Below, piece by piece: positions 1 through 64,000 of a DNA stretch of 64,000 nt. Origin of the DNA: Okeania sp. KiyG1 (GTDB taxonomy: Bacteria; Cyanobacteriota; Cyanobacteriia; Cyanobacteriales; Microcoleaceae); contig NZ_BLZO01000086.1 of the NCBI RefSeq assembly GCF_014132355.1, positions 26,402 through 90,401 on the forward strand, given 5' to 3'. Under the pieces are notes generated by a model. It worked only from the letters and a program-made list of their open reading frames with translations. It was not told the DNA's origin and did no database searches. Numbering within the stretch: the first letter of the stretch is position 1; each line of letters opens with the position of its first letter. The position numbers and the translations under genes are program-made.

Positions 1-2
1 GT

Positions 3-122
3 AATATCCCTAATAAAGAACTGATGAAGTTGTTTATAAATAACCAGTCTCGGTTAGTCCAGCTACTTGAGGGAAATTCGCTAGTAGAAATGAGTAGAAA
101 TTCTATTATTGTACATCAATAA
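3..122 (+). CDS. C-terminal end of an unknown protein (partial)
   Basis: An open frame enters from the left edge and runs 39 codons to a TAA at 120-122. The tail contains the stretch RLVQLLEGNSLVEMS, which reads like ordinary protein rather than noise. No domain can be named from so short a piece. It is followed 45 bases later by the protease-GUN4 gene on the same strand, so the two could be co-transcribed. The start and most of the gene lie outside the window. Confidence 0.45.
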   Translation, partial: NIPNKELMKLFINNQSRLVQLLEGNSLVEMSRNSIIVHQ

Positions 123-166
123 TTTATAATATTCAGTATTTCCTTAAATATATCTATTAGAGTTAA

Positions 167-1324
167 ATGAGTCTACCCCTAGAAGAATCTATTGTTTTAA
201 TTAGTAGTAAATTGGAGAAAAAAGCAAATGTTATTGGAACTGGATTTGCTTTTTATCGAGCAGATAATTATACTTATTTGCTAACCTGCGCCCATGTTAT
301 TGAGGATGTGGGTAGTGAAGAAAATGTATTGGTTAATAATATTCCGGCAGAAGTTGTTGCAACAGGAGATATTAAGGGTTTTGATTTAGCAGTGTTGGGA
401 GTTGAAAAGCTGAATGTGCCACTTTTCCAGCTAATAAGTTTATCGGAAGCAGAAAATCAAAAGTTTCGGATAGCAGGTCATTATCTCTATGGTGAAAATA
501 AAAACGTTATGCTGGAAACTGTTGATGGAACTTTAGGGAAAAAGCGTTTTGCTCGTCAAAATAATGAAACGGTGATAGCTTGGAATTTGTTAATTAATGA
601 AGGCGATGTAGCTACCGCTAGGCTCCGCCAACGCCTTCGTCAAGGTTATAGTGGTGCACCTGTAGTTGACCTGAGCGATCGTGTTTTGGGTATAGCAACC
701 AATATGGAGAAAGATGGAGCAGAGGGGTTAGCTATCTCCGTAGAAGCTTTAAATAAAATTTGGCCTCAAATGCCTGTTGCTATTTCTCAACAGCTTAAAC
801 TTAAACCAGAATCATTGCCTGAAGTTGAACTCAAGTCTGATGTTGGTTGTGATTATACTAAGTTAAAGAGATTGCTGAGTGAAGGAAAGTGGAAAGAAGC
901 AGATGAGGAAACTGCTCGTTGTATGTTGCAAGTTGCAGGGCGAGAGGAGGCTCTGTATGAAGAAGATATAGAAAACTTTCCTTGTACAGACCTCCGCACA
1001 ATTGACCAACTTTGGGTAAAATACAGTAATGGTAAGTTTGGCTTTTCTGTGCAAAAGAAAATTTATCAGAGTTTGGGTGGTACGAGAAAGTATGATAAGA
1101 AAGTATTTGAAGCGTTTGGTAACAAAGTCGGATGGTGTCAAGGGGGAGAATGGTTGTATGGAGATTATCTACCTAACTTAGATACGCATTATATGGGGTA
1201 CTTCCCGGGAAGGGAGGTTGTGGGTGGGCCGATGGGTGAGAGGACTGCGGGGAGGTTTATTGTGTGGGGAAGTGGCTTAGGAGGTAGGCGCTGGGGTGCT
1301 CTTCTCTCGCACAAAGACTTGTAG
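167..1324 (+). CDS. Trypsin-like serine protease fused to a GUN4 domain
   Basis: A 385-residue, probably cytoplasmic protein; no signal peptide is visible. The N-terminal half is a trypsin-like fold with the triad in order: His43 in TCAHVIE, Asp73 in FDLAVL and Ser162 in QGYSGAP. From about residue 228 to the end it resembles GUN4, the tetrapyrrole-binding regulator of Mg-chelatase (start DYTKLKRLLSEGKWKEAD). In cyanobacteria GUN4 is often attached to kinases, caspases or proteases as a sensor or adaptor, so a signalling or regulated-proteolysis role is likely, but the substrate is unknown. Residues 149-157 are encoded by a 27-bp small dispersed repeat inserted in frame just before the catalytic-serine loop. 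The ATG follows an AT-rich leader without a strong ribosome site. Confidence 0.85.
   Translation: MSLPLEESIVLISSKLEKKANVIGTGFAFYRADNYTYLLTCAHVIEDVGSEENVLVNNIPAEVVATGDIKGFDLAVLGVEKLNVPLFQLISLSEAENQKFRIAGHYLYGENKNVMLETVDGTLGKKRFARQNNETVIAWNLLINEGDVATARLRQRLRQGYSGAPVVDLSDRVLGIATNMEKDGAEGLAISVEALNKIWPQMPVAISQQLKLKPESLPEVELKSDVGCDYTKLKRLLSEGKWKEADEETARCMLQVAGREEALYEEDIENFPCTDLRTIDQLWVKYSNGKFGFSVQKKIYQSLGGTRKYDKKVFEAFGNKVGWCQGGEWLYGDYLPNLDTHYMGYFPGREVVGGPMGERTAGRFIVWGSGLGGRRWGALLSHKDL
611..637. repeat. 27-bp small dispersed repeat inside the protease-GUN4 gene
   Basis: GC-rich, partly palindromic insert beginning gctaccgctaggctccgcca. Its reverse complement recurs near 24395-24417. It is a multiple of three and adds nine residues (ATARLRQRL) between the GDV and RQGYSGAP segments. 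It resembles the very small mobile repeats (SDRs) described in Nostoc-type cyanobacteria; equating the families is inference. Confidence 0.6.
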
Positions 1325-1489
1325 ACTTTAACATATAAGCGCTTTAGCAGCATCATCAGTTATCAGTATTAAAAAATTGCATTGCCACCTCTTGTTCTGA
1401 GGTACTTCTACTTTTCTATTCAACCTCTTAGAGTTTCCTTTGACAAAGGTAGCAATTTTTAACTCCATAACCAGAAAAATAAAATAGTC

Positions 1490-1580
1490 AGCACTTACAC
1501 AAAATATCAATTCATACACGATCTGTAGGGGCGAACGGCCGTTTGCCCCTACTATATACGCTGGTTCTGCGTAAGTCCTG
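1490..1580. repeat. Miniature element, family B (ggacttacgc ends)
   Basis: About 91 bp bounded by a degenerate gcacttacac and a good gcgtaagtcctg end, with an inner palindrome around ggggcgaacggccgtttgcc. No coding capacity. It fills most of the spacer between the protease-GUN4 gene and the next gene. The rest of 1325-1657 holds nothing I can identify. Confidence 0.65.
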
Positions 1581-1657
1581 ATAGTCAAATATCATCCTTA
1601 TTCCGGTCAACTAATAATTTAGTTATTATTATTTTAAGATTCAAGGAGTATGTAAAA

Positions 1658-2435
1658 ATGGCTTACAGTGATTTTAAAACTATTAATCAAGCTCAAGCTA
1701 CTTTTGACCTTAGTATTACTATGGTTAATCTATTTCCTAATATCGAGTTAGTTGAACCCAGTGAATATTTGAAAATAACTCTCAAACGTAATCTCAAAGT
1801 TGCTTTTGATAATAATACTGAAAAAGCTCGTTTCCTGACGGAATGCTCCGCAAACAGAGTTAATTATTGCACCCTTGTTGATAGAAATAAGAGAAATATT
1901 TGATGGTAAAATTAGTTTCTTTTCTGGCAGAGATTTTAATGTCGATATTACCAGCGGACTAAATGGATTTTGTGACTATATTTTGAGTGCTTCAGAGTTC
2001 ACTTTAGAAATAGAAGCTCCTTTCAACAATTAATTATTAATAATTAATAATTAATAATTAATAATTACTTATTCTTATAAAGAAGAGGATTGAATAAAAT
2101 GATTTTTTTCTTTTTTATCCATGAATGGAGAGGCTTTATACCTTAATTTTTCGGTAATAACTATTGTTGAAGCTAAAAATGAAAGTACAAATGTAGGTTT
2201 AGGTCAATGTATTGCGGAAATGGTGGCAGCACAGAGGTTTAACCAAGCAATAAATAGAATAACTGAAAGTATTTATGGTGCTGTTAGAACTGGTCGTATC
2301 TGGCGCTTTCTCAAACTTTATGGTCAAAATGTTGCCATTAATAATGAAGAGTTAGTCATTGAAAATGCAGAAGATATAAATGTTTCTAAGATTTTAGCAA
2401 TTTTAAGTTTACCGATTAAACAATTGAACAGTTAA
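1658..2435 (+). pseudogene. PD-(D/E)XK-like hypothetical protein, broken by two repeat insertions
   Basis: A good ribosome site (aaggag) precedes the ATG at 1658. Three collinear pieces in changing frames rebuild one protein of a cyanobacterial family with a type-I-restriction-like nuclease fold. Piece one ends at NNTEKAR; piece two (about 1855-2030) reads LLIEIREIFDGKISFFSG and later NGFCDYIL; piece three (about 2150-2435) reads ITIVEAKNES and GLGQCIAEMV. The first break is a 22-bp dispersed repeat at 1833-1854; removing it restores ARSELIIAPLL. The second is a hairpin repeat at about 2034-2154, between the DYI and EAK parts of the presumed active site. The ATG at 2121 lies inside that repeat, so 2121-2435 is not an independent gene. 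The family link comes from recalled sequence patterns. Confidence 0.75.
2034..2154. repeat. Family E hairpin repeat (AT array plus gaggctttaaacc/ttcggtaa end)
   Basis: An (aattaat)n run is followed by aagaagaggattgaat and by ggagaggctttataccttaa...ttcggtaat. The same architecture recurs throughout the window in both directions (5047, 12160, 17949, 34796, 37688, 42600, 44470, 48890, 56712). Here it interrupts the nuclease-like gene. Confidence 0.7.
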
Positions 2436-2440
2436 ATTTT

Positions 2441-2652
2441 TTGGTGTTGCTGAATTGAAGTATGAATGTGCGATTGTTTGGTTCTTGTAAAGCCCCCTAA
2501 ATCCCCCATTCAACAAAAAGCGCAGCATCTTCTGGCTTCCCCCTTTCCAAGGGGGACGGGAGGGGGATAAAACGGGGGACTTTTAGAATTTTATTCCCCC
2601 CAATTTTGGGGGGATAGGGGGGCAAAATCATACCCAGAATCAGCAACGCCAA
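2441..2652. repeat. Miniature inverted-repeat element, family G (ttggtgttgctga ends)
   Basis: Ends ttggtgttgctga and tcagcaacgccaa form inverted repeats about 210 bp apart. The interior carries C-rich/G-rich stem segments (cccccctaaa-type and ggggggatagggggg). No ORF. It fills the spacer upstream of the Uma2 gene. A second full copy lies at 56551-56653. Confidence 0.6.
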
Positions 2653-2809
2653 TTTTTTAATCAATCATATTTATCCTAAATTAAAAGCAATAGTTGATGG
2701 CTGTTTGCGCAGCAGTCCGTAGGAAATACTTACAACATTAGTAAGGTTTTGTTAGGTTTAACTTCATATATAATATATTAAAAAAATCCCAATTAATTTG
2801 GAGGTAATT

Positions 2810-3718
2810 ATGTCAGAAAAATTGACTATTCTGCCCCATGAATATCCAGACACCAATAATATGATTCTGGAGAATGATACTCACTTCCCCCATGGAGAAC
2901 CAGATACCAGTCACATGATTCTAGAGGATGACACTCCCTTGGATAGTTTTATTAATGAAAAACAACAACGTCTACTCACAACTGTATTTTATAGCGGTGC
3001 GGAAATACCAATAAATGTTCCTTTTATTGTTGCTGCCAATGTAGGTTTATTTTCTCATCTCCGAGATTCAGGAATTGTGCCGGATGTGTTTTTAAGTTTG
3101 AATATTATTGGTGAGGAAGAATGGTGGAAACGTAATGTTCGTTCTTATTTATTCTGGGAATTTGGTAAGCCACCAGATGTAGTAATTGAAATTGTTTCTC
3201 CCACTCCAGGTAATGAATTAGGAAGTAAATTAACGGACTACGCAGAGTTAAGAATTCCTTATTATGTTGTCTACGATCCATTGCAAAAACTCAGCGAAAA
3301 TGTACTGCAAGTATTTCAACTACAAATTAATTCTTACGTTCCTAAAAATGATACTTGGTTTGCCCATGTTAATTTGGGACTAACTCTATGGAATGGTGTA
3401 TTTGAAAATATTAATGGTACTTGGTTACGTTGGTGCGATGCTGATGGGAATGTAATTAAAACAGGAGATGAAATAGCAACAGAAAAAAATCTAGAAATAT
3501 CCCAAAAAGACGCTGAGATATCCCAAAAAGACGCTCAAATTAAACAGGGGTTATTATTGGCAATTGAAATGGGATTAAAACTCAAGTTTGGTGATGAATA
3601 TGTGGGAATTTTATCAGATATTTCAAAAATAGATGATGTGAAATTGTTAGAGACCATTGTTTCTCAAATTCCCCAGATTTCCTCAATGGATGAATTACGA
3701 AAACTATATACTGAATAG
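2810..3718 (+). CDS. Uma2-family (DUF820) putative endonuclease
   Basis: A 302-residue protein starting at the ATG at 2810, eight bases after ggagg; a longer reading from a TTG at 2798 would swallow the ribosome site. The core has the Uma2 pattern of the PD-(D/E)XK nuclease fold: PDVFLSL, then KPPDVVIEIVSPTPG, a Lys in GSKLTDYAELRIPYYVVYDP. Members are abundant in cyanobacteria and their biological role is unsettled; some sit near mobile DNA. The N terminus holds a near-duplicate of about 20 residues (PDTNNMILENDTHFPHGEPD with PDTSHMILEDDTP). The C-terminal region has a duplicated EISQKDA heptad from a 21-bp repeat, probably coiled coil. Confidence 0.85.
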   Translation: MSEKLTILPHEYPDTNNMILENDTHFPHGEPDTSHMILEDDTPLDSFINEKQQRLLTTVFYSGAEIPINVPFIVAANVGLFSHLRDSGIVPDVFLSLNIIGEEEWWKRNVRSYLFWEFGKPPDVVIEIVSPTPGNELGSKLTDYAELRIPYYVVYDPLQKLSENVLQVFQLQINSYVPKNDTWFAHVNLGLTLWNGVFENINGTWLRWCDADGNVIKTGDEIATEKNLEISQKDAEISQKDAQIKQGLLLAIEMGLKLKFGDEYVGILSDISKIDDVKLLETIVSQIPQISSMDELRKLYTE

Positions 3719-3757
3719 TTCAAAAATTGGGTGCATATTCCACACCCTATTGTTGAG

Positions 3758-3832
3758 CAGGGGAGATGGGGAGATGGGGAGATGGGGAGTGGGGGAGATG
3801 GGGAGATGGGGAGATGGGGAGATGGGGAGATG
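3758..3832. repeat. GGGGAGAT microsatellite
   Basis: About nine tandem ggggagat units with one ggggagtggg variant, on the + strand. Runs of four G spaced by four bases could form a G-quadruplex (inference). It lies just after the Uma2 gene. An ORF through it is repeat translation, not a gene. Confidence 0.8.
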
Positions 3833-3939
3833 TATTGGAGTATTTTTTAACCTTTTTCTCGTATTGCCTTTATCCCAAAGACGACTCCGCTCCTCAAAAA
3901 TTTAATCAAGGCAAAGATACTAAATGGTTTCTATAAATC

Positions 3940-4031
3940 AGGACTTACGCACGAGGCACGAAAAAGTAGCATTTGAGATTGCTTTCCTGTAGGTCGCTTC
4001 GGACGGAAATACGTTCTACTGTGTAAGTCCT
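3940..4031. repeat. Miniature element, family B
   Basis: aggacttacgc at the left and gtgtaagtcct at the right, 92 bp, no ORF. It sits immediately upstream of the hydrogenase-protease gene; a family A end (ggagatgtcta) follows at about 4040. Confidence 0.7.
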
Positions 4032-4062
4032 ATTTATTATTGGAGATGTCTATTTATAAATA

Positions 4063-4563
4063 ATGGCGAAAATATTAATCATAGGTTACGGTAATACCCT
4101 CCGCAGTGATGATGGTGCTGGTCAACGGGTGGCAGAGTTGGTGGCTGAGTGGAAGTTACCCAATGTGCGATCGCTCCCGGTGCATCAACTTACTCCAGAA
4201 TTGGCAGAACCTATATCTCAAGCAGAATTAGTAATTTTTGTGGATGCTTATCCGGCAACTTCTGAACAAGGTTTACAGGTTCATCAACTTTACGACTATC
4301 CCCCCTACCCCCCCTTTCTAAGGGGGGAACTTGACAGCTTCAACAGGAGGGAAGTGGAGAAGAGTCAGGGTTTGAATATAGGACATACAGGAGACCCGCG
4401 ATCGCTACTTGCTCTTAGTCAATTTGTCTATAACAATGTGCCTCCGAGTTGGTGGATATTAATACCCGCAGTTAATTTTGAATTTGGGGAAGATTTTTCT
4501 TCACAAACATCCCAAGGAATTACAGATGCTTTAGCACAAATTCAACAAATTGTTGTTAAATAA
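4063..4563 (+). CDS. Hydrogenase maturation protease (M52 family)
   Basis: This 166-residue protein would remove the C-terminal peptide of a [NiFe]-hydrogenase large subunit after nickel insertion. Support: the N-terminal ILIIGYGNTLRSDDGAG motif with the nickel-sensing acidic residue, HQLTPELAE, VDAYP, and a conserved His in IGHTGDPRSLLAL. HupW and HoxW cannot be told apart here and no hydrogenase genes are in the window. The segment YPPYPPFLRGEL around residues 80-90 is encoded by the common C-rich/G-rich stem repeat (ctacccccc...aggggggaa), an in-frame expansion in a variable loop. Ribosome site weak; start chosen because the fold begins at once. Confidence 0.85.
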   Translation: MAKILIIGYGNTLRSDDGAGQRVAELVAEWKLPNVRSLPVHQLTPELAEPISQAELVIFVDAYPATSEQGLQVHQLYDYPPYPPFLRGELDSFNRREVEKSQGLNIGHTGDPRSLLALSQFVYNNVPPSWWILIPAVNFEFGEDFSSQTSQGITDALAQIQQIVVK

Positions 4564-5046
4564 AGTTTAAAAGTTTTATTGAAAAAAGTTTTAATTTAGC
4601 AGTTATTTTTTCAACCTTTTGTTATGTGCAAAAGTCAAGTTTTGTAAAAAAACTTTAAGTCATCGCCCGATTAGGAAGAAATAGATCGGATAATAAAAGT
4701 AAGAGGTTATTTGAGAAATATCCTATCAAACTGATAGACCTGAAAAATCTAACCTTCCTTTATCTATTCCATAGAAGGGAATGAGGATTTTTAAGCCTCT
4801 ATTTTATAAATTGAGAGGATTGACTTAATCAAGGAATAAGGCATAAAACAATACAGAAATTTTTGATAAATAGGACTTATCCACTGTGGTGCGTTACGCT
4901 ACTACTAACACAGCCTACCAATAGCTGAGAGGATTAACTTAATTAAGGAATAAGGGATAAAACTATACAGAAATTTTTGATAAAATCTCTTAAAAAAAGG
5001 ATTGTTGTGATGTAAAACACAAAGGTTTGGCTTGTTCAATAATGGA
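4564..5046. repeat. Spacer with a direct repeat around a truncated family B element
   Basis: Two copies of a ~58-bp segment (about 4814-4871 and 4926-4983, each ending cagaaatttttgataaa) flank about 54 bp beginning aggacttatccactgtggtg that matches family B interior. I see no gene in 4564-5288; the far end holds a family E repeat. Confidence 0.5.
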
Positions 5047-5168
5047 CAATTGATAATTGATAATTGATAATTACCTATCCCTAAAACGGATAGGATTGAA
5101 TAAAAGGAAAATATTTTCTTGTTTATCCTTTAAAGGAGAGGCTTTAAACCTTAATTATTCGGTAAAAA
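5047..5168. repeat. Family E hairpin repeat upstream of nifJ
   Basis: (gataatt)n, then ggataggattgaataaaagg, then ggagaggctttaaacc and ttattcggtaaaa. No ORF. It separates the upstream spacer from the ~120-bp leader of nifJ; a tataat box occurs at 5200-5205 between them (candidate -10 only). Confidence 0.6.
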
Positions 5169-5288
5169 AATGTAGATTTATAGAAGTAAATAAAGAGGTA
5201 TAATTTTAGCATTTGGCCATTAAATTTACAACTAAACAAATCCACAATATTTGTAAATAATTCAGAGAATTTCCACAGGAGAATATTT

Positions 5289-8200
5289 ATGAGTGACAAA
5301 ACTTTTGCAACACTGGACGGTAATGAAGCAGTTGCCCGTGTTGCCCACAAACTCAATGAGGTCATTGCCATCTATCCCATCACTCCCTCCTCACCAATGG
5401 GTGAATGGGCGGATGCTTGGTCATCTCAAGGTACGCCGAATATTTGGGGTACAGTTCCCAGTGTGGTTGAGATGCAGAGTGAGGGTGGGGCGGCCGGAGC
5501 AGTACATGGTTCGTTGCAAACAGGTTCTCTAACTACTACATTTACTGCATCTCAGGGATTATTATTAATGATTCCTAATCTTTATAAAATTGCTGGGGAA
5601 CTGACTTGTTGTGTTATTCATGTTGCAGCTCGTTCTCTGGCAGCTCAAGGTCTTTCTATATTTGGCGACCACGGTGATGTGATGGCTGCTCGTGCTACTG
5701 GTTTTGGGATGTTGTGTTCTGCTTCGGTACAAGAAGCTCACGACTTGGCACTTATTTCTCAAGTTGCTACTCTGGAAGCAAGACTGCCATTTATTCATTT
5801 TTTTGATGGTTTCCGCACTTCCCATGAAGTACAGAAAATTGAACTTCTGCCAGAAACGGTTTTGCGGGAAATGATCGATGATGAATTTGTTTTTGCTCAC
5901 CGCGCTCGTGGTTTGACTCCTGACCGACCAGTTTTACGGGGTACTGCTCAAAACCCGGATGTTTATTTTCAAGCTAGGGAAAGTGTCAACCCTTTTTACA
6001 CGGCAACTCCGGATATTGTGCAGAAAGCAATGGATAAATTTGCTGAACTGACTGGGCGACAATATCAATGTTTTGAATATCACGGGGCACCTGATGCAGA
6101 TAGGGTTATTATTCTGATGGGGTCTGGTTGTGAAACGGTTCACGAAACTGTAGACTACTTAACTGCCAATGGTGAAAAAGTTGGAGTATTGAAAGTTAGA
6201 CTATATAGACCATTCGATGCTAGAAGGTTAGTCGCAGCATTACCTGAAACAGTGAAAAAAATTGCGGTGTTAGATCGGACAAAAGAACCCGGTGCAAGTG
6301 GCGAACCTCTTTACCAAGATATAGTTACTGCTCTGAATGAAGAGTGGTCAGACGTAATGCCAAAAGTGGTCGGTGGTCGTTATGGTTTATCTTCTAAAGA
6401 GTTTAACCCGGCAATGGTGAAGAGTGTTTTTGACAACCTCAGTGCTGACAAACCCAAAAATCATTTTACTGTCGGTATCAATGACGACCTTTCTCACACA
6501 TCCTTACCTTTCGATGCAGGTTTCTCTATCGAACCAGATAATGTTGTGCGGGCAATGTTTTACGGTTTGGGTTCTGATGGTACGGTTGGTGCGAATAAAA
6601 ACTCGATTAAAATTATTGGGGGAGAAACTGACAACTATGCTCAAGGTTATTTTGTCTACGACTCGAAAAAATCTGGTGCTGTTACTGTCTCCCACTTACG
6701 CTTCGGTGCTAACCCCATTCGTTCGACTTATCTGATCGACCAAGCAAATTTTGTTGGTTGTCACCAATGGAGTTTTCTAGAAAAATTAGACGTTCTGACC
6801 TCCGCAGCTAATGGTTCTATTTTTCTGATGAATAGTCCCTACAGTGCTGATGAAGTTTGGCAACAGTTGCCTGTAGAAATTCAAGAACAAATTATCCGCA
6901 AGAATTTAAAAGTCTACGTCATCAATGCAAATAAAGTTGCTAGTGACAGTGGGATGAGGGGACGCATTAATACAGTAATGCAAACCTGTTTCTTTGCCTT
7001 AGCTAATGTTTTGCCCAGAGAAGAGGCGATCGCTCAAATTAAAAAATATATTCAAAAGACCTATGGCAAAAAAGGTCAGGAAATTGTCAATATGAATTTA
7101 CAAGCTGTTGACAATACTTTGGATAATCTCTACGAAGTGAAAATTCCCACGGAAGTTAGCAGTACTCTCCACCGTTTACCACCAGTTTCCGATACAGCGC
7201 CAGAATTTGTCCGGGATGTTTTGGGCAAAATGATTTCTAGGGAAGGCGACCAACTACCAGTCAGCGCTTTACCATGTGATGGAACTTACCCCACCGGAAC
7301 AACTCAATGGGAAAAACGTAACGTTACTCAAGAAATTCCAGCTTGGGACCCCAATGTCTGCGTGCAATGTGGCAAGTGTATTATGGTTTGCCCTCATTCG
7401 GTCATCCGTGGTAAAGCTTATGAGGAGACTTTGTTAGATAATGCTCCGGCAACTTTCAAATCTATAAATGTCAAGGATAAAGATTTTGCCGGACAGAAAT
7501 TTACTATCCAAGTAGCGCCCGAAGACTGTACTGGTTGTGGTGTGTGTGTAGATATTTGCCCGGCGAAAAATAAATCTATGCCATCCCGCAAAGCAATAAA
7601 TATGGAAGCGCAGTTACCATTGCGGGAACAAGAAAGGGAAAATTGGGATTTCTTCTTGGGTCTACCTAACCCCGACCGTCGCTCCCTCCATCTAGACCGC
7701 ATCCGTCAACAACAATGGCAAGAACCTTTATTTGAATTTTCCGGTGCTTGTGCAGGTTGTGGCGAAACTCCCTATATTAAATTAGTCAGTCAGTTATTTG
7801 GCGATCGCTCTGTTGTGGCGAATGCTACGGGATGTTCGTCTATTTACGGCGGTAACTTACCTACAACTCCTTGGGCAAAAAATGCCGATGGTCGTGGACC
7901 TGCTTGGTCAAATAGTTTGTTTGAGGATAATGCCGAATTTGGTTTAGGTTTCCGTCTTTCTATTGATAAACACACTCAGTTCGCTGCGGAGCTTTTACAA
8001 AAAGTAGCGGGAAGTGTGGGAGATAATTTAGTTGATGCCATTCTGAACGCCTCCCAAAAATCTGAAGCTGATATTTGGGAACAACGGGAGCGAGTCGCCC
8101 AAGTCAAGGAAAAATTGCAAGGGGTAGATTCGCCAGAAGCAAAGCAACTGCTGACTTTAGCAGATTATCTGGTGAAAAAATCAGTTTGGATAGTTGGTGG

Positions 8201-8858
8201 TGATGGTTGGGCGTATGATATAGGTTTTGGTGGTTTAGACCACGTTATTGCTAGCGGTCGAAATGTGAATATTTTGGTCATGGATACGGAGGTTTATTCT
8301 AATACTGGCGGTCAGTCTTCCAAAGCAACACCCCGTGCGGCAGTTGCCAAGTTTGCAGCAGGAGGAAAACCTGCGGCGAAGAAAGATTTAGGTTTGATAG
8401 CAATGACTTATGGCAATGTTTATGTTGCCAGTGTAGCAATGGGAGCGCGAGACGAACATACTCTCAAAGCATTTTTAGAAGCAGAAGCTTATGAGGGACC
8501 ATCTTTAATTATTGCTTACAGTCATTGTATTGCTCATGGAATTAATATGACTACTGCCATGAGTCATCAGAAAGCTCTGGTGGAGAGCGGTCGGTGGTTG
8601 TTGTATCGGTATAACCCAGACCTGGTACAACAAGGAAAAAATCCTTTGCAGTTGGATATGCGATCGCCTAAGAAACCAGTAGGTGAGTCGATGTATCAGG
8701 AGAATAGATTCAAAATGCTAACCAAGAGCAAACCTGCTGATGCTAAAGAATTATTAGCACAAGCGCAGGAAGATGTTAATACTCGTTATGCGATGTATGA
8801 ATATTTGGCAGCTCGAAAATTAGAAATGTCCAATGGTAATGGTAGCGGTAACAGTTAA
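5289..8858 (+). CDS. nifJ: Pyruvate:ferredoxin (flavodoxin) oxidoreductase
   Basis: 1189 residues, the usual length of single-chain PFOR. It interconverts pyruvate + CoA with acetyl-CoA + CO2, passing electrons to ferredoxin or flavodoxin in the cytoplasm. Visible parts: N-terminal domain with YPITPSSPMGE; two 4Fe-4S sites, CVQCGKCIMVCP near residue 691 and CTGCGVCVDICP near 747; a third cluster's cysteines starting GACAGCGETP; the thiamine-diphosphate site GDGWAYDIGFGG near 969 with DTEVYSNTGGQSS. The ATG has ggag about 10 bases upstream. In cyanobacteria nifJ serves nitrogen fixation or redox balance in dark or micro-oxic conditions. A dihydroorotate-dehydrogenase-like gene follows on the same strand after a repeat-filled spacer. 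Confidence 0.97.
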   Translation: MSDKTFATLDGNEAVARVAHKLNEVIAIYPITPSSPMGEWADAWSSQGTPNIWGTVPSVVEMQSEGGAAGAVHGSLQTGSLTTTFTASQGLLLMIPNLYKIAGELTCCVIHVAARSLAAQGLSIFGDHGDVMAARATGFGMLCSASVQEAHDLALISQVATLEARLPFIHFFDGFRTSHEVQKIELLPETVLREMIDDEFVFAHRARGLTPDRPVLRGTAQNPDVYFQARESVNPFYTATPDIVQKAMDKFAELTGRQYQCFEYHGAPDADRVIILMGSGCETVHETVDYLTANGEKVGVLKVRLYRPFDARRLVAALPETVKKIAVLDRTKEPGASGEPLYQDIVTALNEEWSDVMPKVVGGRYGLSSKEFNPAMVKSVFDNLSADKPKNHFTVGINDDLSHTSLPFDAGFSIEPDNVVRAMFYGLGSDGTVGANKNSIKIIGGETDNYAQGYFVYDSKKSGAVTVSHLRFGANPIRSTYLIDQANFVGCHQWSFLEKLDVLTSAANGSIFLMNSPYSADEVWQQLPVEIQEQIIRKNLKVYVINANKVASDSGMRGRINTVMQTCFFALANVLPREEAIAQIKKYIQKTYGKKGQEIVNMNLQAVDNTLDNLYEVKIPTEVSSTLHRLPPVSDTAPEFVRDVLGKMISREGDQLPVSALPCDGTYPTGTTQWEKRNVTQEIPAWDPNVCVQCGKCIMVCPHSVIRGKAYEETLLDNAPATFKSINVKDKDFAGQKFTIQVAPEDCTGCGVCVDICPAKNKSMPSRKAINMEAQLPLREQERENWDFFLGLPNPDRRSLHLDRIRQQQWQEPLFEFSGACAGCGETPYIKLVSQLFGDRSVVANATGCSSIYGGNLPTTPWAKNADGRGPAWSNSLFEDNAEFGLGFRLSIDKHTQFAAELLQKVAGSVGDNLVDAILNASQKSEADIWEQRERVAQVKEKLQGVDSPEAKQLLTLADYLVKKSVWIVGGDGWAYDIGFGGLDHVIASGRNVNILVMDTEVYSNTGGQSSKATPRAAVAKFAAGGKPAAKKDLGLIAMTYGNVYVASVAMGARDEHTLKAFLEAEAYEGPSLIIAYSHCIAHGINMTTAMSHQKALVESGRWLLYRYNPDLVQQGKNPLQLDMRSPKKPVGESMYQENRFKMLTKSKPADAKELLAQAQEDVNTRYAMYEYLAARKLEMSNGNGSGNS

Positions 8859-9035
8859 CAGTTATCAGTTATCAGTTATCAGTTATCAGGAAGTAGTGTA
8901 GGTTGGGTTAAGCGCAACTCAACAACAACTGCGGTAACAGTTAACAGTTATCAGTTATCAGGAAGTAGTGTAGGTTGGGTTAAGCGCAAACGCAACCCAA
9001 CAACAACTGCGGTAACAGTTAACAGTTATCAGTTA
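8859..9035. repeat. Imperfect tandem repeats of a cagttatc-containing unit
   Basis: A unit containing taacagttaacagttatc, then aggaagtagtgtaggttggg and cccaacaacaactgcgg recurs about every 80 bp directly after nifJ; a further copy lies after 9390. The last copy is split by the family C element. No ORF. Confidence 0.75.
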
Positions 9036-9389
9036 TATCATGTCCGGATAATTAGTGATGAAAAAACTTTCTCCTTGTCTTGTTCTTTCTTCCCTCCTGA
9101 ATTCTGTTTGCGGAGCATTCCGTAGGAAATTCTGAATTATGACTCCTGAGTAGTTTATTTATAGAACCCATTTGATTACTATATAATTATGGTATTCAAG
9201 TCTTTTCGTACATCAATGAGTGAGGAAAAATCATCAGCAAGGAGTGTTGAATTTTTTGTATTATTTCTCCCCGCATCTTCCTTCTTCCCTCTTACCTCCT
9301 GTCTCCTGTCTCCTGACTCCTAGCTAAAAAAACTTAATATTTATGAAGATACGGTTAGGGGTTCTATAAGTATTCAACCGGACATGATA
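9036..9389. repeat. Miniature element, family C, with TTA target duplication
   Basis: 354 bp between inverted ends tatcatgtccgg and ccggacatgata, flanked by TTA on both sides. It is inserted into the cagttatc repeat: removing it and one TTA rejoins the repeat unit. The interior holds multiple ctcctgtctcc-type repeats and an SDR (tttgcggagcattccgtagg), but no ORF. Confidence 0.8.
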
Positions 9390-9535
9390 TTATCAGTTAT
9401 CAGGAAGTAGTGTAGGTTGGGTTAAACGCAAGCGCAACCCAACAACAACTGTTGCATATTTGCGCATTTGCACATATTACTTTTGACTTACAACATTCCA
9501 ACCTACATCTCAATAAAATTCATATTACTTTTGAC

Positions 9536-9592
9536 TTTTGACTTTTGACTTAAACATTTGACTTTTGAATTTTAACTTTTGACTTAAACATT
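9536..9592. repeat. cttttga heptamer array abutting a start codon
   Basis: Repeated ttgactttt/ttgacttaaacat units run up to the ATG of the next gene, leaving it no clear Shine-Dalgarno site. Similar runs occur at 25755-25796 and 44800-44850. Confidence 0.7.
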
Positions 9593-10603
9593 ATGGATAT
9601 TACGACAAATTATTTAGGATTACAATTACGTTCCCCTCTAGTTGTGGGAGCTGCTGCACCTTTAACCGAAGACTTAGATAATCTCAAACGGATGGAAGAT
9701 GCTGGTGCTGCTGCAGTAGTTTTACATTCTTTATTTGAAGAACAACTTCGTGAAGAACGTTTGGAATTACAACATCATTTAGAATACGGTACAGAAAGTT
9801 TTCCAGAAGCTCTAACTTATTTTCCCGAACCAGAAGTATTTCATATTGGTGCTGCGGAATATTTAAAGCATATTAGTGAAGCAAAAAAAATGGTAAATAT
9901 GCCAATTATTGCCAGTTTGAATGGTTCAACTATTGGCGGATGGACTCATTATGCTAAAGAATTAGAGGCTGCTGGTGCAGATGCTTTGGAGTTAAATATC
10001 TACAATATTCCTACTAATATGGATATGACCGGGGAACAAGTAGAACAGAATTATATTAGTATTCTGCAAGCTGTTAAATCTGAGGTAAATATTCCAGTGG
10101 CAATTAAACTTAGCCCCTTCTTTAGTAACATGGCAAATATGTCTAAAAAATTGGTAGAAGCAGGGGTCAATGGATTAGTTTTGTTTAACCGTTTCTATCA
10201 GCCAGATATTAATATTGAAGAGCTAGAAGTAACAACTAATGTATTATTAAGTACCCCACAAGCAATGCGTTTACCTATGCGTTGGATAGCTATTTTGTAC
10301 GGTAGATTAGAAGTTGATTTTGCAGCAACAAGCGGCGTTCAAAAAGGGCAAGATGTTATTAAAATGATGATGGCAGGTGCGAATGTAACTCAGCTAGTGG
10401 GTACTTTATTACGTCATGGAATTAATCATATTCAAGTTATCGAAAATGAGATGATTCATTGGATGGAAGAACATGAATATGAATCAATAGCGCAGATGCG
10501 TGGTAGCATGAGTCAAATTAATTGTCCTGATGAGAGTAAATTTGAAAGGGCGCAATATATGAAAGCCATTCAAAGTTATAAACCTGCTCAAAGTTTGGTT
10601 TAA
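9593..10603 (+). CDS. Dihydroorotate dehydrogenase-like flavoprotein
   Basis: 336 residues, a TIM-barrel protein of the FMN-binding dihydroorotate dehydrogenase superfamily. Seen: N-terminal GLQLRSPLVVGAAAPLTED, IASLNGSTIGGW, ADALELNIYNIPT, IPVAIKLSPFF, GLVLFNRFYQPD and a C-terminal GANVTQLVGTLLRHG that would bind the FMN phosphate. The true substrate of this branch is not established. Relatives often lie beside nifJ in cyanobacteria (recalled), hinting at a linked redox role rather than pyrimidine synthesis; two dihydroorotases do lie elsewhere in this window. The start codon directly follows a heptamer repeat, so translation initiation may be weak or repeat-dependent. Confidence 0.85.
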   Translation: MDITTNYLGLQLRSPLVVGAAAPLTEDLDNLKRMEDAGAAAVVLHSLFEEQLREERLELQHHLEYGTESFPEALTYFPEPEVFHIGAAEYLKHISEAKKMVNMPIIASLNGSTIGGWTHYAKELEAAGADALELNIYNIPTNMDMTGEQVEQNYISILQAVKSEVNIPVAIKLSPFFSNMANMSKKLVEAGVNGLVLFNRFYQPDINIEELEVTTNVLLSTPQAMRLPMRWIAILYGRLEVDFAATSGVQKGQDVIKMMMAGANVTQLVGTLLRHGINHIQVIENEMIHWMEEHEYESIAQMRGSMSQINCPDESKFERAQYMKAIQSYKPAQSLV

Positions 10604-11030
10604 TTAGTTAGCAATAGTAGGCATCTCGACTAAATTTTTGGGTAAAGATATAGTCTTGGTGTGACTCGACCACCGCTTTTTCAGCCAATGTCGTTTTACC
10701 AGAAAATTGGTTTTAAAGCCTCCCCCTTTTAGGGGGAATTTTTAGTTTTTTTTTTCAAGAAGTATATTATAGCTAGAGATATAGAAGACAACCATAATTT
10801 GCTAGGAATATTATCTTTATTAATATAAATATGTAGTGGTTTACTTGGTTCATGGCTATAGAAATTTAATGCAAGAATTGATAGAAACTACTCAAGAATT
10901 AGAACGAAAAATTCCTCAATCAAAAAATCAGTCAATATTGGCATAGAGAAAGTAGGCGATCGCTAAATTTTTTACTACAATTTTTTGTGCTGTCCTAAAG
11001 TAGATATTGCCAACAAAAAAAATCAAACCA
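10604..11030. other. Spacer with small gene remnants
   Basis: Contains a half copy of a family E end (ttttaaagcctcccc, about 10710-10730) and a 25-codon open stretch from 10870 (MQELIETTQELERKIPQSKN) that may be a gene remnant. Nothing else is supported. Confidence 0.35.
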
Positions 11031-11043
11031 AGGAGTGATAATC

Positions 11044-11349
11044 ATGGTAGAAAAATCTAGGTTCAATAGAGCTAAAAACAATAAAATTGATGTTCGTGCT
11101 GCGGTTTCTGCTGCAAATAAATATTTGCAATCTCTTCAAAGCATATTAGAATATAAAATTGAAGATTTAAGGCTAGAAGAAGTAGAATTCTCAGAAGACA
11201 GAAAGTATTGGTTAATTACGCTGGGATTTATTGCTAATACAACAGGAGAAGAAGAAAGTTTTTTCTCCAAAAAAGAGAGGGATTATAAAGTCTTTAAAGT
11301 TAACGCTGAAACAGGTAAAGTTGAAGCAATGAAAATTCGTGAATTATGA
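11044..11349 (+). CDS. Small hypothetical protein paired with a PIN-domain gene
   Basis: 101 residues from the ATG at 11044, eight bases after aaggag; a GTG at 11035 would overlap the ribosome site. The protein has a helical start (VRAAVSAANKYLQSLQSIL) and a strand-rich second half ending DYKVFKVNAETGKVEAMKIREL, like a PepSY-type or small alpha/beta fold. Its stop overlaps the next ATG (atga at 11346), so the two genes are translationally coupled. An antitoxin role beside the PIN protein is possible but unproven. Confidence 0.7.
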   Translation: MVEKSRFNRAKNNKIDVRAAVSAANKYLQSLQSILEYKIEDLRLEEVEFSEDRKYWLITLGFIANTTGEEESFFSKKERDYKVFKVNAETGKVEAMKIREL

Positions 11350-11846
11350 GAGATTATACTCGCAAACTGCTTGGCAAATATAAAAACAGAGGAGTTATAG
11401 TTGATACGAATATTCTACTTTTATTGTTTGTAGGTTCAGTTAATAAAGATCGCATTTCTAAATTTAAGCGTACCGAACAGTTTTTACCAAAAGACTACGA
11501 TTTATTGGTCGAGATTTTATCATTTTTTTCAAAAATTGTTGTCACTCCTAATATTCTCACCGAAGTTAATAGTTTAATTAATCAACTGAGTGAACCGGAG
11601 CGTTCTAAATCTCTAGAATTTCTGGCAAAAGCGGTTACAGAATGGGATGAATTTTATGTAGAAAGTAGCATTGTCACTCAGGAAGAAAAATTTACTAAAT
11701 TTGGTTGAACTGACAGTGCAATTATTAGTCTGGCACAAGAAAAATATTTAGTATTAACTGACGATTTAAAGTTAGTAAATTATCTAGATAAGATTGAAAT
11801 TGATACAGTTAATTTCAACAATATTCGAGTTTATGGATGGTATTAA
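11346..11846 (+). pseudogene. PIN-domain protein with an in-frame TGA
   Basis: The reading frame runs 120 codons to a TGA at 11706-11708, then continues in the same frame for 46 more codons to TAA at 11844-11846 (SAIISLAQEKYLVLTDDLKL...). Together they form a PIN-like ribonuclease fold of about 166 residues: Asp in VIVDTNILLLL, Glu in ILTEVNSL, and the C-terminal acidic LTDDLKL that lies after the stop. One base change (TTA or TTG to TGA at a likely Leu, KFG-L-TDSAIISLA) explains the break. The truncated product would lack an essential acidic residue. It could be a recent pseudogene, read-through or a base error. Confidence 0.75.
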
Positions 11847-11887
11847 ATAATTAATAATTAATAATTAATAATGAATAATTAATAATT

Positions 11888-12157
11888 AGGGTTTGCTGAT
11901 TAAATCTAAAAGTATTGACATATAGAGGTTGAGCGCATTTTTTAGTTAAAAAAAGTCCAAACTTTTAGGTCGTAATGGTTCAAAAAATTAGCATTTTAGG
12001 CGAGAGTTGCGCAGAATAATCAAGGGATTATTCTTCCTCCTACCTCCTCTATAATTCCCATTTATCCTGTCTCCTGTCTTCCCCTCCCAGGAGGGGTTAG
12101 GGGTGGGTTGTCTCCTGACTCCTACCCTCACCCATAAGACTTTTGAGCGCAAACCCT
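11888..12157. repeat. Miniature element, family D (agggtttgctga ends)
   Basis: 270 bp between agggtttgctga and gcgcaaaccct, flanked by aatt on both sides. Interior has a conserved segment (aaaagtattgaca, ggttcaaaaaattagcattt) and ctcctgtctcc repeats. Other copies: 25448-25708, 49377-49600, 56889-57125. Confidence 0.75.
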
Positions 12158-12159
12158 AA

Positions 12160-12255
12160 TTATCTCTTCTTTTCAAGGAGAGGATTGACTAATTATGAAA
12201 ATTTTTCTTTATTATCCCCTTAAAAGGGGAGGCTTTAAACAACAACTTTTCGGTA
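12160..12255. repeat. Family E hairpin repeat
   Basis: ctcttcttttcaaggagagg, then ggggaggctttaaac and ttttcggtaaaa. The remaining ~330 bases before the next gene are AT-rich with no feature I can support. Confidence 0.6.
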
Positions 12256-12590
12256 AAAAAATTTTTTGATATAATTGATTTTATTGCTTGAATATGATTT
12301 TCAATAAATTAACAAATTATTACAAAAATCAAAATACAACTCAAGGTATTCTCTTATATTTCTACATTTTTAATGCGCTCATCAACTCGGAGTGTTGAAA
12401 TACTCATTCAATACCTCCAAAAAATGTTTTGATTAACTTCGACTATTATGGTTAACTAAAAGCCACAGCACCATAGTAATTGAGGATTTAAATGTTAGTA
12501 GAATTTTGAAAAAATAGTACGACTTTATTACACTTTTCTAATTCTTAAGATATAATTATTATAATTACGAGCAAAATAAAAAATTTATAG

Positions 12591-13442
12591 ATGCCAGTGT
12601 TTACTGTCAATAAACAAAACTCTCATCAACCTTATGATGGTTGGTCTTTAGATGACCGCGATCCAAAAGTAATTGAATCTTTGATGCCATTATGGGAATG
12701 GTTTTATCGTTATTATTTTCAAGTTCAAACCGACGGTTGGCATCATATTCCTAGAGATGAAAAAATCCTGATAGTTGGCTCTCATAATGGTGGTTTAGCC
12801 GCTCCAGATATGCATATGTGTATGTATGACTGGTTTAAAAGATTTGGTGCAGAGCGTTTGGTTTATGGACTTATGCACCAGAATGCCTGGTCAGTTTTTC
12901 CTACCACTCCCTTAGCAGTACAATGTGGGGCAGTTAGAGCGCATCCGAAAATGGCGATCGCTGCTTTCCAAAGAAATGCCTCTGTAGCTGTTTATCCTGG
13001 TGGTGCCCCGGATGTCTTCCGTCCTCATTCTATGCGAGATAAAATCTATTTTGCTGGACGTAAAGGCTTTATTAAGTTGGCTTTGCGTGAAGAGGTGCCT
13101 ATTGTACCAATGATTTCTAATGGTGCTCACGATACTTTAATAGTGCTGGCAGATTTTTATGAACAAGTGAAACAGCTCCATGAATTGGGTTTGCCTTGGT
13201 TATTTGGTATCGACCCAGAAGTGTTTCCTATCTATATTGGATTACCCTGGGGATTAGCTATTGGGCCTTTACCTAATTTTCCTTTGCCAGTAAAAATTCA
13301 TACCCGAGTTTGTCCTCCCATTGTATTTGAACGTTATGGACGTGAAGCAGCTAGCGATCGCGATTATGTTGATGCTTGTTATGAGAGAGTTCTGAGCGAA
13401 ATGCAGCAAGAGTTAGACCAATTAGTATTATTAACTTCTTGA
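12591..13442 (+). CDS. Lysophospholipid/monoacylglycerol acyltransferase-like protein
   Basis: 283 residues of the LPLAT superfamily, which transfers acyl groups to glycerolipids at the membrane. The catalytic-histidine block reads VGSHNGGLAAPD near residue 65, a variant of the usual HX4D spacing; the second block is VAVYPGGAPDVFRP, which resembles the MGAT/DGAT2-like branch (YPGG). Further conserved parts are FIKLALREEVPIVPM and the helical C terminus. Known relatives make membrane lipid or storage/wax-type lipid; the substrate here is not predictable. No ribosome site is obvious before the ATG. It is isolated between repeats. Confidence 0.8.
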   Translation: MPVFTVNKQNSHQPYDGWSLDDRDPKVIESLMPLWEWFYRYYFQVQTDGWHHIPRDEKILIVGSHNGGLAAPDMHMCMYDWFKRFGAERLVYGLMHQNAWSVFPTTPLAVQCGAVRAHPKMAIAAFQRNASVAVYPGGAPDVFRPHSMRDKIYFAGRKGFIKLALREEVPIVPMISNGAHDTLIVLADFYEQVKQLHELGLPWLFGIDPEVFPIYIGLPWGLAIGPLPNFPLPVKIHTRVCPPIVFERYGREAASDRDYVDACYERVLSEMQQELDQLVLLTS

Positions 13443-13632
13443 AGAAAGAAGGAAGAAGCGAAGAAGGAAGAAGGAAGAAGGGGAGAAGGGAAGAAGGGAA
13501 GAAGGAAGAAAAAATGGATGGGACTCAAACCCCTTCTTGAAGAAGGAGGAAGGAAGAAGGAAGAAGGAAGAAGGGAAGAAGGGAAGAAGGGAAGAAGGGA
13601 AGAAGGGAAGAAGGGAAGAAGAAAGAAAAAAT
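13443..13632. repeat. Polypurine gaagaagg tract with an internal duplication
   Basis: Long runs of gaagaagggaagaagg with two copies of aaaaaatggatgggactcaa (about 13508 and 13626). Open frames on both strands here are repeat translation. Confidence 0.85.
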
Positions 13633-13770
13633 GGATGGGACTCAAAGCACAATCAATTGTCAACGAAGTTAGGATATTGATATTTAATTACATAAATAGA
13701 TATCTCCAACAATCAAAAATCAAATCAATTATTGCACTCTTATTCATCAATTATTTATTCCTACTCTGTA

Positions 13771-13798
13771 AGGACGTTGCATGCAACGTCCCTACGAC
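13771..13798. repeat. Perfect palindrome ggacgttgcatgcaacgtcc
   Basis: A 20-bp perfect palindrome flanked by gta/tac, so it could form a cruciform or RNA hairpin. A degenerate relative (agacattgtatgcaaca) occurs at about 28715. Function unknown. Confidence 0.6.
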
Positions 13799-14102
13799 CT
13801 ACTCCCTATGCGTGGAGGAGATGCTTAAAGATACCAAATGGGTTCTATAAAAAGGTGATTAGTAATAGTCTTGACACTGCAAATACAAAGAAAAAAGACA
13901 AACTCGCTACACTGCTAACTTGGAATTTTCAATTATTTCAAAAAGTTAAGTTCTTAACTGTTTAGAGATTTGATATCATATCCGCGCTATATCTTTTGTG
14001 TAAACCTAAGCGTGAATATCTACAGAAAACTTAAGTTTTTTTTTTCATACTTTTAAACCTTCTTCCTCCTTCCCTCTTACCGGATTATTAATAATTAATA
14101 AT

Positions 14103-14306
14103 GTAAGCATTCAGCCGTCAGCTATCAGCTATCAGCTATTACTTTTAGTTTAAGATAAAAGCTTTATTAATTCTCTTACTACAAAAGTTGGCTCCTTTGC
14201 TATCAAAGTCTATATTAATTTAAGCACTGTCTTTAAGGAGAGAGTATTGTTGCTGATAGCTGACAGCTAATAGCTGTTTGCGCAGCATTCCGCAGGAAAT
14301 GCTTAC
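14103..14306. repeat. Inverted-repeat element with gtaagcatt/aatgcttac ends
   Basis: About 204 bp. The arms also contain cagctatcagctatcagct on the left and gctgatagctgacagct on the right, and an SDR (tttgcgcagcattccgcagg) forms the right end. No ORF. Confidence 0.6.
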
Positions 14307-14333
14307 TTAATAATTAAATAATTCGCGCCTTGA

Positions 14334-14451
14334 AGCCTCCCCTTTTAAAGGGAAAAAAAGCGGTCGATCTTCGCAGCTTCCCCAAGGGTGGGATGGATGG
14401 CTTTCCTAACCATATCCAATCGACCAAGAGAAGAAATAATATTTCCTTATG
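14334..14451. repeat. Family E segment leading into the 174-bp array
   Basis: Reads gaagcctccccttttaaagg, then aagcggtcg and atccaatcgaccaagagaag. It joins directly to the first 174-bp unit, whose start gtaacggttttaaccagagg is the other family E end, so the array looks like an expansion of one E-element end. Confidence 0.6.
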
Positions 14452-16017
14452 TTCAATTCCGTAACGGTTTTAACCAGAGGTAATTATCAATTATCAATTA
14501 ATGAACTTTTCCTTTCGCTACTTTGATTAGTTAATAAAAATGGTATAACTTGATATATAGCGTTTCTCAAATTAGTGAGATAGGGAAATGTTTTTCCTAC
14601 TGTTCCCTGTTCCCTGTTCCCTATTTTCAATTCCGTAACGGTTTTAACCAGAGGTAATTATCAATTATCAATTAATGAACTTTTCCTTTCGCTACTTTCA
14701 TTAGTTAATAAAGATGGTATAACTTGATATATAGCGTTTCTCAAATTAGTGAGATAGGGAAATGTTTTTCCTACTATTCCCTGTTCCCTGTTCCCTATTT
14801 TCAATTCCGTAACGGTTTTAACCAGAGGTAATTATCAATTATCAATTAATGAACTTTTCCTTTCGCTACTTTCATTAGTTAATAAAAATGGTATAACTTG
14901 ATATATAGCGTTTCTCAAATTAGTGAGATAGGGAAATGTTTTTCCTACTGTTCCCTGTTCCCTGTTCCCTATGTTCAATTCCGTAACGGTTTTAACCAGA
15001 GGTAATTATCAATTATCAATTAATGAACTTTTCCTTTCGCTACTTTCATTAGTTAATAAAAATGGTATAACTTGATATATAGCGTTTCTCAAATTAGTGA
15101 GATAGGGAAATGTTTTTCCTACTGTTCCCTGTTCCCTGTTCCCTATTTTCAATTCCGTAACGGTTTTAACCAGAGGTAATTATCAATTATCAATTAATGA
15201 ACTTTTCCTTTCGCTACTTTCATTAGTTAATAAAGATGGTATAACTTGATATATAGCGTTTCTCAAATTAGTGAGATAGGGAAATGTTTTTCCTACTATT
15301 CCCTGTTCCCTGTTCCCTATTTTCAATTCCGTAACGGTTTTAACCAGAGGTAATTATCAATTATCAATTAATGAACTTTTCCTTTCGCTACTTTCATTAG
15401 TTAATAAAGATGGTATAACTTGATATATAGCGTTTCTCAAATTAGTGAGATAGGGAAATGTTTTTCCTACTATTCCCTGTTCCCTGTTCCCTATTTTCAA
15501 TTCCGTAACGGTTTTAACCAGAGGTAATTATCAATTATCAATTAATGAACTTTTCCTTTCGCTACTTTGATTAGTTAATAAAAATGGTATAACTTGATAT
15601 ATAGCGTTTCTCAAATTAGTGAGATAGGGAAATGTTTTTCCTACTGTTCCCTGTTCCCTGTTCCCTATTTTCAATTCCGTAACGGTTTTAACCAGAGGTA
15701 ATTATCAATTATCAATTAATGAACTTTTCCTTTCGCTACTTTGATTAGTTAATAAAAATGGTATAACTTGATATATAGCGTTTCTCAAATTAGTGAGATA
15801 GGGAAATGTTTTTCCTACTGTTCCCTGTTCCCTGTTCCCTATTTTCAATTCCGTAACGGTTTTAACCAGAGGTAATTATCAATTATCAATTAATGAACTT
15901 TTCCTTTCGCTACTTTCATTAGTTAATAAAAATGGTATAACTTGATATATAGCGTTTCTCAAATTAGTGAGATAGGGAAATGTTTTTCCTACTGTTCCCT
16001 GTTCCCTGTTCCCTGTT
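14452..16017. repeat. Tandem array of nine 174-bp units
   Basis: Units begin at 14452, 14626, 14800, 14974, 15148, 15322, 15496, 15670 and 15844, each starting ttcaattccgtaacgg. Every unit holds a family E end and an end shared with the 27896-28285 element (tatagcgtttctcaaatt), then ttccctgttccctgttccct. Three linked variable positions (ttGatt/ttCatt, aaAatgg/aaGatgg, ctactGtt/ctactAtt) define three unit types in the order a b c c b b a a c. All frames are stopped. The array ends about 40 bases before the HerA-like gene. Confidence 0.93.
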
Positions 16018-16054
16018 CCCTGCTATAGCATTATAAAGTAATCAAGTAATTTAT

Positions 16055-17792
16055 ATGGATTTTGAACAACCATTAGGCTCAGTAATTCAAGGTTCTCTCA
16101 GTCAAGGATTAGAAGTACGACTGCATCCAGACATATCAGTAGAAGATATGCGGGTAGGTAAATTTTTGGTAGTAAAAGGAGTACAAACCCACTTTTTTTG
16201 TATGCTAACTGATGTTTTATTAGGAACATCCAGCGAACGAATAATGATTAATCCTCCTTTACCTACAGATGATTTTTTACAATCTGTTTTAGCTGGAGGT
16301 AGTACTTATGGAACTATCGAACTTGCACCAATGTTGATGTTAGTTATTTCTTCAGAAAAATCCCCAGTATATTTCAATGCTAATAACGATAATGGCAATA
16401 AGAAAAATCTAAATCTATAGAAAATTTAGCATCTTTTGAAGCTCAAACCAGTGCTGAAATAAAATTAATGCCAGTGAAAACTATTCCGAGTCATTTTTCC
16501 CAAGTATTTGACGCAAGTGAGAGAGATTTTAGTCTGGTTTTTGGTAGGGAAGATGACCAGAGTCGGCGCAATTTTGCTGTGGGTAAACCTATTGATATGG
16601 ATGTACCTGTTTGTTTAGATTTAGATAGATTTGTAGAACGGAGTAATGGCATTTTTGGCAAGTCAGGAACAGGTAAGTCTTTTCTGACTCGTTTACTTTT
16701 ATCTGGGATTATTCGTAAAGGAGCTGCTGTAAATTTAATTTTTGATATGCACTCTGAATATGGTTGGGAAGCAATGGCGGAAGGAAAACAAGTTAATACG
16801 GTAAAAGGTTTAAAACAATTGTTTCCAGAACGAGTGGAACTTTGGACTCTCGACCCAGAAGCGACTAAACGTAGAGGGGTGCGAGATGCACGAGAATTGT
16901 ATTTAAGTTATAACCAAATTGAGGTGGAAGATATTGGGTTGGTGCAACGGGAATTAAATTTATCTGAGGCAAGTATTGATAGTGCAAATATTCTCAGAAG
17001 TGAATTTGGTAAGTCTTGGATTGCTCAATTACTGGAAATGACTAATGAAGATATCCAAACATTTTGTGATGAAAAAAGGGGTCACAAAGGGTCAATAATG
17101 TCTTTACAAAGAAAGTTATTGCGACTGGATAATCTGAAATATATGCAGAAAAAAATACTAATAATTATATTGAGGAAATTTTAGAATCTTTGGATGCTGG
17201 TAAACACGTTATTATTGAATTTGGTTCCCAGTCGAATATGCTTTCTTATATGTTAGCTGCTAATATGATTACTCGCAGAATTCATAATAGTTATGTGCGG
17301 AAAGCTGATAAATTTTTGAGTTCTAAAAATCCGAGCGATCGCCCTCAACCATTAGTTATAACTATTGAGGAAGCTCACCGTTTTCTCGACCCTGCGATAG
17401 TACGTTCAACTATTTTTGGAACCATAGCTAGAGAAATGCGGAAATATTTTGTGACTTTATTGGTAGTAGATCAGCGACCTTCCGGGATAGATGGGGAAGT
17501 TATGTCTCAAATTGGTACAAGAATTACAGCTCTATTAAATGATGATAAGGATATAGATTCTATTTTTACTGGAGTTTCTGGGGGTCATGGTTTACGGTCT
17601 GTATTGGCAAAGTTGGATTCTAAACAACAAGCTTTGGTATTAGGTCATGCGGTACCGATGCCTGTGGTGATTCAAACTCGTGCTTATGACCAGACTTTTT
17701 ATCAGGAAATTGGAGATACAGACTGGCGATATGTGTCTGATGAAGAATTATATGAAGCAGCTCAGGTTGCTCTGGATGATATTGGGTTTTAG
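16055..17792 (+). pseudogene. HerA/DUF87-type ATP-binding protein in three frames
   Basis: One cyanobacterial gene of about 580 codons read in three pieces: 16055-16420, 16468-17184 and 17190-17792. Piece one is the N-terminal barrel-like domain (LGSVIQGSLSQGLEVRLHPD). Piece two has Walker A (GIFGKSGTGKSFLTR) and the HerA-like FDMHSEYGWEA. Piece three has Walker B (LVITIEEAHRFLDP), the arginine-rich IAREMRKYF and VVDQRPSGI. Relatives are hexameric DNA-translocating ATPases; some work with NurA nuclease, and no partner lies next to it here. Both breaks fall in A-runs (about 16404-16408 and 17150-17156) and adding one A to each restores a continuous protein. The gene may therefore be intact with base-calling errors, or recently frameshifted. 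Confidence 0.85.
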
Positions 17793-17832
17793 GCGTTGCT
17801 GAAGCGCGTGTATGATATTAATCTTTATTATT

Positions 17833-17863
<31 letters not shown>

Positions 17864-17948
17864 TAGGGAAGAAAGCAGGAAAAGAGGAAATATTGGAGAA
17901 TAGTATTGATAATTTCAGTATTTCTTTGGTACTGTCGGTACTGTCATT

Positions 17949-18132
17949 AATTGATAATTGATCGTGGATAATTGATAATTACCTCTGGTTAAAACCGTTA
18001 CGGAATTGAATATAAGGAAACATTATTTCTTCTCTTGGTTGATTGGATATGGCGAGGGGACCTCGCCATCCCTCGACCGCTTTTTTCTCCTTGAAAGGAG
18101 AGGCTTTAAACCTTAATTATTCGGTAAAAATT
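17949..18132. repeat. Family E hairpin repeat
   Basis: (gataatt)n, acctctggttaaaaccgtta, a tcggttgattggatatgg-like centre, then gagaggctttaaaccttaat and tcggtaaaa. It is the complete form from which both long tandem arrays seem to derive. Upstream, 17793-17948 holds a ggcgttgctga end and ggagtca repeats only. Confidence 0.65.
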
Positions 18133-18281
18133 GTAAGAGTGATTTTTCTGCCATAATCATCCCAAAATACTAGCTTTATGCAGCTTTTTAGACCGAAAAA
18201 CTTGCACTTTTTCAAGGCAAAAAAAGGCTGAAACCAATATCAGTCAATGCGCGCAATATTTAATCAGCAAGCCCTAATTAT
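18133..18281. repeat. Right part of a family D element
   Basis: Shares tctgccataatcatcccaaa and aatatcagtcaat with the 25448-25708 copy and ends aatcagcaagccct; the left end is missing, probably cut by neighbouring repeats. Confidence 0.5.
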
Positions 18282-18301
18282 TAATTATTAATTATTAATG
18301 G

Positions 18302-19008
18302 CTTTGTTGCATGAAAATATATAGCTGCCGCACTTGATCCGCATATGTACTTCATAACGCGGGGAAACTACTGTAACTATTGGGCAATAGATCAATAGAA
18401 CATCAATGTTTGAGGTGAAAAAGACTGAAATTTTTACCTGTAAGAGCTTTGAGGTTTAATCAGCAGAGCAATAACTATTGGACAATAGATAAATCAACAT
18501 CAAGCCATCGTCAAAGATAGCGATCGCTTGGCAGTGTAGAGCAATAACTATTGGACAATAGATAAATCAACATCAAGCCATCGTCAAAGATAGCGATCGC
18601 TTGGCAGTGTAGAGTCATAACTATTGGACAATAGATAAATCAACATCAAGCCATCGTCAAAGATAGCGATCGCTTGGCAGTGTAGAGCAATAACTATTGG
18701 ACAATAGATAAATCAACATCAAGCCATCGTCAAAGATAGCGATCGCTTGGCAGTGTAGAGTCATAACTATTGGACAATAGATAAATCAACATCAAGCCAT
18801 CGTCAAAGATAGCGATCGCTTGGCAGTGTAGAGTCATAACTATTGGACAATAGATAAATCAACATCAAGCCATCGTCAAAGATAGCGATCGCTTGGCAGT
18901 GTAGAGCAATAACTATTGGACAATAAATAAATGAACATCAAGCCATCGCTAAAGATAGGGATATAGCTGCGGAATGGATGTTAATAATCCTACTTTCATG
19001 CAACAAAG
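18302..19008. mobile_element. Non-autonomous IS-like element containing a 73-bp array
   Basis: Inverted ends ctttgttgcatgaaa and tttcatgcaacaaag (15 bp, exact) bound about 707 bp with no transposase frame. Inner arms also match (tagctgccgca near the left, tagctgcgga near the right). The interior is the 73-bp tandem array. The gctttgttgca-type end recalls IS5-like termini (inference). Confidence 0.6.
18473..18983. repeat. Tandem array of seven 73-bp units with HIP1
   Basis: Units begin at 18473, 18546, 18619, 18692, 18765, 18838 and 18911 with aactattggacaata. Six carry agcgatcgct (HIP1); the seventh is degenerate (gatagggatat). Junctions alternate between gagcaata and gagtcata. A partial, diverged unit precedes at about 18376. 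There are no unique spacers between repeats, so it is not a CRISPR array. Confidence 0.92.
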
Positions 19009-19301
19009 ACATTATTAATTATCAATTATCAATTATCAATTATTGAATACTGTTCCCTGCTATAGAAAGAGGGCGTTGGTAAATTAGTGTATGATATTAA
19101 TCTTAATTATTTAGGAGTCAGAAGGAAAGAAAGAAGAATAAAGAGGAATAGAAGGAGAAAGTTTTTTGTTTGCGCTCTTATCTGAGCAAGACATCATACC
19201 TCAAATTACCAGCGCCAGAAATAGTTATTGTGTTACAGAATAGTTGAGCAAAATTATAATAAATTGATATTTATATTTTAAACTGTTCCGAAACATTAAT
19301 T
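19009..19301. other. Repeat-filled leader of the glycosidase gene
   Basis: Contains (atcaatt)n, a gggcgttggtaaattagtgt end with ggagtcag and a matching accagcgcc end near 19210. The final 90 bases before the ATG are AT-rich with no clear ribosome site. Confidence 0.4.
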
Positions 19302-21974
19302 ATGATGAATACTCAAAACAATAACCTATTTACCAAAGAAGAACAAAGATTAGAAGCAGACCTCAACCATGAAGCATACTGGAGACGTTGGGGGCCATAC
19401 CTAAGCGAAAGACAGTGGGGAACAGTACGAGAAGACTATAGCGAAGATGGTTCTGCTTGGGATTATTTCTCCCACGAACAATCTCTTTCTCGTGCTTATC
19501 GATGGGGAGAAGACGGTATTTGTGGTATTTCAGATAATCATCAACGACTGTGCTTTGCGATCGCTCTCTGGAATAGCGAAGATCCTATTGTCAAGGAACG
19601 ACTTTTTGGTTTAACGGGAAGTCAAGGAAATCATGGGGAAGATGTTAAAGAATATTATTTTTACTTAGATAATACCCCCAGTCATAGTTACATGAAGGCA
19701 CTTTATAAATATCCTCAAAGTGCTTATCCTTATGCTGACTTAGTAGCAGAAAATCAACAGCGCGACCGCAAATCTTTAGAATACGAACTACTGGAGACAG
19801 GAATATTTGCAGAAAATCGTTATTTTGATGTTTTGGTCGAATATGCTAAAGCAACAACAGAAGATATCTTAATTAAAATTACAGTAAATAATCGAGGTTC
19901 AGAAACTAAGACGTTACACTTATTACCCACTCTTTGGTTTAGAAATACTTGGTCTTGGGATAATCAATCAAAAAAACCTATCCTCAAAAAAATCAATCCT
20001 GGTCTCATTGAAACAGACCACCCAACTTTAGGTAAAAGGTGGTTTTATTTTCCTCAGACAATGGAACTATTTTTCACAGAAAATGAAACTAATAAACAAA
20101 CCTTATTTGGAGAAAAAAATGATTCCCCTTATACCAAAGATGGCATCAATAACTATCTAATTAACGGTCAAAAAGATGCCATTAATCCAGAGATGTATGG
20201 AACTAAATTTTCACCACATTATCGTCTAGAACTAGAACCAGGTGAAACTAAAATTGTTAAATTAAGACTTGCTAACTCCCCAGAAATTAAACAGCCTTTA
20301 GACACAGAATTTGAAGAAACTTTTCAAACCAGAATTCAAGAAGCAAATGAATTTTATCAGCGTCTTTCCCCTTGTAAAATGAAGGATGAATGGCGTAATA
20401 TTCAGCGTCAAGCCTTTGCCGGACTACTCTGGACAAAACAATATTATCATTATATTGTCGAAGAATGGCTCAAAGGCGACCCTAACCAACCGCCAGTACC
20501 AGAAAACCGTAAACATATCAGAAATTATGGGTGGGTTCATCTATTTAATGATGATATAATTTCCATGCCCGATAAGTGGGAATATCCTTGGTATGCTGTT
20601 TGGGATTTAGCATTTCATGCCATACCTTTAGCAATAGTTGACCCTAATTTTGCCAAACATCAATTAGACCTAATAACCAGAGAATGGTATATGCACGCCA
20701 ACGGTCAATTACCAGCTTATGAATGGAATTTTAGTGATGTAAATCCTCCCGTTCATGCTTGGGCAACTTGGCGAGTTTATCAAATTGAAAAAGAACTTTA
20801 TAGTCGTAGCGATCGCAAGTTTCTCGAAAGAGTATTTCAAAAACTTTTACTCAATTTTACTTGGTGGGTAAACCAGAAGGATGTTGAGGGAAATAATGTG
20901 TTTGAAGGAGGCTTTTTAGGTTTAGATAATATTGGGGTATTTGACCGGAGTTCGGAACTACCAACCGGGGGTCATATTGAACAATCAGATGGTACAAGTT
21001 GGATGGCAATGTACTGTCTAGATATGTTAACTATTGCTCTGGAACTTGCTAAAGAAAATGATGTTTATGAAGATATTGCCTGTAAATTTTTCGAGCATTT
21101 TCTCTACATAGTTGATGCCATGAATCATTTAGGTTCAGATGGGACTCAGCTCTGGGATGAAACGGATAATTTTTATTATGATGTTCTCCACCAACCAGAT
21201 AAAGAAGATATACATATAAAAATCCGTTCAATAGTAGGATTAATTCCATTATTTGCTGTGGCAATTATTGACTCAGAAACTTTGCAAAAATTACCTAAAT
21301 TCCAGAAACGGGTAAAATGGTTTATGGCAAATAGGATTGACCTTAGTGCCAATATTGCTTGTATGGAAGCTTGCGGTATTGACTCAGAACGTTTACTAGC
21401 AATTGTTAGTCCCGAACGTCTGCGAATAATCCTCGAAAAAATGTTAGATGAAAATGAATTTTTCAGCGATTATGGTATTCGTTCCTTATCTCATTTCCAT
21501 ACCGAAAATCCCTATATTTTTAATGCTAATGGAGAAGAATATAGAGTTGATTATGAACCTGCCGAATCTACCAGTCAAATGTTTGGAGGAAATTCTAATT
21601 GGCGGGGTCCAATCTGGTTTCCAATTAATCATTTAATGATAGAATCTCTACAAAAATTTCATAACTATTTAGGTGAAGATTTTCGAGTGGAATGTCCGAC
21701 AGGTTCAGGTCGGATGATGAATTTATGGGAAGTATCATTAGAAATTGAAGCGAGACTAATTAAAATCTTCCTCAAAGATAAAGATGGAAAACGTCCGGTT
21801 TATGGTGAGACAGAAATATTCCAAAATGACCCCTACTGGCAAGATTTAATTTTGTTTTATGAATATTTTCACGGCGATAATGGTGCAGGTTTAGGGGCGA
21901 GTCATCAGACTGGTTGGACTGGTTTAGTAGCAAAATTGATTCAGCAACGGAGCGAATATGTTTGTGAAATTTAG
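19302..21974 (+). CDS. GH63-type glycoside hydrolase (MGH1-like glucosidase)
   Basis: 890 residues, the usual size of bacterial members of this family. The protein starts [35 protein letters not shown], a recognisable family opening, and later has the alpha/alpha-toroid segments [55 protein letters not shown] and [19 protein letters not shown], which carry acidic residues (the Asp of EQSDGTSW is a strong candidate). There is no signal peptide, so it acts in the cytoplasm, probably on glucosylglycerate-, mannosylglycerate- or trehalose-type oligosaccharides; the exact substrate is not readable. Two adjacent ATGs (19302, 19305) make the start uncertain by one codon. It stands alone between repeats. 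Confidence 0.85.
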
Positions 21975-21975
21975 G

Positions 21976-22093
21976 TAAGCATTTCCTGCGGAATGCTGCG
22001 CAAACAGCACTCAGTTATTAGCTATCAGCTATCACAGGACTTACGCAAAGACACTATATATAGCGCATAACCAACAGAGCGATCGCTATAATT
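21976..22093. repeat. SDR palindrome and half family B element after the glycosidase gene
   Basis: gcatttcctgcggaatgc is a strong stem right after the stop codon, so it could act as a transcription end (inference). A left family B end (caggacttacgcaaagac) follows at about 22034 without a partner, then two HIP1 sites. Confidence 0.5.
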
Positions 22094-22218
22094 TTTAGAG
22101 AGCGATCGCCAAGTATTTCTTAGCCTTTCTCTATTGAGAAAAACTTAAATAGCTATCATTTTAATGGTAGGATGTTTCAGTTCAGATACTAGATATTTAG
22201 ATAGTAATTGATGTTTGA

Positions 22219-22390
22219 TATCATGTCCGGTAGCATCGGTCTTGTATAACAAAGGTAAGGAAGAAGGAAGAGGGAAGAAGGAAGAGGGAAGAGGGAAGAG
22301 GTCCGAAGGCTACCCTCGCAAGAAAAAAACCATTATTTCCTGTAGATATTCACCCTTGGGTTTACACTAACGATATAAACGGACATGATA
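22219..22390. repeat. Miniature element, family C, with TGA target duplication
   Basis: 172 bp, ends tatcatgtccgg and ggacatgata, flanked by tga on both sides. It is inserted at the very 3' end of the decayed transposase that follows. Nearly the same element lies inverted at 56360-56545. Confidence 0.8.
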
Positions 22391-23223
22391 TGAGTTGATA
22401 AATAGTTTTTCCCAAAATTTCAGCTACTTTTTTCAAATGATTCCAGACCAACATAGAGCAAGCTTTTATGTTTTTTTGAATTTTTGCCAGACGACATTGA
22501 CACAATTCTATTCCTGTTAACTGCTTGATTCTGGCGTGAAACTCTTCGATTTTCCATCAAGGAAAGCGACTCGAATTCTACATCATCTGTAGAAGATTTA
22601 CTTAAGTCATTAGTAACAATATATTCCGTTCTATTGGCAGAAATAGTAGCCCAGAATAGCTTGATTTTTTTATCTCTTGGAAAACCTCTAATTTTTATTA
22701 TTTTACCTGATATTCTTTCTGATTCATTCCAGCTTAATTTAGCAATACTTTTATATTTTTCTACACCACCAGTGTCATCCACGGGCGCGATTTATTTTTA
22801 AGGGGCAATAATAAATTTTTCCTAAGTTATCTATAAAAGCCATTAATCTTTGCCTTGCATACCAACTATCCATCAATACAGTTTGAAATGGTAATTTCTT
22901 CTCATTTACCACATTCAATATCATTTCTTCAACATAGTCAAACTCAAGTTTTTTTGTCACTATCTGGATCATAAATACGATAATCTAGTATCCGCGCATT
23001 GCTCGGTTTGGGGATTAAAATAGATACAATTAACTACTCCTATTCCTCGAATTACTTGATGTTCATTACCGCTATATTGTCGTCGCACAAGTGCCTCTTT
23101 TCCTCTTGAAAAGCTGACTGCTGAATGCTGAGTGCTGAGTGCTACTTCAACTACCAACTGTTTTTGAGCGCACCCTGGATGTTGTGCCGCAACTGCGATA
23201 TAATTGTAGGTTAGGCGTAACAA
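22391..23223 (-). pseudogene. Decayed IS4/IS701-like DDE transposase
   Basis: At least three frames on the minus strand rebuild one transposase C-terminal two-thirds: RQYSGNEHQVIRGIGVVNCI, then RILDYRIYDPDSDK, FQTVLMDSWYARQRLMAF with the second catalytic Asp, KIYYCPLKINR, and KIEEFHARIKQLTGIELCQC holding the catalytic Glu. Frames change in an A7 run near 22960 and near 22780 and 22570. Repeats (gcactcagcattcagc-like) lie in the 5' part and a family C element touches the 3' end. It cannot make an active enzyme. It borders a gene of foreign base composition. Confidence 0.8.
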
Positions 23224-23288
23224 AAACGCCTCCCAAAAATTGGCCTAGTCCCAATTTTTTCTCACCTAAAAATTAATACGGAGCCTCT

Positions 23289-24353
23289 ATGCGAGCAATT
23301 CGCCAACTAGAAACGAATTCGCCTGTCGTTATAGACGAAGTGTCAGAACCTATCTTGAAAGACGGAGATGTCCTCGTACGAATTGAGGCAGCCGGTGTAC
23401 TGAGTTATCACGAAGACGTTTTGGCCGGTCGTCTCGGATACGCTTTACCAGAAAATCCGTTTACGCCTGGTAACGATGGAGTCGGAATCGTTGAAGCAAC
23501 TGGCAAAACTGTAGTCCATGTTTCTGTCGGCGATAGAGTCGCGATCGATCCGCGAATCTTTGCTCGCGAAAATGTTTCAGAACCGGACGGTATGCTATTG
23601 GCGCTCACAGGTTTAACCGTTGGTGCTGTCGAGGTTCAGAAACTATGGCCAGACGGTACCTGGGCAGAAAAAGTCGCGGTTCCGAGCGAGAACGTAACCA
23701 AACTACCCACTATTGCCGGGATGGACGGAGTGGGGTTGTCCCGGTTGCACAAGTTCGCAGTGTGTTACGGGGGACTCTCGCGAGCGCAACTAGCTGGCGG
23801 TGATACGGTGGCTGTACTCGGCGCAACTGGTAATTTCGGCTCACCGGCCGTGCCCTTGTCGCTCGCAATGGGAGCCTCAAAAGTCATTGCTCTCGGACGC
23901 AATGAGTCTGTCCTGGACAAACTGAGCAAGCTAAGTCCACGAGTATTTCCAGTGAAACTCATGGGTGACCCGGAAGCTGATGCTGCCGAACTAAGAAAAA
24001 TTGTTCCTGGGGGGATTGACCTTGGTATCGATCTAATTGGGCAAGCTAAGGACTCGAGCGGAATTCAAGCTGTGATTGGCGGCCTTCGTAACGGCGGGCG
24101 AGTCGCGATTCAAGGCTCTATGGATGTCCCCCTTGAACTCCCCTACGGCAGCATCATGGCTCGTAATATCACGATCATTGGAGCATTTATGTACCCACGC
24201 GATACGTTTAGGAAACTGGGCGTGCTAGTCGAATCTGGCGCCCTCGATCTGGACTGCGTGGAGGTTCATACGTTCCCGTTGGAAGAAGTCAACAAGGCAA
24301 TGCAAAGAGCCGCAGAGATACGGGGGCTTGGCCATGTTGTCCTCACTCCGTAG
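23289..24353 (+). CDS. Alcohol dehydrogenase/quinone oxidoreductase-like (MDR family)
   Basis: 354 residues of the medium-chain dehydrogenase/reductase superfamily; ggag lies about nine bases before the ATG. N-terminal GroES-like half: DVLVRIEAAGVLSYHEDVLAGRLG and FTPGNDGVGIVEATG. Rossmann half: GDTVAVLGATGNFGSPAVPL with the NAD(P)-binding motif, then GRVAIQGSMDVPLELP. The usual catalytic zinc ligands (Cys in the first block and the GHE motif) are absent, so it is probably a zinc-free reductase; substrate unknown. Base composition is clearly richer in G+C than its neighbours, with codons such as GTC, GGC and CTC that are rare around it. It lies between a dead transposase and TnpB remnants, so recent horizontal acquisition is likely. 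Confidence 0.85.
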   Translation: MRAIRQLETNSPVVIDEVSEPILKDGDVLVRIEAAGVLSYHEDVLAGRLGYALPENPFTPGNDGVGIVEATGKTVVHVSVGDRVAIDPRIFARENVSEPDGMLLALTGLTVGAVEVQKLWPDGTWAEKVAVPSENVTKLPTIAGMDGVGLSRLHKFAVCYGGLSRAQLAGGDTVAVLGATGNFGSPAVPLSLAMGASKVIALGRNESVLDKLSKLSPRVFPVKLMGDPEADAAELRKIVPGGIDLGIDLIGQAKDSSGIQAVIGGLRNGGRVAIQGSMDVPLELPYGSIMARNITIIGAFMYPRDTFRKLGVLVESGALDLDCVEVHTFPLEEVNKAMQRAAEIRGLGHVVLTP

Positions 24354-24379
24354 CCTTTATCTCAACGTTGGTTGAAGAC

Positions 24380-24430
24380 CCGCGCTCTCCCGTTGGCGGA
24401 GCCTAGCGGCAGCTATTAGGGGAGCGTCGT
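24380..24430 (+). mobile_element. IS605-type right-end hairpin split by a dispersed repeat
   Basis: cgcgctctcccgt and aggggagcgtcg are the two arms of the hairpin seen intact after the TnpB at 53112-53145. Here about 25 bp (tggcggagcctagcggcagc and a few more) lie in the loop. That insert matches the 27-bp repeat inside the protease-GUN4 gene. Confidence 0.6.
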
Positions 24431-24485
24431 ATGGGAAAACCAATCAATTTTGGGGCGCATGTCAATAGTGTGTTAGACTTAAAAT

Positions 24486-24665
24486 ATGGCTGCTGGGCTA
24501 GCAGTGTCAGTCTGTGGAGCGACTGTAAGACCGAAAAGAGGCTCGACCTTGGAGGCTGGTGCATTGTTAGCGCAGCTCCTCTGCAAGAGGCAGCAGAAAG
24601 ACCTAAGAGCGCGATGGTTAGGAATCCCGCGCTGTCTCGTAGAGCAGCGTCGGGAGGATGTCAAG
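24486..24665 (+). pseudogene. TnpB 3' remnant with right-end hairpin
   Basis: In one frame the stretch reads GLAVSVCGATVRPKRGSTLE and ends WLGIPR, the tail typical of cyanobacterial TnpB. It is interrupted by an SDR (ttagcgcagctcctctgcaa) at about 24569-24594. A degenerate right-end hairpin follows (cgcgctgtctcg/agagcagcgtcgggagg, about 24628-24662). The 92-residue frame 24431-24709 crosses all this and is not a gene. Confidence 0.6.
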
Positions 24666-24796
24666 CGGAGCTATCTGCTACAGAGAAGGAAAAATTAAGA
24701 AAATATTAGAGAAAAAGGTCTTGATCTGAGGGAGAGGTAAAAATATTCTGAAAGTTCCTTTTGAACAGCACCCAATACAAGGAAAAGAAGAGACAA

Positions 24797-25120
24797 ATGA
24801 AAAGATTGTGGAAAATGATTCCAGGAATCATGCTGGTAGCATCAGTTTTTTTCGGTACTATGCTGGGAAATGTAACGTCAGCTCTTGCAGAGGATATGGG
24901 ACCCTTGTCGTTTGATGTATTTATCCGAGGGCGAGTGCTTGCTGTTACCGATGTTTTTGGCCCAGAAGAATGTTCTGACTTATGTGCAAGTGATTCTGAG
25001 TGTTTAGCAGTGAATTGGTTTCGACGTACATCAACTTGTACGGAGTTAATTGCTTACTTTTCAGCAGAAGTAAATCCAGGCTATGTTTCTGCATTAAAAC
25101 CCCAAGGTTACAGTAACTAA
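24797..25120 (+). CDS. Small secreted PAN/Apple-like protein
   Basis: 108 residues from the ATG at 24797, preceded by an aaggaaaagaagag purine stretch; a longer frame begins upstream without a better start. Residues 1-31 form a signal peptide (MKRLWKMIPGIMLVASVFFG, ending SALA before EDMG). The mature part has a Cys pattern like PAN/Apple domains: ECSDLCASDSECLAVNWF and STCTELIAYFSAEVNPGYVS. Such domains bind proteins or glycans outside the membrane. The ligand and role are unknown. It sits beside the transferred island and may belong to it. Confidence 0.65.
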   Translation: MKRLWKMIPGIMLVASVFFGTMLGNVTSALAEDMGPLSFDVFIRGRVLAVTDVFGPEECSDLCASDSECLAVNWFRRTSTCTELIAYFSAEVNPGYVSALKPQGYSN

Positions 25121-25447
25121 TCGCAATCTGGCGTTGGTAAATTAGGGTGTGATATTAATCTTAATTTCTTAGGAGTCAACCCACCCTCGCCCCTCCCCTC
25201 CCAGGAGGGGAGGGGAACTCAGGAGTCAGGAGTCAGGAGGGAAGAAAGAAGAAGAAATAAGAAATAGAAGGAGAAAGTTTTTTGTTTGCTGGCGCACAAC
25301 GCACCTTAACGCGGAGTGCGGAACTGAGTTCTATCCCGCTCTTATCTGGACATGATATCATACCTCTTTTCACCTAGGAGTCAGGAGTCAGGGGGAAAGA
25401 AAAAAGAAGAAATAAGGAAAAGCTAGTGCAGGATGGCAGAAATAACT
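25121..25447. repeat. ggagtca/gaagaaa repeat spacer
   Basis: Starts with a ctggcgttggtaaattaggg end and contains several ggagtcaggagtcagg runs, an SDR (cgcggagtgcggaactgag) and a stray family C end (ggacatgatatcat, about 25351). No gene seen. Confidence 0.5.
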
Positions 25448-25708
25448 AGGGTTTGCTGAAAAAGTCTTTTTGCTCTTTGTAGGAGACAGGAGACAGGAGA
25501 CAACCCACCCCTAACCCCTCCCAGGAGGGGAGAACGGGGAATGTAGAGGAGGTAGGAGCGGGCGTTTTGTCTCTCAATTTTTCTGCCATAATCATCCCAA
25601 AATACTAGCTTTATGCAGCTCTTGCCACCGAAAAGCTGGTACTTTTTTCTACTCTAAAACGCTAAAACCAATATCAGTCAATACTTTTAGAATTAATCAG
25701 CAAGCCCT
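25448..25708. repeat. Miniature element, family D, with AACT target duplication
   Basis: Ends agggtttgctga and tcagcaagccct; the flanks read AACT on both sides, a 4-bp duplication. No ORF. Confidence 0.7.
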
Positions 25709-25796
25709 AACTAACCAGTTAAAAAATCCTAAAAGCCTTACCAATCAAAAATGATTGACTTTTGACTTTTGACTTTTGACGTACGCTGACTTTTGA

Positions 25797-26057
25797 TATC
25801 AAATCCGGTGGGGTTGCACATAGAATCTGACTATATAATATCTGTTTATAATTTCTTAAATTACTCCAATATTAGACATCTCTTCCACGGATAGGGAGTA
25901 GGTATGGAGGGGGAAATAATTGATAATTTCTGTACGATGTAGATATTGATTTTTTATTATTGGAGATGTCTATCTAGGGTTTGCTGAAAAAGTCTTATGG
26001 GCTAGGGGTGGGTCCCCTACTCTCAACTATATAGTAAGTATTCAACCGGATTTGATA
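25797..26057. repeat. Miniature element, family C, holding a family A element
   Basis: 261 bp with ends tatcaaatccgg and ccggatttgata, flanked by TGA on both sides. Inside, at about 25876-25976, is a complete family A element (tagacatctc ... ggagatgtcta), followed by a partial family D end. Confidence 0.75.
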
Positions 26058-26124
26058 TGACTTCCGCGTAGCGGCACTAGCTGTTTGCGGAGCATTCTGA
26101 CAGAGAAATGCTAAAAGCTGATAG

Positions 26125-27864
26125 CTAGTTAACTATTTGAGTTTGATTCAACAAAAAAGCTTTACCAGTTTCAGTATCAAACGCCCAAGCTTTAAGTTTA
26201 ACCTTTCCTTGAGGAATTTCTTCAATAGTAAAAGACTTTTGCCAACCAGAATCTAAATAAGCTGAATTATCAAAATATTCCCTAACACTAGGTCTCGGCA
26301 TTCTCTGATTAATTAACTTAAATATTATGTCTTCTCCCTCCGCATTTTCGTAAGTTAAAATCACACCATCAGCAACTTCATTTCTTTCGGGTAAAATTGC
26401 CCAACCATTAGCAACATAAATCCGGTCGTCAATTTTATTGACCCTATCAAAATAACCATAAATTAAATCTTTTTGTGTCTCTCCAGCAATATCTTTAATA
26501 TTCTTACTCTTGACTAAACCAGGTTGTAAAAAACCTAATTTATCTAAAATATTAGCTGTCTTTCTCAGAGGTTCAGGACTTCTTTTAGTCACCAAACATT
26601 CATCTTGAGGAACAACATTTATCATTAATAGACAAGCCTTACTTTGTAATAAAATTGCTCGGCGATCGCTCATTCTCTCTACAGCATTAATAGTGGTCTT
26701 AAGATGTAAGATAATCAAAATACTAACTAAAAAATAGGAAGCATATTTAATCAACTTTGTCTGAACATTTTTTTGACTAGCTAACTGCCAAAAAATAGCC
26801 AAAAGATAAACCAAAGAAACCATCAAATATAATGAAAAAGCCGTATATCTTGGAGCCAAAGATTGTCCGACACCAAAACCAACTCTACCCACAGCAGTTA
26901 CAGCACCACTAATAATTCCATAAATCCCAATTATTAGCCAACCAATTAAACGATGTAACAATAAAAAATCTGTTTTAACTAACCAAAAAAACTTCCAACC
27001 TAAAAATAGCCAAAAACCAAATACCAAACCTCCAACTATTGTCGCCACAGTTAAATTTTCAAATCCTAAAGGAGCGCCTAAAAAAGCTAAAAAATAATGA
27101 ATTGTCTCAACTGGATGAGCTATAGCAGATAAAAAACTCGGATGTTTATCAGGCTTTTGATAATCATAAAAATACACTATTACATTGGCAACTAAACCCA
27201 ACAACCCACCGATAATTATCCAAATATTCTTAGTAAAAACTTCCTCAAATTTTCCAGAAGCTAAAATTGCCAATGCTGGAAAAACTAATACCCAAATCAA
27301 CATTCCATTAGCATAAGAAAAAGTACTAACCGTACAGAGACAAAAACAAATAATAAACTTAGTTCTTAAACTCAATTTTTTCTGGGAAATAACCAAACAA
27401 CCAGTCAAACAAGCAATAGGAATATAAACCACAATTTGAATTCCCCAAAGCCAATTTTCATATTGAGCAGGAGAAAAAATTACTAAATTAGAAATTGCCA
27501 AGAGCAAAAATTGAGTAACAATACTCGCCCTAACAGTCAACCTATTTAAACAATAAATATTGAAAGAAACAACACAAGTCAACAGAAATATCACCAACAT
27601 TTCATATCTGACATCCCAATTAGTCAAATAAGCTAAACCAATAAAAATTAGCCTGGGAAAAAATTTTCTACTTTCATGGAATTGAGCAAATAAATCGCTA
27701 AAAGATAAATTTCCAGCATAGATTTTCTCAAACATTACCGCCAGAGGCCATTGGTCAGAAAAAGGAAAATTTACGCTATATTTAATCATGCAAATTCCCA
27801 TGAATAAAACTGGCAAAAAAATCAGACATAAAATAGGAATTTGTTGGCGGTTGAATTGTTGCAT
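26125..27864 (-). CDS. Polytopic membrane protein, glycosyltransferase-like
   Basis: 579 residues. About ten or eleven hydrophobic segments occupy residues ~10-390, starting with IPILCLIFLPVLFMGICMI; the last ~180 residues are soluble, with LVTKRSPEPLRKTANILDKL and a beta-rich tail (GYFDRVNKIDDRIYVANGWA). This layout resembles integral membrane sugar transferases (GT-C-like or polymerase-like), but I see no catalytic motif I can name, and the first-loop acidic pattern (NFPFSDQWPLAVMFEKIYAG) is only suggestive. Start chosen at the ATG before QQFNRQQIP. It is flanked by repeats, with no operon partners. Confidence 0.7.
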   Translation of the reverse strand: MQQFNRQQIPILCLIFLPVLFMGICMIKYSVNFPFSDQWPLAVMFEKIYAGNLSFSDLFAQFHESRKFFPRLIFIGLAYLTNWDVRYEMLVIFLLTCVVSFNIYCLNRLTVRASIVTQFLLLAISNLVIFSPAQYENWLWGIQIVVYIPIACLTGCLVISQKKLSLRTKFIICFCLCTVSTFSYANGMLIWVLVFPALAILASGKFEEVFTKNIWIIIGGLLGLVANVIVYFYDYQKPDKHPSFLSAIAHPVETIHYFLAFLGAPLGFENLTVATIVGGLVFGFWLFLGWKFFWLVKTDFLLLHRLIGWLIIGIYGIISGAVTAVGRVGFGVGQSLAPRYTAFSLYLMVSLVYLLAIFWQLASQKNVQTKLIKYASYFLVSILIILHLKTTINAVERMSDRRAILLQSKACLLMINVVPQDECLVTKRSPEPLRKTANILDKLGFLQPGLVKSKNIKDIAGETQKDLIYGYFDRVNKIDDRIYVANGWAILPERNEVADGVILTYENAEGEDIIFKLINQRMPRPSVREYFDNSAYLDSGWQKSFTIEEIPQGKVKLKAWAFDTETGKAFLLNQTQIVN

Positions 27865-27895
27865 GCAGTATATTTTTTTTAATTGAAAGAAAGCA

Positions 27896-28285
27896 TATAG
27901 CGTTTCTCAAATTGGTGAGATACAGTTTTAGATCCCCCCTAACCCCCCTTAGTAAGGGAGTAAGGGGGGAACTGCTTAAAAAGAGGGGAGGTTTCAAAGT
28001 CCCCCTTTTTAAGCTATGCTTTATAAACATCTTTCTTAACATAAAACTTGACAAAAAAGACAAGTTATGTGTAAGTCTGGGAGCGGCTTTTTCTGGAGAA
28101 AATTGTATTGAAAAATACACTATGAGTGAGGACTGTAGACAAAATTCTTACTTCCCACACCCCCCACCCTACCCACACTCCCCACCCTTCCACAAGGGTT
28201 TCAGGAGTTCCTTATCAGGGATAGCTTTTTAAGGGGGATGCGCGGGGGATCGTAAATGTACCTCATCTTTATGAGAAATGCTATA
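27896..28285. repeat. Inverted-repeat element with tatagcgtttctca ends
   Basis: About 390 bp; ends tatagcgtttctcaaattgg and atgagaaatgctata, with gtgagatac/gtacctcat continuing the stem. The interior holds C-rich/G-rich stem repeats and a conserved centre (ttgacaaaaaagacaag). Its left end is also part of each 174-bp unit at 14452-16017. Confidence 0.6.
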
Positions 28286-28306
28286 ACAGAGATTTATAAT
28301 ATTATC

Positions 28307-28395
28307 AGGACTTACGCAAAGGCACTATATATGGGGTATTGGTCTGTTACGCTAGCGCTAACACACCCTACCAATAGCGCTCATGCGTAAGTCCT
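28307..28395. repeat. Miniature element, family B
   Basis: aggacttacgcaaaggc to gcgtaagtcct, with inner stem ggtattggtctgttacgcta / tagcgctaacacaccctacc. No ORF. Confidence 0.7.
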
Positions 28396-28417
28396 AATTA
28401 TTTGGAAATATAAATTA

Positions 28418-28668
28418 TACAGCAGATTTCAAGTATCTAAAGAAATATTTGGCACGGGAGCAAGATGCTCCCACTGCCGTGTATTCTCATAATTCTATTG
28501 AAAAATTATTCAATCAAGCGGATTTTAAATTGGAGGGAAAAGATACAGCGTATTCCACTTTGGTGAGGTACAATCACGCGAGCAAGATGCTTCCTCGCGA
28601 GCAAGATGCTCGGACTGGGAAGATTTAATTATTAATATCTGTACTTCATATACTTGGAATTTGCTGTA
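28418..28668. repeat. Inverted-repeat element, family F (tacagcagatttc ends)
   Basis: Ends tacagcagatttcaagta and tacttggaatttgctgta. The interior has three copies of the gagcaagatgctc palindrome. Related elements: 41284-41394 and 42014-42121. Confidence 0.6.
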
Positions 28669-28750
28669 AAAGTTGACAGCTTTTTATTTACTCCAAAAAA
28701 TAATAACCCTGTAGAGACATTGTATGCAACATCCCTGCTGCCTAAAATAA

Positions 28751-29230
28751 CTAATTATCGCGATCGCGTACCTGCTTTAGCAACTCTACCACATCCTTAT
28801 GACCTTCCGAATTTGCCCAAACCAAAGCCGTCCATTTATTGTTATCTTTAGCCTTGATATCTGCTCCCCGGTCTAACAAAATTTGCACGACATCAGTATG
28901 ACCACTACCAGCAGCAGTCATCAGCGCAGTCAAGCCAAAATTAGTAGTAGCATTGACATCAGCGCCAGCATCCAACAATAGTTCTAAAATTTCCCGATCG
29001 CCACTACCAGCAGCACCCATCAAAGGTACCCAACCATCATTATCATTGTTATTGACATCAGCGCCAGCAGCCAATAATTTTTTAACTATCTCTATATGGC
29101 CAGCTTCCACAGCAGCAATTAAAGAAGTGGAACCTTCCGAGTCTTTAGCATCGATCTCTGTACCTTCACTCAGCAAAGTTTCGACTTGAGAAATATCTCC
29201 AGTTTTAACCACATCAATTAATTCTGTCAT
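28751..29230 (-). CDS. Ankyrin-repeat protein
   Basis: 159 residues made almost wholly of ankyrin repeats: about four full units, e.g. STSLIAAVEAGHIEIVKKLL, VPLMGAAGSGDREILELLLD, TALMTAAGSGHTDVVQILLD and a final TALVWANSEGHKDVVELLKQ. There is no signal peptide or catalytic domain. Ankyrin proteins bind other proteins; the partner is unknown. aggag lies nine bases upstream of the ATG. A 200-bp tandem duplication starts about 50 bases upstream, so it may affect the promoter region. Confidence 0.93.
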   Translation of the reverse strand: MTELIDVVKTGDISQVETLLSEGTEIDAKDSEGSTSLIAAVEAGHIEIVKKLLAAGADVNNNDNDGWVPLMGAAGSGDREILELLLDAGADVNATTNFGLTALMTAAGSGHTDVVQILLDRGADIKAKDNNKWTALVWANSEGHKDVVELLKQVRDRDN

Positions 29231-29280
29231 CTTAATTTTCTCCTATAATTTGGTTTTATCTAAAGTTAAGAGGATATCTG

Positions 29281-29680
29281 AAAAGTTGTTTAATACTGAA
29301 TTTTGCCCCCCTAACCCCCCAATTCTGGGGGGAACAAGAATCCATTAGCTGGTAAAAGTCCCCCAATGCGTGGGGGATGCGCGGGGGCGCGTGATGTAGC
29401 AAATGAGACTTCTCAGACAACCTCTAAGTATATTAGATATCTCCAGAAAATAAACTTGCTCTTTATTTAACATAAGCTAGAAAAGTTGTTTAATACTGAA
29501 TTTTGCCCCCCTAACCCCCCAATTCTGGGGGGAACAAGAATCCATTAGCTGGTAAAAGTCCCCCAATGCGTGGGGGATGCGCGGGGGCGCGTGATGTAGC
29601 AAATGAGACTTCTCAGACAACCTCTAAGTATATTAGATATCTCCAGAAAATAAACTTGCTCTTTATTTAACATAAGCTAG
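29281..29680. repeat. Exact 200-bp tandem duplication
   Basis: 29281-29480 and 29481-29680 are identical base for base as printed. Each holds a C-rich/G-rich stem (cccccctaacccccc...ggggggaa) and a family A-like attagatatctcc. Perfect identity implies a very recent event or an assembly artefact. It lies in the divergent spacer between the ankyrin and LpxB-like genes. Confidence 0.95.
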
Positions 29681-29780
29681 AGTTGTAACAGTCATTTACA
29701 AAATCATTTTTCATAGTCTTTGGCCGTGAAAATCTATTCCCTATTACCTATTCCCTATTCCCTGTTCCCTATTTCCTACT

Positions 29781-31148
29781 ATGAAAATTGATATTGTCAT
29801 CCTCTCAAATGGGCCCGGAGAATTAGTTACTTGGGCGCGACCTGTTGTGCAACAGTTACGACAACAGACAAATAAGGAAATCAGAATTTCTGTTATTCTC
29901 TCACCTTGTCCCCATGCTACTGGAAAAGAAGCAGCGATCGCTCTTTCTTATCCAGAAATAGACCGAGTACAACCCGCAGAATATTTTTGGCGGTTTTTGC
30001 TTCAGGGAAAAACGGCGGAAAATTGGCACTGGCATCCACAGGGAATAGTTTTATTTTTGGGAGGCGACCAATTTTTTACTGTTGCGGTGGGAAAACGCCT
30101 TGGTTATCGTACTGTTATTTATGCTGAATGGGATGCTAGATGGTGGCGCTGGATAGATAAATTTGGCGTAATGAAACCAGAAGTTGCTGCTGAAGTACCA
30201 TCAAAATATGCTGAAAAATTTACAGTAGTGGGAGATTTGATGGCGGAAGTAACCAGTACAGGACTTACGCAAATTAACCTTGAAAACACTATATGTAGGG
30301 GCGAATGGCATTCGCCCTCACTTGATTTAGTTTCCATGCGTAAGTCCTGTCGTGATATAAACTTACCTACAACTGAGGAAAATATTGTTGAGTTAATTGG
30401 GTTATTGCCTGGGTCGAAACCTACCAAGTTATCTTTAGGTGTACCTTTAACTTTAGCGATCGCTCAACATCTCCACAAAGTACGCCCGCAAACAAGATTT
30501 ATTATTCCAGTTGCTCCTACTCTGGAATTATCTACTTTAGCTAGTTTTGCCGACTCTCGAAAAAATCCGGCAGTTCAAAAAATGGGTGGTGTTGAGGCGA
30601 AATTATTAATTCCTCCAGACTCCGAGACAGAAAATCCTAAATTGGTCACACCAACAGGTTTAGAGGTGGAATTAATAACGCGCACTCCTGCTTACGATAT
30701 ACTTTCCCAATGTCGTCTTTGCTTAACCACAGTCGGTGCTAATACTGCTGAGTTGGGTTCGTTGGCAATACCAATGATTGTATTATTACCCACACAACAA
30801 CTAGATATTATGAGAGCTTGGGATGGTTTACCTGGGTTGTTAGCAAATTTACCAGGGGTAGGTGCTGCTTTTGCTGCCGGAATTAATTGGTTAGTGTTGC
30901 GTAAGGGAAAACTGTTTGCTTGGCCGAATATTTGGGCAAAACAGGAAATTGTGCCGGAGTTGGTAGGGAAACTGACACCGGAAACAGTAGCAGAGTTGGT
31001 ATTAGATTTTTTGAGCCATCCAGAAAAATTAGCAGAAATGCGCGATCGTCTCAGAAGTGTCAGAGGTCAATCGGGAGCGGCACAAAAGTTGGCTGAAATT
31101 GTTTTATCGTTAGCGTCAGAGATCAACCGGGAGCAGCACAAAAGTTAG
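29781..31148 (+). CDS. Lipid-A-disaccharide synthase (LpxB)-like protein with an in-frame repeat
   Basis: 455 residues, GT-B fold, similar to the cyanobacterial LpxB-like family. It opens DIVILSNGPGELVTWARPVV, has GIVLFLGGDQFFTVAVGKRL and VIYAEWDARWWRWIDKFGVM, then LLPGSKPTKLSLGVPL (nucleotide-sugar site) and LTTVGANTAELGSLAIPMIV. Its product in cyanobacteria is not settled, since many lack classical lipid A. Residues ~160-190 are encoded by a 93-bp family B element that keeps the frame and adds 31 residues after GDLMAEVTS. At the 3' end a 56-bp segment is duplicated (copies from about 31061 and 31117), which changes the last ~15 residues. Activity is uncertain because of the insert. Confidence 0.8.
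   Translation: MKIDIVILSNGPGELVTWARPVVQQLRQQTNKEIRISVILSPCPHATGKEAAIALSYPEIDRVQPAEYFWRFLLQGKTAENWHWHPQGIVLFLGGDQFFTVAVGKRLGYRTVIYAEWDARWWRWIDKFGVMKPEVAAEVPSKYAEKFTVVGDLMAEVTSTGLTQINLENTICRGEWHSPSLDLVSMRKSCRDINLPTTEENIVELIGLLPGSKPTKLSLGVPLTLAIAQHLHKVRPQTRFIIPVAPTLELSTLASFADSRKNPAVQKMGGVEAKLLIPPDSETENPKLVTPTGLEVELITRTPAYDILSQCRLCLTTVGANTAELGSLAIPMIVLLPTQQLDIMRAWDGLPGLLANLPGVGAAFAAGINWLVLRKGKLFAWPNIWAKQEIVPELVGKLTPETVAELVLDFLSHPEKLAEMRDRLRSVRGQSGAAQKLAEIVLSLASEINREQHKS
30258..30350. repeat. Family B element inside the LpxB-like gene
   Basis: acaggacttacgc to gcgtaagtcctgt, 93 bp = 31 codons, with inner palindrome ggggcgaatggcattcgccc. No stop in the gene's frame. Confidence 0.85.
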
Positions 31149-31255
31149 TTGAAATTGTTTTATCGTTGTTATGCTCCGAAAGTGTTGAGTATTAGACATC
31201 TCCAGAAAAGAGGCAACAGGCAACAGGCAACCCACCCCCAACCCCTCCGAGGAGA

Positions 31256-31477
31256 CAGGGCTAATTCATTGTCACGAGAGAAAAAAGAAGTAGGGGAGTG
31301 GGGAGTGGGGGAGTGGGGGAGTAGGGGAGTGGGGAGTGGGGGAGTAAAGTCAATTCATCGTCACGCTTAGAAAAATTGTATCCTTTGAAATTTTGAAATT
31401 TCCTACATCTTAACTAGAATTAGTTAACCAAAAATATAGGGTTGTAAATATTCTCTGACGACAATGAATTAGCCCTG
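31256..31477. repeat. Inverted-repeat element with cagggctaattcattgtc ends
   Basis: About 222 bp; ends cagggctaattcattgtc and gacaatgaattagccctg. The left interior is a gtggggagtgggggag run. An inverted partial copy (interior plus one arm) lies at about 61225-61370. It is inserted between ccgaggaga and ctcccagga of another repeat. Confidence 0.7.
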
Positions 31478-31560
31478 CTCCCAGGAGGGGAATAATATCA
31501 AATCCGGTTCAACAGTTATAGAATGGTTAAGTCTTTAGAAGTCAGCAATTTTGCAATTCA

Positions 31561-31708
31561 TATCATGTCCGGTAGCATCGGTATTGTATAGAGAAGGTAA
31601 GGAAGACCGAAGTTGGAAGAAGGAAGAAGCTTTAAGAGAAGGAAAAACCTTATATGGCGCTAGATATTTCCCCAACTTTATACACAAACGATACCAACGG
31701 ACATGATA
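31561..31708. repeat. Miniature element, family C, with TCA target duplication
   Basis: 148 bp, ends tatcatgtccgg and cggacatgata, flanked by tca on both sides. A single unpaired family C end (tatcaaatccggttcaac) lies just upstream at about 31498. Confidence 0.75.
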
Positions 31709-31889
31709 TCAGGATAAGAAAGAATTAGAAAGATGAGCGTAGTTATAGCAATTGGAGAATTTTTTTTATTCCAATTAAGTAGATTTGATCTAATTGATAA
31801 TTTATGGATAATAATTGATTTTATTTTTGATTTTTGGAGATGTCTATTAGTGGTAGTTAGACATTTTATGGTCGAAAAATACCTGAAAT

Positions 31890-34136
31890 TCAGTATCCAA
31901 GTTTATCCTCTAATTCTTCAATTTTATCCTCCACTTTTTTTCTTTCTCTTTCTTGCTTTTCAATTGTTTTTTCTAATTCAAATTTTTGAGCAGTATGAGA
32001 TGTAATTACTAAATCTTCTCGGAGAGTAGCTATCTTTTCACTATATACGTCATATTGCTTTTGAAGACTATCTAGTTCCTTTTGTAGACGTTGATTTTTC
32101 TGTGCTTTTATAGACTCTTGACTTGGTAATTTAGCCTTTATTTTCTGAGGAGTTTCGATGTCGAAAATATCTAACCAGTCTTCTGTAGTTACAGAATTTT
32201 CAATTGCTTCAACAGCAAGAGGATCGATTATATTCTCAACAAGTAAACGTTTTTCAATCAATTTCTTCTTAATCCTTTCCTCGATGGTATCCTTCATCCA
32301 AAAACTATAAACTGTTAAGCTTTTTGTTTGTCCAATTCTATGAGCTCTATCTTCAGCATTTTGCATCTTTGCTGGATTCCAGAGATGATCGAAGTGGATT
32401 ACATAAGAAGCTTCTGTCAAAGTTAAACCAAAGCCTACAGATTGAATAGTGGCAAGAAAAACATTTATTTCTGGCTTGCTGCGAAAATCACTAATTATTT
32501 GATTTCGGTTTTCCTCAGATATTCCACCCTTGTACAAAACAAACCTAATTTTTTTCTCAGTTAACAATTTTGCAAGTTTATCAACTCCTTCGAGAACATA
32601 CTGAGAAAATATGATAACTTTCTGGTTATTCGCTACTATTATGCCGAGATATTCAAGCAATCTATCTGTCTTCGGACTGGTGTATTTTTCCTTGGCAAAG
32701 TTACAAATTTGCTTCAATTTGTTGAGGAGGGCAAATATATGAGTTTTTTTAACTTCACTTTGATTACTAATAATAGTTTGAATCTTTTGGCGGCCAGCAT
32801 TTAGAGTTTCATCATAAACCTTTTGTTGATTTTCATCTAACTCTAACCAATCTTCTTGGCAAATTTTTTCAGGCAAATCTTTTAAAACATCTTGCTTTAA
32901 TCTACGCAGTGTATATGGTTCTATCGTACTTCTAATTTCTTCATTTGAGTAATTATTTTCTGTCTTAAATAAATCGGGATTAATAAATGAAAAAAGTGCT
33001 TTAACATCCTCAATACTATTTTCAATTGGTGTACCAGTTAACGCCCATCTGTATTTAGAATTTAACTTGCGGACTGCCTTAGAACGACCAATATTTCTAT
33101 TTTTTATATTTTGAGCTTCATCTAAGATAATACAATCAAATTTATTCAAATCAACTAATACATTTTCTGATAAATCATTACGGAGAGTATCATAGGTTGT
33201 AATATATATATGAGCTGGTATTTCCCATAATTTACGGCGCTTTCTACTACCTCCTCTAACAATTATTACATAAAGTTCTGGTGTCCAAAGATAACAATGA
33301 CCGCTCCATCCTTCTGGCTTTTCAGTTTCAATAGTTAGTGCGACACTACCAATTACTGCTGGAGGACAAACTATCAAAGCAGATTTAATATTTCCTTGTC
33401 TAAAAAGAAAACGTATTGCATTTACTGTTTGGACAGTTTTACCTGTACCCATTTCGTCTGCTAGTAAAGCTGAATTTTTTTTGATTAACCACAATATTCC
33501 TTGTTGCTGATAACCTCTTAAAGGTTGATATAAATCAAACTCATCTGAAAAATCAAATGATAAAGGTGGTTGTAATAAAGGTTTTAATAAATCCCAGTAA
33601 TCTACTTGGTTAGTTAAATAATTAGCTTTCTGAGCTTGCTCGATCAAAAGTTTTTTTTCTTCATTTCCAAGTCCAGATAAGTTTTTTCTAATTTGTTGAT
33701 TTTCATCTTCAAAAACTTTCCCATCAACTTTTTTTACTTTAAGCAGCTCAAGTAGGTTATCTGAAATATGTGTCTGCGGAAATTGAAAATTATATTTAAG
33801 GACTTTAGGCTGAACAATTAATTTTATTAGGTTGCCGCTAAGGTTTTTATTCGTATGAAAAATATCGGTGTAATCAAAATTTGTAGGTTGTGGAATAAGG
33901 AACAGAATTTCAGAAATTTTAAAGTTTTTAGGATTCGGAATTGGCTCATATATTTTTAGTATATTTGGAACAACAAACAAAAGGTTATTAGAAACTCGGA
34001 CTTTTGAAATAGTGAAACATAAATTATTTGAAATTAGTGGAATAGGTATCTCAAAATATATGCGAAAGCAAGCTGGTTTTCTAACTCCAGAAATTTGCCT
34101 GGTTATCTGTTTAGCAAAATAACGTATCACCCCCAT
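31890..34136 (-). CDS. SNF2/RapA-family helicase with C-terminal coiled-coil module
   Basis: 748 residues. After a ~190-residue N-terminal region of unknown fold comes a SNF2 ATPase: Walker A ALLADEMGTGKTVQTV near residue 230, DEAQN box in CIILDEAQNIKNR near 338, and WALTGTPIENSIEDVKALF. The helicase C lobe has VIIFSQYVLEGVDKLAKLL, FLATIQSVGFGLTLTEASYV and the arginine finger region EDRAHRIGQTKSLTVYSF. The last ~65 residues are a coiled coil (LREDLVITSHTAQKFELEK) matching the C terminus of the caspase gene upstream. SNF2 proteins remodel or translocate on nucleic acid, and several anti-phage systems use them. The ATG lies five bases after the stop of the 181-residue gene, so the two are one operon. 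The N-terminal region is likely the system-specific part. Confidence 0.9.
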   Translation of the reverse strand: MGVIRYFAKQITRQISGVRKPACFRIYFEIPIPLISNNLCFTISKVRVSNNLLFVVPNILKIYEPIPNPKNFKISEILFLIPQPTNFDYTDIFHTNKNLSGNLIKLIVQPKVLKYNFQFPQTHISDNLLELLKVKKVDGKVFEDENQQIRKNLSGLGNEEKKLLIEQAQKANYLTNQVDYWDLLKPLLQPPLSFDFSDEFDLYQPLRGYQQQGILWLIKKNSALLADEMGTGKTVQTVNAIRFLFRQGNIKSALIVCPPAVIGSVALTIETEKPEGWSGHCYLWTPELYVIIVRGGSRKRRKLWEIPAHIYITTYDTLRNDLSENVLVDLNKFDCIILDEAQNIKNRNIGRSKAVRKLNSKYRWALTGTPIENSIEDVKALFSFINPDLFKTENNYSNEEIRSTIEPYTLRRLKQDVLKDLPEKICQEDWLELDENQQKVYDETLNAGRQKIQTIISNQSEVKKTHIFALLNKLKQICNFAKEKYTSPKTDRLLEYLGIIVANNQKVIIFSQYVLEGVDKLAKLLTEKKIRFVLYKGGISEENRNQIISDFRSKPEINVFLATIQSVGFGLTLTEASYVIHFDHLWNPAKMQNAEDRAHRIGQTKSLTVYSFWMKDTIEERIKKKLIEKRLLVENIIDPLAVEAIENSVTTEDWLDIFDIETPQKIKAKLPSQESIKAQKNQRLQKELDSLQKQYDVYSEKIATLREDLVITSHTAQKFELEKTIEKQERERKKVEDKIEELEDKLGY

Positions 34137-34141
34137 TGATA

Positions 34142-34687
34142 TTATTCTACTCCTTTATCGTTCTGCTCATGCACTTGTTGACAAGCTAACTGACTACGAT
34201 CAAATGGTTCTAGTATATTTCTTCGATAATATATTGATTCTAATTGCTTTGCTATACTTTCTAGTTCTGTACTAAAGTTATCTGAAGTCGTTAAAATCAG
34301 AGGAGGATAATTTGAATTTATAGAATTTAATTGAACCGTGGAAGTTTTGAGACCATATTGTGGTTCGTCTTCCCTAATAACTAAAATAGTAGGTATCTCC
34401 TGTCTAGTATTAATTTCCAGTAATAGTGGTTCTTGTACTAGGATGAGCTGGCTTTTTGTCTCAGTTGCAGTTAACAAAGGAGCTGCTATTAGTTCTACAA
34501 AAATATGCTCTTTCAGCAGTTCACCGTACAAAGTTTCTTGAAAATTTGTAGGACGAATTGGTTCAGTGACTCGAAATTCTAGTGGCTTAGTTTCGTAATC
34601 TGTAACAAGTATAGAACCTCTAATCACATTTCCGTCTTCAAAATCAAAACAAGAAATAAAAGCTATTTTGATATCGTTAATATTCAT
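34142..34687 (-). CDS. Unknown 181-residue protein between caspase and SNF2 helicase
   Basis: I do not recognise a named family. The protein begins MNINDIKIAFISCFDFEDGN, followed by RGSILVTDYETKPLEFRVTE and LYGELLKEHIFVELIAAPLL, a regular alpha/beta pattern that looks conserved rather than random. The C-terminal third is helical (ELESIAKQLESIYYRRNILE). No membrane segment or catalytic motif is visible. Its stop is five bases before the helicase start, so it is probably a subunit or sensor of the same system. The spacer to the caspase gene is filled by a repeat; without it the genes would lie about 130 bases apart. Confidence 0.75.
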   Translation of the reverse strand: MNINDIKIAFISCFDFEDGNVIRGSILVTDYETKPLEFRVTEPIRPTNFQETLYGELLKEHIFVELIAAPLLTATETKSQLILVQEPLLLEINTRQEIPTILVIREDEPQYGLKTSTVQLNSINSNYPPLILTTSDNFSTELESIAKQLESIYYRRNILEPFDRSQLACQQVHEQNDKGVE

Positions 34688-34795
34688 TAGTTTCAGAAAA
34701 GAAATAAAAATAAAATTGTTTGACTTTAAGCTTTCAGTACAACCAATATAATTATTTGCGATTTTAGTTGATTTGTCAATTATTTTTACCGAAAA

Positions 34796-34990
34796 ATTGT
34801 GGTTTAAAGCCTCCCCTTTTAAGGGGATAAAAAGCGGTCTCCGGATGGCGTTTGCTATCGCAAAGCTGCGCTAACAGCGGAGCGGCTCTGATAAGAGCGG
34901 TCTCCTCGCCATATCCAATCGACCAAGAGAAGAAAAATTTTCATTATTAGTCAATCCTCTCCTTGAAAAGAAGAGGTAATTATTCATTAT
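34796..34990. repeat. Family E hairpin repeat inside the caspase-helicase cassette
   Basis: ttaccgaaaaattgtggttt, aagcctcccc, then atccaatcgaccaagagaag and tcctctccttgaaaagaaga. Two SDR-like stems (gctgcgctaacagcggagcg) lie in the middle. It accounts for most of the spacer between two genes of the cassette. Confidence 0.7.
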
Positions 34991-35015
34991 TAATTGTTGA
35001 ACCATAATATTAGTT

Positions 35016-36222
35016 TTATTCAAGAATAAATTGTTCAATAGCAGAAATTTCATCCTCCAATTCAGCAATTTTAGCCTCTTCTTCCAAAAGCTGTTTTTCT
35101 AATTGAAACTTAACTGCTGTTGCACTTTCAATAGCTAGGTCTGCTCGCATTCGTTTTGCTTTTTCACTGCGTAAGTTGTAGTCTGATTCTAGGGAATCTC
35201 GTTTCTGCTCCATTCGTCGTCGTTTTCCAGATGTTAAATTAGTTGTTGTACCAATAGATTCAATAAAAGGTAACTCTCCTGTTGTAAACTTACTACCGCC
35301 TGCATAGTAACAGATAGGAAAGTTATCGCCTAGTTCTAAAACCTTATTTACGAAGGGGTGCTGAGAATTATTTGTTCGTTTAGGAACTTGGTCAAATAGG
35401 TAAATCAAGGTATCAAGGATACGAGCATAACCATCCTGATTAACAGATGCTTTACCTTGCATTCCCTCTAGTAAACAAGCAGTAAAGATACTGTAAGGAT
35501 TACCAGTATACGATAATTCATCTTCCCTTGAAGAAGCAACCACTACTCGACCACTACCTGATTTCAAAATATTCATCAGGTCAGGTGGAACAGGTGACTT
35601 AACAAAACTTTTCTCTATATCCTTCAGTTGGGGTAGACCTCCAGCATGACAGCAATCTAAGAAAACCACTAACTTATATCATGTCCGGTTGAACAGTTAT
35701 AAATAAATGACGGAGTCCTCAGGAGTCAACCCACCCCTAACCCTCCCAGGAGGGGAAGTCAGGAGTCAGGAGGAAATAAAGAAGAAGAGAAGGAGAAAGT
35801 TTTTTTATCACTAATTATCCGGACATGATATTACGAGCATTTATAGCTTCTATCTTTTCAGTGAACTCTTTGCCTGAAATTGCTGTATCCTCAAGATTAT
35901 TCATCTTAAAGCCATAAGGAACTAAAAAATACTTTTCCCCATCTGGACTATTAATTTTTACTCCATGACCAGAATAATAGACAATTACCGTAGCTTCAGG
36001 ATTGTGACTCACCTGTTCAATTAATGAGTCAAATGCAGCAAGAATCTTTAAACGAGTGGCTGAAGTTTCTGTGAGTAATACTACTTGTTCTTTTGAGTAA
36101 GCTGCTTTACCAGGATAAATCAATATATTATGTAGAGCAGTAGCATCTTGAACAGTAACAGGTAAATCAGCACCGATGCCAATTAGTAATGCGTAGCCAT
36201 TAGAAAAGGTTTGATTAGTCAT
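35016..36222 (-). pseudogene. Caspase-family (C14) protease split by a miniature element
   Basis: Two minus-strand frames, 36222-35815 and 35669-35016, form one caspase-like peptidase of about 349 residues. The 5' part has NGYALLIGIGADLPV, QVVLLTETSATRLKIL and the catalytic His in VIVYYSGHG. The 3' part has the catalytic Cys in VVFLDCCHAGG, VVVASSREDELSY and FTACLLEGMQG. Between them lies a 154-bp family C element with TTA on both sides; removing the element and one TTA gives INARKLVVFLDCCHAGG in frame. As it stands neither piece holds both catalytic residues. The C-terminal ~60 residues (MRADLAIESATAVKFQLEK) match the helicase tail. Prokaryotic caspases commonly act as effectors in conflict or cell-death systems. 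Confidence 0.92.
35677..35830. repeat. Miniature element, family C, inserted in the caspase gene
   Basis: 154 bp, ends tatcatgtccgg and ccggacatgata, TTA duplicated at 35674-35676 and 35831-35833. The interior holds ggagtcaacccacccctaac and ggagtcagg repeats and gaagaagagaaggagaaag. No ORF. Confidence 0.9.
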
Positions 36223-36322
36223 GATTCACTTTTATTAACTTATGAAATTTGATTGTTTCGTAATCAAGTTAAGTTGGCTATAAAAAATTTTAACATAATC
36301 GTTTTTTGGTAATAGTGCATTG

Positions 36323-36352
36323 TAGTGGTATAGAAAGTGGGAGCATCTTGCT
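36323..36352. repeat. Short palindrome gtgggagcatcttgctcccg
   Basis: A 20-bp near-palindrome in the caspase-creatininase spacer. The same motif recurs at about 28456, 28575-28615 and 60888. Confidence 0.6.
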
Positions 36353-36386
36353 CCCGTTCTCAGTGTTGCTTATCTCCACTTAATAA

Positions 36387-37202
36387 TCAAGAGTTAGGTT
36401 TTTGTTTTGGCTGCCGAAATTTATAAACATCCCGAATAACCTGCACCCAACTATCAGTCAAAGCTTCAATAAGGCGATCGCCTTTTTCTTTCGTTGCTAC
36501 CTTTGCATCACCCAACACCCCACTACAACTTAACTCCTGGGTTAACCAAGCGAAAGGCAACTTTCCCTCCATACTTAACATACTGTCTTCAGGCAAATCT
36601 TGAGGATATTCCGTTACTGCCTTATCCATTTTTACCGTATCCGGCAATATTGACAACATCATACTGGTTTCCCCATCTCCTGCATGAATTCCCAATTCCA
36701 TTTCCTTTGGCGTAAACAACTCTTCGTTAGGCAGGGGTACGCGCCAAGCAAAAAGCGGAAATAGCAAAAAATCCTCATATTTCTGGTGCAAGTCTCGCGC
36801 CACAATTTCGATAACTTGTGGTTGTCCGCCATGAGCGTTCAAAAATACCAATTTGCGGAACCCAGAACGATAGATACTTTCAGCCATTTCTGTCAATACT
36901 GCCATCAAAGTCTGAGCGGTGAGAGTAATAGTACCCGGAAAATGCCAATGTTCGTTAGATTTACCGTAATATTGAGTTGGTAAGGCGTAAGCAGGAATAT
37001 TAGAGTCGAGTTTAGCTAGTGCTTTACCTGTAATAAAAGTAGCGATCGCCGAATCAACAATTATAGGTAAATGAAAACCGTGTTGTTCAATAGAACCCAC
37101 TGGTTGAATAATTACTACATTTTCCTTATTTGGCATTGTTTCAATATCTTGCCAGGTGAGATAGGGAAAAAATCTTTCTGGTGGGATAAAATTGTGCATC
37201 AT
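36387..37202 (-). CDS. Creatininase-family amidohydrolase
   Basis: About 271 residues from the ATG pair at 37202/37199; a TTG at 37217 gives a longer reading I think less likely. Metal-ligand motifs of the creatininase fold are present: VGSIEQHGFHLPIIVDS, FLNAHGGQPQVIEIVARDL and IHAGDGETSMMLSILP, plus the mid-region YYGKSNEHWHFPGTITL. Family members hydrolyse creatinine or related amides, including the formamide step of riboflavin/F420 and mycofactocin pathways, so the substrate here is undefined. It runs codirectionally with the caspase cassette, about 160 bases upstream of it, but the match in function is not obvious. Confidence 0.87.
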   Translation of the reverse strand: MMHNFIPPERFFPYLTWQDIETMPNKENVVIIQPVGSIEQHGFHLPIIVDSAIATFITGKALAKLDSNIPAYALPTQYYGKSNEHWHFPGTITLTAQTLMAVLTEMAESIYRSGFRKLVFLNAHGGQPQVIEIVARDLHQKYEDFLLFPLFAWRVPLPNEELFTPKEMELGIHAGDGETSMMLSILPDTVKMDKAVTEYPQDLPEDSMLSMEGKLPFAWLTQELSCSGVLGDAKVATKEKGDRLIEALTDSWVQVIRDVYKFRQPKQKPNS

Positions 37203-37236
37203 TATTAATAAAGTCAAATATCATTAATAATCATAA

Positions 37237-37669
37237 TAGACATCTCCTAGAAAAGAGGGAGTAGGGAGTAGGGAGTAGGGAGTAGAGAGTAGGGGAAAAT
37301 AATTGATAATTTCTGTGGCATAATTGACTTTATTTTTGCGGGACTTATATCATATTCGGATAATTAGTGATAAATCAAGTTTAAGGACTAACAATACCGA
37401 GAGTACTAAAGAAATACTGAAATTATCAATACCCCATCTCCAATATTTCCTCTTTTTATCCTTTCTTTCTTCCTGACTCCTGACTCGGTCCTCCTGACTC
37501 CTCACAACAGTTATTTATAAGTATTCAACCGTTAGCGCAGCTCCCCCTCCGGGGGAACATGATATTACGCATAACCACAAAATATAGTGGTTAACGGCCG
37601 TTAACCTCTACAAATTATCTATATTTTCGTCTTTTGCGTAAGTCCTGTTTTTATTATAGGAGATGTCTA
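37237..37669. repeat. Nested miniature elements: A containing B containing C
   Basis: Outer family A: tagacatctcc (37237) to ggagatgtcta (37669). Inside, family B from ggactta (37341) to gtaagtcctg (37647). Family C (37348-37564, tatcatattcgg to aacatgata) splits the left B end; removing it and one TTA gives ggacttacgcataacc. Near the right C end an SDR (ttagcgcagctccccctccg) replaces the expected ggacat junction. This gives an order of insertion A, then B, then C, then SDR. Confidence 0.8.
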
Positions 37670-37687
37670 ATATACGTCTTTTCAATA

Positions 37688-37748
37688 ATTGATAATTGAT
37701 CATGAATAATTGATAATTGATAATTACCTCTCCCTAAAAGGAAGAGGA
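37688..37748. repeat. Family E end that seeds the 148-bp array
   Basis: (gataatt)n, acctctccctaaaaggaaga, ggattgaatcaaagg. The array units begin at this ttgaatcaaagg and continue with the other E end. Confidence 0.6.
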
Positions 37749-40116
37749 TTGAATCAAAGGAAAATTAATTCATTGTTTCTCCTTAAAAGGAGAGATATTT
37801 TACCCTAATTATTCGGTAAAAATCAAAAATTAAATCAATTATTATCCAGAAATTATCAATTATTCTTCCCTGTTCCCTGTTCCCTTTTTCCTGTTCTTTA
37901 ATCAAAGGAAAATTAATTCATTGTTTCTCCTTGAAAGGAGAGGCATTTTACCCTAATTATTCGGTAAAAATCAAAAATTAAATCAATTATTATCCAGAAA
38001 TTATCAATTATTCTTCCCTGTTCCCTGTTCCCTTTTTCCTGTTCTTTAATCAAAGGAAAATTAATTCATTGTTTCTCCTTGAAAGGAGAGGCATTTTACC
38101 CTAATTATTCGGTAAAAATCAAAAATTAAATCAATGATTATCCAGAAATTATCAATTATTCTTCCCTGTTCTCTGTGCCCTTTTTCCTGTTCTTTAATCA
38201 AAGGAAAATTAATTCATTGTTTCTCCTTGAAAGGAGAGGCATTTTACCCTAATTATTCGGTAAAAATCAAAAATTAAATCAATGATTATCCAGAAATTAT
38301 CAATTATTCTTCCCTGTTCTCTGTGCCCTTTTTCCTGTTCTTTAATCAAAGGAAAATTAATTCATTGTTTCTCCTTGAAAGGAGAGGCATTTTACCCTAA
38401 TTATTCGGTAAAAATCAAAAATTAAATCAATGATTATCCAGAAATTATCAATTATTCTTCCCTGTTCTCTGTGCCCTTTTTCCTGTTCTTTAATCAAAGG
38501 AAAATTAATTCATTGTTTCTCCTTGAAAGGAGAGGCATTTTACCCTAATTATTCGGTAAAAATCAAAAATTAAATCAATGATTATCCAGAAATTATCAAT
38601 TATTCTTCCCTGTTCTCTGTGCCCTTTTTCCTGTTCTTTAATCAAAGGAAAATTAATTCATTGTTTCTCCTTGAAAGGAGAGGCATTTTACCCTAATTAT
38701 TCGGTAAAAATCAAAAATTAAATCAATGATTATCCAGAAATTATCAATTATTCTTCCCTGTTCTCTGTGCCCTTTTTCCTGTTCTTTAATCAAAGGAAAA
38801 TTAATTCATTGTTTCTCCTTGAAAGGAGAGGCATTTTACCCTAATTATTCGGTAAAAATCAAAAATTAAATCAATGATTATCCAGAAATTATCAATTATT
38901 CTTCCCTGTTCTCTGTGCCCTTTTTCCTGTTCTTTAATCAAAGGAAAATTAATTCATTGTTTCTCCTTGAAAGGAGAGGCATTTTACCCTAATTATTCGG
39001 TAAAAATCAAAAATTAAATCAATGATTATCCAGAAATTATCAATTATTCTTCCCTGTTCTCTGTGCCCTTTTTCCTGTTCTTTAATCAAAGGAAAATTAA
39101 TTCATTGTTTCTCCTTGAAAGGAGAGGCATTTTACCCTAATTATTCGGTAAAAATCAAAAATTAAATCAATGATTATCCAGAAATTATCAATTATTCTTC
39201 CCTGTTCTCTGTGCCCTTTTTCCTGTTCTTTAATCAAAGGAAAATTAATTCATTGTTTCTCCTTGAAAGGAGAGGCATTTTACCCTAATTATTCGGTAAA
39301 AATCAAAAATTAAATCAATGATTATCCAGAAATTATCAATTATTCTTCCCTGTTCTCTGTGCCCTTTTTCCTGTTCTTTAATCAAAGGAAAATTAATTCA
39401 TTGTTTCTCCTTGAAAGGAGAGGCATTTTACCCTAATTATTCGGTAAAAATCAAAAATTAAATCAATGATTATCCAGAAATTATCAATTATTCTTCCCTG
39501 TTCTCTGTGCCCTTTTTCCTGTTCTTTAATCAAAGGAAAATTAATTCATTGTTTCTCCTTGAAAGGAGAGGCATTTTACCCTAATTATTCGGTAAAAATC
39601 AAAAATTAAATCAATGATTATCCAGAAATTATCAATTATTCTTCCCTGTTCTCTGTGCCCTTTTTCCTGTTCTTTAATCAAAGGAAAATTAATTCATTGT
39701 TTCTCCTTGAAAGGAGAGGTATTTTACCCTAATTATTCGGTAAAAATCAAAAATTAAATCAATTATTATCCAGAAATTATCAATTATTCTTCCCTGTTCC
39801 CTGTTCCCTTTTTCCTGTTCTTTAATCAAAGGAAAATTAATTCATTGTTTCTCCTTGAAAGGAGAGGTATTTTACCCTAATTATTCGGTAAAAATCAAAA
39901 ATTAAATCAATTATTATCCAGAAATTATCAATTATTCTTCCCTGTTCTCTGTGCCCTTTTTCCTGTTCTTTAATCAAAGGAAAATTAATTCATTGTTTCT
40001 CCTTGAAAGGAGAGGTATTTTACCCTAATTATTCGGTAAAAATCAAAAATTAAATCAATTATTATCCAGAAATTATCAATTATTCTTCCCTGTTCTCTGT
40101 GCCCTTTTTCCTCTTT
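37749..40116. repeat. Tandem array of sixteen 148-bp units
   Basis: Units start every 148 bp from 37749 (the first is diverged) to 39969 and read tttaatcaaaggaaaattaa, ctccttgaaaggagaggcat, tattcggtaaaaatc and ttccctgttctctgtgccc. Eleven inner units (38045-39672) share the same variants (aatGatta, ttctctgtgccc); the outer two on the left and three on the right keep older variants (aatTatta, with ttccctgttccc or ggTatttt). No ORF. The ctccttgaaaggag hairpin in each unit could form a stem in RNA. Confidence 0.93.
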
Positions 40117-40235
40117 TGGAGAAGATGTCTAATGCTTAACTCCTAAAGTTTTGGGGACTAAACCAAGTTCTAAATATTCAAACACTGGTATATGTTATAA
40201 ATATGCTATAAATAGTACTTAATTTAAAACTACTC

Positions 40236-41195
40236 ATGGCTTACGAACGCGAAAAACAAATAGCAATTGAAGCTGCTCTAGCAGCAGCAAAACTCTGCGA
40301 ACAGGTTCGTGGAAACATTCCCCCTGCAATGGAAAAAGGTGATAAAAGTCCGGTGACTGTTGCTGACTATGGCGCTCAAGCATTGATTTGTAAAGCCTTG
40401 AGTGAGAGCTTTCCAGACGACCCAGTGGTAGGAGAAGAAGACGCCACTGAATTACAAACTCCAGAGATGGCAGAAAATTTGACAAAAGTGACAAATTATG
40501 TAAAAGAACAGATAGCAGATGCTACTCCAGAACAAATAGTACAGTGGATTAACCAAGGTAACGGTAAAGTCGGACCTCGTTATTGGACTTTAGACCCCAT
40601 TGATGGCACAAAAGGGTTTTTACGTCAAGACCAATATGCAGTAGCGTTGGCATTGGTGGAAGCAGGAGAAGTTAAAGTAGGGGTGTTAGCTTGCCCAGCA
40701 ATGCCAGTAGAAAATAATCAACCAGGAATGCTGTATGTAGCGGTGCGGGGTGAAGGAGCAGCAATGATGCCAATAGCAGGAGGTGAATTGACTCCTATTC
40801 ATGTGGTGAAAGCGGGTGATACTACTAATCTCCGGTTTGTGGAAAGTGTGGAAAGTTCCCACGGCGACCAAGACCGTCAGAATGCAGTAGCGAAAGCTGC
40901 GGGAATTACTGCGCCTTCTGTACGGGTAGACTCTCAAGCAAAATATGGTATTGTGGCATCTGGGCAAGCTGCTTTATATTTGCGTTTGCCTTCACCGAAG
41001 TCTCCTAACTATCGAGAGAATATTTGGGATCATGCTGCTGGAGCGATCGTTGTGGAAGAAGCTGGAGGACGTGTTTCCGATCTTCATGGTAAACCGTTAA
41101 ATTTTGCTGATGGAGCGAAGATGGTTGATAACCGTGGTGTGGTTGTTAGTAATGGGATAATTCACGACCAAGTTTTAGCTGCTTTGCAGGAATAA
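40236..41195 (+). CDS. 3'(2'),5'-bisphosphate nucleotidase (CysQ/Hal2-like)
   Basis: 319 residues of the lithium-sensitive, Mg-dependent phosphatase family (inositol monophosphatase fold). Metal-binding motifs: VVGEEDATE, LDPIDGTKGF and WDHAAGAIVVEEAGG. Length and the DKSPVTVADYGAQALI start fit the Hal2/SAL1 type, which hydrolyses PAP to AMP during sulfate assimilation; inositol-phosphate activity cannot be excluded. Cytoplasmic. The ATG follows an AT-rich leader. It lies about 120 bases after the 148-bp array and has no operon partner. Confidence 0.9.
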   Translation: MAYEREKQIAIEAALAAAKLCEQVRGNIPPAMEKGDKSPVTVADYGAQALICKALSESFPDDPVVGEEDATELQTPEMAENLTKVTNYVKEQIADATPEQIVQWINQGNGKVGPRYWTLDPIDGTKGFLRQDQYAVALALVEAGEVKVGVLACPAMPVENNQPGMLYVAVRGEGAAMMPIAGGELTPIHVVKAGDTTNLRFVESVESSHGDQDRQNAVAKAAGITAPSVRVDSQAKYGIVASGQAALYLRLPSPKSPNYRENIWDHAAGAIVVEEAGGRVSDLHGKPLNFADGAKMVDNRGVVVSNGIIHDQVLAALQE

Positions 41196-41283
41196 ATATA
41201 GCGTTTCACGGAAGTCAAAAGTCAGTAGGGGCGCCATTCGATAGTTCTGCGCAAGCTTTCGGCCGTTCGCCTTTCATATTACT

Positions 41284-41394
41284 TACAGCAGATTCCAAGT
41301 ACATGAAGTACAGATATTAACAATTAAATGAATGCAAGTGCGGGCCGGAAAGCCCGCTATGGGTGTATCTCACGCCTAGTGGAATCTGCTGTAA
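41284..41394. repeat. Inverted-repeat element, family F
   Basis: tacagcagattccaagt to ggaatctgctgta with the stem gcgggccggaaagcccgc inside. 111 bp, no ORF. Downstream 41395-42013 holds HIP1 sites and AT-rich DNA but no feature I can name. Confidence 0.65.
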
Positions 41395-42013
41395 ATTTTG
41401 AGTTATAGAACCCCTAAGTGTATCTTTGATTTTCTCTTTTTTGTCAGTCAGGCGATCGCCAATCATCCAAAAGTAGTTTCACGCCTCAAAATTAGACAAG
41501 AAGGGAAAACTATAGATTTAACTTATCACGTCAGTAATTAAAATTATTTATTTTAATCAAACAAGTTCCGATTTTCCCCAAATTATTACAAAATATTTCA
41601 CGCACTTGCGTTATTTCAGGCATTTGGTATCATAGTCTGTACATAAGATATTGTGCCAATGTTGTGTTTAAAAGTAAAAAATTCTGTCTTGAATAAAGCT
41701 ACAAGCAAGTATTTACGTTAATATCATCCAGAATATTTATATTTTTGGCAAAGGTGAATAATCTCAAAACGAGAAATTTTAGACAAGTAGAAATGCTTAA
41801 GTAATTATGGCTATTGACAGATAACAACTTAATAGAGTAATAAGTTGCGACAGGCTTTTATAGTCCTAAGTTCATAATTTTTCGGTTTCCAGCAACCCTT
41901 ATAGTTGTTAGGCTACTGAAAACGGCTTTCTGTCAGCCAATGTATTTCAAGAAAAGATCCGGTTAGGGGTTCTATAGAGCGATCGCTCATAGTTTTCTTC
42001 AATAATTAATAAT

Positions 42014-42121
42014 TACAGCATATTTCTGGCAAATGAGGTACAGGGTAAATAATGCAAATATTTTAATGCGGGCCGGAAAGCCCGCGACTGGTGTACCTCA
42101 CGGGCAACGGGAACCGCTGTA
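42014..42121. repeat. Family F-like element
   Basis: tacagcatatttctgg to ggaaccgctgta with the same gcgggccggaaagcccgc stem and a gaggtac/gtacctc pair. Confidence 0.55.
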
Positions 42122-42162
42122 ATTAATTACTTTTCCTTACGCTCCCAAGATGCTCGCACTAA

Positions 42163-42600
42163 TTATCAAACACCAACCAGGCGGTTTCTATAATATCAAG
42201 TCCGGATAATTACTGATGAAAAAACCTATCCTTTTACACAGGGAAAATATCTCTATTATCTCTACTCCCTACTCTGTATTCAAGCGGACATAATAGACAT
42301 CTCCAATCATAAAAAATTAAATCAATTATCGCACAAAAATTATCAATTATTTACCGAAAAATTGTGGTTGAAAGCCTCCTCTTATCAAACAATAACCAGG
42401 CGGTTTCTATAATATCAAGTCCGGATAATTACTGATGAAAAAACCTATCCTTTTACACAGGGAAAATATCTCTATTATCTCTACTCCCTACCCTGTATTT
42501 AGACAGACATAATAGACATCTCCAATCATAAAAAATTAAATCAATTATCGCACAAAAATTATCAATTATTTACCGAAAAATTGTGGTTGAAAGCCTCCTC
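42163..42600. repeat. 219-bp tandem duplication with family C and E segments
   Basis: Copy one 42163-42381, copy two 42382-42600, nearly identical (for example ctgtattcaagcgg versus ctgtatttagacag). Each holds a degenerate family C element (tatcaagtccgg end), a family A end (tagacatctcc) and a family E end (ttaccgaaaaattgtgg). Confidence 0.8.
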
Positions 42601-42745
42601 TTTTAAGAGAATAAAAAGCAGTCGAGGGATGGCGCCATTCGGAGCGGGTCTGCAAGAACGGGTCTCGGAGCTGTCCGACCATCGACCAAGATGAAGAAAA
42701 ATTTTCCTTTGACTCAATCCTCTTCTTTTAAAGGATAGGTAATTC
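42600..42745. repeat. Family E hairpin repeat
   Basis: cttttaagagaataaaaagc, accatcgaccaagatgaaga, cctcttcttttaaaggatag. It lies downstream of the MCE gene. Confidence 0.55.
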
Positions 42746-42781
42746 TAAATTCGCGCATTCTAAATTCTAAATTCTTGAACC

Positions 42782-44233
42782 CTACTCCCTACTCCCTACT
42801 CCCTCTTTTCCGGAAATGTCTAATTTACTAACCTCTGAACTGCCACTATCTTTTAACAAAGTTTCAATATTTTTTGCCATCCGAGTTTGCTGCTCTAACT
42901 GCTTTGTTGAAGAGAATAAATCACCTAATCCATTAATAATTTGTTTAAGACTTCTCCTAAATCTATCATCCCCAGTTAAATCATCTAAATCTGATGTCAT
43001 TTTCTGCACATTCTGAAATGTTGCTCTGGCTGAATCTAATGTTTGTTGCAACATAATTATATTTGTAGAACTATTTAAATCACTAGAAATATCTCGTAGA
43101 TTAGCAGAAGTTTCTACAGCATTTGCTGATAATATTTCTAAATTACCAATCAATTCTCCTCTTTCTATATCGTCAACTATCGGACTTAAACTATCCATTA
43201 AAACTGCTAACTCTTCCGTCGTTTTCTCAATATTATCTAAAGTTGCGATAAGAGTAGAACGATTTGTATTAACAATTGAATTAATCTGCTCTGCTGTTAA
43301 ACTAAATTTATTCGCTACTTCCTCCACAGAATTTGCAGAAGCGATCGCTGCTTCAGAAACTTTTGCTGTAGATTCTTCCATAGCTTTAGTCACATTTGCT
43401 ATGCCATTAGAAATATCATTTACTTCTCTTTCTACAGTTTTCGTCAGACTATCCAAATCTCTCTCTACAGTATTAGTCAAACCACCTATTTCCCCTTCCA
43501 AAGTATTAGTCAAACCACCTATTTCTCCCTCTAAAGTTTGAGTTAAACCACCCACTTCTGCTCTAAGAATTCCTGTTATTTCATCAACATCTTCTCTTAA
43601 ATATTGACTTATACCTTGCACTTCTCCTCTAATAGTTTCTGATAAATCAGCCAGTTCTTTTGTTAGCTTAGAAGCTTCTGCAGAAGCATTAGCTGTATTT
43701 TCAGCAATTATTTTGATATTACTAAATAACTCTGGGTCACTATATAGATCGATTAAACGAATTCCTGCTCTTAATAATTGCTGTATTTCTACTCCTGCTT
43801 GCCCTTGTAAACGGTCATTATTACAGATAATTATTTCCGGACAATTAGAAGATAAAGGACCAGCAGAAATTTCTGATTCTGGTATTCCACCTCTAGGAGT
43901 AATATCTATCACTGCAGTACCAATAAATGAAGATGTATTTGCTTGAATAAACACATCACGAGGAATAATTAAATCTTCAGGTTTAATTTCTAAACTAATA
44001 TCTACTCCATTTGGCCCTGGTTTAATTCCTACTACCTGTCCAACATTAATACCTCGATATCTAACCGATGTGCCTAACTCCAGACCAGATGCACTTTCAA
44101 ATTCCACTATTACCTTATAACTACGTTGGCCTAAGTTTACTCCCCTCAACCAAAGCACCAATACACCAAATAAACCTAACCCTAACAAAGTTAATAAACC
44201 AACTGAACCTTCTCTAGCTGTTCGCGATCGCAT
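42782..44233 (-). CDS. MCE/MlaD-family lipid-transport protein
   Basis: 483 residues. One N-terminal membrane helix (residues ~9-30) anchors an MCE domain at ~36-115 (VIVEFESASGLELGTSVRYR, GINVGQVVGI, SSFIGTAVIDITPRGG). Then follows a long coiled-coil tail with four 11-residue repeats such as GGLTQTLEGEI/GGLTNTLEGEI. Such proteins form hexameric rings that shuttle lipids between membranes; the plant plastid homologue is TGD2. The MlaF-like ATPase gene lies about 650 bases upstream on the same strand, separated by repeats, and no MlaE permease is nearby. The last ~10 codons (SGKEGVGSRE) are supplied by a family A-type repeat end, so the native C terminus has been changed. Confidence 0.9.
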   Translation of the reverse strand: MRSRTAREGSVGLLTLLGLGLFGVLVLWLRGVNLGQRSYKVIVEFESASGLELGTSVRYRGINVGQVVGIKPGPNGVDISLEIKPEDLIIPRDVFIQANTSSFIGTAVIDITPRGGIPESEISAGPLSSNCPEIIICNNDRLQGQAGVEIQQLLRAGIRLIDLYSDPELFSNIKIIAENTANASAEASKLTKELADLSETIRGEVQGISQYLREDVDEITGILRAEVGGLTQTLEGEIGGLTNTLEGEIGGLTNTVERDLDSLTKTVEREVNDISNGIANVTKAMEESTAKVSEAAIASANSVEEVANKFSLTAEQINSIVNTNRSTLIATLDNIEKTTEELAVLMDSLSPIVDDIERGELIGNLEILSANAVETSANLRDISSDLNSSTNIIMLQQTLDSARATFQNVQKMTSDLDDLTGDDRFRRSLKQIINGLGDLFSSTKQLEQQTRMAKNIETLLKDSGSSEVSKLDISGKEGVGSRE

Positions 44234-44469
44234 AGTTTCCCCAAAATTATCAATAAGCTATAGTTGTATTCTAAATCTATTAATTTTTCTGGCCTTTAAT
44301 CCCACATTCCGCACTTCAATTTGTAACATAAAAATTAGTATAAAATCCGTAGCTTACTTAAGTATTTATACTATATAAATTATCTTCATTTACCTTGATC
44401 GGGAGTCAAATTCTTAGTTAAATATTAAGCATAAATACTTACCAATGGATAATGGATAATGGATAATTA

Positions 44470-44600
44470 ATTACCAGAAGTTTAAAGCCTCTCCTTTTAA
44501 GGAGAAAAAAGCGGTCGTTAGAGAAGAAATCTGATTTCCTTATATTCAATTCTGTAACGGTTTTAACCAGAGGTAATTACCCATTATCAATTAATAAATG
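44470..44600. repeat. Family E hairpin repeat between mla genes
   Basis: gtttaaagcctctcctttta, aagcggtcg, then ttcaattctgtaacggtttt and (attatcaatt). The rest of 44234-44878 is a ggcaacaggc/ttgactttt repeat spacer. It separates two probable operon genes. Confidence 0.55.
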
Positions 44601-44878
44601 AATCATTGACTCCTATTGGCCACTATGATTTTATTCTTATAGCAATGTGCGCTGGCATATTTACAAATGACAAGAACTGTCCAATAGCTAAAAATCTTAT
44701 ATTATCGGTTTTTTATTCCCCTCCACCGGAGGGGTTAGGGGTGGGTTCCCTGTTGCCTTCCGGAGCTGTTGCCTGTTGCCTGCGCACAGCGCTATACTTT
44801 TGACTTTTGACTTATCTTACTTTTGACTGTTGAATTTTGACTTTTGACTTACATTGTTTTGTCCTGCGGAATGTAGGT

Positions 44879-45703
44879 TTAATTTGGCAATTGTGTTCCT
44901 TGCCTTCCAGTCAAACCTCTATCCAAGACCTGAATTGGTCCATCGACACTACCTGTAAAAAATTGTTGTACCAAAGGGTTGTCCACTGTATCAATTTCAT
45001 CCACAGTACCAACCCACTGCACTTTACCCTGATAAAGAAATACAATTCTGTCTGCTGTGCGACGAATGGTACTATGTTGATGAGTAATCATTACATAAGT
45101 GCTACAACCACCATCTACATATTGTAAGTGACGTACCAAATCTTCAATTACAGTAGAAGCGATGGGGTCTAGGCCCGCAGTTGGTTCATCATATAATAAT
45201 ATTTCTGGGTCATCATGGGGATTTTCTGGATTAGTCATAATTGCTCTTGCAAAACTCACTCTTTTACGCATCCCACCAGATAACTCTGCCGGATAGCGAT
45301 CGCCAATATTACCCAACCCCACCATTTCCAATTTGTGCTGCACCAACTCCTGAATCTGGGAATGTGGTAACTTACTCTGTTGATACAAAAGAAAACCCAC
45401 ATTTTCTTCTACTGTCAACGAGTCAAACAGAGCAGCATTTTGAAAGACCATACCAATAGTAATTGGATCTTTCAAATCATCCATCCATCTAACTCGTCGC
45501 TGTCCCTCGACATAAACTTCTCCAGCATCAGGAGTCAATAAACCAGCAATAATTCTCAGAACTGTGGATTTACCAGTTCCAGATGGACCAATAATTGCCA
45601 ATGCTTCTCCACGATAAATTGTTAAGTCTGTTTCATCTAAAACAACATTAGACCCGAATGATTTACTAATTCCTTTCAGTTCGATTATAGGTTCGTGATT
45701 CAT
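44879..45703 (-). CDS. ABC transporter ATPase, MlaF/TGD3-like
   Basis: 274 residues with all ABC motifs: Walker A IGPSGTGKST, Q-loop GMVFQNAALF, signature LSGGMRKRVSFARAI, Walker B EILLYDEPTAGLD and switch VMITHQHST. The LSGGMRKR signature and the length are typical of the MlaF/TGD3 group that powers MCE lipid transport. It precedes the MCE gene on the same strand, so both serve one importer or retrograde lipid pathway in the envelope or thylakoid (inference). The C terminus extends a little beyond the family norm (LDRGLTGRQGTQLPN). Confidence 0.92.
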   Translation of the reverse strand: MNHEPIIELKGISKSFGSNVVLDETDLTIYRGEALAIIGPSGTGKSTVLRIIAGLLTPDAGEVYVEGQRRVRWMDDLKDPITIGMVFQNAALFDSLTVEENVGFLLYQQSKLPHSQIQELVQHKLEMVGLGNIGDRYPAELSGGMRKRVSFARAIMTNPENPHDDPEILLYDEPTAGLDPIASTVIEDLVRHLQYVDGGCSTYVMITHQHSTIRRTADRIVFLYQGKVQWVGTVDEIDTVDNPLVQQFFTGSVDGPIQVLDRGLTGRQGTQLPN

Positions 45704-46009
45704 CGTTTACACTTAACAGTCAACAATAATTTATTGGCCTTAAAAAAGCAGGCAGTAAGTATAGCGCTACGCGCAAGGCAACAGGCAACAGGCAATAGGC
45801 AACAGATTAAGTAAAAAAGGGTTTTCCTACGGAATGCTGCGCAAACAGCTTCTATTGATGTCCTAAACTTAATGCGTAGCGCCATAACAGATTTTGTTGG
45901 CAGTATAGCAAGGGGGCATCATAAGAGTCTCAAACTTTGAGATTTAGTCAGCCGCCCTAGTTAAAAAATTTGTATTATTATCTTGCTATAACCCAGGAAA
46001 TTTTCCACC
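45704..46009. other. Spacer with ggcaacag repeats, SDRs and possible TnpB left end
   Basis: Contains gcgctacgcgcaaggcaaca, (ggcaacag)n, the SDR tttcctacggaatgctgcgc and, just before the broken TnpB, a segment agtctcaaactttgagattt that may be the element's left-end hairpin. Confidence 0.4.
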
Positions 46010-47226
46010 ATGGGCACTGCCTACCAATATAAATTAAGGCCTAATAAAGAACAGTTAGCCACAATAGAAATGTGGTTGGAACTGTTGCGTCGGCAGTACA
46101 ATTATCGGTTAAGTGAAAGATTCTCATGGTGGGAAGAAAACCGTTGTTCAGTTAACTCTTGCCCCAAGGTGCATGCCAATTCCTCAACTAAGAGATAATC
46201 CAGATTATTACTCTCAAAAAAAAGATTTGGTCAATACCAAAGACAAGTTTCGGGGGTACAAGCTGATTCATTCTCAGGTGTTACAAGATTGCATAAAACG
46301 GGTAAAGCTTGTCTTTGATAGATGGTTTAAAGCAAATAAAAGTGGATATAAATTAGGAAGACCAAGGTTTAAGAAAACAAGCCGTTATCGTAGCTTTACT
46401 TATCCTCAAATCAAGTTTGATTGCATAGAAGGAAATAAAATTAATTTACCCAAAATTGGCAAGGTAAAGTTAATTCAGCATCGTCCAATACCAGAAGGGT
46501 TTATAATTAAAACTGTTACGATTAGTCGTAAAGCAGATGGTTATTACGTGACTTTATCCATAGAAGACAAATCAGTTCCAGCTTTGAGTTGTAATGTTAA
46601 ACCTACATTAAAAAATACTCTAGGAATCGATATGGGGCTGAAGGAATTTTTAGTCACAAGTGAAGGAGAATCTGTCCCCATACCTCAATACTATCGCTCT
46701 TCTCAGCAGCGATTAAAGACTCTACAAAAACGTTTATCTCGAAAGAAAAAAGGAAGTAAAAGATGGCTAAAGGGTGTTAAAGCTGTAGCGAAACAACATA
46801 AAAAGGTTGCCGATAAACGTAAAGATTTTCATTTCAAAACAGCCAATGAATTGTTATCACTCATCGGATGTTATTGCCCACGTAGACGCGGAGCGGCGTG
46901 CCGGAGGCAAACTTAAACATAAAAGGGCTAGCAAAGACTCATTTGAGTAAATCAATTAATGATGCGATTTGGGGGCCAATTCTTGTCTATTTTAACTGTC
47001 AAAGCCGTTAGCGCAGCTCCTCCGCAGGAGGCAAATGCTGGAGGTGAAAACTATAGCAGTGAACCCCAGAAATACCAGCCAAGATTGCTCAAACTGTGGA
47101 AAAAAAGTCGATAAAGAATTATCTCAAAGAACCCATTCTTGTCCGCACTGCGGCATAGTAATAGACCGCGACTTAAATGCAGCGATAAATATCAAAAATG
47201 GGGCGGTAGGGCCCAGACGTCTTTAA
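46010..47226 (+). pseudogene. TnpB (IS200/IS605-type) broken by a frameshift and two dispersed repeats
   Basis: Pieces in three frames: MGTAYQYKLRPNKEQLATIE, then [16 protein letters not shown] to [17 protein letters not shown] (RuvC-I Asp), and CSNCGKKVDKELSQRTHSCP with DRDLNAAINI (zinc ribbon, RuvC-III Asp). A one-base shift near 46160 breaks the N terminus. About 46884-46911 an SDR (tagacgcggagcggcgtgcc) lands within the codon of the catalytic Glu: removing it gives [15 protein letters not shown] second SDR lies at about 47009-47034. No tnpA is nearby. A degenerate right-end region follows to about 47304. It cannot encode an active nuclease. Confidence 0.88.
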
Positions 47227-47402
47227 AGCACGCGCTTGCCCGATGCAATGGCAGGGCTACGAAGCGAGAAGCCGACACTATAGCGCCAACTTAGTGTGGG
47301 AGTATGTCATTTCTGAAGCGCCATAATACTGCCAGAATATTCTTTATTGTAGATATTATTTTTGTAAAATTTGTCCTTAATCAAGCTAAGGCTAATATTG
47401 CT

Positions 47403-48791
47403 ATGTCAACTGGTTTAGTAAAGAAAACTCTGCGTATCTTTCTCAAAAGTAATTTTTTTGTTGCAAAACGTCGTCAGACTAACTCTCAGATAATTGGTCA
47501 ATGGTTTAAGTGGCTAGCTCCAGGATTATTTATCAAGCGGTGGTTACTCCTGAGTGCTGCTGGGGTACTACTCACTAGCTTAGGTCTATCAATATGGACG
47601 GGAATGACTCCCATTTTTTACACCCTAAGACTACTTAAACAATTTTTGGGGTGGGTGACGACTATAGTTCCTAATTATATTTCCGGGCCAATAATTATCT
47701 TTGCTGGATTACTTTTTATCTTCTGGGGTCAAAATCGTAGTATTAATTCCATTACTCAGGTGTTAATACCAGAGGGAGAGGAAAAATTGGTGGATCGGTT
47801 ACTTGCCCATCGACGGTTAAATCGAGGTCCAAAGATAGTTGCTATTGGCGGGGGTACAGGTCTTTCTACTTTGTTAAGAGGTCTTAAAGATTACAGTGCT
47901 AATATTACTGCTGTTGTGACGGTGGCAGATGATGGTGGGTCTTCTGGTAGGTTGCGCCGAGAGATAGGGGTACTACCACCAGGAGATATTCGTAATTGTT
48001 TAGCAGCTTTGGCGAATGAGGAAAAGTTATTAACTGAATTGTTTCAGTATCGGTTTCGTGCTGGTGATGGTTTGGTGGGGCATAGTTTTGGCAATCTTTT
48101 TCTTACGGCGATGAGTGAGGTGACTGGAGATTTGGAACAGGCCGTAGCTGCTAGCTCTCAAGTTTTGGCTATACGGGGTCAGGTTTTACCTGCTACTCTT
48201 ACTGATGTTAATTTGTGGGCAGAATTGGCTGATGGACGACGTATTGAGGGGGAGTCTAATATTACTGAGGCCAGGGGAAAAATTGTCAAAATTGGCTGTA
48301 CTCCTGAACATCCTCTTGCTTTGCCCAAAGTTTTACAGGCAATAGAAGAAGCTGACTATATTATTATTGGCCCGGGTAGTTTATATACTAGCGTGATTCC
48401 TAATTTATTAGTGTCTGAAATTGCTGAGGCAATTGCTTCTAGAAATATTCCTAGTATTTATGTTTGTAATATTATGACTCAGCCTGGAGAAACTACTGGA
48501 TATACTGTGGCTGACCATATTCGTGCTATTGATGTTGCTGCTGGTAAACGATTATTTGATACTGTTTTAGTTCAGGGAAAAAGTCCTTCAGCACAAGCAT
48601 TAGTTCGTTATGCTCAAGAAGATTCTCATCCAGTTTTTCTTGACCGTGAAGCTGTTAGAAATTTAGGAAGAAAAATTCTTTTGACTAATGTGATGTATGA
48701 AGATGAAGAAACTGGTTTTGTTCGTCACGATTCGATGATGTTAGCACAGGTATTATTAGAGTGGTATGAGCGGATTGAGTTTGATAAATAG
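47403..48791 (+). CDS. yvcK: YvcK/CofD-like gluconeogenesis factor
   Basis: 462 residues from the ATG at 47403; an upstream ATG at 47304 lies in the neighbouring insertion-element end and would add unrelated sequence. The cyanobacterial form has two N-terminal membrane helices (about residues 38-58 and 85-105) before the YvcK domain. That domain shows [58 protein letters not shown] and [17 protein letters not shown]. YvcK proteins bind UDP-sugars and affect carbon flow and cell-envelope formation. The membrane anchor suggests an envelope role here. No co-directional partner gene is close. Confidence 0.9.
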
Positions 48792-48889
48792 TTAGGGTTT
48801 GCTAAATTAGTGTATGATATTAATCTTAATTACTTAGGAGTCAGAACTCAGGAGTCAGGAGTCAGGAGGGAAGAAAGAAGATTCATTAA

Positions 48890-49135
48890 TTGATAGTGGA
48901 TAATTGATAATTACCTCGGGTTTTAACCGTTACGGAATTGAATATAAGGAAATATTATTTCTTTTCTTGGTCGATTGGATATGCCTCCAAGACCTTGACA
49001 TCCCACCCTTGGGGAAGCTACGCTTTTTCCTACCGAATGCTCCGCAAACATGTCGCTCCGCGTTAACGGAGTTGTGCGCCAGCAAAACGACCGCTTTTTC
49101 CCCTTAAAAGGGGAGGCTTTAAACCAGAATTATTG
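48890..49135. repeat. Family E hairpin repeat with SDR inserts
   Basis: gataattgataattacctcg, gttttaaccgttacggaatt, tcttggtcgattggatatg, aaggggaggctttaaacc. The middle carries SDR stems (taccgaatgctccgcaaac and cgctccgcgttaacggagt). Upstream 48792-48889 has gtttgctaaattagtgt and ggagtcag repeats. Confidence 0.6.
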
Positions 49136-49376
49136 AATTATTAATTATTAATTATTGGGTAAGTACCCCAGCATAATTAAATATAACTATGTCATTGCGA
49201 AGGTTACTCCGTGGAAGGAAGCAATCTCAAGGGTTTTAACTGGTTTAAATTTTGTTACATAGTGAGGTTTATTTGTGCCTACTTAGTTAGAAGGAGAAAG
49301 TTTTATACTCGCGCTCTTATCCGGATATAATATTATACCTTAAATCAGCAATAGCGATAAATAATTAGGGCGTGAC

Positions 49377-49600
49377 CGATCTAATCTAAAAGTATTTATA
49401 GATAAAGGTAAGTGCCTTTTTAAGTATCAAAAAGTGCGAGGTTTTAGGTGGTAATGGTTCAAAAATTTAGGATTTTAGTCAAGAGTTTGGCAGAAAAATC
49501 AAGGAACGATTATTCCTACTGTCTCCTCTATAATTCCCATTTATCCTGACTCCTGACTCCTGACTCCTCCCCTTACCAAAAGACTGATTCAGCAAACCCT
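49377..49600. repeat. Miniature element, family D, with AATT target duplication
   Basis: agggcgtgacc to tcagcaaaccct, 224 bp, AATT on both sides. It ends eight bases before the tsaE start codon, so it must supply or replace its leader and promoter. Confidence 0.7.
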
Positions 49601-49607
49601 AATTATT

Positions 49608-50096
49608 ATGAACCAAGAAGTTTTTTTGCCACTAAAAAATACTGTAGCAACTCACAATCTTGGTAAAAATTTAGGGGGAATTTTGCCTGCTGGTAGTGTA
49701 ATTTTCTTGGAGGGAAATTTAGGTAGTGGTAAAACTACTTTTGTTCAAGGTATTGGTGCTGGTTTGGGAGTAAAGGAAACAATTGATAGCCCTACTTTTA
49801 CTTTAATTAATGAGTATTTTTCTGGCAGAATACCTCTTTATCATTTTGATTTATATCGCTTAGAAAATTCAGAGATTGAAGCTTTAAATTTGGAGATTTA
49901 TTGGGAGGGTTTGGAAGTACCTTTGGGTATTGTCGCCATTGAATGGGGTGAAAAATTGGTTTATTATCCTCCTAATTTTTTGCGGGTTTGTTTGAGTTTT
50001 TCTAATGTAGGAAATACTGTTGACGAAACTCTCTGCGGGCGGCAGGCTAAATTAATTTCTATTGGTAAGTTTGATTTGGATTTGGATAAAATTTAG
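49608..50096 (+). CDS. tsaE: tRNA N6-threonylcarbamoyladenosine biosynthesis ATPase TsaE
   Basis: 162 residues, usual length. Walker A is EGNLGSGKTTFVQGIG, followed by DSPTFTLINEY, the family signature LYHFDLYRLEN and VAIEWGEKL. TsaE drives the TsaB/TsaD complex that makes t6A37 in ANN-decoding tRNAs, an essential cytoplasmic function. The start codon directly follows a family D element, so no native ribosome site is visible. A strong palindrome follows the stop codon. Confidence 0.95.
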   Translation: MNQEVFLPLKNTVATHNLGKNLGGILPAGSVIFLEGNLGSGKTTFVQGIGAGLGVKETIDSPTFTLINEYFSGRIPLYHFDLYRLENSEIEALNLEIYWEGLEVPLGIVAIEWGEKLVYYPPNFLRVCLSFSNVGNTVDETLCGRQAKLISIGKFDLDLDKI

Positions 50097-50107
50097 GTAC
50101 TTTTATT

Positions 50108-50145
50108 GTAAGCATTTCCTACGGAATGCTTACCTTTTATTTAAT
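50108..50145. terminator. Probable bidirectional terminator made from an SDR
   Basis: gtaagcatt and aatgcttac arms with loop tcctacgg (50108-50133) followed by ctttta on the + strand. It lies between convergent genes, so it may end transcription from both sides. Inference from structure only. Confidence 0.5.
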
Positions 50146-50174
50146 TTTGCAGATCGGGTCTTACCATTAGTAAT

Positions 50175-50642
50175 TTAAGAATCTTCCATTAGCCACTTAT
50201 ATAAAGCTTTGTGTTTTGAATCAATTTCTTCCACAGACTTATAATAATAATTTTCCCAACCCTTTTCTGGTAGACCTGCAAATATCATAAGATTCAGTGG
50301 ATAATTTTCACTATCCGTGCAGCGACGAAAATCATCTCGAAACAGAAAAATTTCTTTATTGAGGGCGATCGCCACACCTAATTCAACCATTACACCTTCA
50401 TCAGGCGGTGTGCCATTGACAATAGCAAATATAGCATCGCAGTTTCTTACATCATTCATATCTGCTTGAGCAATAATGTAGGCCCATCCTGGCTTTGAGA
50501 AGTCTTGTTGGTTGTTTCGTTCAAATGGTTCCCAAACTTCCGCTCCTAAAGATTTCAATTTTTCGGTTATGGGAGGAAGTAGCAGTTTTTTTTGTTGCTT
50601 TGAGAAACCATAAGGATTAGCTAGATAAATTGTTTTTTTCAT
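50175..50642 (-). CDS. Nucleoside 2-deoxyribosyltransferase-like protein
   Basis: 155 residues with the family pattern: TIYLANPYGF at the N terminus (base binding), DMNDVRNCDAIFAIVNGTPP with the ribose-binding Asp, and DEGVMVELGVAIAL holding the likely catalytic Glu. Such enzymes cleave or swap the N-glycosidic bond of deoxynucleosides in salvage, and relatives occur as phage- or nucleotide-directed hydrolases. The substrate is unknown. Convergent with tsaE. Confidence 0.85.
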   Translation of the reverse strand: MKKTIYLANPYGFSKQQKKLLLPPITEKLKSLGAEVWEPFERNNQQDFSKPGWAYIIAQADMNDVRNCDAIFAIVNGTPPDEGVMVELGVAIALNKEIFLFRDDFRRCTDSENYPLNLMIFAGLPEKGWENYYYKSVEEIDSKHKALYKWLMEDS

Positions 50643-50761
50643 TTTGCTTTTGTATTACAGCTTATTCCATGTAAATCTGGTACATTAATTTTAGTAGTAA
50701 AATGTCCAAATATGAAAGCTTAACTGATAAAATTTCGTCGAAAAATTGAGCAGATAAAATT

Positions 50762-51658
50762 ATGGATAACTTACCAAAATTTTCTGGCAAATGTTCTTTA
50801 AGAAGTCGTTCTCTTCTTCCTGATATACCAGGAATTTATTTCATAGCAGATGAGCAAAATCAAATATTATATGTAGGTCAAGCTAAAAATTTGAAGAAAC
50901 GTTGGGCAGGAAAAACTCATCATCGTTACAAACAGTTTGCTAGAAAAGGATTGGATAAAGTGTATATCTATTATATTGAAGCACCTTTATCAGAATTAGA
51001 TGATTTAGAGAAAAAATATATTCAGGAAATTAAGCCACTACAAAACGATACTAAAGTTAAAGAATATATGCCAAAAAAAAGCCCGAAACTTTCTGAGTTA
51101 CAACGACTATTAAAATTAGCTAATACTCCTTTATTTCCATCGGTTAAATTCAAAACGGTCAATGGTATTACAGTTCCAATAGAAGATTGGGATATGATTC
51201 GTGGGTTTATTGCTGGAATTGATAATACTGAAAATATACCTCAAATTTTTGTTATATGTCAGCAAAATATGGGTCAGTTATTGTGGAATCGAGTTAATCA
51301 CAGAACAAAAAAACGTTTTTGCACTTATGATGCAGAAATAAGATGTTTTTTGATTAACTTAAGACAGGTAATTTTTGTATTTGTAGAATTATTTAGCCAT
51401 ACAGTTTCAAGGAATATTTTTAAAGCTACACATTCTTATCTGACAAACTCCAATAATTTTGGAGTCACCGTCAAAAAATTGACAAATATTCGTACTTTAA
51501 TAGAATCATTGGATTTAGACTTGCCACCTGCTTATACGGAAACACACAAAATTAGAAAGGATGCAGAAAAAATTAGAATAGATTATCTTTTAAAAGTTTG
51601 CAATAATCTCAAAGTATTGCCTGATGATTTCAAGCTAAATGAAAAACTTGTCTGGTAA
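50762..51658 (+). CDS. GIY-YIG nuclease-domain protein
   Basis: 298 residues. Residues ~22-85 are a GIY-YIG fold: PDIPGIYFIADEQNQILYVG, NLKKRW, HHRYKQF and the metal-binding Glu region LDDLEKKYIQEIKP. The remaining ~210 residues (IRGFIAGIDNTENIPQIFVI and beyond) match no domain I know and lack a recognisable DNA-binding motif. It might be a DNA repair or mobile-element nuclease. Its 3' end overlaps or touches the left end of the following TnpB element, suggesting that element inserted just at its stop. Confidence 0.82.
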   Translation: MDNLPKFSGKCSLRSRSLLPDIPGIYFIADEQNQILYVGQAKNLKKRWAGKTHHRYKQFARKGLDKVYIYYIEAPLSELDDLEKKYIQEIKPLQNDTKVKEYMPKKSPKLSELQRLLKLANTPLFPSVKFKTVNGITVPIEDWDMIRGFIAGIDNTENIPQIFVICQQNMGQLLWNRVNHRTKKRFCTYDAEIRCFLINLRQVIFVFVELFSHTVSRNIFKATHSYLTNSNNFGVTVKKLTNIRTLIESLDLDLPPAYTETHKIRKDAEKIRIDYLLKVCNNLKVLPDDFKLNEKLVW

Positions 51659-51707
51659 AAATATTGTTGATATAATATCTAATTGTAGATATAAAGGTCG
51701 ATTCTCT

Positions 51708-53129
51708 ATGCTATTGAAATACAAGTACAAGCTCAAACCTTGTAAAAGTCAAGCAGTAATTATATCTAGTTGGTTAGAGATGGCCCGGAAGCAATATAAC
51801 TACCGTTTAGCTCAAAGATTGAATTGGTTTGAAGCAACGCGCACACCAGTAAACGCTTGTCCACTTAATGTTTCAGTAGTGCCTGTAGAAGGGATTTATC
51901 AAAACATATCAGAGTTTAGAGTACAAACACGAGATGGTAGAAAAAAAGACAGTAATGGTGATCCGATAAGCAAGAAAGGAGATACACATCCGAACATAGT
52001 CAATGGTTATGTTTTGTGGGAAACTGTTCAACTGGCAGATTTAGCACAGACTAAAAAACTATTCCCTGAGTATAAGTCTATCCACTCCCAAGTTTTGCAA
52101 GATGTTATTCAGCGTGTACAAACAACAATGGATAACTATACCGTACCCGATAAAAACGGCCAAACCAGTGGCAGACCGAAATTCAAGGGAAAACATTATT
52201 ATAACTCGTTCAGTTATCCTCAGTTGTCAAATACCAATATTGTCAAAAATGCTAACGGTCGTTGTTGTATAAATCTACCCAAAATTGGTTTAGTCCCTTT
52301 GGTTTACAATCGCCCAATACCACTAGGATTCAAGGTTAAGACAGGTACAGTAATTCGTGAAGTTGATGGATGGTATATCAGTTTCACGATAGAAGATAAG
52401 ACTGTGCCTTATGAGGTTGTAGAAATTCAACCCACCGAACAAAACTCAAAGGGTATAGATTTAGGATTGTTGCACTATGCTGTTACATCCGATGGGGAGT
52501 TTCTAGAAGTTCCTAAGTTTTTCAGATTCTCGGAACATAGATTATCTAAACTTCAGGTGAGATTGGCCAAAAAATCCAAGCACTCAAAACCTTGGAAAAT
52601 TCTCAAAGGTAAAATAGCAAAACTCCATCAACTAATAGCTAGACAGCGACTAGACTGGCAATTCAAATTAGCTTATCATTTGTTTAGTGATTGTCAGGTA
52701 ATATTCCTCGAAAACCTACTTCTAGCAAACTTACTCCGACGTTGCAAAGCTAAATTGGGAAGCAATGGTCAGTTCTTGCCTAACGGTCAATCAGCAAAAT
52801 CAGGATTGAATAAGTCTTTGCAAGATGCAGCCTTTGGCCAGTTTGTTCAAGTCTTAGAATATGTTGCCTGGAAACTTGGCAAAAAAATTATCAAAGTAGA
52901 CCCAAAAGGAACATCTCAGCATTGTTGGGAATGTTTGAGTAAAGTTGCTAAAAGCTTATCAGAGCGCTGGCATTCTTGCAGTAATTGTGGACAAGAACTA
53001 GATAGGGACTATAACTCGGCACTCCTCATACAGAAAATTGGATTGTTATCAACACAGGAGGAGGACATCACTTCTGTTAAAACTGCGGTCAGGGCTTTCC
53101 TGACTGAAGAATCCCACGCTCTCCCGTAG
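51708..53129 (+). CDS. tnpB: Intact TnpB, IS200/IS605-type RNA-guided nuclease
   Basis: 473 residues from the ATG at 51708; the longer frame from 51639 starts inside the preceding gene. All catalytic parts are present: RuvC-I GIDLGLLHYAVTSDGE, RuvC-II Glu in VIFLENLLLANLLRR, zinc ribbon CWECLSKVAKSLSERWHSCS with CSNCG, and RuvC-III DRDYNSALLI. The N terminus has the usual YKYKLKPCKSQ and EMARKQYNYRLAQRL. No tnpA is adjacent, so it is a solo (IS1341-like) form. TnpB proteins of this kind cut DNA guided by an RNA from the element's right end. That hairpin lies at 53112-53145. Confidence 0.93.
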   Translation: MLLKYKYKLKPCKSQAVIISSWLEMARKQYNYRLAQRLNWFEATRTPVNACPLNVSVVPVEGIYQNISEFRVQTRDGRKKDSNGDPISKKGDTHPNIVNGYVLWETVQLADLAQTKKLFPEYKSIHSQVLQDVIQRVQTTMDNYTVPDKNGQTSGRPKFKGKHYYNSFSYPQLSNTNIVKNANGRCCINLPKIGLVPLVYNRPIPLGFKVKTGTVIREVDGWYISFTIEDKTVPYEVVEIQPTEQNSKGIDLGLLHYAVTSDGEFLEVPKFFRFSEHRLSKLQVRLAKKSKHSKPWKILKGKIAKLHQLIARQRLDWQFKLAYHLFSDCQVIFLENLLLANLLRRCKAKLGSNGQFLPNGQSAKSGLNKSLQDAAFGQFVQVLEYVAWKLGKKIIKVDPKGTSQHCWECLSKVAKSLSERWHSCSNCGQELDRDYNSALLIQKIGLLSTQEEDITSVKTAVRAFLTEESHALP

Positions 53130-53148
53130 GGGAGCGTCGGGAGTATGT
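53105..53148 (+). ncRNA. Right-end hairpin / probable omega RNA 3' region of the TnpB element
   Basis: cccacgctctcccgt and aggggagcgtcggg form a stem overlapping the last tnpB codons, followed by agtatgtcaa. By analogy with IS605-type elements the guide would be copied from bases just after about 53148. The exact ends are inferred. Confidence 0.5.
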
Positions 53149-53196
53149 CAATAACGTAAGATTTTCCTTCTTTATTCTTCCTTCTTCCATAATTGC

Positions 53197-54528
53197 TCAG
53201 GAAACATCTGAAAAACTTAAAGCTCTACCCCGAAAATCAGAGTTAAATTCACCACGATTAAACACAACTTCTCCCCCAACAATAGTAACAACAGGCCAAC
53301 CAGTTAAACTCCATCCTTCAAATGGACTCCACCCACATTTTGTCATTAATTCCTCTCTTAAAACAGGGCGATAATTATCCAAATCAACTAATACTAAATC
53401 CGCATCAAAACCAGGAGCGATCGCTCCTTTTTTCGGAATACCATAACCTTTTGCCACAGCAGTAGACATCCAATTAGAAACTTGAGCAACAGAACATCTT
53501 CCCTGGATAGCTTGAGTCAACATTAAGGGTAAAGAAGTTTCTACTCCAGGCATTCCCGAAGGAGTATTCGGATAACCTTTTGCTTTTTCTTCTAAAGTAT
53601 GAGGTGCATGATCTGTGGCAATAAAATCAATTACTCCATCCAACAAAGCTTGCCATAAAACTTCATTATCCCAAGCAGATTTTAAAGGAGGATTCATCTG
53701 AGCTAAAGTACCAATTTTTTCATAAGCACTTGTATTTAATAATAAATGTTGAGGCGTAACTTCAGCAGTTACCCAACTAGGTTTATCCTGACGCAATAAT
53801 TCAGCTTCATCTCCAGTGGAAGTATGCAAAATATGTAACCTCCGCTCATACTTTTTCGACAACTTCAAAGCCATCTTAGCTGCCAATAAAGCAGTCTCAT
53901 TATCCTGAATTTGTGAATGAATAGCAGGGTCAGAAATTCCAGCAAATTCTTTTTTTCTTTCATCAATTCGAGCTTGATTTTCTGCATGAACAGCTATTAA
54001 CCTTTTTCCCCTAGCAAAAATTGGCTCTAACTTTTCCTCCGTATCTACTAACAAAGGTCCGTGCATAGAACCCATAAAAATTTTAATCCCAGGAGTAGGA
54101 TTAGCAGTTAATAAATCGGGTAAATTTTCTGCCGTTGCTCCAATAAAAAAACCGAAATTAACCAAACATTTTTGAGCTGCCCGTTGTAACTTATCATCCA
54201 ATGCGGTTTGAGTCGTAGTCAAAGGTTTAGTATTAGGCATTTCCAGAAAAGAAGTAACACCACCTTTCACACAAGCTCGACTAGCAGTAAATAAATCCTC
54301 CTTATGTTCCAATCCAGGTTCCCGAAAATGTACCTGGGGGTCGATGACTCCAGGTAATAGGGTTAAACCTTCAGCATCTATGATTTTTTCTGGAGCTTCA
54401 GAAGATGAAATTTCTGGAGCAACCTGAATAATTTCTTGACCTTGAATTTGCACATCACCGACGATAAATTCTCCATCAGGTAGAAGAATACGAGCACGAC
54501 GGATTATTAAAGAAGAAGTAGGGGACAT
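53197..54528 (-). CDS. pyrC: Dihydroorotase (class I)
   Basis: 443 residues. It converts carbamoyl-aspartate to dihydroorotate in pyrimidine synthesis. Motifs: LLPGVIDPQVHFREPG, lysine in PGIKIFMGSMHG (candidate carboxylated or metal-bridging site), HILHTS and the catalytic Asp in FIATDHAPHTLEEK. In the first motif Gln replaces the first His of the usual HxH; this DxQVHFR form is known in one bacterial branch (recalled). Residual parts GMPGVETSLPLML and GFDADLVLVD complete the amidohydrolase fold. The ATG follows a short AT-rich leader. A second, degenerate dihydroorotase lies 2.6 kb upstream on the same strand. Confidence 0.93.
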   Translation of the reverse strand: MSPTSSLIIRRARILLPDGEFIVGDVQIQGQEIIQVAPEISSSEAPEKIIDAEGLTLLPGVIDPQVHFREPGLEHKEDLFTASRACVKGGVTSFLEMPNTKPLTTTQTALDDKLQRAAQKCLVNFGFFIGATAENLPDLLTANPTPGIKIFMGSMHGPLLVDTEEKLEPIFARGKRLIAVHAENQARIDERKKEFAGISDPAIHSQIQDNETALLAAKMALKLSKKYERRLHILHTSTGDEAELLRQDKPSWVTAEVTPQHLLLNTSAYEKIGTLAQMNPPLKSAWDNEVLWQALLDGVIDFIATDHAPHTLEEKAKGYPNTPSGMPGVETSLPLMLTQAIQGRCSVAQVSNWMSTAVAKGYGIPKKGAIAPGFDADLVLVDLDNYRPVLREELMTKCGWSPFEGWSLTGWPVVTIVGGEVVFNRGEFNSDFRGRALSFSDVS

Positions 54529-54549
54529 GATGAAAAATTAGTTTTAATA

Positions 54550-54654
54550 AGATTGTTATATAATATTATGATGAGCAATTTAAAAACTAGGACATTTACT
54601 AATTAATTGTTAATTTAGACTGTTGAGACACCTGCTAATTTTATATAACAATCT
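54550..54654. repeat. 105-bp inverted-repeat element between pyrC and lepB
   Basis: Exact 14-bp arms agattgttatataa and ttatataacaatct. No ORF. The remaining spacer to lepB is AT-rich and holds nothing I can support beyond possible promoters of the divergent genes. Confidence 0.55.
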
Positions 54655-54898
54655 GCGTATTGGTTGTGAAAATTCTTATAACAGTTAATTTTAACTGCAA
54701 ACCTTTAAAATTATTTAAGTCGCTAATCCGACGGCTCCCCTATATGAGTTCTAAACGACCAGCAAAATATTACAACTGAAAATAGGATTGCTATATATTT
54801 TAGATAATCAAAAAATTAACTGGGAAACTCAAATTCTAAATCGACAATCAAAATCAAGTATTTTTCAATTAATTATTGGATTAATTATTTTATAGACT

Positions 54899-55549
54899 AT
54901 GAATAAAGAAGAAAAAAAAGTAAAAAAAGAAGAGCAAAATGAAGAAAATCCATGGATTGAATCAATCAAAACCATAGGACTTAGTGTAATTTTGGCTATT
55001 GGAATTCGTCAATTTGTTGCTGAAGCACGTTATATTCCTTCTGGTTCAATGCTACCAACATTACAAATTAACGATCGCTTGATTATAGATAAATTGGGTT
55101 ATCAATTTAAAGACCCACAGAGAGGAGATATTGTAGTTTTTAACCCAACAAAAGAACTTAAAACTCAGTATAAAGATGCTTTTATTAAACGAATAGTTGG
55201 ATTACCTGGAGATCGAGTAGAATTGAAGGATGGAAAAGTATATGTAAATAACCAGGTGGTAGAAGAAACTTACGTTGCTTCAGATTTGAATCCTGCCGAA
55301 CTTGAGGCAAGAAAAGTAAATCATCAACAAACTAGAATAGATGTTTGTCCCCCTGATAAAAGATTTCTTTCTGAACCTGTGACAGTGCCTCCAGATTCTT
55401 ATTTAGTCATGGGAGATAATCGTAATCATAGTTATGATGGTCGGTGTTGGGGTTTTGTACCTTATGAAAATATTATTGGTCGAGCTATATTTCGCTTTTG
55501 GCCACTGGATACCATTGGTAATATAGATGAGTTGCCACTATACAAATGA
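54899..55549 (+). CDS. lepB: Signal peptidase I
   Basis: 216 residues. It removes signal peptides from exported proteins. After a very charged N terminus ([19 protein letters not shown]) comes one membrane helix (residues ~24-41), then the catalytic Ser50 in [11 protein letters not shown] and Lys97 in [20 protein letters not shown]. Box [18 protein letters not shown] and the final [11 protein letters not shown] are typical. An acidic/Cys segment ([17 protein letters not shown]) is an insertion in the usual variable loop. Anchored in the plasma or thylakoid membrane, active site outside. Confidence 0.95.
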
Positions 55550-55684
55550 AATTGCTAAAGGTTAGCACTACCACAAATATTCAGAATTATTTCCACAGTG
55601 ATATAATGCCAGCCTAAAAGTTAAATAAGGCGACACCACTGTTGATTAATATATATATATAGTTAGCAAAAATCAGACTTTAAC

Positions 55685-56191
55685 TTAACTAGAACCTTGA
55701 GGTTGATTTTCGTCTAGTTCTGTATCTCGGAAATATTTACGAATAATTTCAACTTCAGGCTCTGTCTCAATCCACAGACGAGCTCCACCTGCTTGACTCT
55801 TGTTAGGTTTATGAGGTCGATAGACGATTTTGCAATTTCCCAGAATTTCTACTTCGTGGCAGTAATGGTTTTTGCCTCCTTGTTTGACAGAAATTGCTGG
55901 AAGAGAGGTGCCGTGGTCTCGGTTATAGTCAATTTCTCTTCGTAGCACATGGATAAAAGTATTGCCTGTACGGAATCCTTTATTCCAAGTTCCTTGAGGG
56001 CCTCGACGACCAGGGGTAATTTCTGGCATTCCTCGACGATTTAAAGGAATTACCCAAAACCGTTTGACTTTTTTGGCTCCTTTGAGACGACCTTGCCTAA
56101 GAAGTAACCTGAGTCTAGCAGTAGAAATATTTAAAAGAAAAGCTGCTTCTGTTGTACCAACTTTATCTGGTTCAGTATTTGTATCTTTCAT
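55685..56191 (-). CDS. Helix-turn-helix (excisionase/MerR-like) protein
   Basis: About 168 residues if started at the ATG at 56191 (MKDTNTEPDKVGTTEAAFLL); the frame is open to 56266, adding hydrophobic residues (ILCCLMVSAYLAYTLY) that look like non-coding translation. Residues ~10-50 form a winged helix-turn-helix: GTTEAAFLLNISTARLRLLL, LRQGRLKGAKKVKRFWVIPL. The remainder is basic with RRGPQGTWNKGFRTGN and GGKNHYCHEVEILGNCKIVY. It may regulate transcription or be a phage-type factor; the target is unknown. Confidence 0.65.
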   Translation of the reverse strand: MKDTNTEPDKVGTTEAAFLLNISTARLRLLLRQGRLKGAKKVKRFWVIPLNRRGMPEITPGRRGPQGTWNKGFRTGNTFIHVLRREIDYNRDHGTSLPAISVKQGGKNHYCHEVEILGNCKIVYRPHKPNKSQAGGARLWIETEPEVEIIRKYFRDTELDENQPQGSS

Positions 56192-56359
56192 AAACTGTTT
56201 CGGAACATATAGAGTATAAGCGAGATAAGCACTTACCATCAAACAACAAAGGATTGAATTTGGCAATATTTGATTTTCCAGTATTGACTTATGATAGTAA
56301 TCTGAGTAGGAGATTTTACAATTACCTAAAATCTCAACTAAATTCGGAGAGCTTCATAA

Positions 56360-56545
56360 TATAATGTCCGTTTATATCGTTTGTGTAAACCCAAGGGTGA
56401 ATATCTACAGGAAATAATGGTTTTTTTCTTGCGAGGGTAGCCTTCGGACCTCTTCCCTCTTCCTTCTTCCCTCTTCCTTCTTCCCTCTTCCTTCTTCCTT
56501 CTTCCTTACCTTTGCTATACAAGACCGATGCTACCGGACATGATA
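56360..56545. repeat. Miniature element, family C, with TAA target duplication
   Basis: 186 bp, ends tataatgtccg and ccggacatgata, TAA on both sides. It is an inverted near-copy of 22219-22390 (shares cttgcgagggtagccttcgg). Confidence 0.8.
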
Positions 56546-56550
56546 TAAAA

Positions 56551-56653
56551 AGGTGTTGCTGAATGGTAATGATTTTTAGATTAACTATCAACGCAAAACA
56601 TAAGTTTTTCAATTTTACCTTCAGCTACTTACCATTACATTTCAGCAACGCCT
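56551..56653. repeat. Miniature element, family G
   Basis: aggtgttgctgaatggtaat to accattacatttcagcaacg, about 103 bp, no ORF. Confidence 0.65.
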
Positions 56654-56711
56654 CCTTTAAAATTTTGACTCCAGGACACGACCTTGAATTTGTTTTCCTC
56701 ACCAGGGAGTA

Positions 56712-56826
56712 GGGAATAATTAATAATTAACAATTACCTCTTCTTTTCAAGGAGAAGAGAATTGGCTAAAAGGATTTTTTATCTTTTAAAGGAAAGGCTT
56801 TAAATCTTAATTATTCGGTAAAAGTC
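56712..56826. repeat. Family E hairpin repeat
   Basis: (taataatt)n, acctcttcttttcaaggaga, gaattggctaaaagg, ggaaaggctttaaatc, ttattcggtaaaa. Confidence 0.65.
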
Positions 56827-56888
56827 AAAGTTAAGACACGACCTACAATTTGTTTATCTAACCAAGGAGTAGGGAACAATTAATAATT

Positions 56889-57125
56889 AGGGCTTGCTGA
56901 TTAAATATAAAAGTATTTACAGATAAAGGTTTTAGCCTTTTTTGGGTCGAAAAAAGTATCTGGTTTTCAGCTCTTCACGCTCAAAAAGTTAGTATTTTAG
57001 GCGCATAGTTGGGCAGAAAAATCAAGGGACAAAACTTAGCTCCTACTTCCTCGCTTATTCCCATTTCTCCTGTCTCCTGTTTCCTGTCTCCTGCCCTCAC
57101 CCATAAGACTTTTTCAGCAAACCCT
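56889..57125. repeat. Miniature element, family D, with AATT flanks
   Basis: agggcttgctga to tcagcaaaccct, 237 bp; AATT on both sides. It lies just after the 3' end of the degenerate dihydroorotase gene. Confidence 0.7.
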
Positions 57126-57154
57126 AATTAATAATTAATAATTACCTTTTCTTT

Positions 57155-58450
57155 TCAATTGGCAAAAGTCAAACTTAAGACACGGCCTACAATTTGTTTT
57201 TCTAACCAGGGGGTATTGGCGGAACGAGATTTTAAGGTTTGTCTATCTACTTGCCAAGTTTTTTGAGGGGCAAATAGAGTCAGATCTGCTGCTTTGTTAG
57301 GAACAATAGCTCCTAAATTTACTCCTAAACATTTTGCCGGGTTGGTACTCAAAACTCTCCATAAATCCATTGCTGATAATTCTTGTGTTTCTACCAAATT
57401 TTGCCATAGTAAAGGTAATGCTATTTCTAGTCCTATGGCTCCTGGGGGTGCTTCATAAAAAGCTACAGTTTTTTCTTCATAACAGTAGGGAGTATGGTCA
57501 ATAGCTACAACATCCAAAACTCCATCCTTAATACCCTCAATCAAAGCCAAGCGATCGCTAATATTTCCTAAAGGAGGGTCTAAACGTAAATTTGGGTCGT
57601 AGGGAAGGAAGGGAGAATTTAAAGTATACTTTCCGTCAATAGCTTGAGTATCTAATAATAGGTGCATCCAAGTTGTACTAGCAGTAATAGGTAAACCCCG
57701 ACTTTTAGCTACTCTAATCAATTCGACACTCCGAGCAGTGGAAACCCGCATAATATGGACAGGAGTTCCAATAGCATCTACCAATTCCAACACAGCAGCT
57801 AAAGCGGAAGTTTCAGCCATAGTCGGAACTCCAGGCAAACCCAAGCGAATAGAATCATACCCCTCTCGCATCACCCCTTTACCTGCCAACCTAGAATTAT
57901 TGCAACATAAAGCTAGAGGTTTATTCAGAGGTTTGAGATATTCCAAGATTCGTCGTAACAAACCAAGATTTTGTAGAGGCAAACCATCTGCAAATCCGAC
58001 AACTCCTGTTGCTGCTAATTCTCCCAACTCGGTCATTTGCTCCCCTTGTAAACCTTGGGTAATAGCACCCCAATAATAAAAGATGGGAGTAGGAGCATAA
58101 TTTTTGGCTAAATTTTGCAACCTGGCCAAACCAGCAGGATTATCTACAGATGGAAAAGTATCGGGCAAAATAGCTAATCTAGTAAAACCCCCTGCTGTAG
58201 CTGCTTGAATTAAAGATTCAATAGTTTCTCGTTCCTCAAATCCTGGTTCGCCACTATGAGAATATAAGTCTACTAAACCAGGGCCTAAAATTAGTCCGTG
58301 GGAATTTTGAATTTCTGTTTTAGTGGGGAATTCAGAAATTTGTGTCTCGACTGCTGCGATTTTACTATCGATGATTAATACATCAGCAATTCTGTCTGTA
58401 TTGGAAACTGGGTCTAATATTCGGATTTGTTGGAAAAGTTTGCTGTTCAT
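57155..58450 (-). CDS. Dihydroorotase-like protein, probably non-catalytic
   Basis: 431 residues of the class I dihydroorotase/amidohydrolase fold, diverged from pyrC. The metal site is altered: the usual DxHxHxR reads GLVDLYSHSGEPG, so the first His and the substrate Arg are missing. GFADGLPLQN replaces the lysine block and HIMRVSTARSVELIRV the second His block, while VAIDHTPYCYEEK keeps the late Asp. Such degenerate forms are known as structural partners of aspartate carbamoyltransferase (PyrC' type), which would fit here, though pyrB is not in the window. Cytoplasmic. It lies upstream of pyrC on the same strand but not in a tight operon. Confidence 0.85.
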   Translation of the reverse strand: MNSKLFQQIRILDPVSNTDRIADVLIIDSKIAAVETQISEFPTKTEIQNSHGLILGPGLVDLYSHSGEPGFEERETIESLIQAATAGGFTRLAILPDTFPSVDNPAGLARLQNLAKNYAPTPIFYYWGAITQGLQGEQMTELGELAATGVVGFADGLPLQNLGLLRRILEYLKPLNKPLALCCNNSRLAGKGVMREGYDSIRLGLPGVPTMAETSALAAVLELVDAIGTPVHIMRVSTARSVELIRVAKSRGLPITASTTWMHLLLDTQAIDGKYTLNSPFLPYDPNLRLDPPLGNISDRLALIEGIKDGVLDVVAIDHTPYCYEEKTVAFYEAPPGAIGLEIALPLLWQNLVETQELSAMDLWRVLSTNPAKCLGVNLGAIVPNKAADLTLFAPQKTWQVDRQTLKSRSANTPWLEKQIVGRVLSLTFAN

Positions 58451-58504
58451 CTGAGGAAGGTGGTAGGTGTAGAACTGCTCTGATTTGAGAATAATGATTT
58501 CTCT

Positions 58505-58690
58505 TAAAGTCCGATGAAAAAAGACGATCGCCTTTCAGTGTCGGGCAAATATTAAATTATTTCCATCCATCCTCCTCCTTCGTGGAAATTTGCCTTGTGA
58601 TAGACAAAGTTTTCTTTTGCCTTCTCCAGATAGAGGGAAATAATATAGCACTATAGTTTTAGCTGCACATCTAACTATAGTCCTATGAAA
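58505..58690. repeat. First unit of a ~175-bp tandem array
   Basis: gatgaaaaaagacgatcgcc, tcagtgtcgg, then ttgccttgtgatagacaaag and agatagagggaaataatata to actatagtcc. The array resumes at about 60050 after the decayed TnpB, which therefore seems to have inserted here. Confidence 0.75.
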
Positions 58691-58744
58691 AAAAATTATT
58701 ACCGTACGAAAAAAACTGTAGAAAATCGTAACAGCTTTTATCTT

Positions 58745-59955
58745 GATATTGGATTAACCAATACTGGCGCTCTCGGCACAGCTCACTATTCCCTCGGCAG
58801 TAAATGCCTCTGGGAATTTCTTATCTTATATTTGAAGACTACCATTGATATCGGCATTAATCACCTTACCAGTTGCACTTCTGAATAAACCACGTTTGAC
58901 CCGCTTGCCTACATAGTTTTCATGGCATATTGGTTCTTCTAGGTCAATAGCAGATGTTTTACTGGTGTAACAATCTTGCTGTTTCAATGACTTTTACCCC
59001 AACCAGTTGACACTTATAAGTTATCTGTTGAATTAACTTAGCGTGAGGTATTTGAGTAAAATTTTGGTTGTTTTTTTTGCCGATATTTGCACCTTGTTTC
59101 CAATTATCATTTTTTCCAATGACTACAGTACCAATATTATTTGTGGTTAAATACAAGGGCCACTAAGAAACTGGTGCCCGTGCAAATAATTCTCCACAAA
59201 ACGATTTCGGTGACAGGTTAACGCCTCAATCTTACGGCTAGTTTTTCTGTTGCCTTTGAGATGACTTTGGTACTTAGCTTTACGCTTGTTATATAATTGA
59301 TTGACGCTTTTTAGTGGCTTCCCATTAATCAGCAGTGGTTTGACACCAGGCTGGCTTTGTAGATAGAGCGACTATACGGTCAATCCCTAAGTCTATTCCT
59401 GCTATATATGTAGACTGTATCCGTGGTTGTTCAGTTTTTTCATACACAACTTCAATTACATAGCAGCCGGTCCCAGGTACTATCCTGACTTCAACTACAG
59501 TTTCAACAATTACAGGTATTTTGATATCACTCATTGATAAGTGACAAATACCATCTTTCAAAGGGGCTTTATAAACTGATTCTTTTGAATATATAACTAC
59601 ATTTCTACCTTGAGTTTTATTCTTATACTTTGGTATTTTGGGTTTACCTAAAAACTTTTGTGGATGTGCGCGACCATTCTTTGATTGCCTGAAAATAACC
59701 ACGCCAAGTTGCAACCAAGCATTTTATTATTTGTTTTGATACCTTAGTTGGTAATGCTCTATAGGCATCGCTATCTTTGGTGGCGTGATATAGCTTGGTT
59801 AAATCCAGACTTTTTGAGAAAAGTGAAAAAATGCTGACGACAATAATAATTAGCCAGGTTGTACAAGTTTTTTGATTTAAAGGCTAACTCATCACACACC
59901 CGCCAATAGGTATGTGTTAGGTTAATAATATGTCTGTCAACCAGTCGCATTCAGC
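58745..59955 (-). pseudogene. Decayed TnpB of a second type
   Basis: At least four frame changes on the minus strand rebuild a TnpB: RVCDELAFKSKNLYNLANYY (N terminus, about 59955), KLYHATKDSDAYRALPTKVS, FLGKPKIPKYKNKTQGRNVV, IAGIDLGIDRIVALS with the RuvC-I Asp, IGTVVIGKNDNWKQGANIGK (RuvC-II region), TSKTSAIDLEEPICHENYVG and GKRVKRGLFRSATGKVINAD with the final Asp. The YTSKTS form of the late region differs from the zinc-ribbon TnpB genes elsewhere in the window. The gene is dead. It splits a tandem repeat array. Confidence 0.8.
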
Positions 59956-60049
59956 TGCTATTTTTCATCTTAAGTTATTAGCTATTTAATATTACAACAA
60001 TGAGTGTAAATTTTACAACTATTTTATACAATTTTCATTCAACAGTTAA

Positions 60050-61215
60050 TCACCCTCCAGTGCGGGAAAAATATTAAATTATTTCCATCCATCCTCCTCC
60101 TTCGTGAAAATTTGCCTTGTGATAGACAAAGTTTTCTTTTGCCTTCTCCAGATAGAGAGAAATAGTATGGCGCTATAGTTTTAGCTGCACATCTGACTAT
60201 AGTCCGATGAAAAAAGGCGATCGCCTTCCAGTGCGGGAAAAATATTAAATTATTTTCATCCATCCTCCTCCTTCGTGAAAATTTGCCTTGTGATAGACAA
60301 AGTTTTCTTTTGCCTTCTCCAGATAGAGAAAAATACTATAGCGCTATAGTTTTGGCTCAAAATCTGACAAATATAGTCCGATGAAAAAAAGCGATCGCCC
60401 TCCAGTGCCAGATAAATATTAAATTATTTCCATCAATCTTTCATAGCGTGGAAATTTGCCTTGTGATAGACAAAGCTTTTTTTTACCTTTTCCAGATAGA
60501 GAGTAATAGTATGGCGCTATAGTTTTAGTTCCACGTCTGAGAAATATAGTTTGAGAAAGTCCAATCAAAAAAGGCGATCGCCCTCCAGTGCCAGGTAAAT
60601 ATTGAATTATTTTCATCTATTCTCCTCCTTCGTGGAAATTTGCCTTGTGATAGACAAAGTTTTCTTTTGCCTTCTCCAGATAGAGAGAAATAATATAGCA
60701 CTATAGTTTTTACCCAAAATCTCAAAGATACAGTCTCAGGGTAAGTCCGATGAAAAAATATGATTACCTTCTGCCTTCTGCCTTCTCCTTTTTTACTTTC
60801 TCCAGATAGAGAAAAATACTATAGCACTATAGTTTTTGGCGTTGGTGAATTTTCATTGGTCGTGGATTGTCATTATTTTTTACGAGGCACAGCAGTGGGA
60901 GCATCTTGCTCCCGTGCCAGATATTACTTTTTCCTGTATACCATTACGCGAGTAGGACTACCTAGTTTTGGTTCAAAATCTGACAAATATAGTTTGAGAA
61001 AGTCCAATCAAAAAAGGCGATCGCCCTCCAGTGCCAGGTTAAATATTGAATTATTTCCATCAATCTTCCATAGCGTGGAAATTTACCTTCCAATGGAGAA
61101 AGCTTGGTTTTATATTCTCCAGATAGAGAGTAATAGTATGGCGCTATAGTTTTGGTTCAAAATCTGACAAATATAGTCCAATCAAAAAAAGCGATCGCCC
61201 TCCAGTGCCACACGG
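60050..61215. repeat. Imperfect ~171-183 bp tandem array with HIP1
   Basis: Units begin near tccagtgc at 60056, 60227, 60401, 60584, a degenerate one near 60760, 61027 and 61201. Most units carry gcgatcgcc, ttgccttgtgatagacaaag-like segments and ctccagatagag...ctatagtttt. Near 60888 a gtgggagcatcttgctcccg palindrome has entered the degenerate unit. Minus-strand frames of 65-74 codons across units are repeat translation. Confidence 0.8.
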
Positions 61216-61224
61216 CTAGTTCTT

Positions 61225-61371
61225 TGTTATCAGAGAATATGTACAACTTTATATTTTTGGTTAACTAATTCTAGCAAGATGTAGGAAATTTTAAAGGATA
61301 CAATTTTTCTAAGGGTGACAATAAATTGACCCCACTCCCCCACTCCCCCACTCCCCCACTCCCTTACTCCA
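61225..61371. repeat. Inverted partial copy of the 31256-31477 element
   Basis: Contains gttaactaattctagcaaga, ctaagggtgacaataaattg and a cccccactcccccactc run, the reverse complement of the element's interior. It ends at the phosphatase stop codon. Confidence 0.6.
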
Positions 61372-62730
61372 CTACAACGCCCCAGCCGCAGTCTTGTCCA
61401 AAATACCGCCAGATAAATGAGAAGTAATATTCATGGCCTCCAAAACAGGTTTTCCTTCTGGCCCTTTAGGATAATCAATTACGCTAACTGCCCCATTTCC
61501 CTGCTTAAAATTCCAGAAATGTTTAGGTTCCAGACCAAATAATTGACAAAGAATTGCCTTATTTATCGCATCATGGGCAACAACAATACCAACACCAGAA
61601 ACTGAACGAATAATTTTTTGCCAAGCAATCATTGCTCGTTCCCAAACCTGCTGTAAATTTTCACCTTCTGGCATTTGTACCGTTTCTGGAAATTCTTTCC
61701 ACTGCTTCAATAAACCAGGAAAACCAGATTCAATTTCCGATTCAAATTTTCCCTCCCAGAGACCGTGACTAATTTCCCATAAACCATCATCTAACTGTAA
61801 CTCTACATCTGGATGGTGCTGCAAAATAATTTCTGCCGTTTCCTTGGGACGTGACATAGAACTACTCACGGCAAAATCTAGATGTACATCTTTGAGAAAC
61901 TCGGCGGCTTGGCCAGCTTGAAGGCGACCATTATCATTTAGTGGTACATCAATTTGTCCCTGAAATTTACCATCTCGGTTCCAGTTTGTCTCACCGTGGC
62001 GCACCAATAACAACCGAGGTCCTTGATGTTTTTCTCTAGGTTTAGGGAATTTCTCACCAATATGAGTAGTAAGATTCATAGATTCTAACTGAACAGAACC
62101 TCCGGATTTATTTTCCTCAGAAAAAGAAGGATAAGGAGGAGTAAAGTTGAGAATGCTAATACCACAATTAGACTGTTGGATAGATTGATAAAAAGATGGT
62201 TGTATTTCTAAAGCTGTAGCGATAAGAGAGCGATTAATACCATTGTGAGCCACAACCAAAATAGTTTTATCAATATTTTGACTCAAAGTTTCTTGCCAAA
62301 ATTGTTTAGCTTGGTCAAACAAAGATAGAACAGGAAAATGCTTAATTTGCCCCTCCGGTGTTGAGACTTCCATATAAAATTCATGGGGAAGTTGACTCCA
62401 GATACGATAATCTTCTCCAAATTTATCCTTGACTTCTTCGCGCAACATTCCTTCCCATAAAGGTAAATCTACTTCCCTTAATTTTTCTTTAGTTTGTAAC
62501 GGGGGGGGAGAATTTAAACAGGAGTGGATAATTTCTGCTGTTTGTTTGGCCCTTTGGAGAGGACTGGTGTAAATAGCATCAAATTTTAGACCTTTGAGAG
62601 CTTCACCTACCTGACGGGCAGTATTTATGCCTATGTCTGTAAGAATTGAGACATCAAGACGGCCTTGAATTCGACGTTCAATATTGTAGGTGCTTTGGCC
62701 ATGGCGCACAAGGATAACACGGGTACTCAT
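61372..62730 (-). CDS. Two-domain histidine phosphatase (phosphoglycerate mutase-like)
   Basis: 452 residues with two complete domains. Domain 1: VILVRHGQSTYNIERRIQGR with the phosphorylated His, then TSPLQRAKQTAEII and VVAHNGINRSL. Domain 2 from about residue 238: LLLVRHGETNWNRDGKFQGQ, SRPKETAEIILQHH and VVAHDAINKAILCQLFG. Such double proteins are typical of cyanobacteria and are annotated as phosphoglycerate mutase; related cyanobacterial and bacterial enzymes act as phosphoserine phosphatase, so the activity is not certain. Cytoplasmic. The two domains differ enough to suggest distinct substrates. Confidence 0.88.
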   Translation of the reverse strand: MSTRVILVRHGQSTYNIERRIQGRLDVSILTDIGINTARQVGEALKGLKFDAIYTSPLQRAKQTAEIIHSCLNSPPPLQTKEKLREVDLPLWEGMLREEVKDKFGEDYRIWSQLPHEFYMEVSTPEGQIKHFPVLSLFDQAKQFWQETLSQNIDKTILVVAHNGINRSLIATALEIQPSFYQSIQQSNCGISILNFTPPYPSFSEENKSGGSVQLESMNLTTHIGEKFPKPREKHQGPRLLLVRHGETNWNRDGKFQGQIDVPLNDNGRLQAGQAAEFLKDVHLDFAVSSSMSRPKETAEIILQHHPDVELQLDDGLWEISHGLWEGKFESEIESGFPGLLKQWKEFPETVQMPEGENLQQVWERAMIAWQKIIRSVSGVGIVVAHDAINKAILCQLFGLEPKHFWNFKQGNGAVSVIDYPKGPEGKPVLEAMNITSHLSGGILDKTAAGAL

Positions 62731-63067
62731 GGATAATTTAGATTATAGATTTGCTGGAAACTTGGCAACAGAGAGATTTTACATTGTTTTTGCTACTTAA
62801 CTTCTGTTGAAAATATCTAGTTGGTCTAGAATTCTATTTGATTAGTCAATTTTTTTGTATAGGAATCTTATTTCAGCCGTAAAAATTGGTAATTTTAGAG
62901 GGATATTATCTTTATCTATGACGGATTTAATACCCCACTGTCAAGAGGGATGCTTAAAATTGTTTGGGGTTTGTAGACACGAAGTGGTTTGTCAAAGACT
63001 ATCCATAAGCAATTTTCCCTTCTTCCTTCTTCCTTCTTCCTTCTTCCTTCTTAAATAGGAGATATTA
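62731..63067. other. Spacer before the CPBP-type gene
   Basis: AT-rich DNA, then an (cttcttcctt)n run at about 63018-63050 and a good ribosome site (aggag) seven bases before the next ATG. No gene. Confidence 0.5.
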
Positions 63068-64000
63068 ATGACGATTAAAAGATTAATTTTAAGTATTCTG
63101 ACTATTGTAGCCATTTCTTTTATTGGTTTTTCTTTATTTAGTAGTGTAACTCAGCCACAAATTCAAAGTCGTCTGGAGTTATATCAGACTAATTTATTGT
63201 TGCACGCTGCGGAATGGGAACCTGAAGATTTGGATAGTAAGAATTTTTCTGTAGCTAGTGAAGTTTTGATTGGTAATGATTCTTATGAAGCTGGATTAAT
63301 ACAATACAAAATGCTCGTCAGTCTGCTCAACAGCAACTGGAAAAACAAACTTTAGAGGTGGAAAATTTAGGAGAGGTACAACAGTTAGACAGGAATATAA
63401 GTCAGTTAAAAAGTCTGATTAATGAATTTGATATTAATATCGGAATTTTACAGGCACAAAAAATCAAATAGATGATGCTAGGCAAAGTTGGGAAAATTTA
63501 ACTGAGTCAGAAATAGAAAATCTGTCTTTAGGAGAAACGGCAAAAGTTTTAAGTGAAATTTGGAATAAACCAGCGAAAATTTTACCTGATGCAGAAGCTT
63601 TAATTCAGAAAAATTTAGATGGATGGTTTCGTTATCGCGCCTTAAAACAATTATATAAATTACAGGAAAGACAAGAGGTTTTAGTTCTACTAGAAACTCA
63701 GGAACAAGAAATAGCTCAACAGGCTGTATTGAAGTTAGCAATTGTTGCTGGTTTGCCGGGAATGGGATTAGTATTCGGAATAGGGTTACTAATATTTTTA
63801 GGAGTGCAATGGTTAATCTCTGGTCAAGAATCTTTATTATTAAAAAATGCCAATTTACCTTGGGAAGTAACTTGGGATGGTGAAACAATTTTACAAGTAT
63901 TTGTAGTTGGATTTTTCTTGGTCGGACAAATTCTGATTCCTTTGGGATTAGATATTTTTAAAGGTTTTACAAATTGGCAACCTGCATTGATGGGAGTGCG
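63068..64000 (+). pseudogene. CPBP-family intramembrane protease, N-terminal part, frameshifted and cut by the window edge
   Basis: Starts at an ATG with aggag upstream. Frame one gives a membrane helix (LILSILTIVAISFIGFSLFS) and RLELYQTNLLLHAAEWEPED to IQYK. Frame two, from about 63309, gives QNARQSAQQQLEKQTLEVEN, a coiled coil, to ILQAQK. Frame three, from about 63465, gives SWENLTESEIENLSLGETAK, NLDGWFRYRALKQLYKLQER and helices LAIVAGLPGMGLVFGIGLLI and VFVVGFFLVGQILIPLGLDI. This order matches the N-terminal extension of a cyanobacterial CPBP (Abi-type) protein; the catalytic EExxxR region would lie beyond 64000. Both breaks are in A-runs and each is repaired by adding one A, so the gene may be intact in reality. 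Confidence 0.75.

What the first reader, a model, noticed from the sequence alone, without database searches (positions are those of the whole stretch)
31890..36222. Caspase / unknown / SNF2-helicase cassette with a shared C-terminal coiled-coil module
Seen: three minus-strand genes in order caspase, 181-aa unknown, SNF2 helicase; the last two are five bases apart and the spacer before them is mostly a repeat. The helicase tail (LREDLVITSHTAQKFELEK) and caspase tail (MRADLAIESATAVKFQLEK) match at 12 of 19 positions, and upstream DSL...Y...SEK residues align too. Known: shared adaptor ends couple effectors and sensors in bacterial conflict systems, and SNF2 helicases occur in anti-phage systems. 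Inference: the helicase senses or remodels nucleic acid and activates the caspase, with the 181-aa protein as third subunit.
Basis: partly seen in the sequence, partly recalled or inferred. Interest (0 to 1): 0.87.

Follow-up and report, generated by a model that had tools for sequence, protein, structure and literature searches.

The report
SNF2 motor pair with swappable effectors
A cyanobacterial gene cluster joins a DNA-motor protein and an unnamed partner protein, a pair found together in many bacteria, to a caspase-like protease through a known adaptor tail; related pairs carry other likely effectors in the same place, which suggests an interchangeable defence device, although the caspase gene in this genome is broken by a small mobile element.

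Summary
The genes and shared tails are real, but the caspase gene is cut in two by a repeat (35676-35831) between its histidine and cysteine motifs. The tail is an EAD9-type adaptor: a profile of 18 tails from other genomes (found with the window tails) scores the caspase frame 8.8e-25 and the helicase frame 3.8e-19, next 0.33. The genome has only these two copies at E 0.001. The 181-aa protein belongs to a widespread unnamed family with an Endonuclease-V-like predicted fold, probably without EndoV catalysis. Of 118 related loci, 73 have an SNF2 helicase downstream on the same strand; none showed EAD9 or a near relative of this caspase. So the conserved unit is the pair; the caspase link is known from one genus. 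Relatives carry other modules on the helicase C-terminus: phosphorylase (Nostocaceae), Mrr nuclease (Acidobacteria, Chloroflexota), an unknown extension (Microcoleus), or none (Planctomycetes). Best reading: a nucleic-acid-sensing pair with interchangeable effectors, here wired to a caspase, now decaying. Function is inferred. The adaptor principle is published (Kaur 2020); an SNF2/EndoV-fold core was not found in my paper searches.

The parts
31890..34136 (-). SNF2-family helicase, 748 aa (motor about residues 208-601, window 32334-33515)
   Evidence: SNF2-rel_dom 4.9e-46 and Helicase_C 3.9e-19
31899..32120 (-). EAD9-type C-terminal tail of the helicase
   Evidence: profile of 18 tails from other genomes E 3.8e-19; coordinates; Pfam EAD9 E 0.06, below cut-off
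34142..34687 (-). 181-aa protein of an unnamed family with an Endonuclease-V/RNase-H-like predicted fold
34688..35015 (.). spacer rich in dispersed repeats
35016..35669 (-). C-terminal part of the caspase-like gene: Cys motif DCCHAGG (about 35637-35657) and tail
   Evidence: Peptidase_C14 positions 121-223, E 0.0019, below cut-off
35025..35243 (-). EAD9-type C-terminal tail of the caspase-like protein
   Evidence: profile E 8.8e-25; coordinates; Pfam EAD9 E 0.0047, below cut-off; predicted two-helix hairpin, pLDDT 96
35676..35831 (.). MITE-like repeat interrupting the caspase-like gene
   Evidence: inverted ends; 53 matches in own genome, a lower bound
35815..36222 (-). N-terminal part of the caspase-like gene with SGHG motif; its last codons lie in the repeat
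   Evidence: Peptidase_C14 positions 2-105, E 1.2e-08

Best explanation
The cluster is a genus-specific version of a widespread two-gene module. Shown: a small protein with an EndoV/RNase-H-like predicted fold is encoded directly upstream of an SNF2 helicase in several phyla, and the helicase C-terminus varies (nothing, Mrr nuclease, nucleoside phosphorylase, unknown extension, EAD9). Inferred: the small protein and the motor together recognise or travel on foreign or altered nucleic acid, and that state triggers whatever is attached to the C-terminus. In this genus the attachment is EAD9, which by the published EAD principle would bring in a caspase-like protease bearing the same EAD9, encoded next door, to kill or arrest the cell. 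Shown: in this genome the caspase gene is interrupted by a multi-copy repeat, and one congener keeps only the helicase and part of the caspase gene and another a 72-base trace, so the system is probably inactive or decaying here.
For: Pair conserved: of 118 loci, 73 have the helicase downstream on the same strand (its frame opens at most 323 bases after the small gene's stop), 19 had under 1200 bases downstream, 25 lack it with more, 1 is a chimeric remnant. Module exchange: PNP_UDP_1 on L133 (3.2e-17), same extension by alignment in L170 and L173 and by reading in L233; Mrr_cat on L116 (2.2e-26), L081 (3.1e-08), L083 (4.1e-05). The five cyanobacterial helicases in the tree group together (97/81) with three different C-termini, window plus Microcoleus 100/98. 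EAD9 identity; the tail sits on CHAT, TIR, trypsin, iSTAND, caspase-FGE and other proteins elsewhere. Own genome has two EAD9 copies at E 0.001. REase, PNPase, caspase and EADs are listed together as variable effector-type modules of bacterial TRADD-N proteins (PMC8195603, passage). Rare and patchy: with the five-row profile only the own genome of 389 in the order, and 6 of 217 in one family.
Against: No functional data. The planctomycete helicases measured have no C-terminal extension, and that phylum gave many of the loci, which fits housekeeping as well. 25 loci have the small protein without the helicase. The two EAD9 tails are not each other's closest relatives (caspase-L031 177, helicase-L033 140, helicase-caspase 131). 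The 18 tails were first found with the window tails, so that test is not fully independent, and neither tail reaches the Pfam EAD9 cut-off. The caspase link is seen in one genus only, and the caspase gene is broken in both genomes that keep part of it (G000, G507). The EndoV likeness is of fold only: hhalign probability 16%.
Confidence: 0.5

Rival explanations
1. The pair is a housekeeping DNA-repair, remodelling or transcription module; effector-like C-termini were added secondarily in a few lineages.
For: EndoV-like fold; plain helicases in Planctomycetes, about 9-26 residues after the motor in the closed planctomycete frames; same place beside an alaS gene (named by reading) in four Nostocaceae; small protein alone in 25 of 118 loci.
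Against: Patchy presence in cyanobacteria, gene decay in the genus, and three different C-termini within one five-row group.
Confidence: 0.33
2. The caspase is only a neighbour; the helicase EAD9 serves or served another EAD9 partner.
For: Tails not mutually closest; repeats separate the genes; G507 keeps the helicase and has a separate trypsin-like gene (named by reading) with an EAD9 tail next to another EAD9 frame.
Against: Own genome has no other EAD9 at E 0.001 (assembly 92% complete); adjacency on the same strand.
Confidence: 0.3
3. The two caspase frames are still made as two polypeptides and act together.
For: Both frames are open and match the two halves of the caspase profile.
Against: The first possible start of the C-terminal frame lies seven bases from the repeat edge and the N-terminal frame ends inside the repeat; the repeat is a multi-copy element.
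Confidence: 0.05

Closest known systems
EAD-coupled conflict systems (Kaur et al. 2020, PMC7159879; section 30 read, other passages by find)
   Same: Same adaptor EAD9 on two adjacent genes, one with a peptidase domain
   Different: Core is an SNF2 helicase with an EndoV-fold partner, not VMAP, iSTAND, Ubl or GAP1; the two tails are not the closest pair. The paper does name an SWI2/SNF2 helicase as an effector-position domain of vWA proteins, a different arrangement
Zorya ZorD, DISARM DrmD, Dpd DpdE (SNF2-type helicases of anti-phage systems)
   Same: SNF2 motor; PADLOC describes ZorD as SWI2/SNF2 helicase with Mrr-like nuclease, as in the Mrr-bearing relatives here
   Different: Scores far below the NCBIfam cut-offs; different upstream partner. 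Only the cluster proteins were scanned, not the wider window
Endonuclease V, Archaeoglobus protein of unknown function 2qh9, and PIWI domains
   Same: Predicted fold of the 181-aa protein
   Different: No Pfam Endonuclease_5 match among 81 members; profile-profile match weak (16%); acidic position not conserved

Membership tests
EAD-coupled conflict system (Kaur et al. 2020) | Small all-helical EAD at a protein terminus | tested here: met
   C-terminal, E 8.8e-25 and 3.8e-19; two-helix hairpin for the caspase tail. The Pfam EAD9 cut-off of 25 bits is reached neither by these (17.1 and 13.6 bits) nor by the 5 of 6 other tailed proteins scanned that matched EAD9 at all (16.9-23.6 bits; the sixth had no match)
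EAD-coupled conflict system (Kaur et al. 2020) | Second copy on an adjacent gene with an effector or signalling domain | tested here: met
   Caspase-like gene with EAD9 tail, but interrupted
EAD-coupled conflict system (Kaur et al. 2020) | One copy fused to a recognised core component (VMAP, iSTAND, Ubl, GAP1) | tested here: not met
   Only two EAD9 copies found in the genome, on the helicase and the caspase
EAD-coupled conflict system (Kaur et al. 2020) | Adjacent EAD copies closest to each other (given as a tendency) | tested here: not met
   Pair scores
Zorya type I (ZorD) | ZorD equivalog score | tested here: not met
   176.9 bits against cut-off 1500
DISARM (DrmD) | DrmD equivalog score | tested here: not met
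   83.9 bits against 610, and 61 against 950
Dpd (DpdE) | DpdE equivalog score | tested here: not met
   40.1 bits against 500
Endonuclease V family | EndoV fold | tested here: met
Endonuclease V family | Sequence match to Endonuclease_5 | tested here: not met
   No such match in 81 of 81 members; hhalign probability 16%, E 0.0016
Endonuclease V family | Conserved catalytic carboxylates | tested here: inconclusive
   The position facing the EndoV DGQG aspartate in the weak alignment is D in 26 and E in 14 of 81; no residue-level structural alignment was available. That this aspartate is catalytic is recalled
Caspase (Peptidase_C14) | His and Cys motifs in one intact frame | tested here: not met
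   SGHG and DCCHAGG are on two frames; that these are the catalytic motifs is recalled

The most novel reading that the evidence does not exclude
A previously unnamed family of bacterial immune sensors: an EndoV/PIWI-like-fold adaptor plus an SNF2 translocase that plugs into exchangeable killers (Mrr nuclease, nucleoside phosphorylase, or a caspase through a death-domain-like EAD9 adaptor).
Probability: 0.4. Interest if true: 0.8.

Novelty: new variant of a known kind. Interest (0 to 1): 0.6.

Why it matters
It gives a conserved, testable two-gene core (73 loci in hand) for a possible defence system; the small protein has no family in PADLOC-DB 2.0.0, NCBIfam 20.0 or the Pfam copy used (isolated weak matches aside). 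It explains an unnamed protein family by fold, and would extend the EAD adaptor principle to nucleic-acid motors, a parallel to helicase-sensor and caspase wiring in animal immunity (parallel drawn from general knowledge).

Tried and rejected
Rejected: a generic coiled coil as explanation of the tails. Rejected: a conserved three-gene cassette. Not filed as Zorya, DISARM or Dpd.

Led nowhere: single-sequence search of the 181-aa protein in the order (1 of 291 genomes, the own), genome contigs by peptides, plasmids. All 118 stretches then held a tblastn match to the 181-aa protein, worst E 1.9e-07. Helicase search at E 1e-60 found only itself in 195 genomes. Solved-structure search by profile gave nothing convincing (2 sequences, best E 0.82). 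Microcoleus extension: one weak plasmid match to a COR-domain protein, E 3e-05 over 62% of the query. Paper searches for an SNF2 plus EndoV, SNF2 plus caspase, or SNF2 plus phosphorylase system gave no description that I saw. PMC12839542 and PMC10853773 were seen as passages only, PMC7159879 as section 30 and passages, PMC8195603 as passages, the others as search listings; the library holds open-licence papers only.

Rows dropped: the helicase tree used 63 of 74 loci with a helicase hit, plus the window; 9 were left out for incomplete coverage and 2 for a stop. The structure alignment A4 has the window and 80 relatives: 76 of the 107 members listed, plus L170, L173, L055 and L057. C-terminal lengths were measured for L059-L138 only, not for L139-L176.
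Full report
Observation. The helicase is 748 aa with an SNF2 motor; the 181-aa gene ends five bases before it. The tails match at 12 of 19 positions as stated, and align over 69 columns with score 131, against a maximum of 88 in 3000 heptad-preserving shuffles. The caspase, however, is two frames split by a 156-bp repeat with inverted ends that has 53 matches in the genome, fragments included, a lower bound. The repeat lies between the SGHG and DCCHAGG motifs.

The tail. Pfam gives EAD9 weakly for both (caspase E 0.0047, helicase 0.06, below cut-off). A search of 195 genomes of the order with the two tails found 20 places in 9 genomes at E 1e-06, the own two included. The proteins there are of many kinds. 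I scanned six of them against Pfam: TIR, two CHAT, iSTAND and a caspase-FGE protein match EAD9 weakly (16.9-23.6 bits, cut-off 25), a trypsin protein does not; the others (phosphorylase, STAND-TPR, NACHT-HEAT and so on) I named by reading. None of the 18 outside the own genome is an SNF2 helicase by reading. A profile of 18 tails without the window finds, among 179 window frames, the caspase frame (8.8e-25) and the helicase frame (3.8e-19), then nothing below 0.33. These 18 were first found with the window tails, so the test is not fully independent. The caspase tail is predicted as a two-helix hairpin, helices 5-38 and 42-72, with the best-conserved stretch around the turn. With a 16-row profile at E 0.001 the own genome has two copies, G507 three, four other congeners none. 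EADs are proposed to couple effectors and signalling parts to a core by homotypic contact, with EAD9 named among those that mainly recruit signalling components (PMC7159879, section 30). The two window tails are not each other's best match, against the tendency that paper gives for adjacent copies.

The pair. Of 118 loci, 73 have the helicase downstream on the same strand, its frame opening at most 323 bases after the small gene's stop; the gene ends overlap by four bases in 11 of 51 such loci. 25 lack it, 19 are too short to tell, 1 (Nostoc mirabile) is a chimeric remnant. No other neighbour comes close: by a crude clustering the small protein was in 90 loci, the helicase in 59, the next family in 22. 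No EAD9 at E 10 and no caspase relative beyond a 16-residue match of E 0.62 was found. In cyanobacteria the pair is rare: with a five-row profile only the own genome of 389 in the order, and 6 of 217 in one family.

C-terminal exchange. The closed planctomycete helicase frames end about 9-26 residues after the motor. By Pfam, L116 has an Mrr nuclease (2.2e-26), L081 a cut-short one (3.1e-08), L083 a weak one (4.1e-05); L061 and L136 have extensions without a match; L096, L124 and L065 have no added domain. L133 has PNP_UDP_1 (3.2e-17), L170 and L173 align with it, L233 reads the same; these four also share a small downstream gene and sit beside an alaS gene by reading. L113 (Microcoleus) has an extension of about 216 residues without a Pfam match. 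In the tree the window groups with L113 (100/98) and these with the three phosphorylase forms (97/81), apart from the other rows; many long branches make other parts unsure, and the root is by midpoint.

Decay in the genus. The cluster lies between a creatininase-like gene and an lpxB-like gene (named by reading). G507 keeps the helicase (97% DNA identity, 13 bases missing near its start, crude pN/pS 0.34 from 26 silent and 34 other changes) but has lost the 181-aa gene and most of the caspase gene, which there runs into a TnpB-like remnant (by reading); G514 keeps a 72-base trace; G535 and G523 have both flanks and no more than short repeats of the cluster; G250 has only the creatininase side in the stretch taken.

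Reading. The conserved unit is motor plus small EndoV-fold protein; the C-terminus is a slot. That pattern, with a nuclease, a phosphorylase and an adaptor to a caspase in the slot, resembles conflict systems whose variable domain lists include the same domains (PMC8195603 passage). I therefore favour a sensor-effector device, at 0.5, over a housekeeping pair. Sensing, activation and killing are inference.

Noticed in passing
37752-40112: Tandem array of 16 copies of a 148-bp unit, 99% matches, just beyond the creatininase-like gene.
   Followed up: no
9035-9390, 22218-22391, 31560-31709: Further pairs of the same repeat ends as in the caspase gene; 12 end matches in the window with up to one mismatch against 0.08 expected.
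   Followed up: partly
L133, L170, L173, L233, downstream of the helicase: A conserved 184-196 aa protein with hydrophobic stretches follows the phosphorylase-bearing helicase in four Nostocaceae; no Pfam match for the L170 copy.
   Followed up: partly
L167:2602-3153: Nostoc mirabile has an in-frame chimera of the 181-aa protein start and a helicase piece near an alaS fragment, a deletion remnant by reading.
   Followed up: no
L055:8887-9438: A 181-aa family member directly after a sigma-factor-like gene (by reading), without helicase; L086 also has a sigma-like gene nearby.
   Followed up: no
28751-29230: Ankyrin-repeat-like protein (by reading) near the cluster.
   Followed up: no
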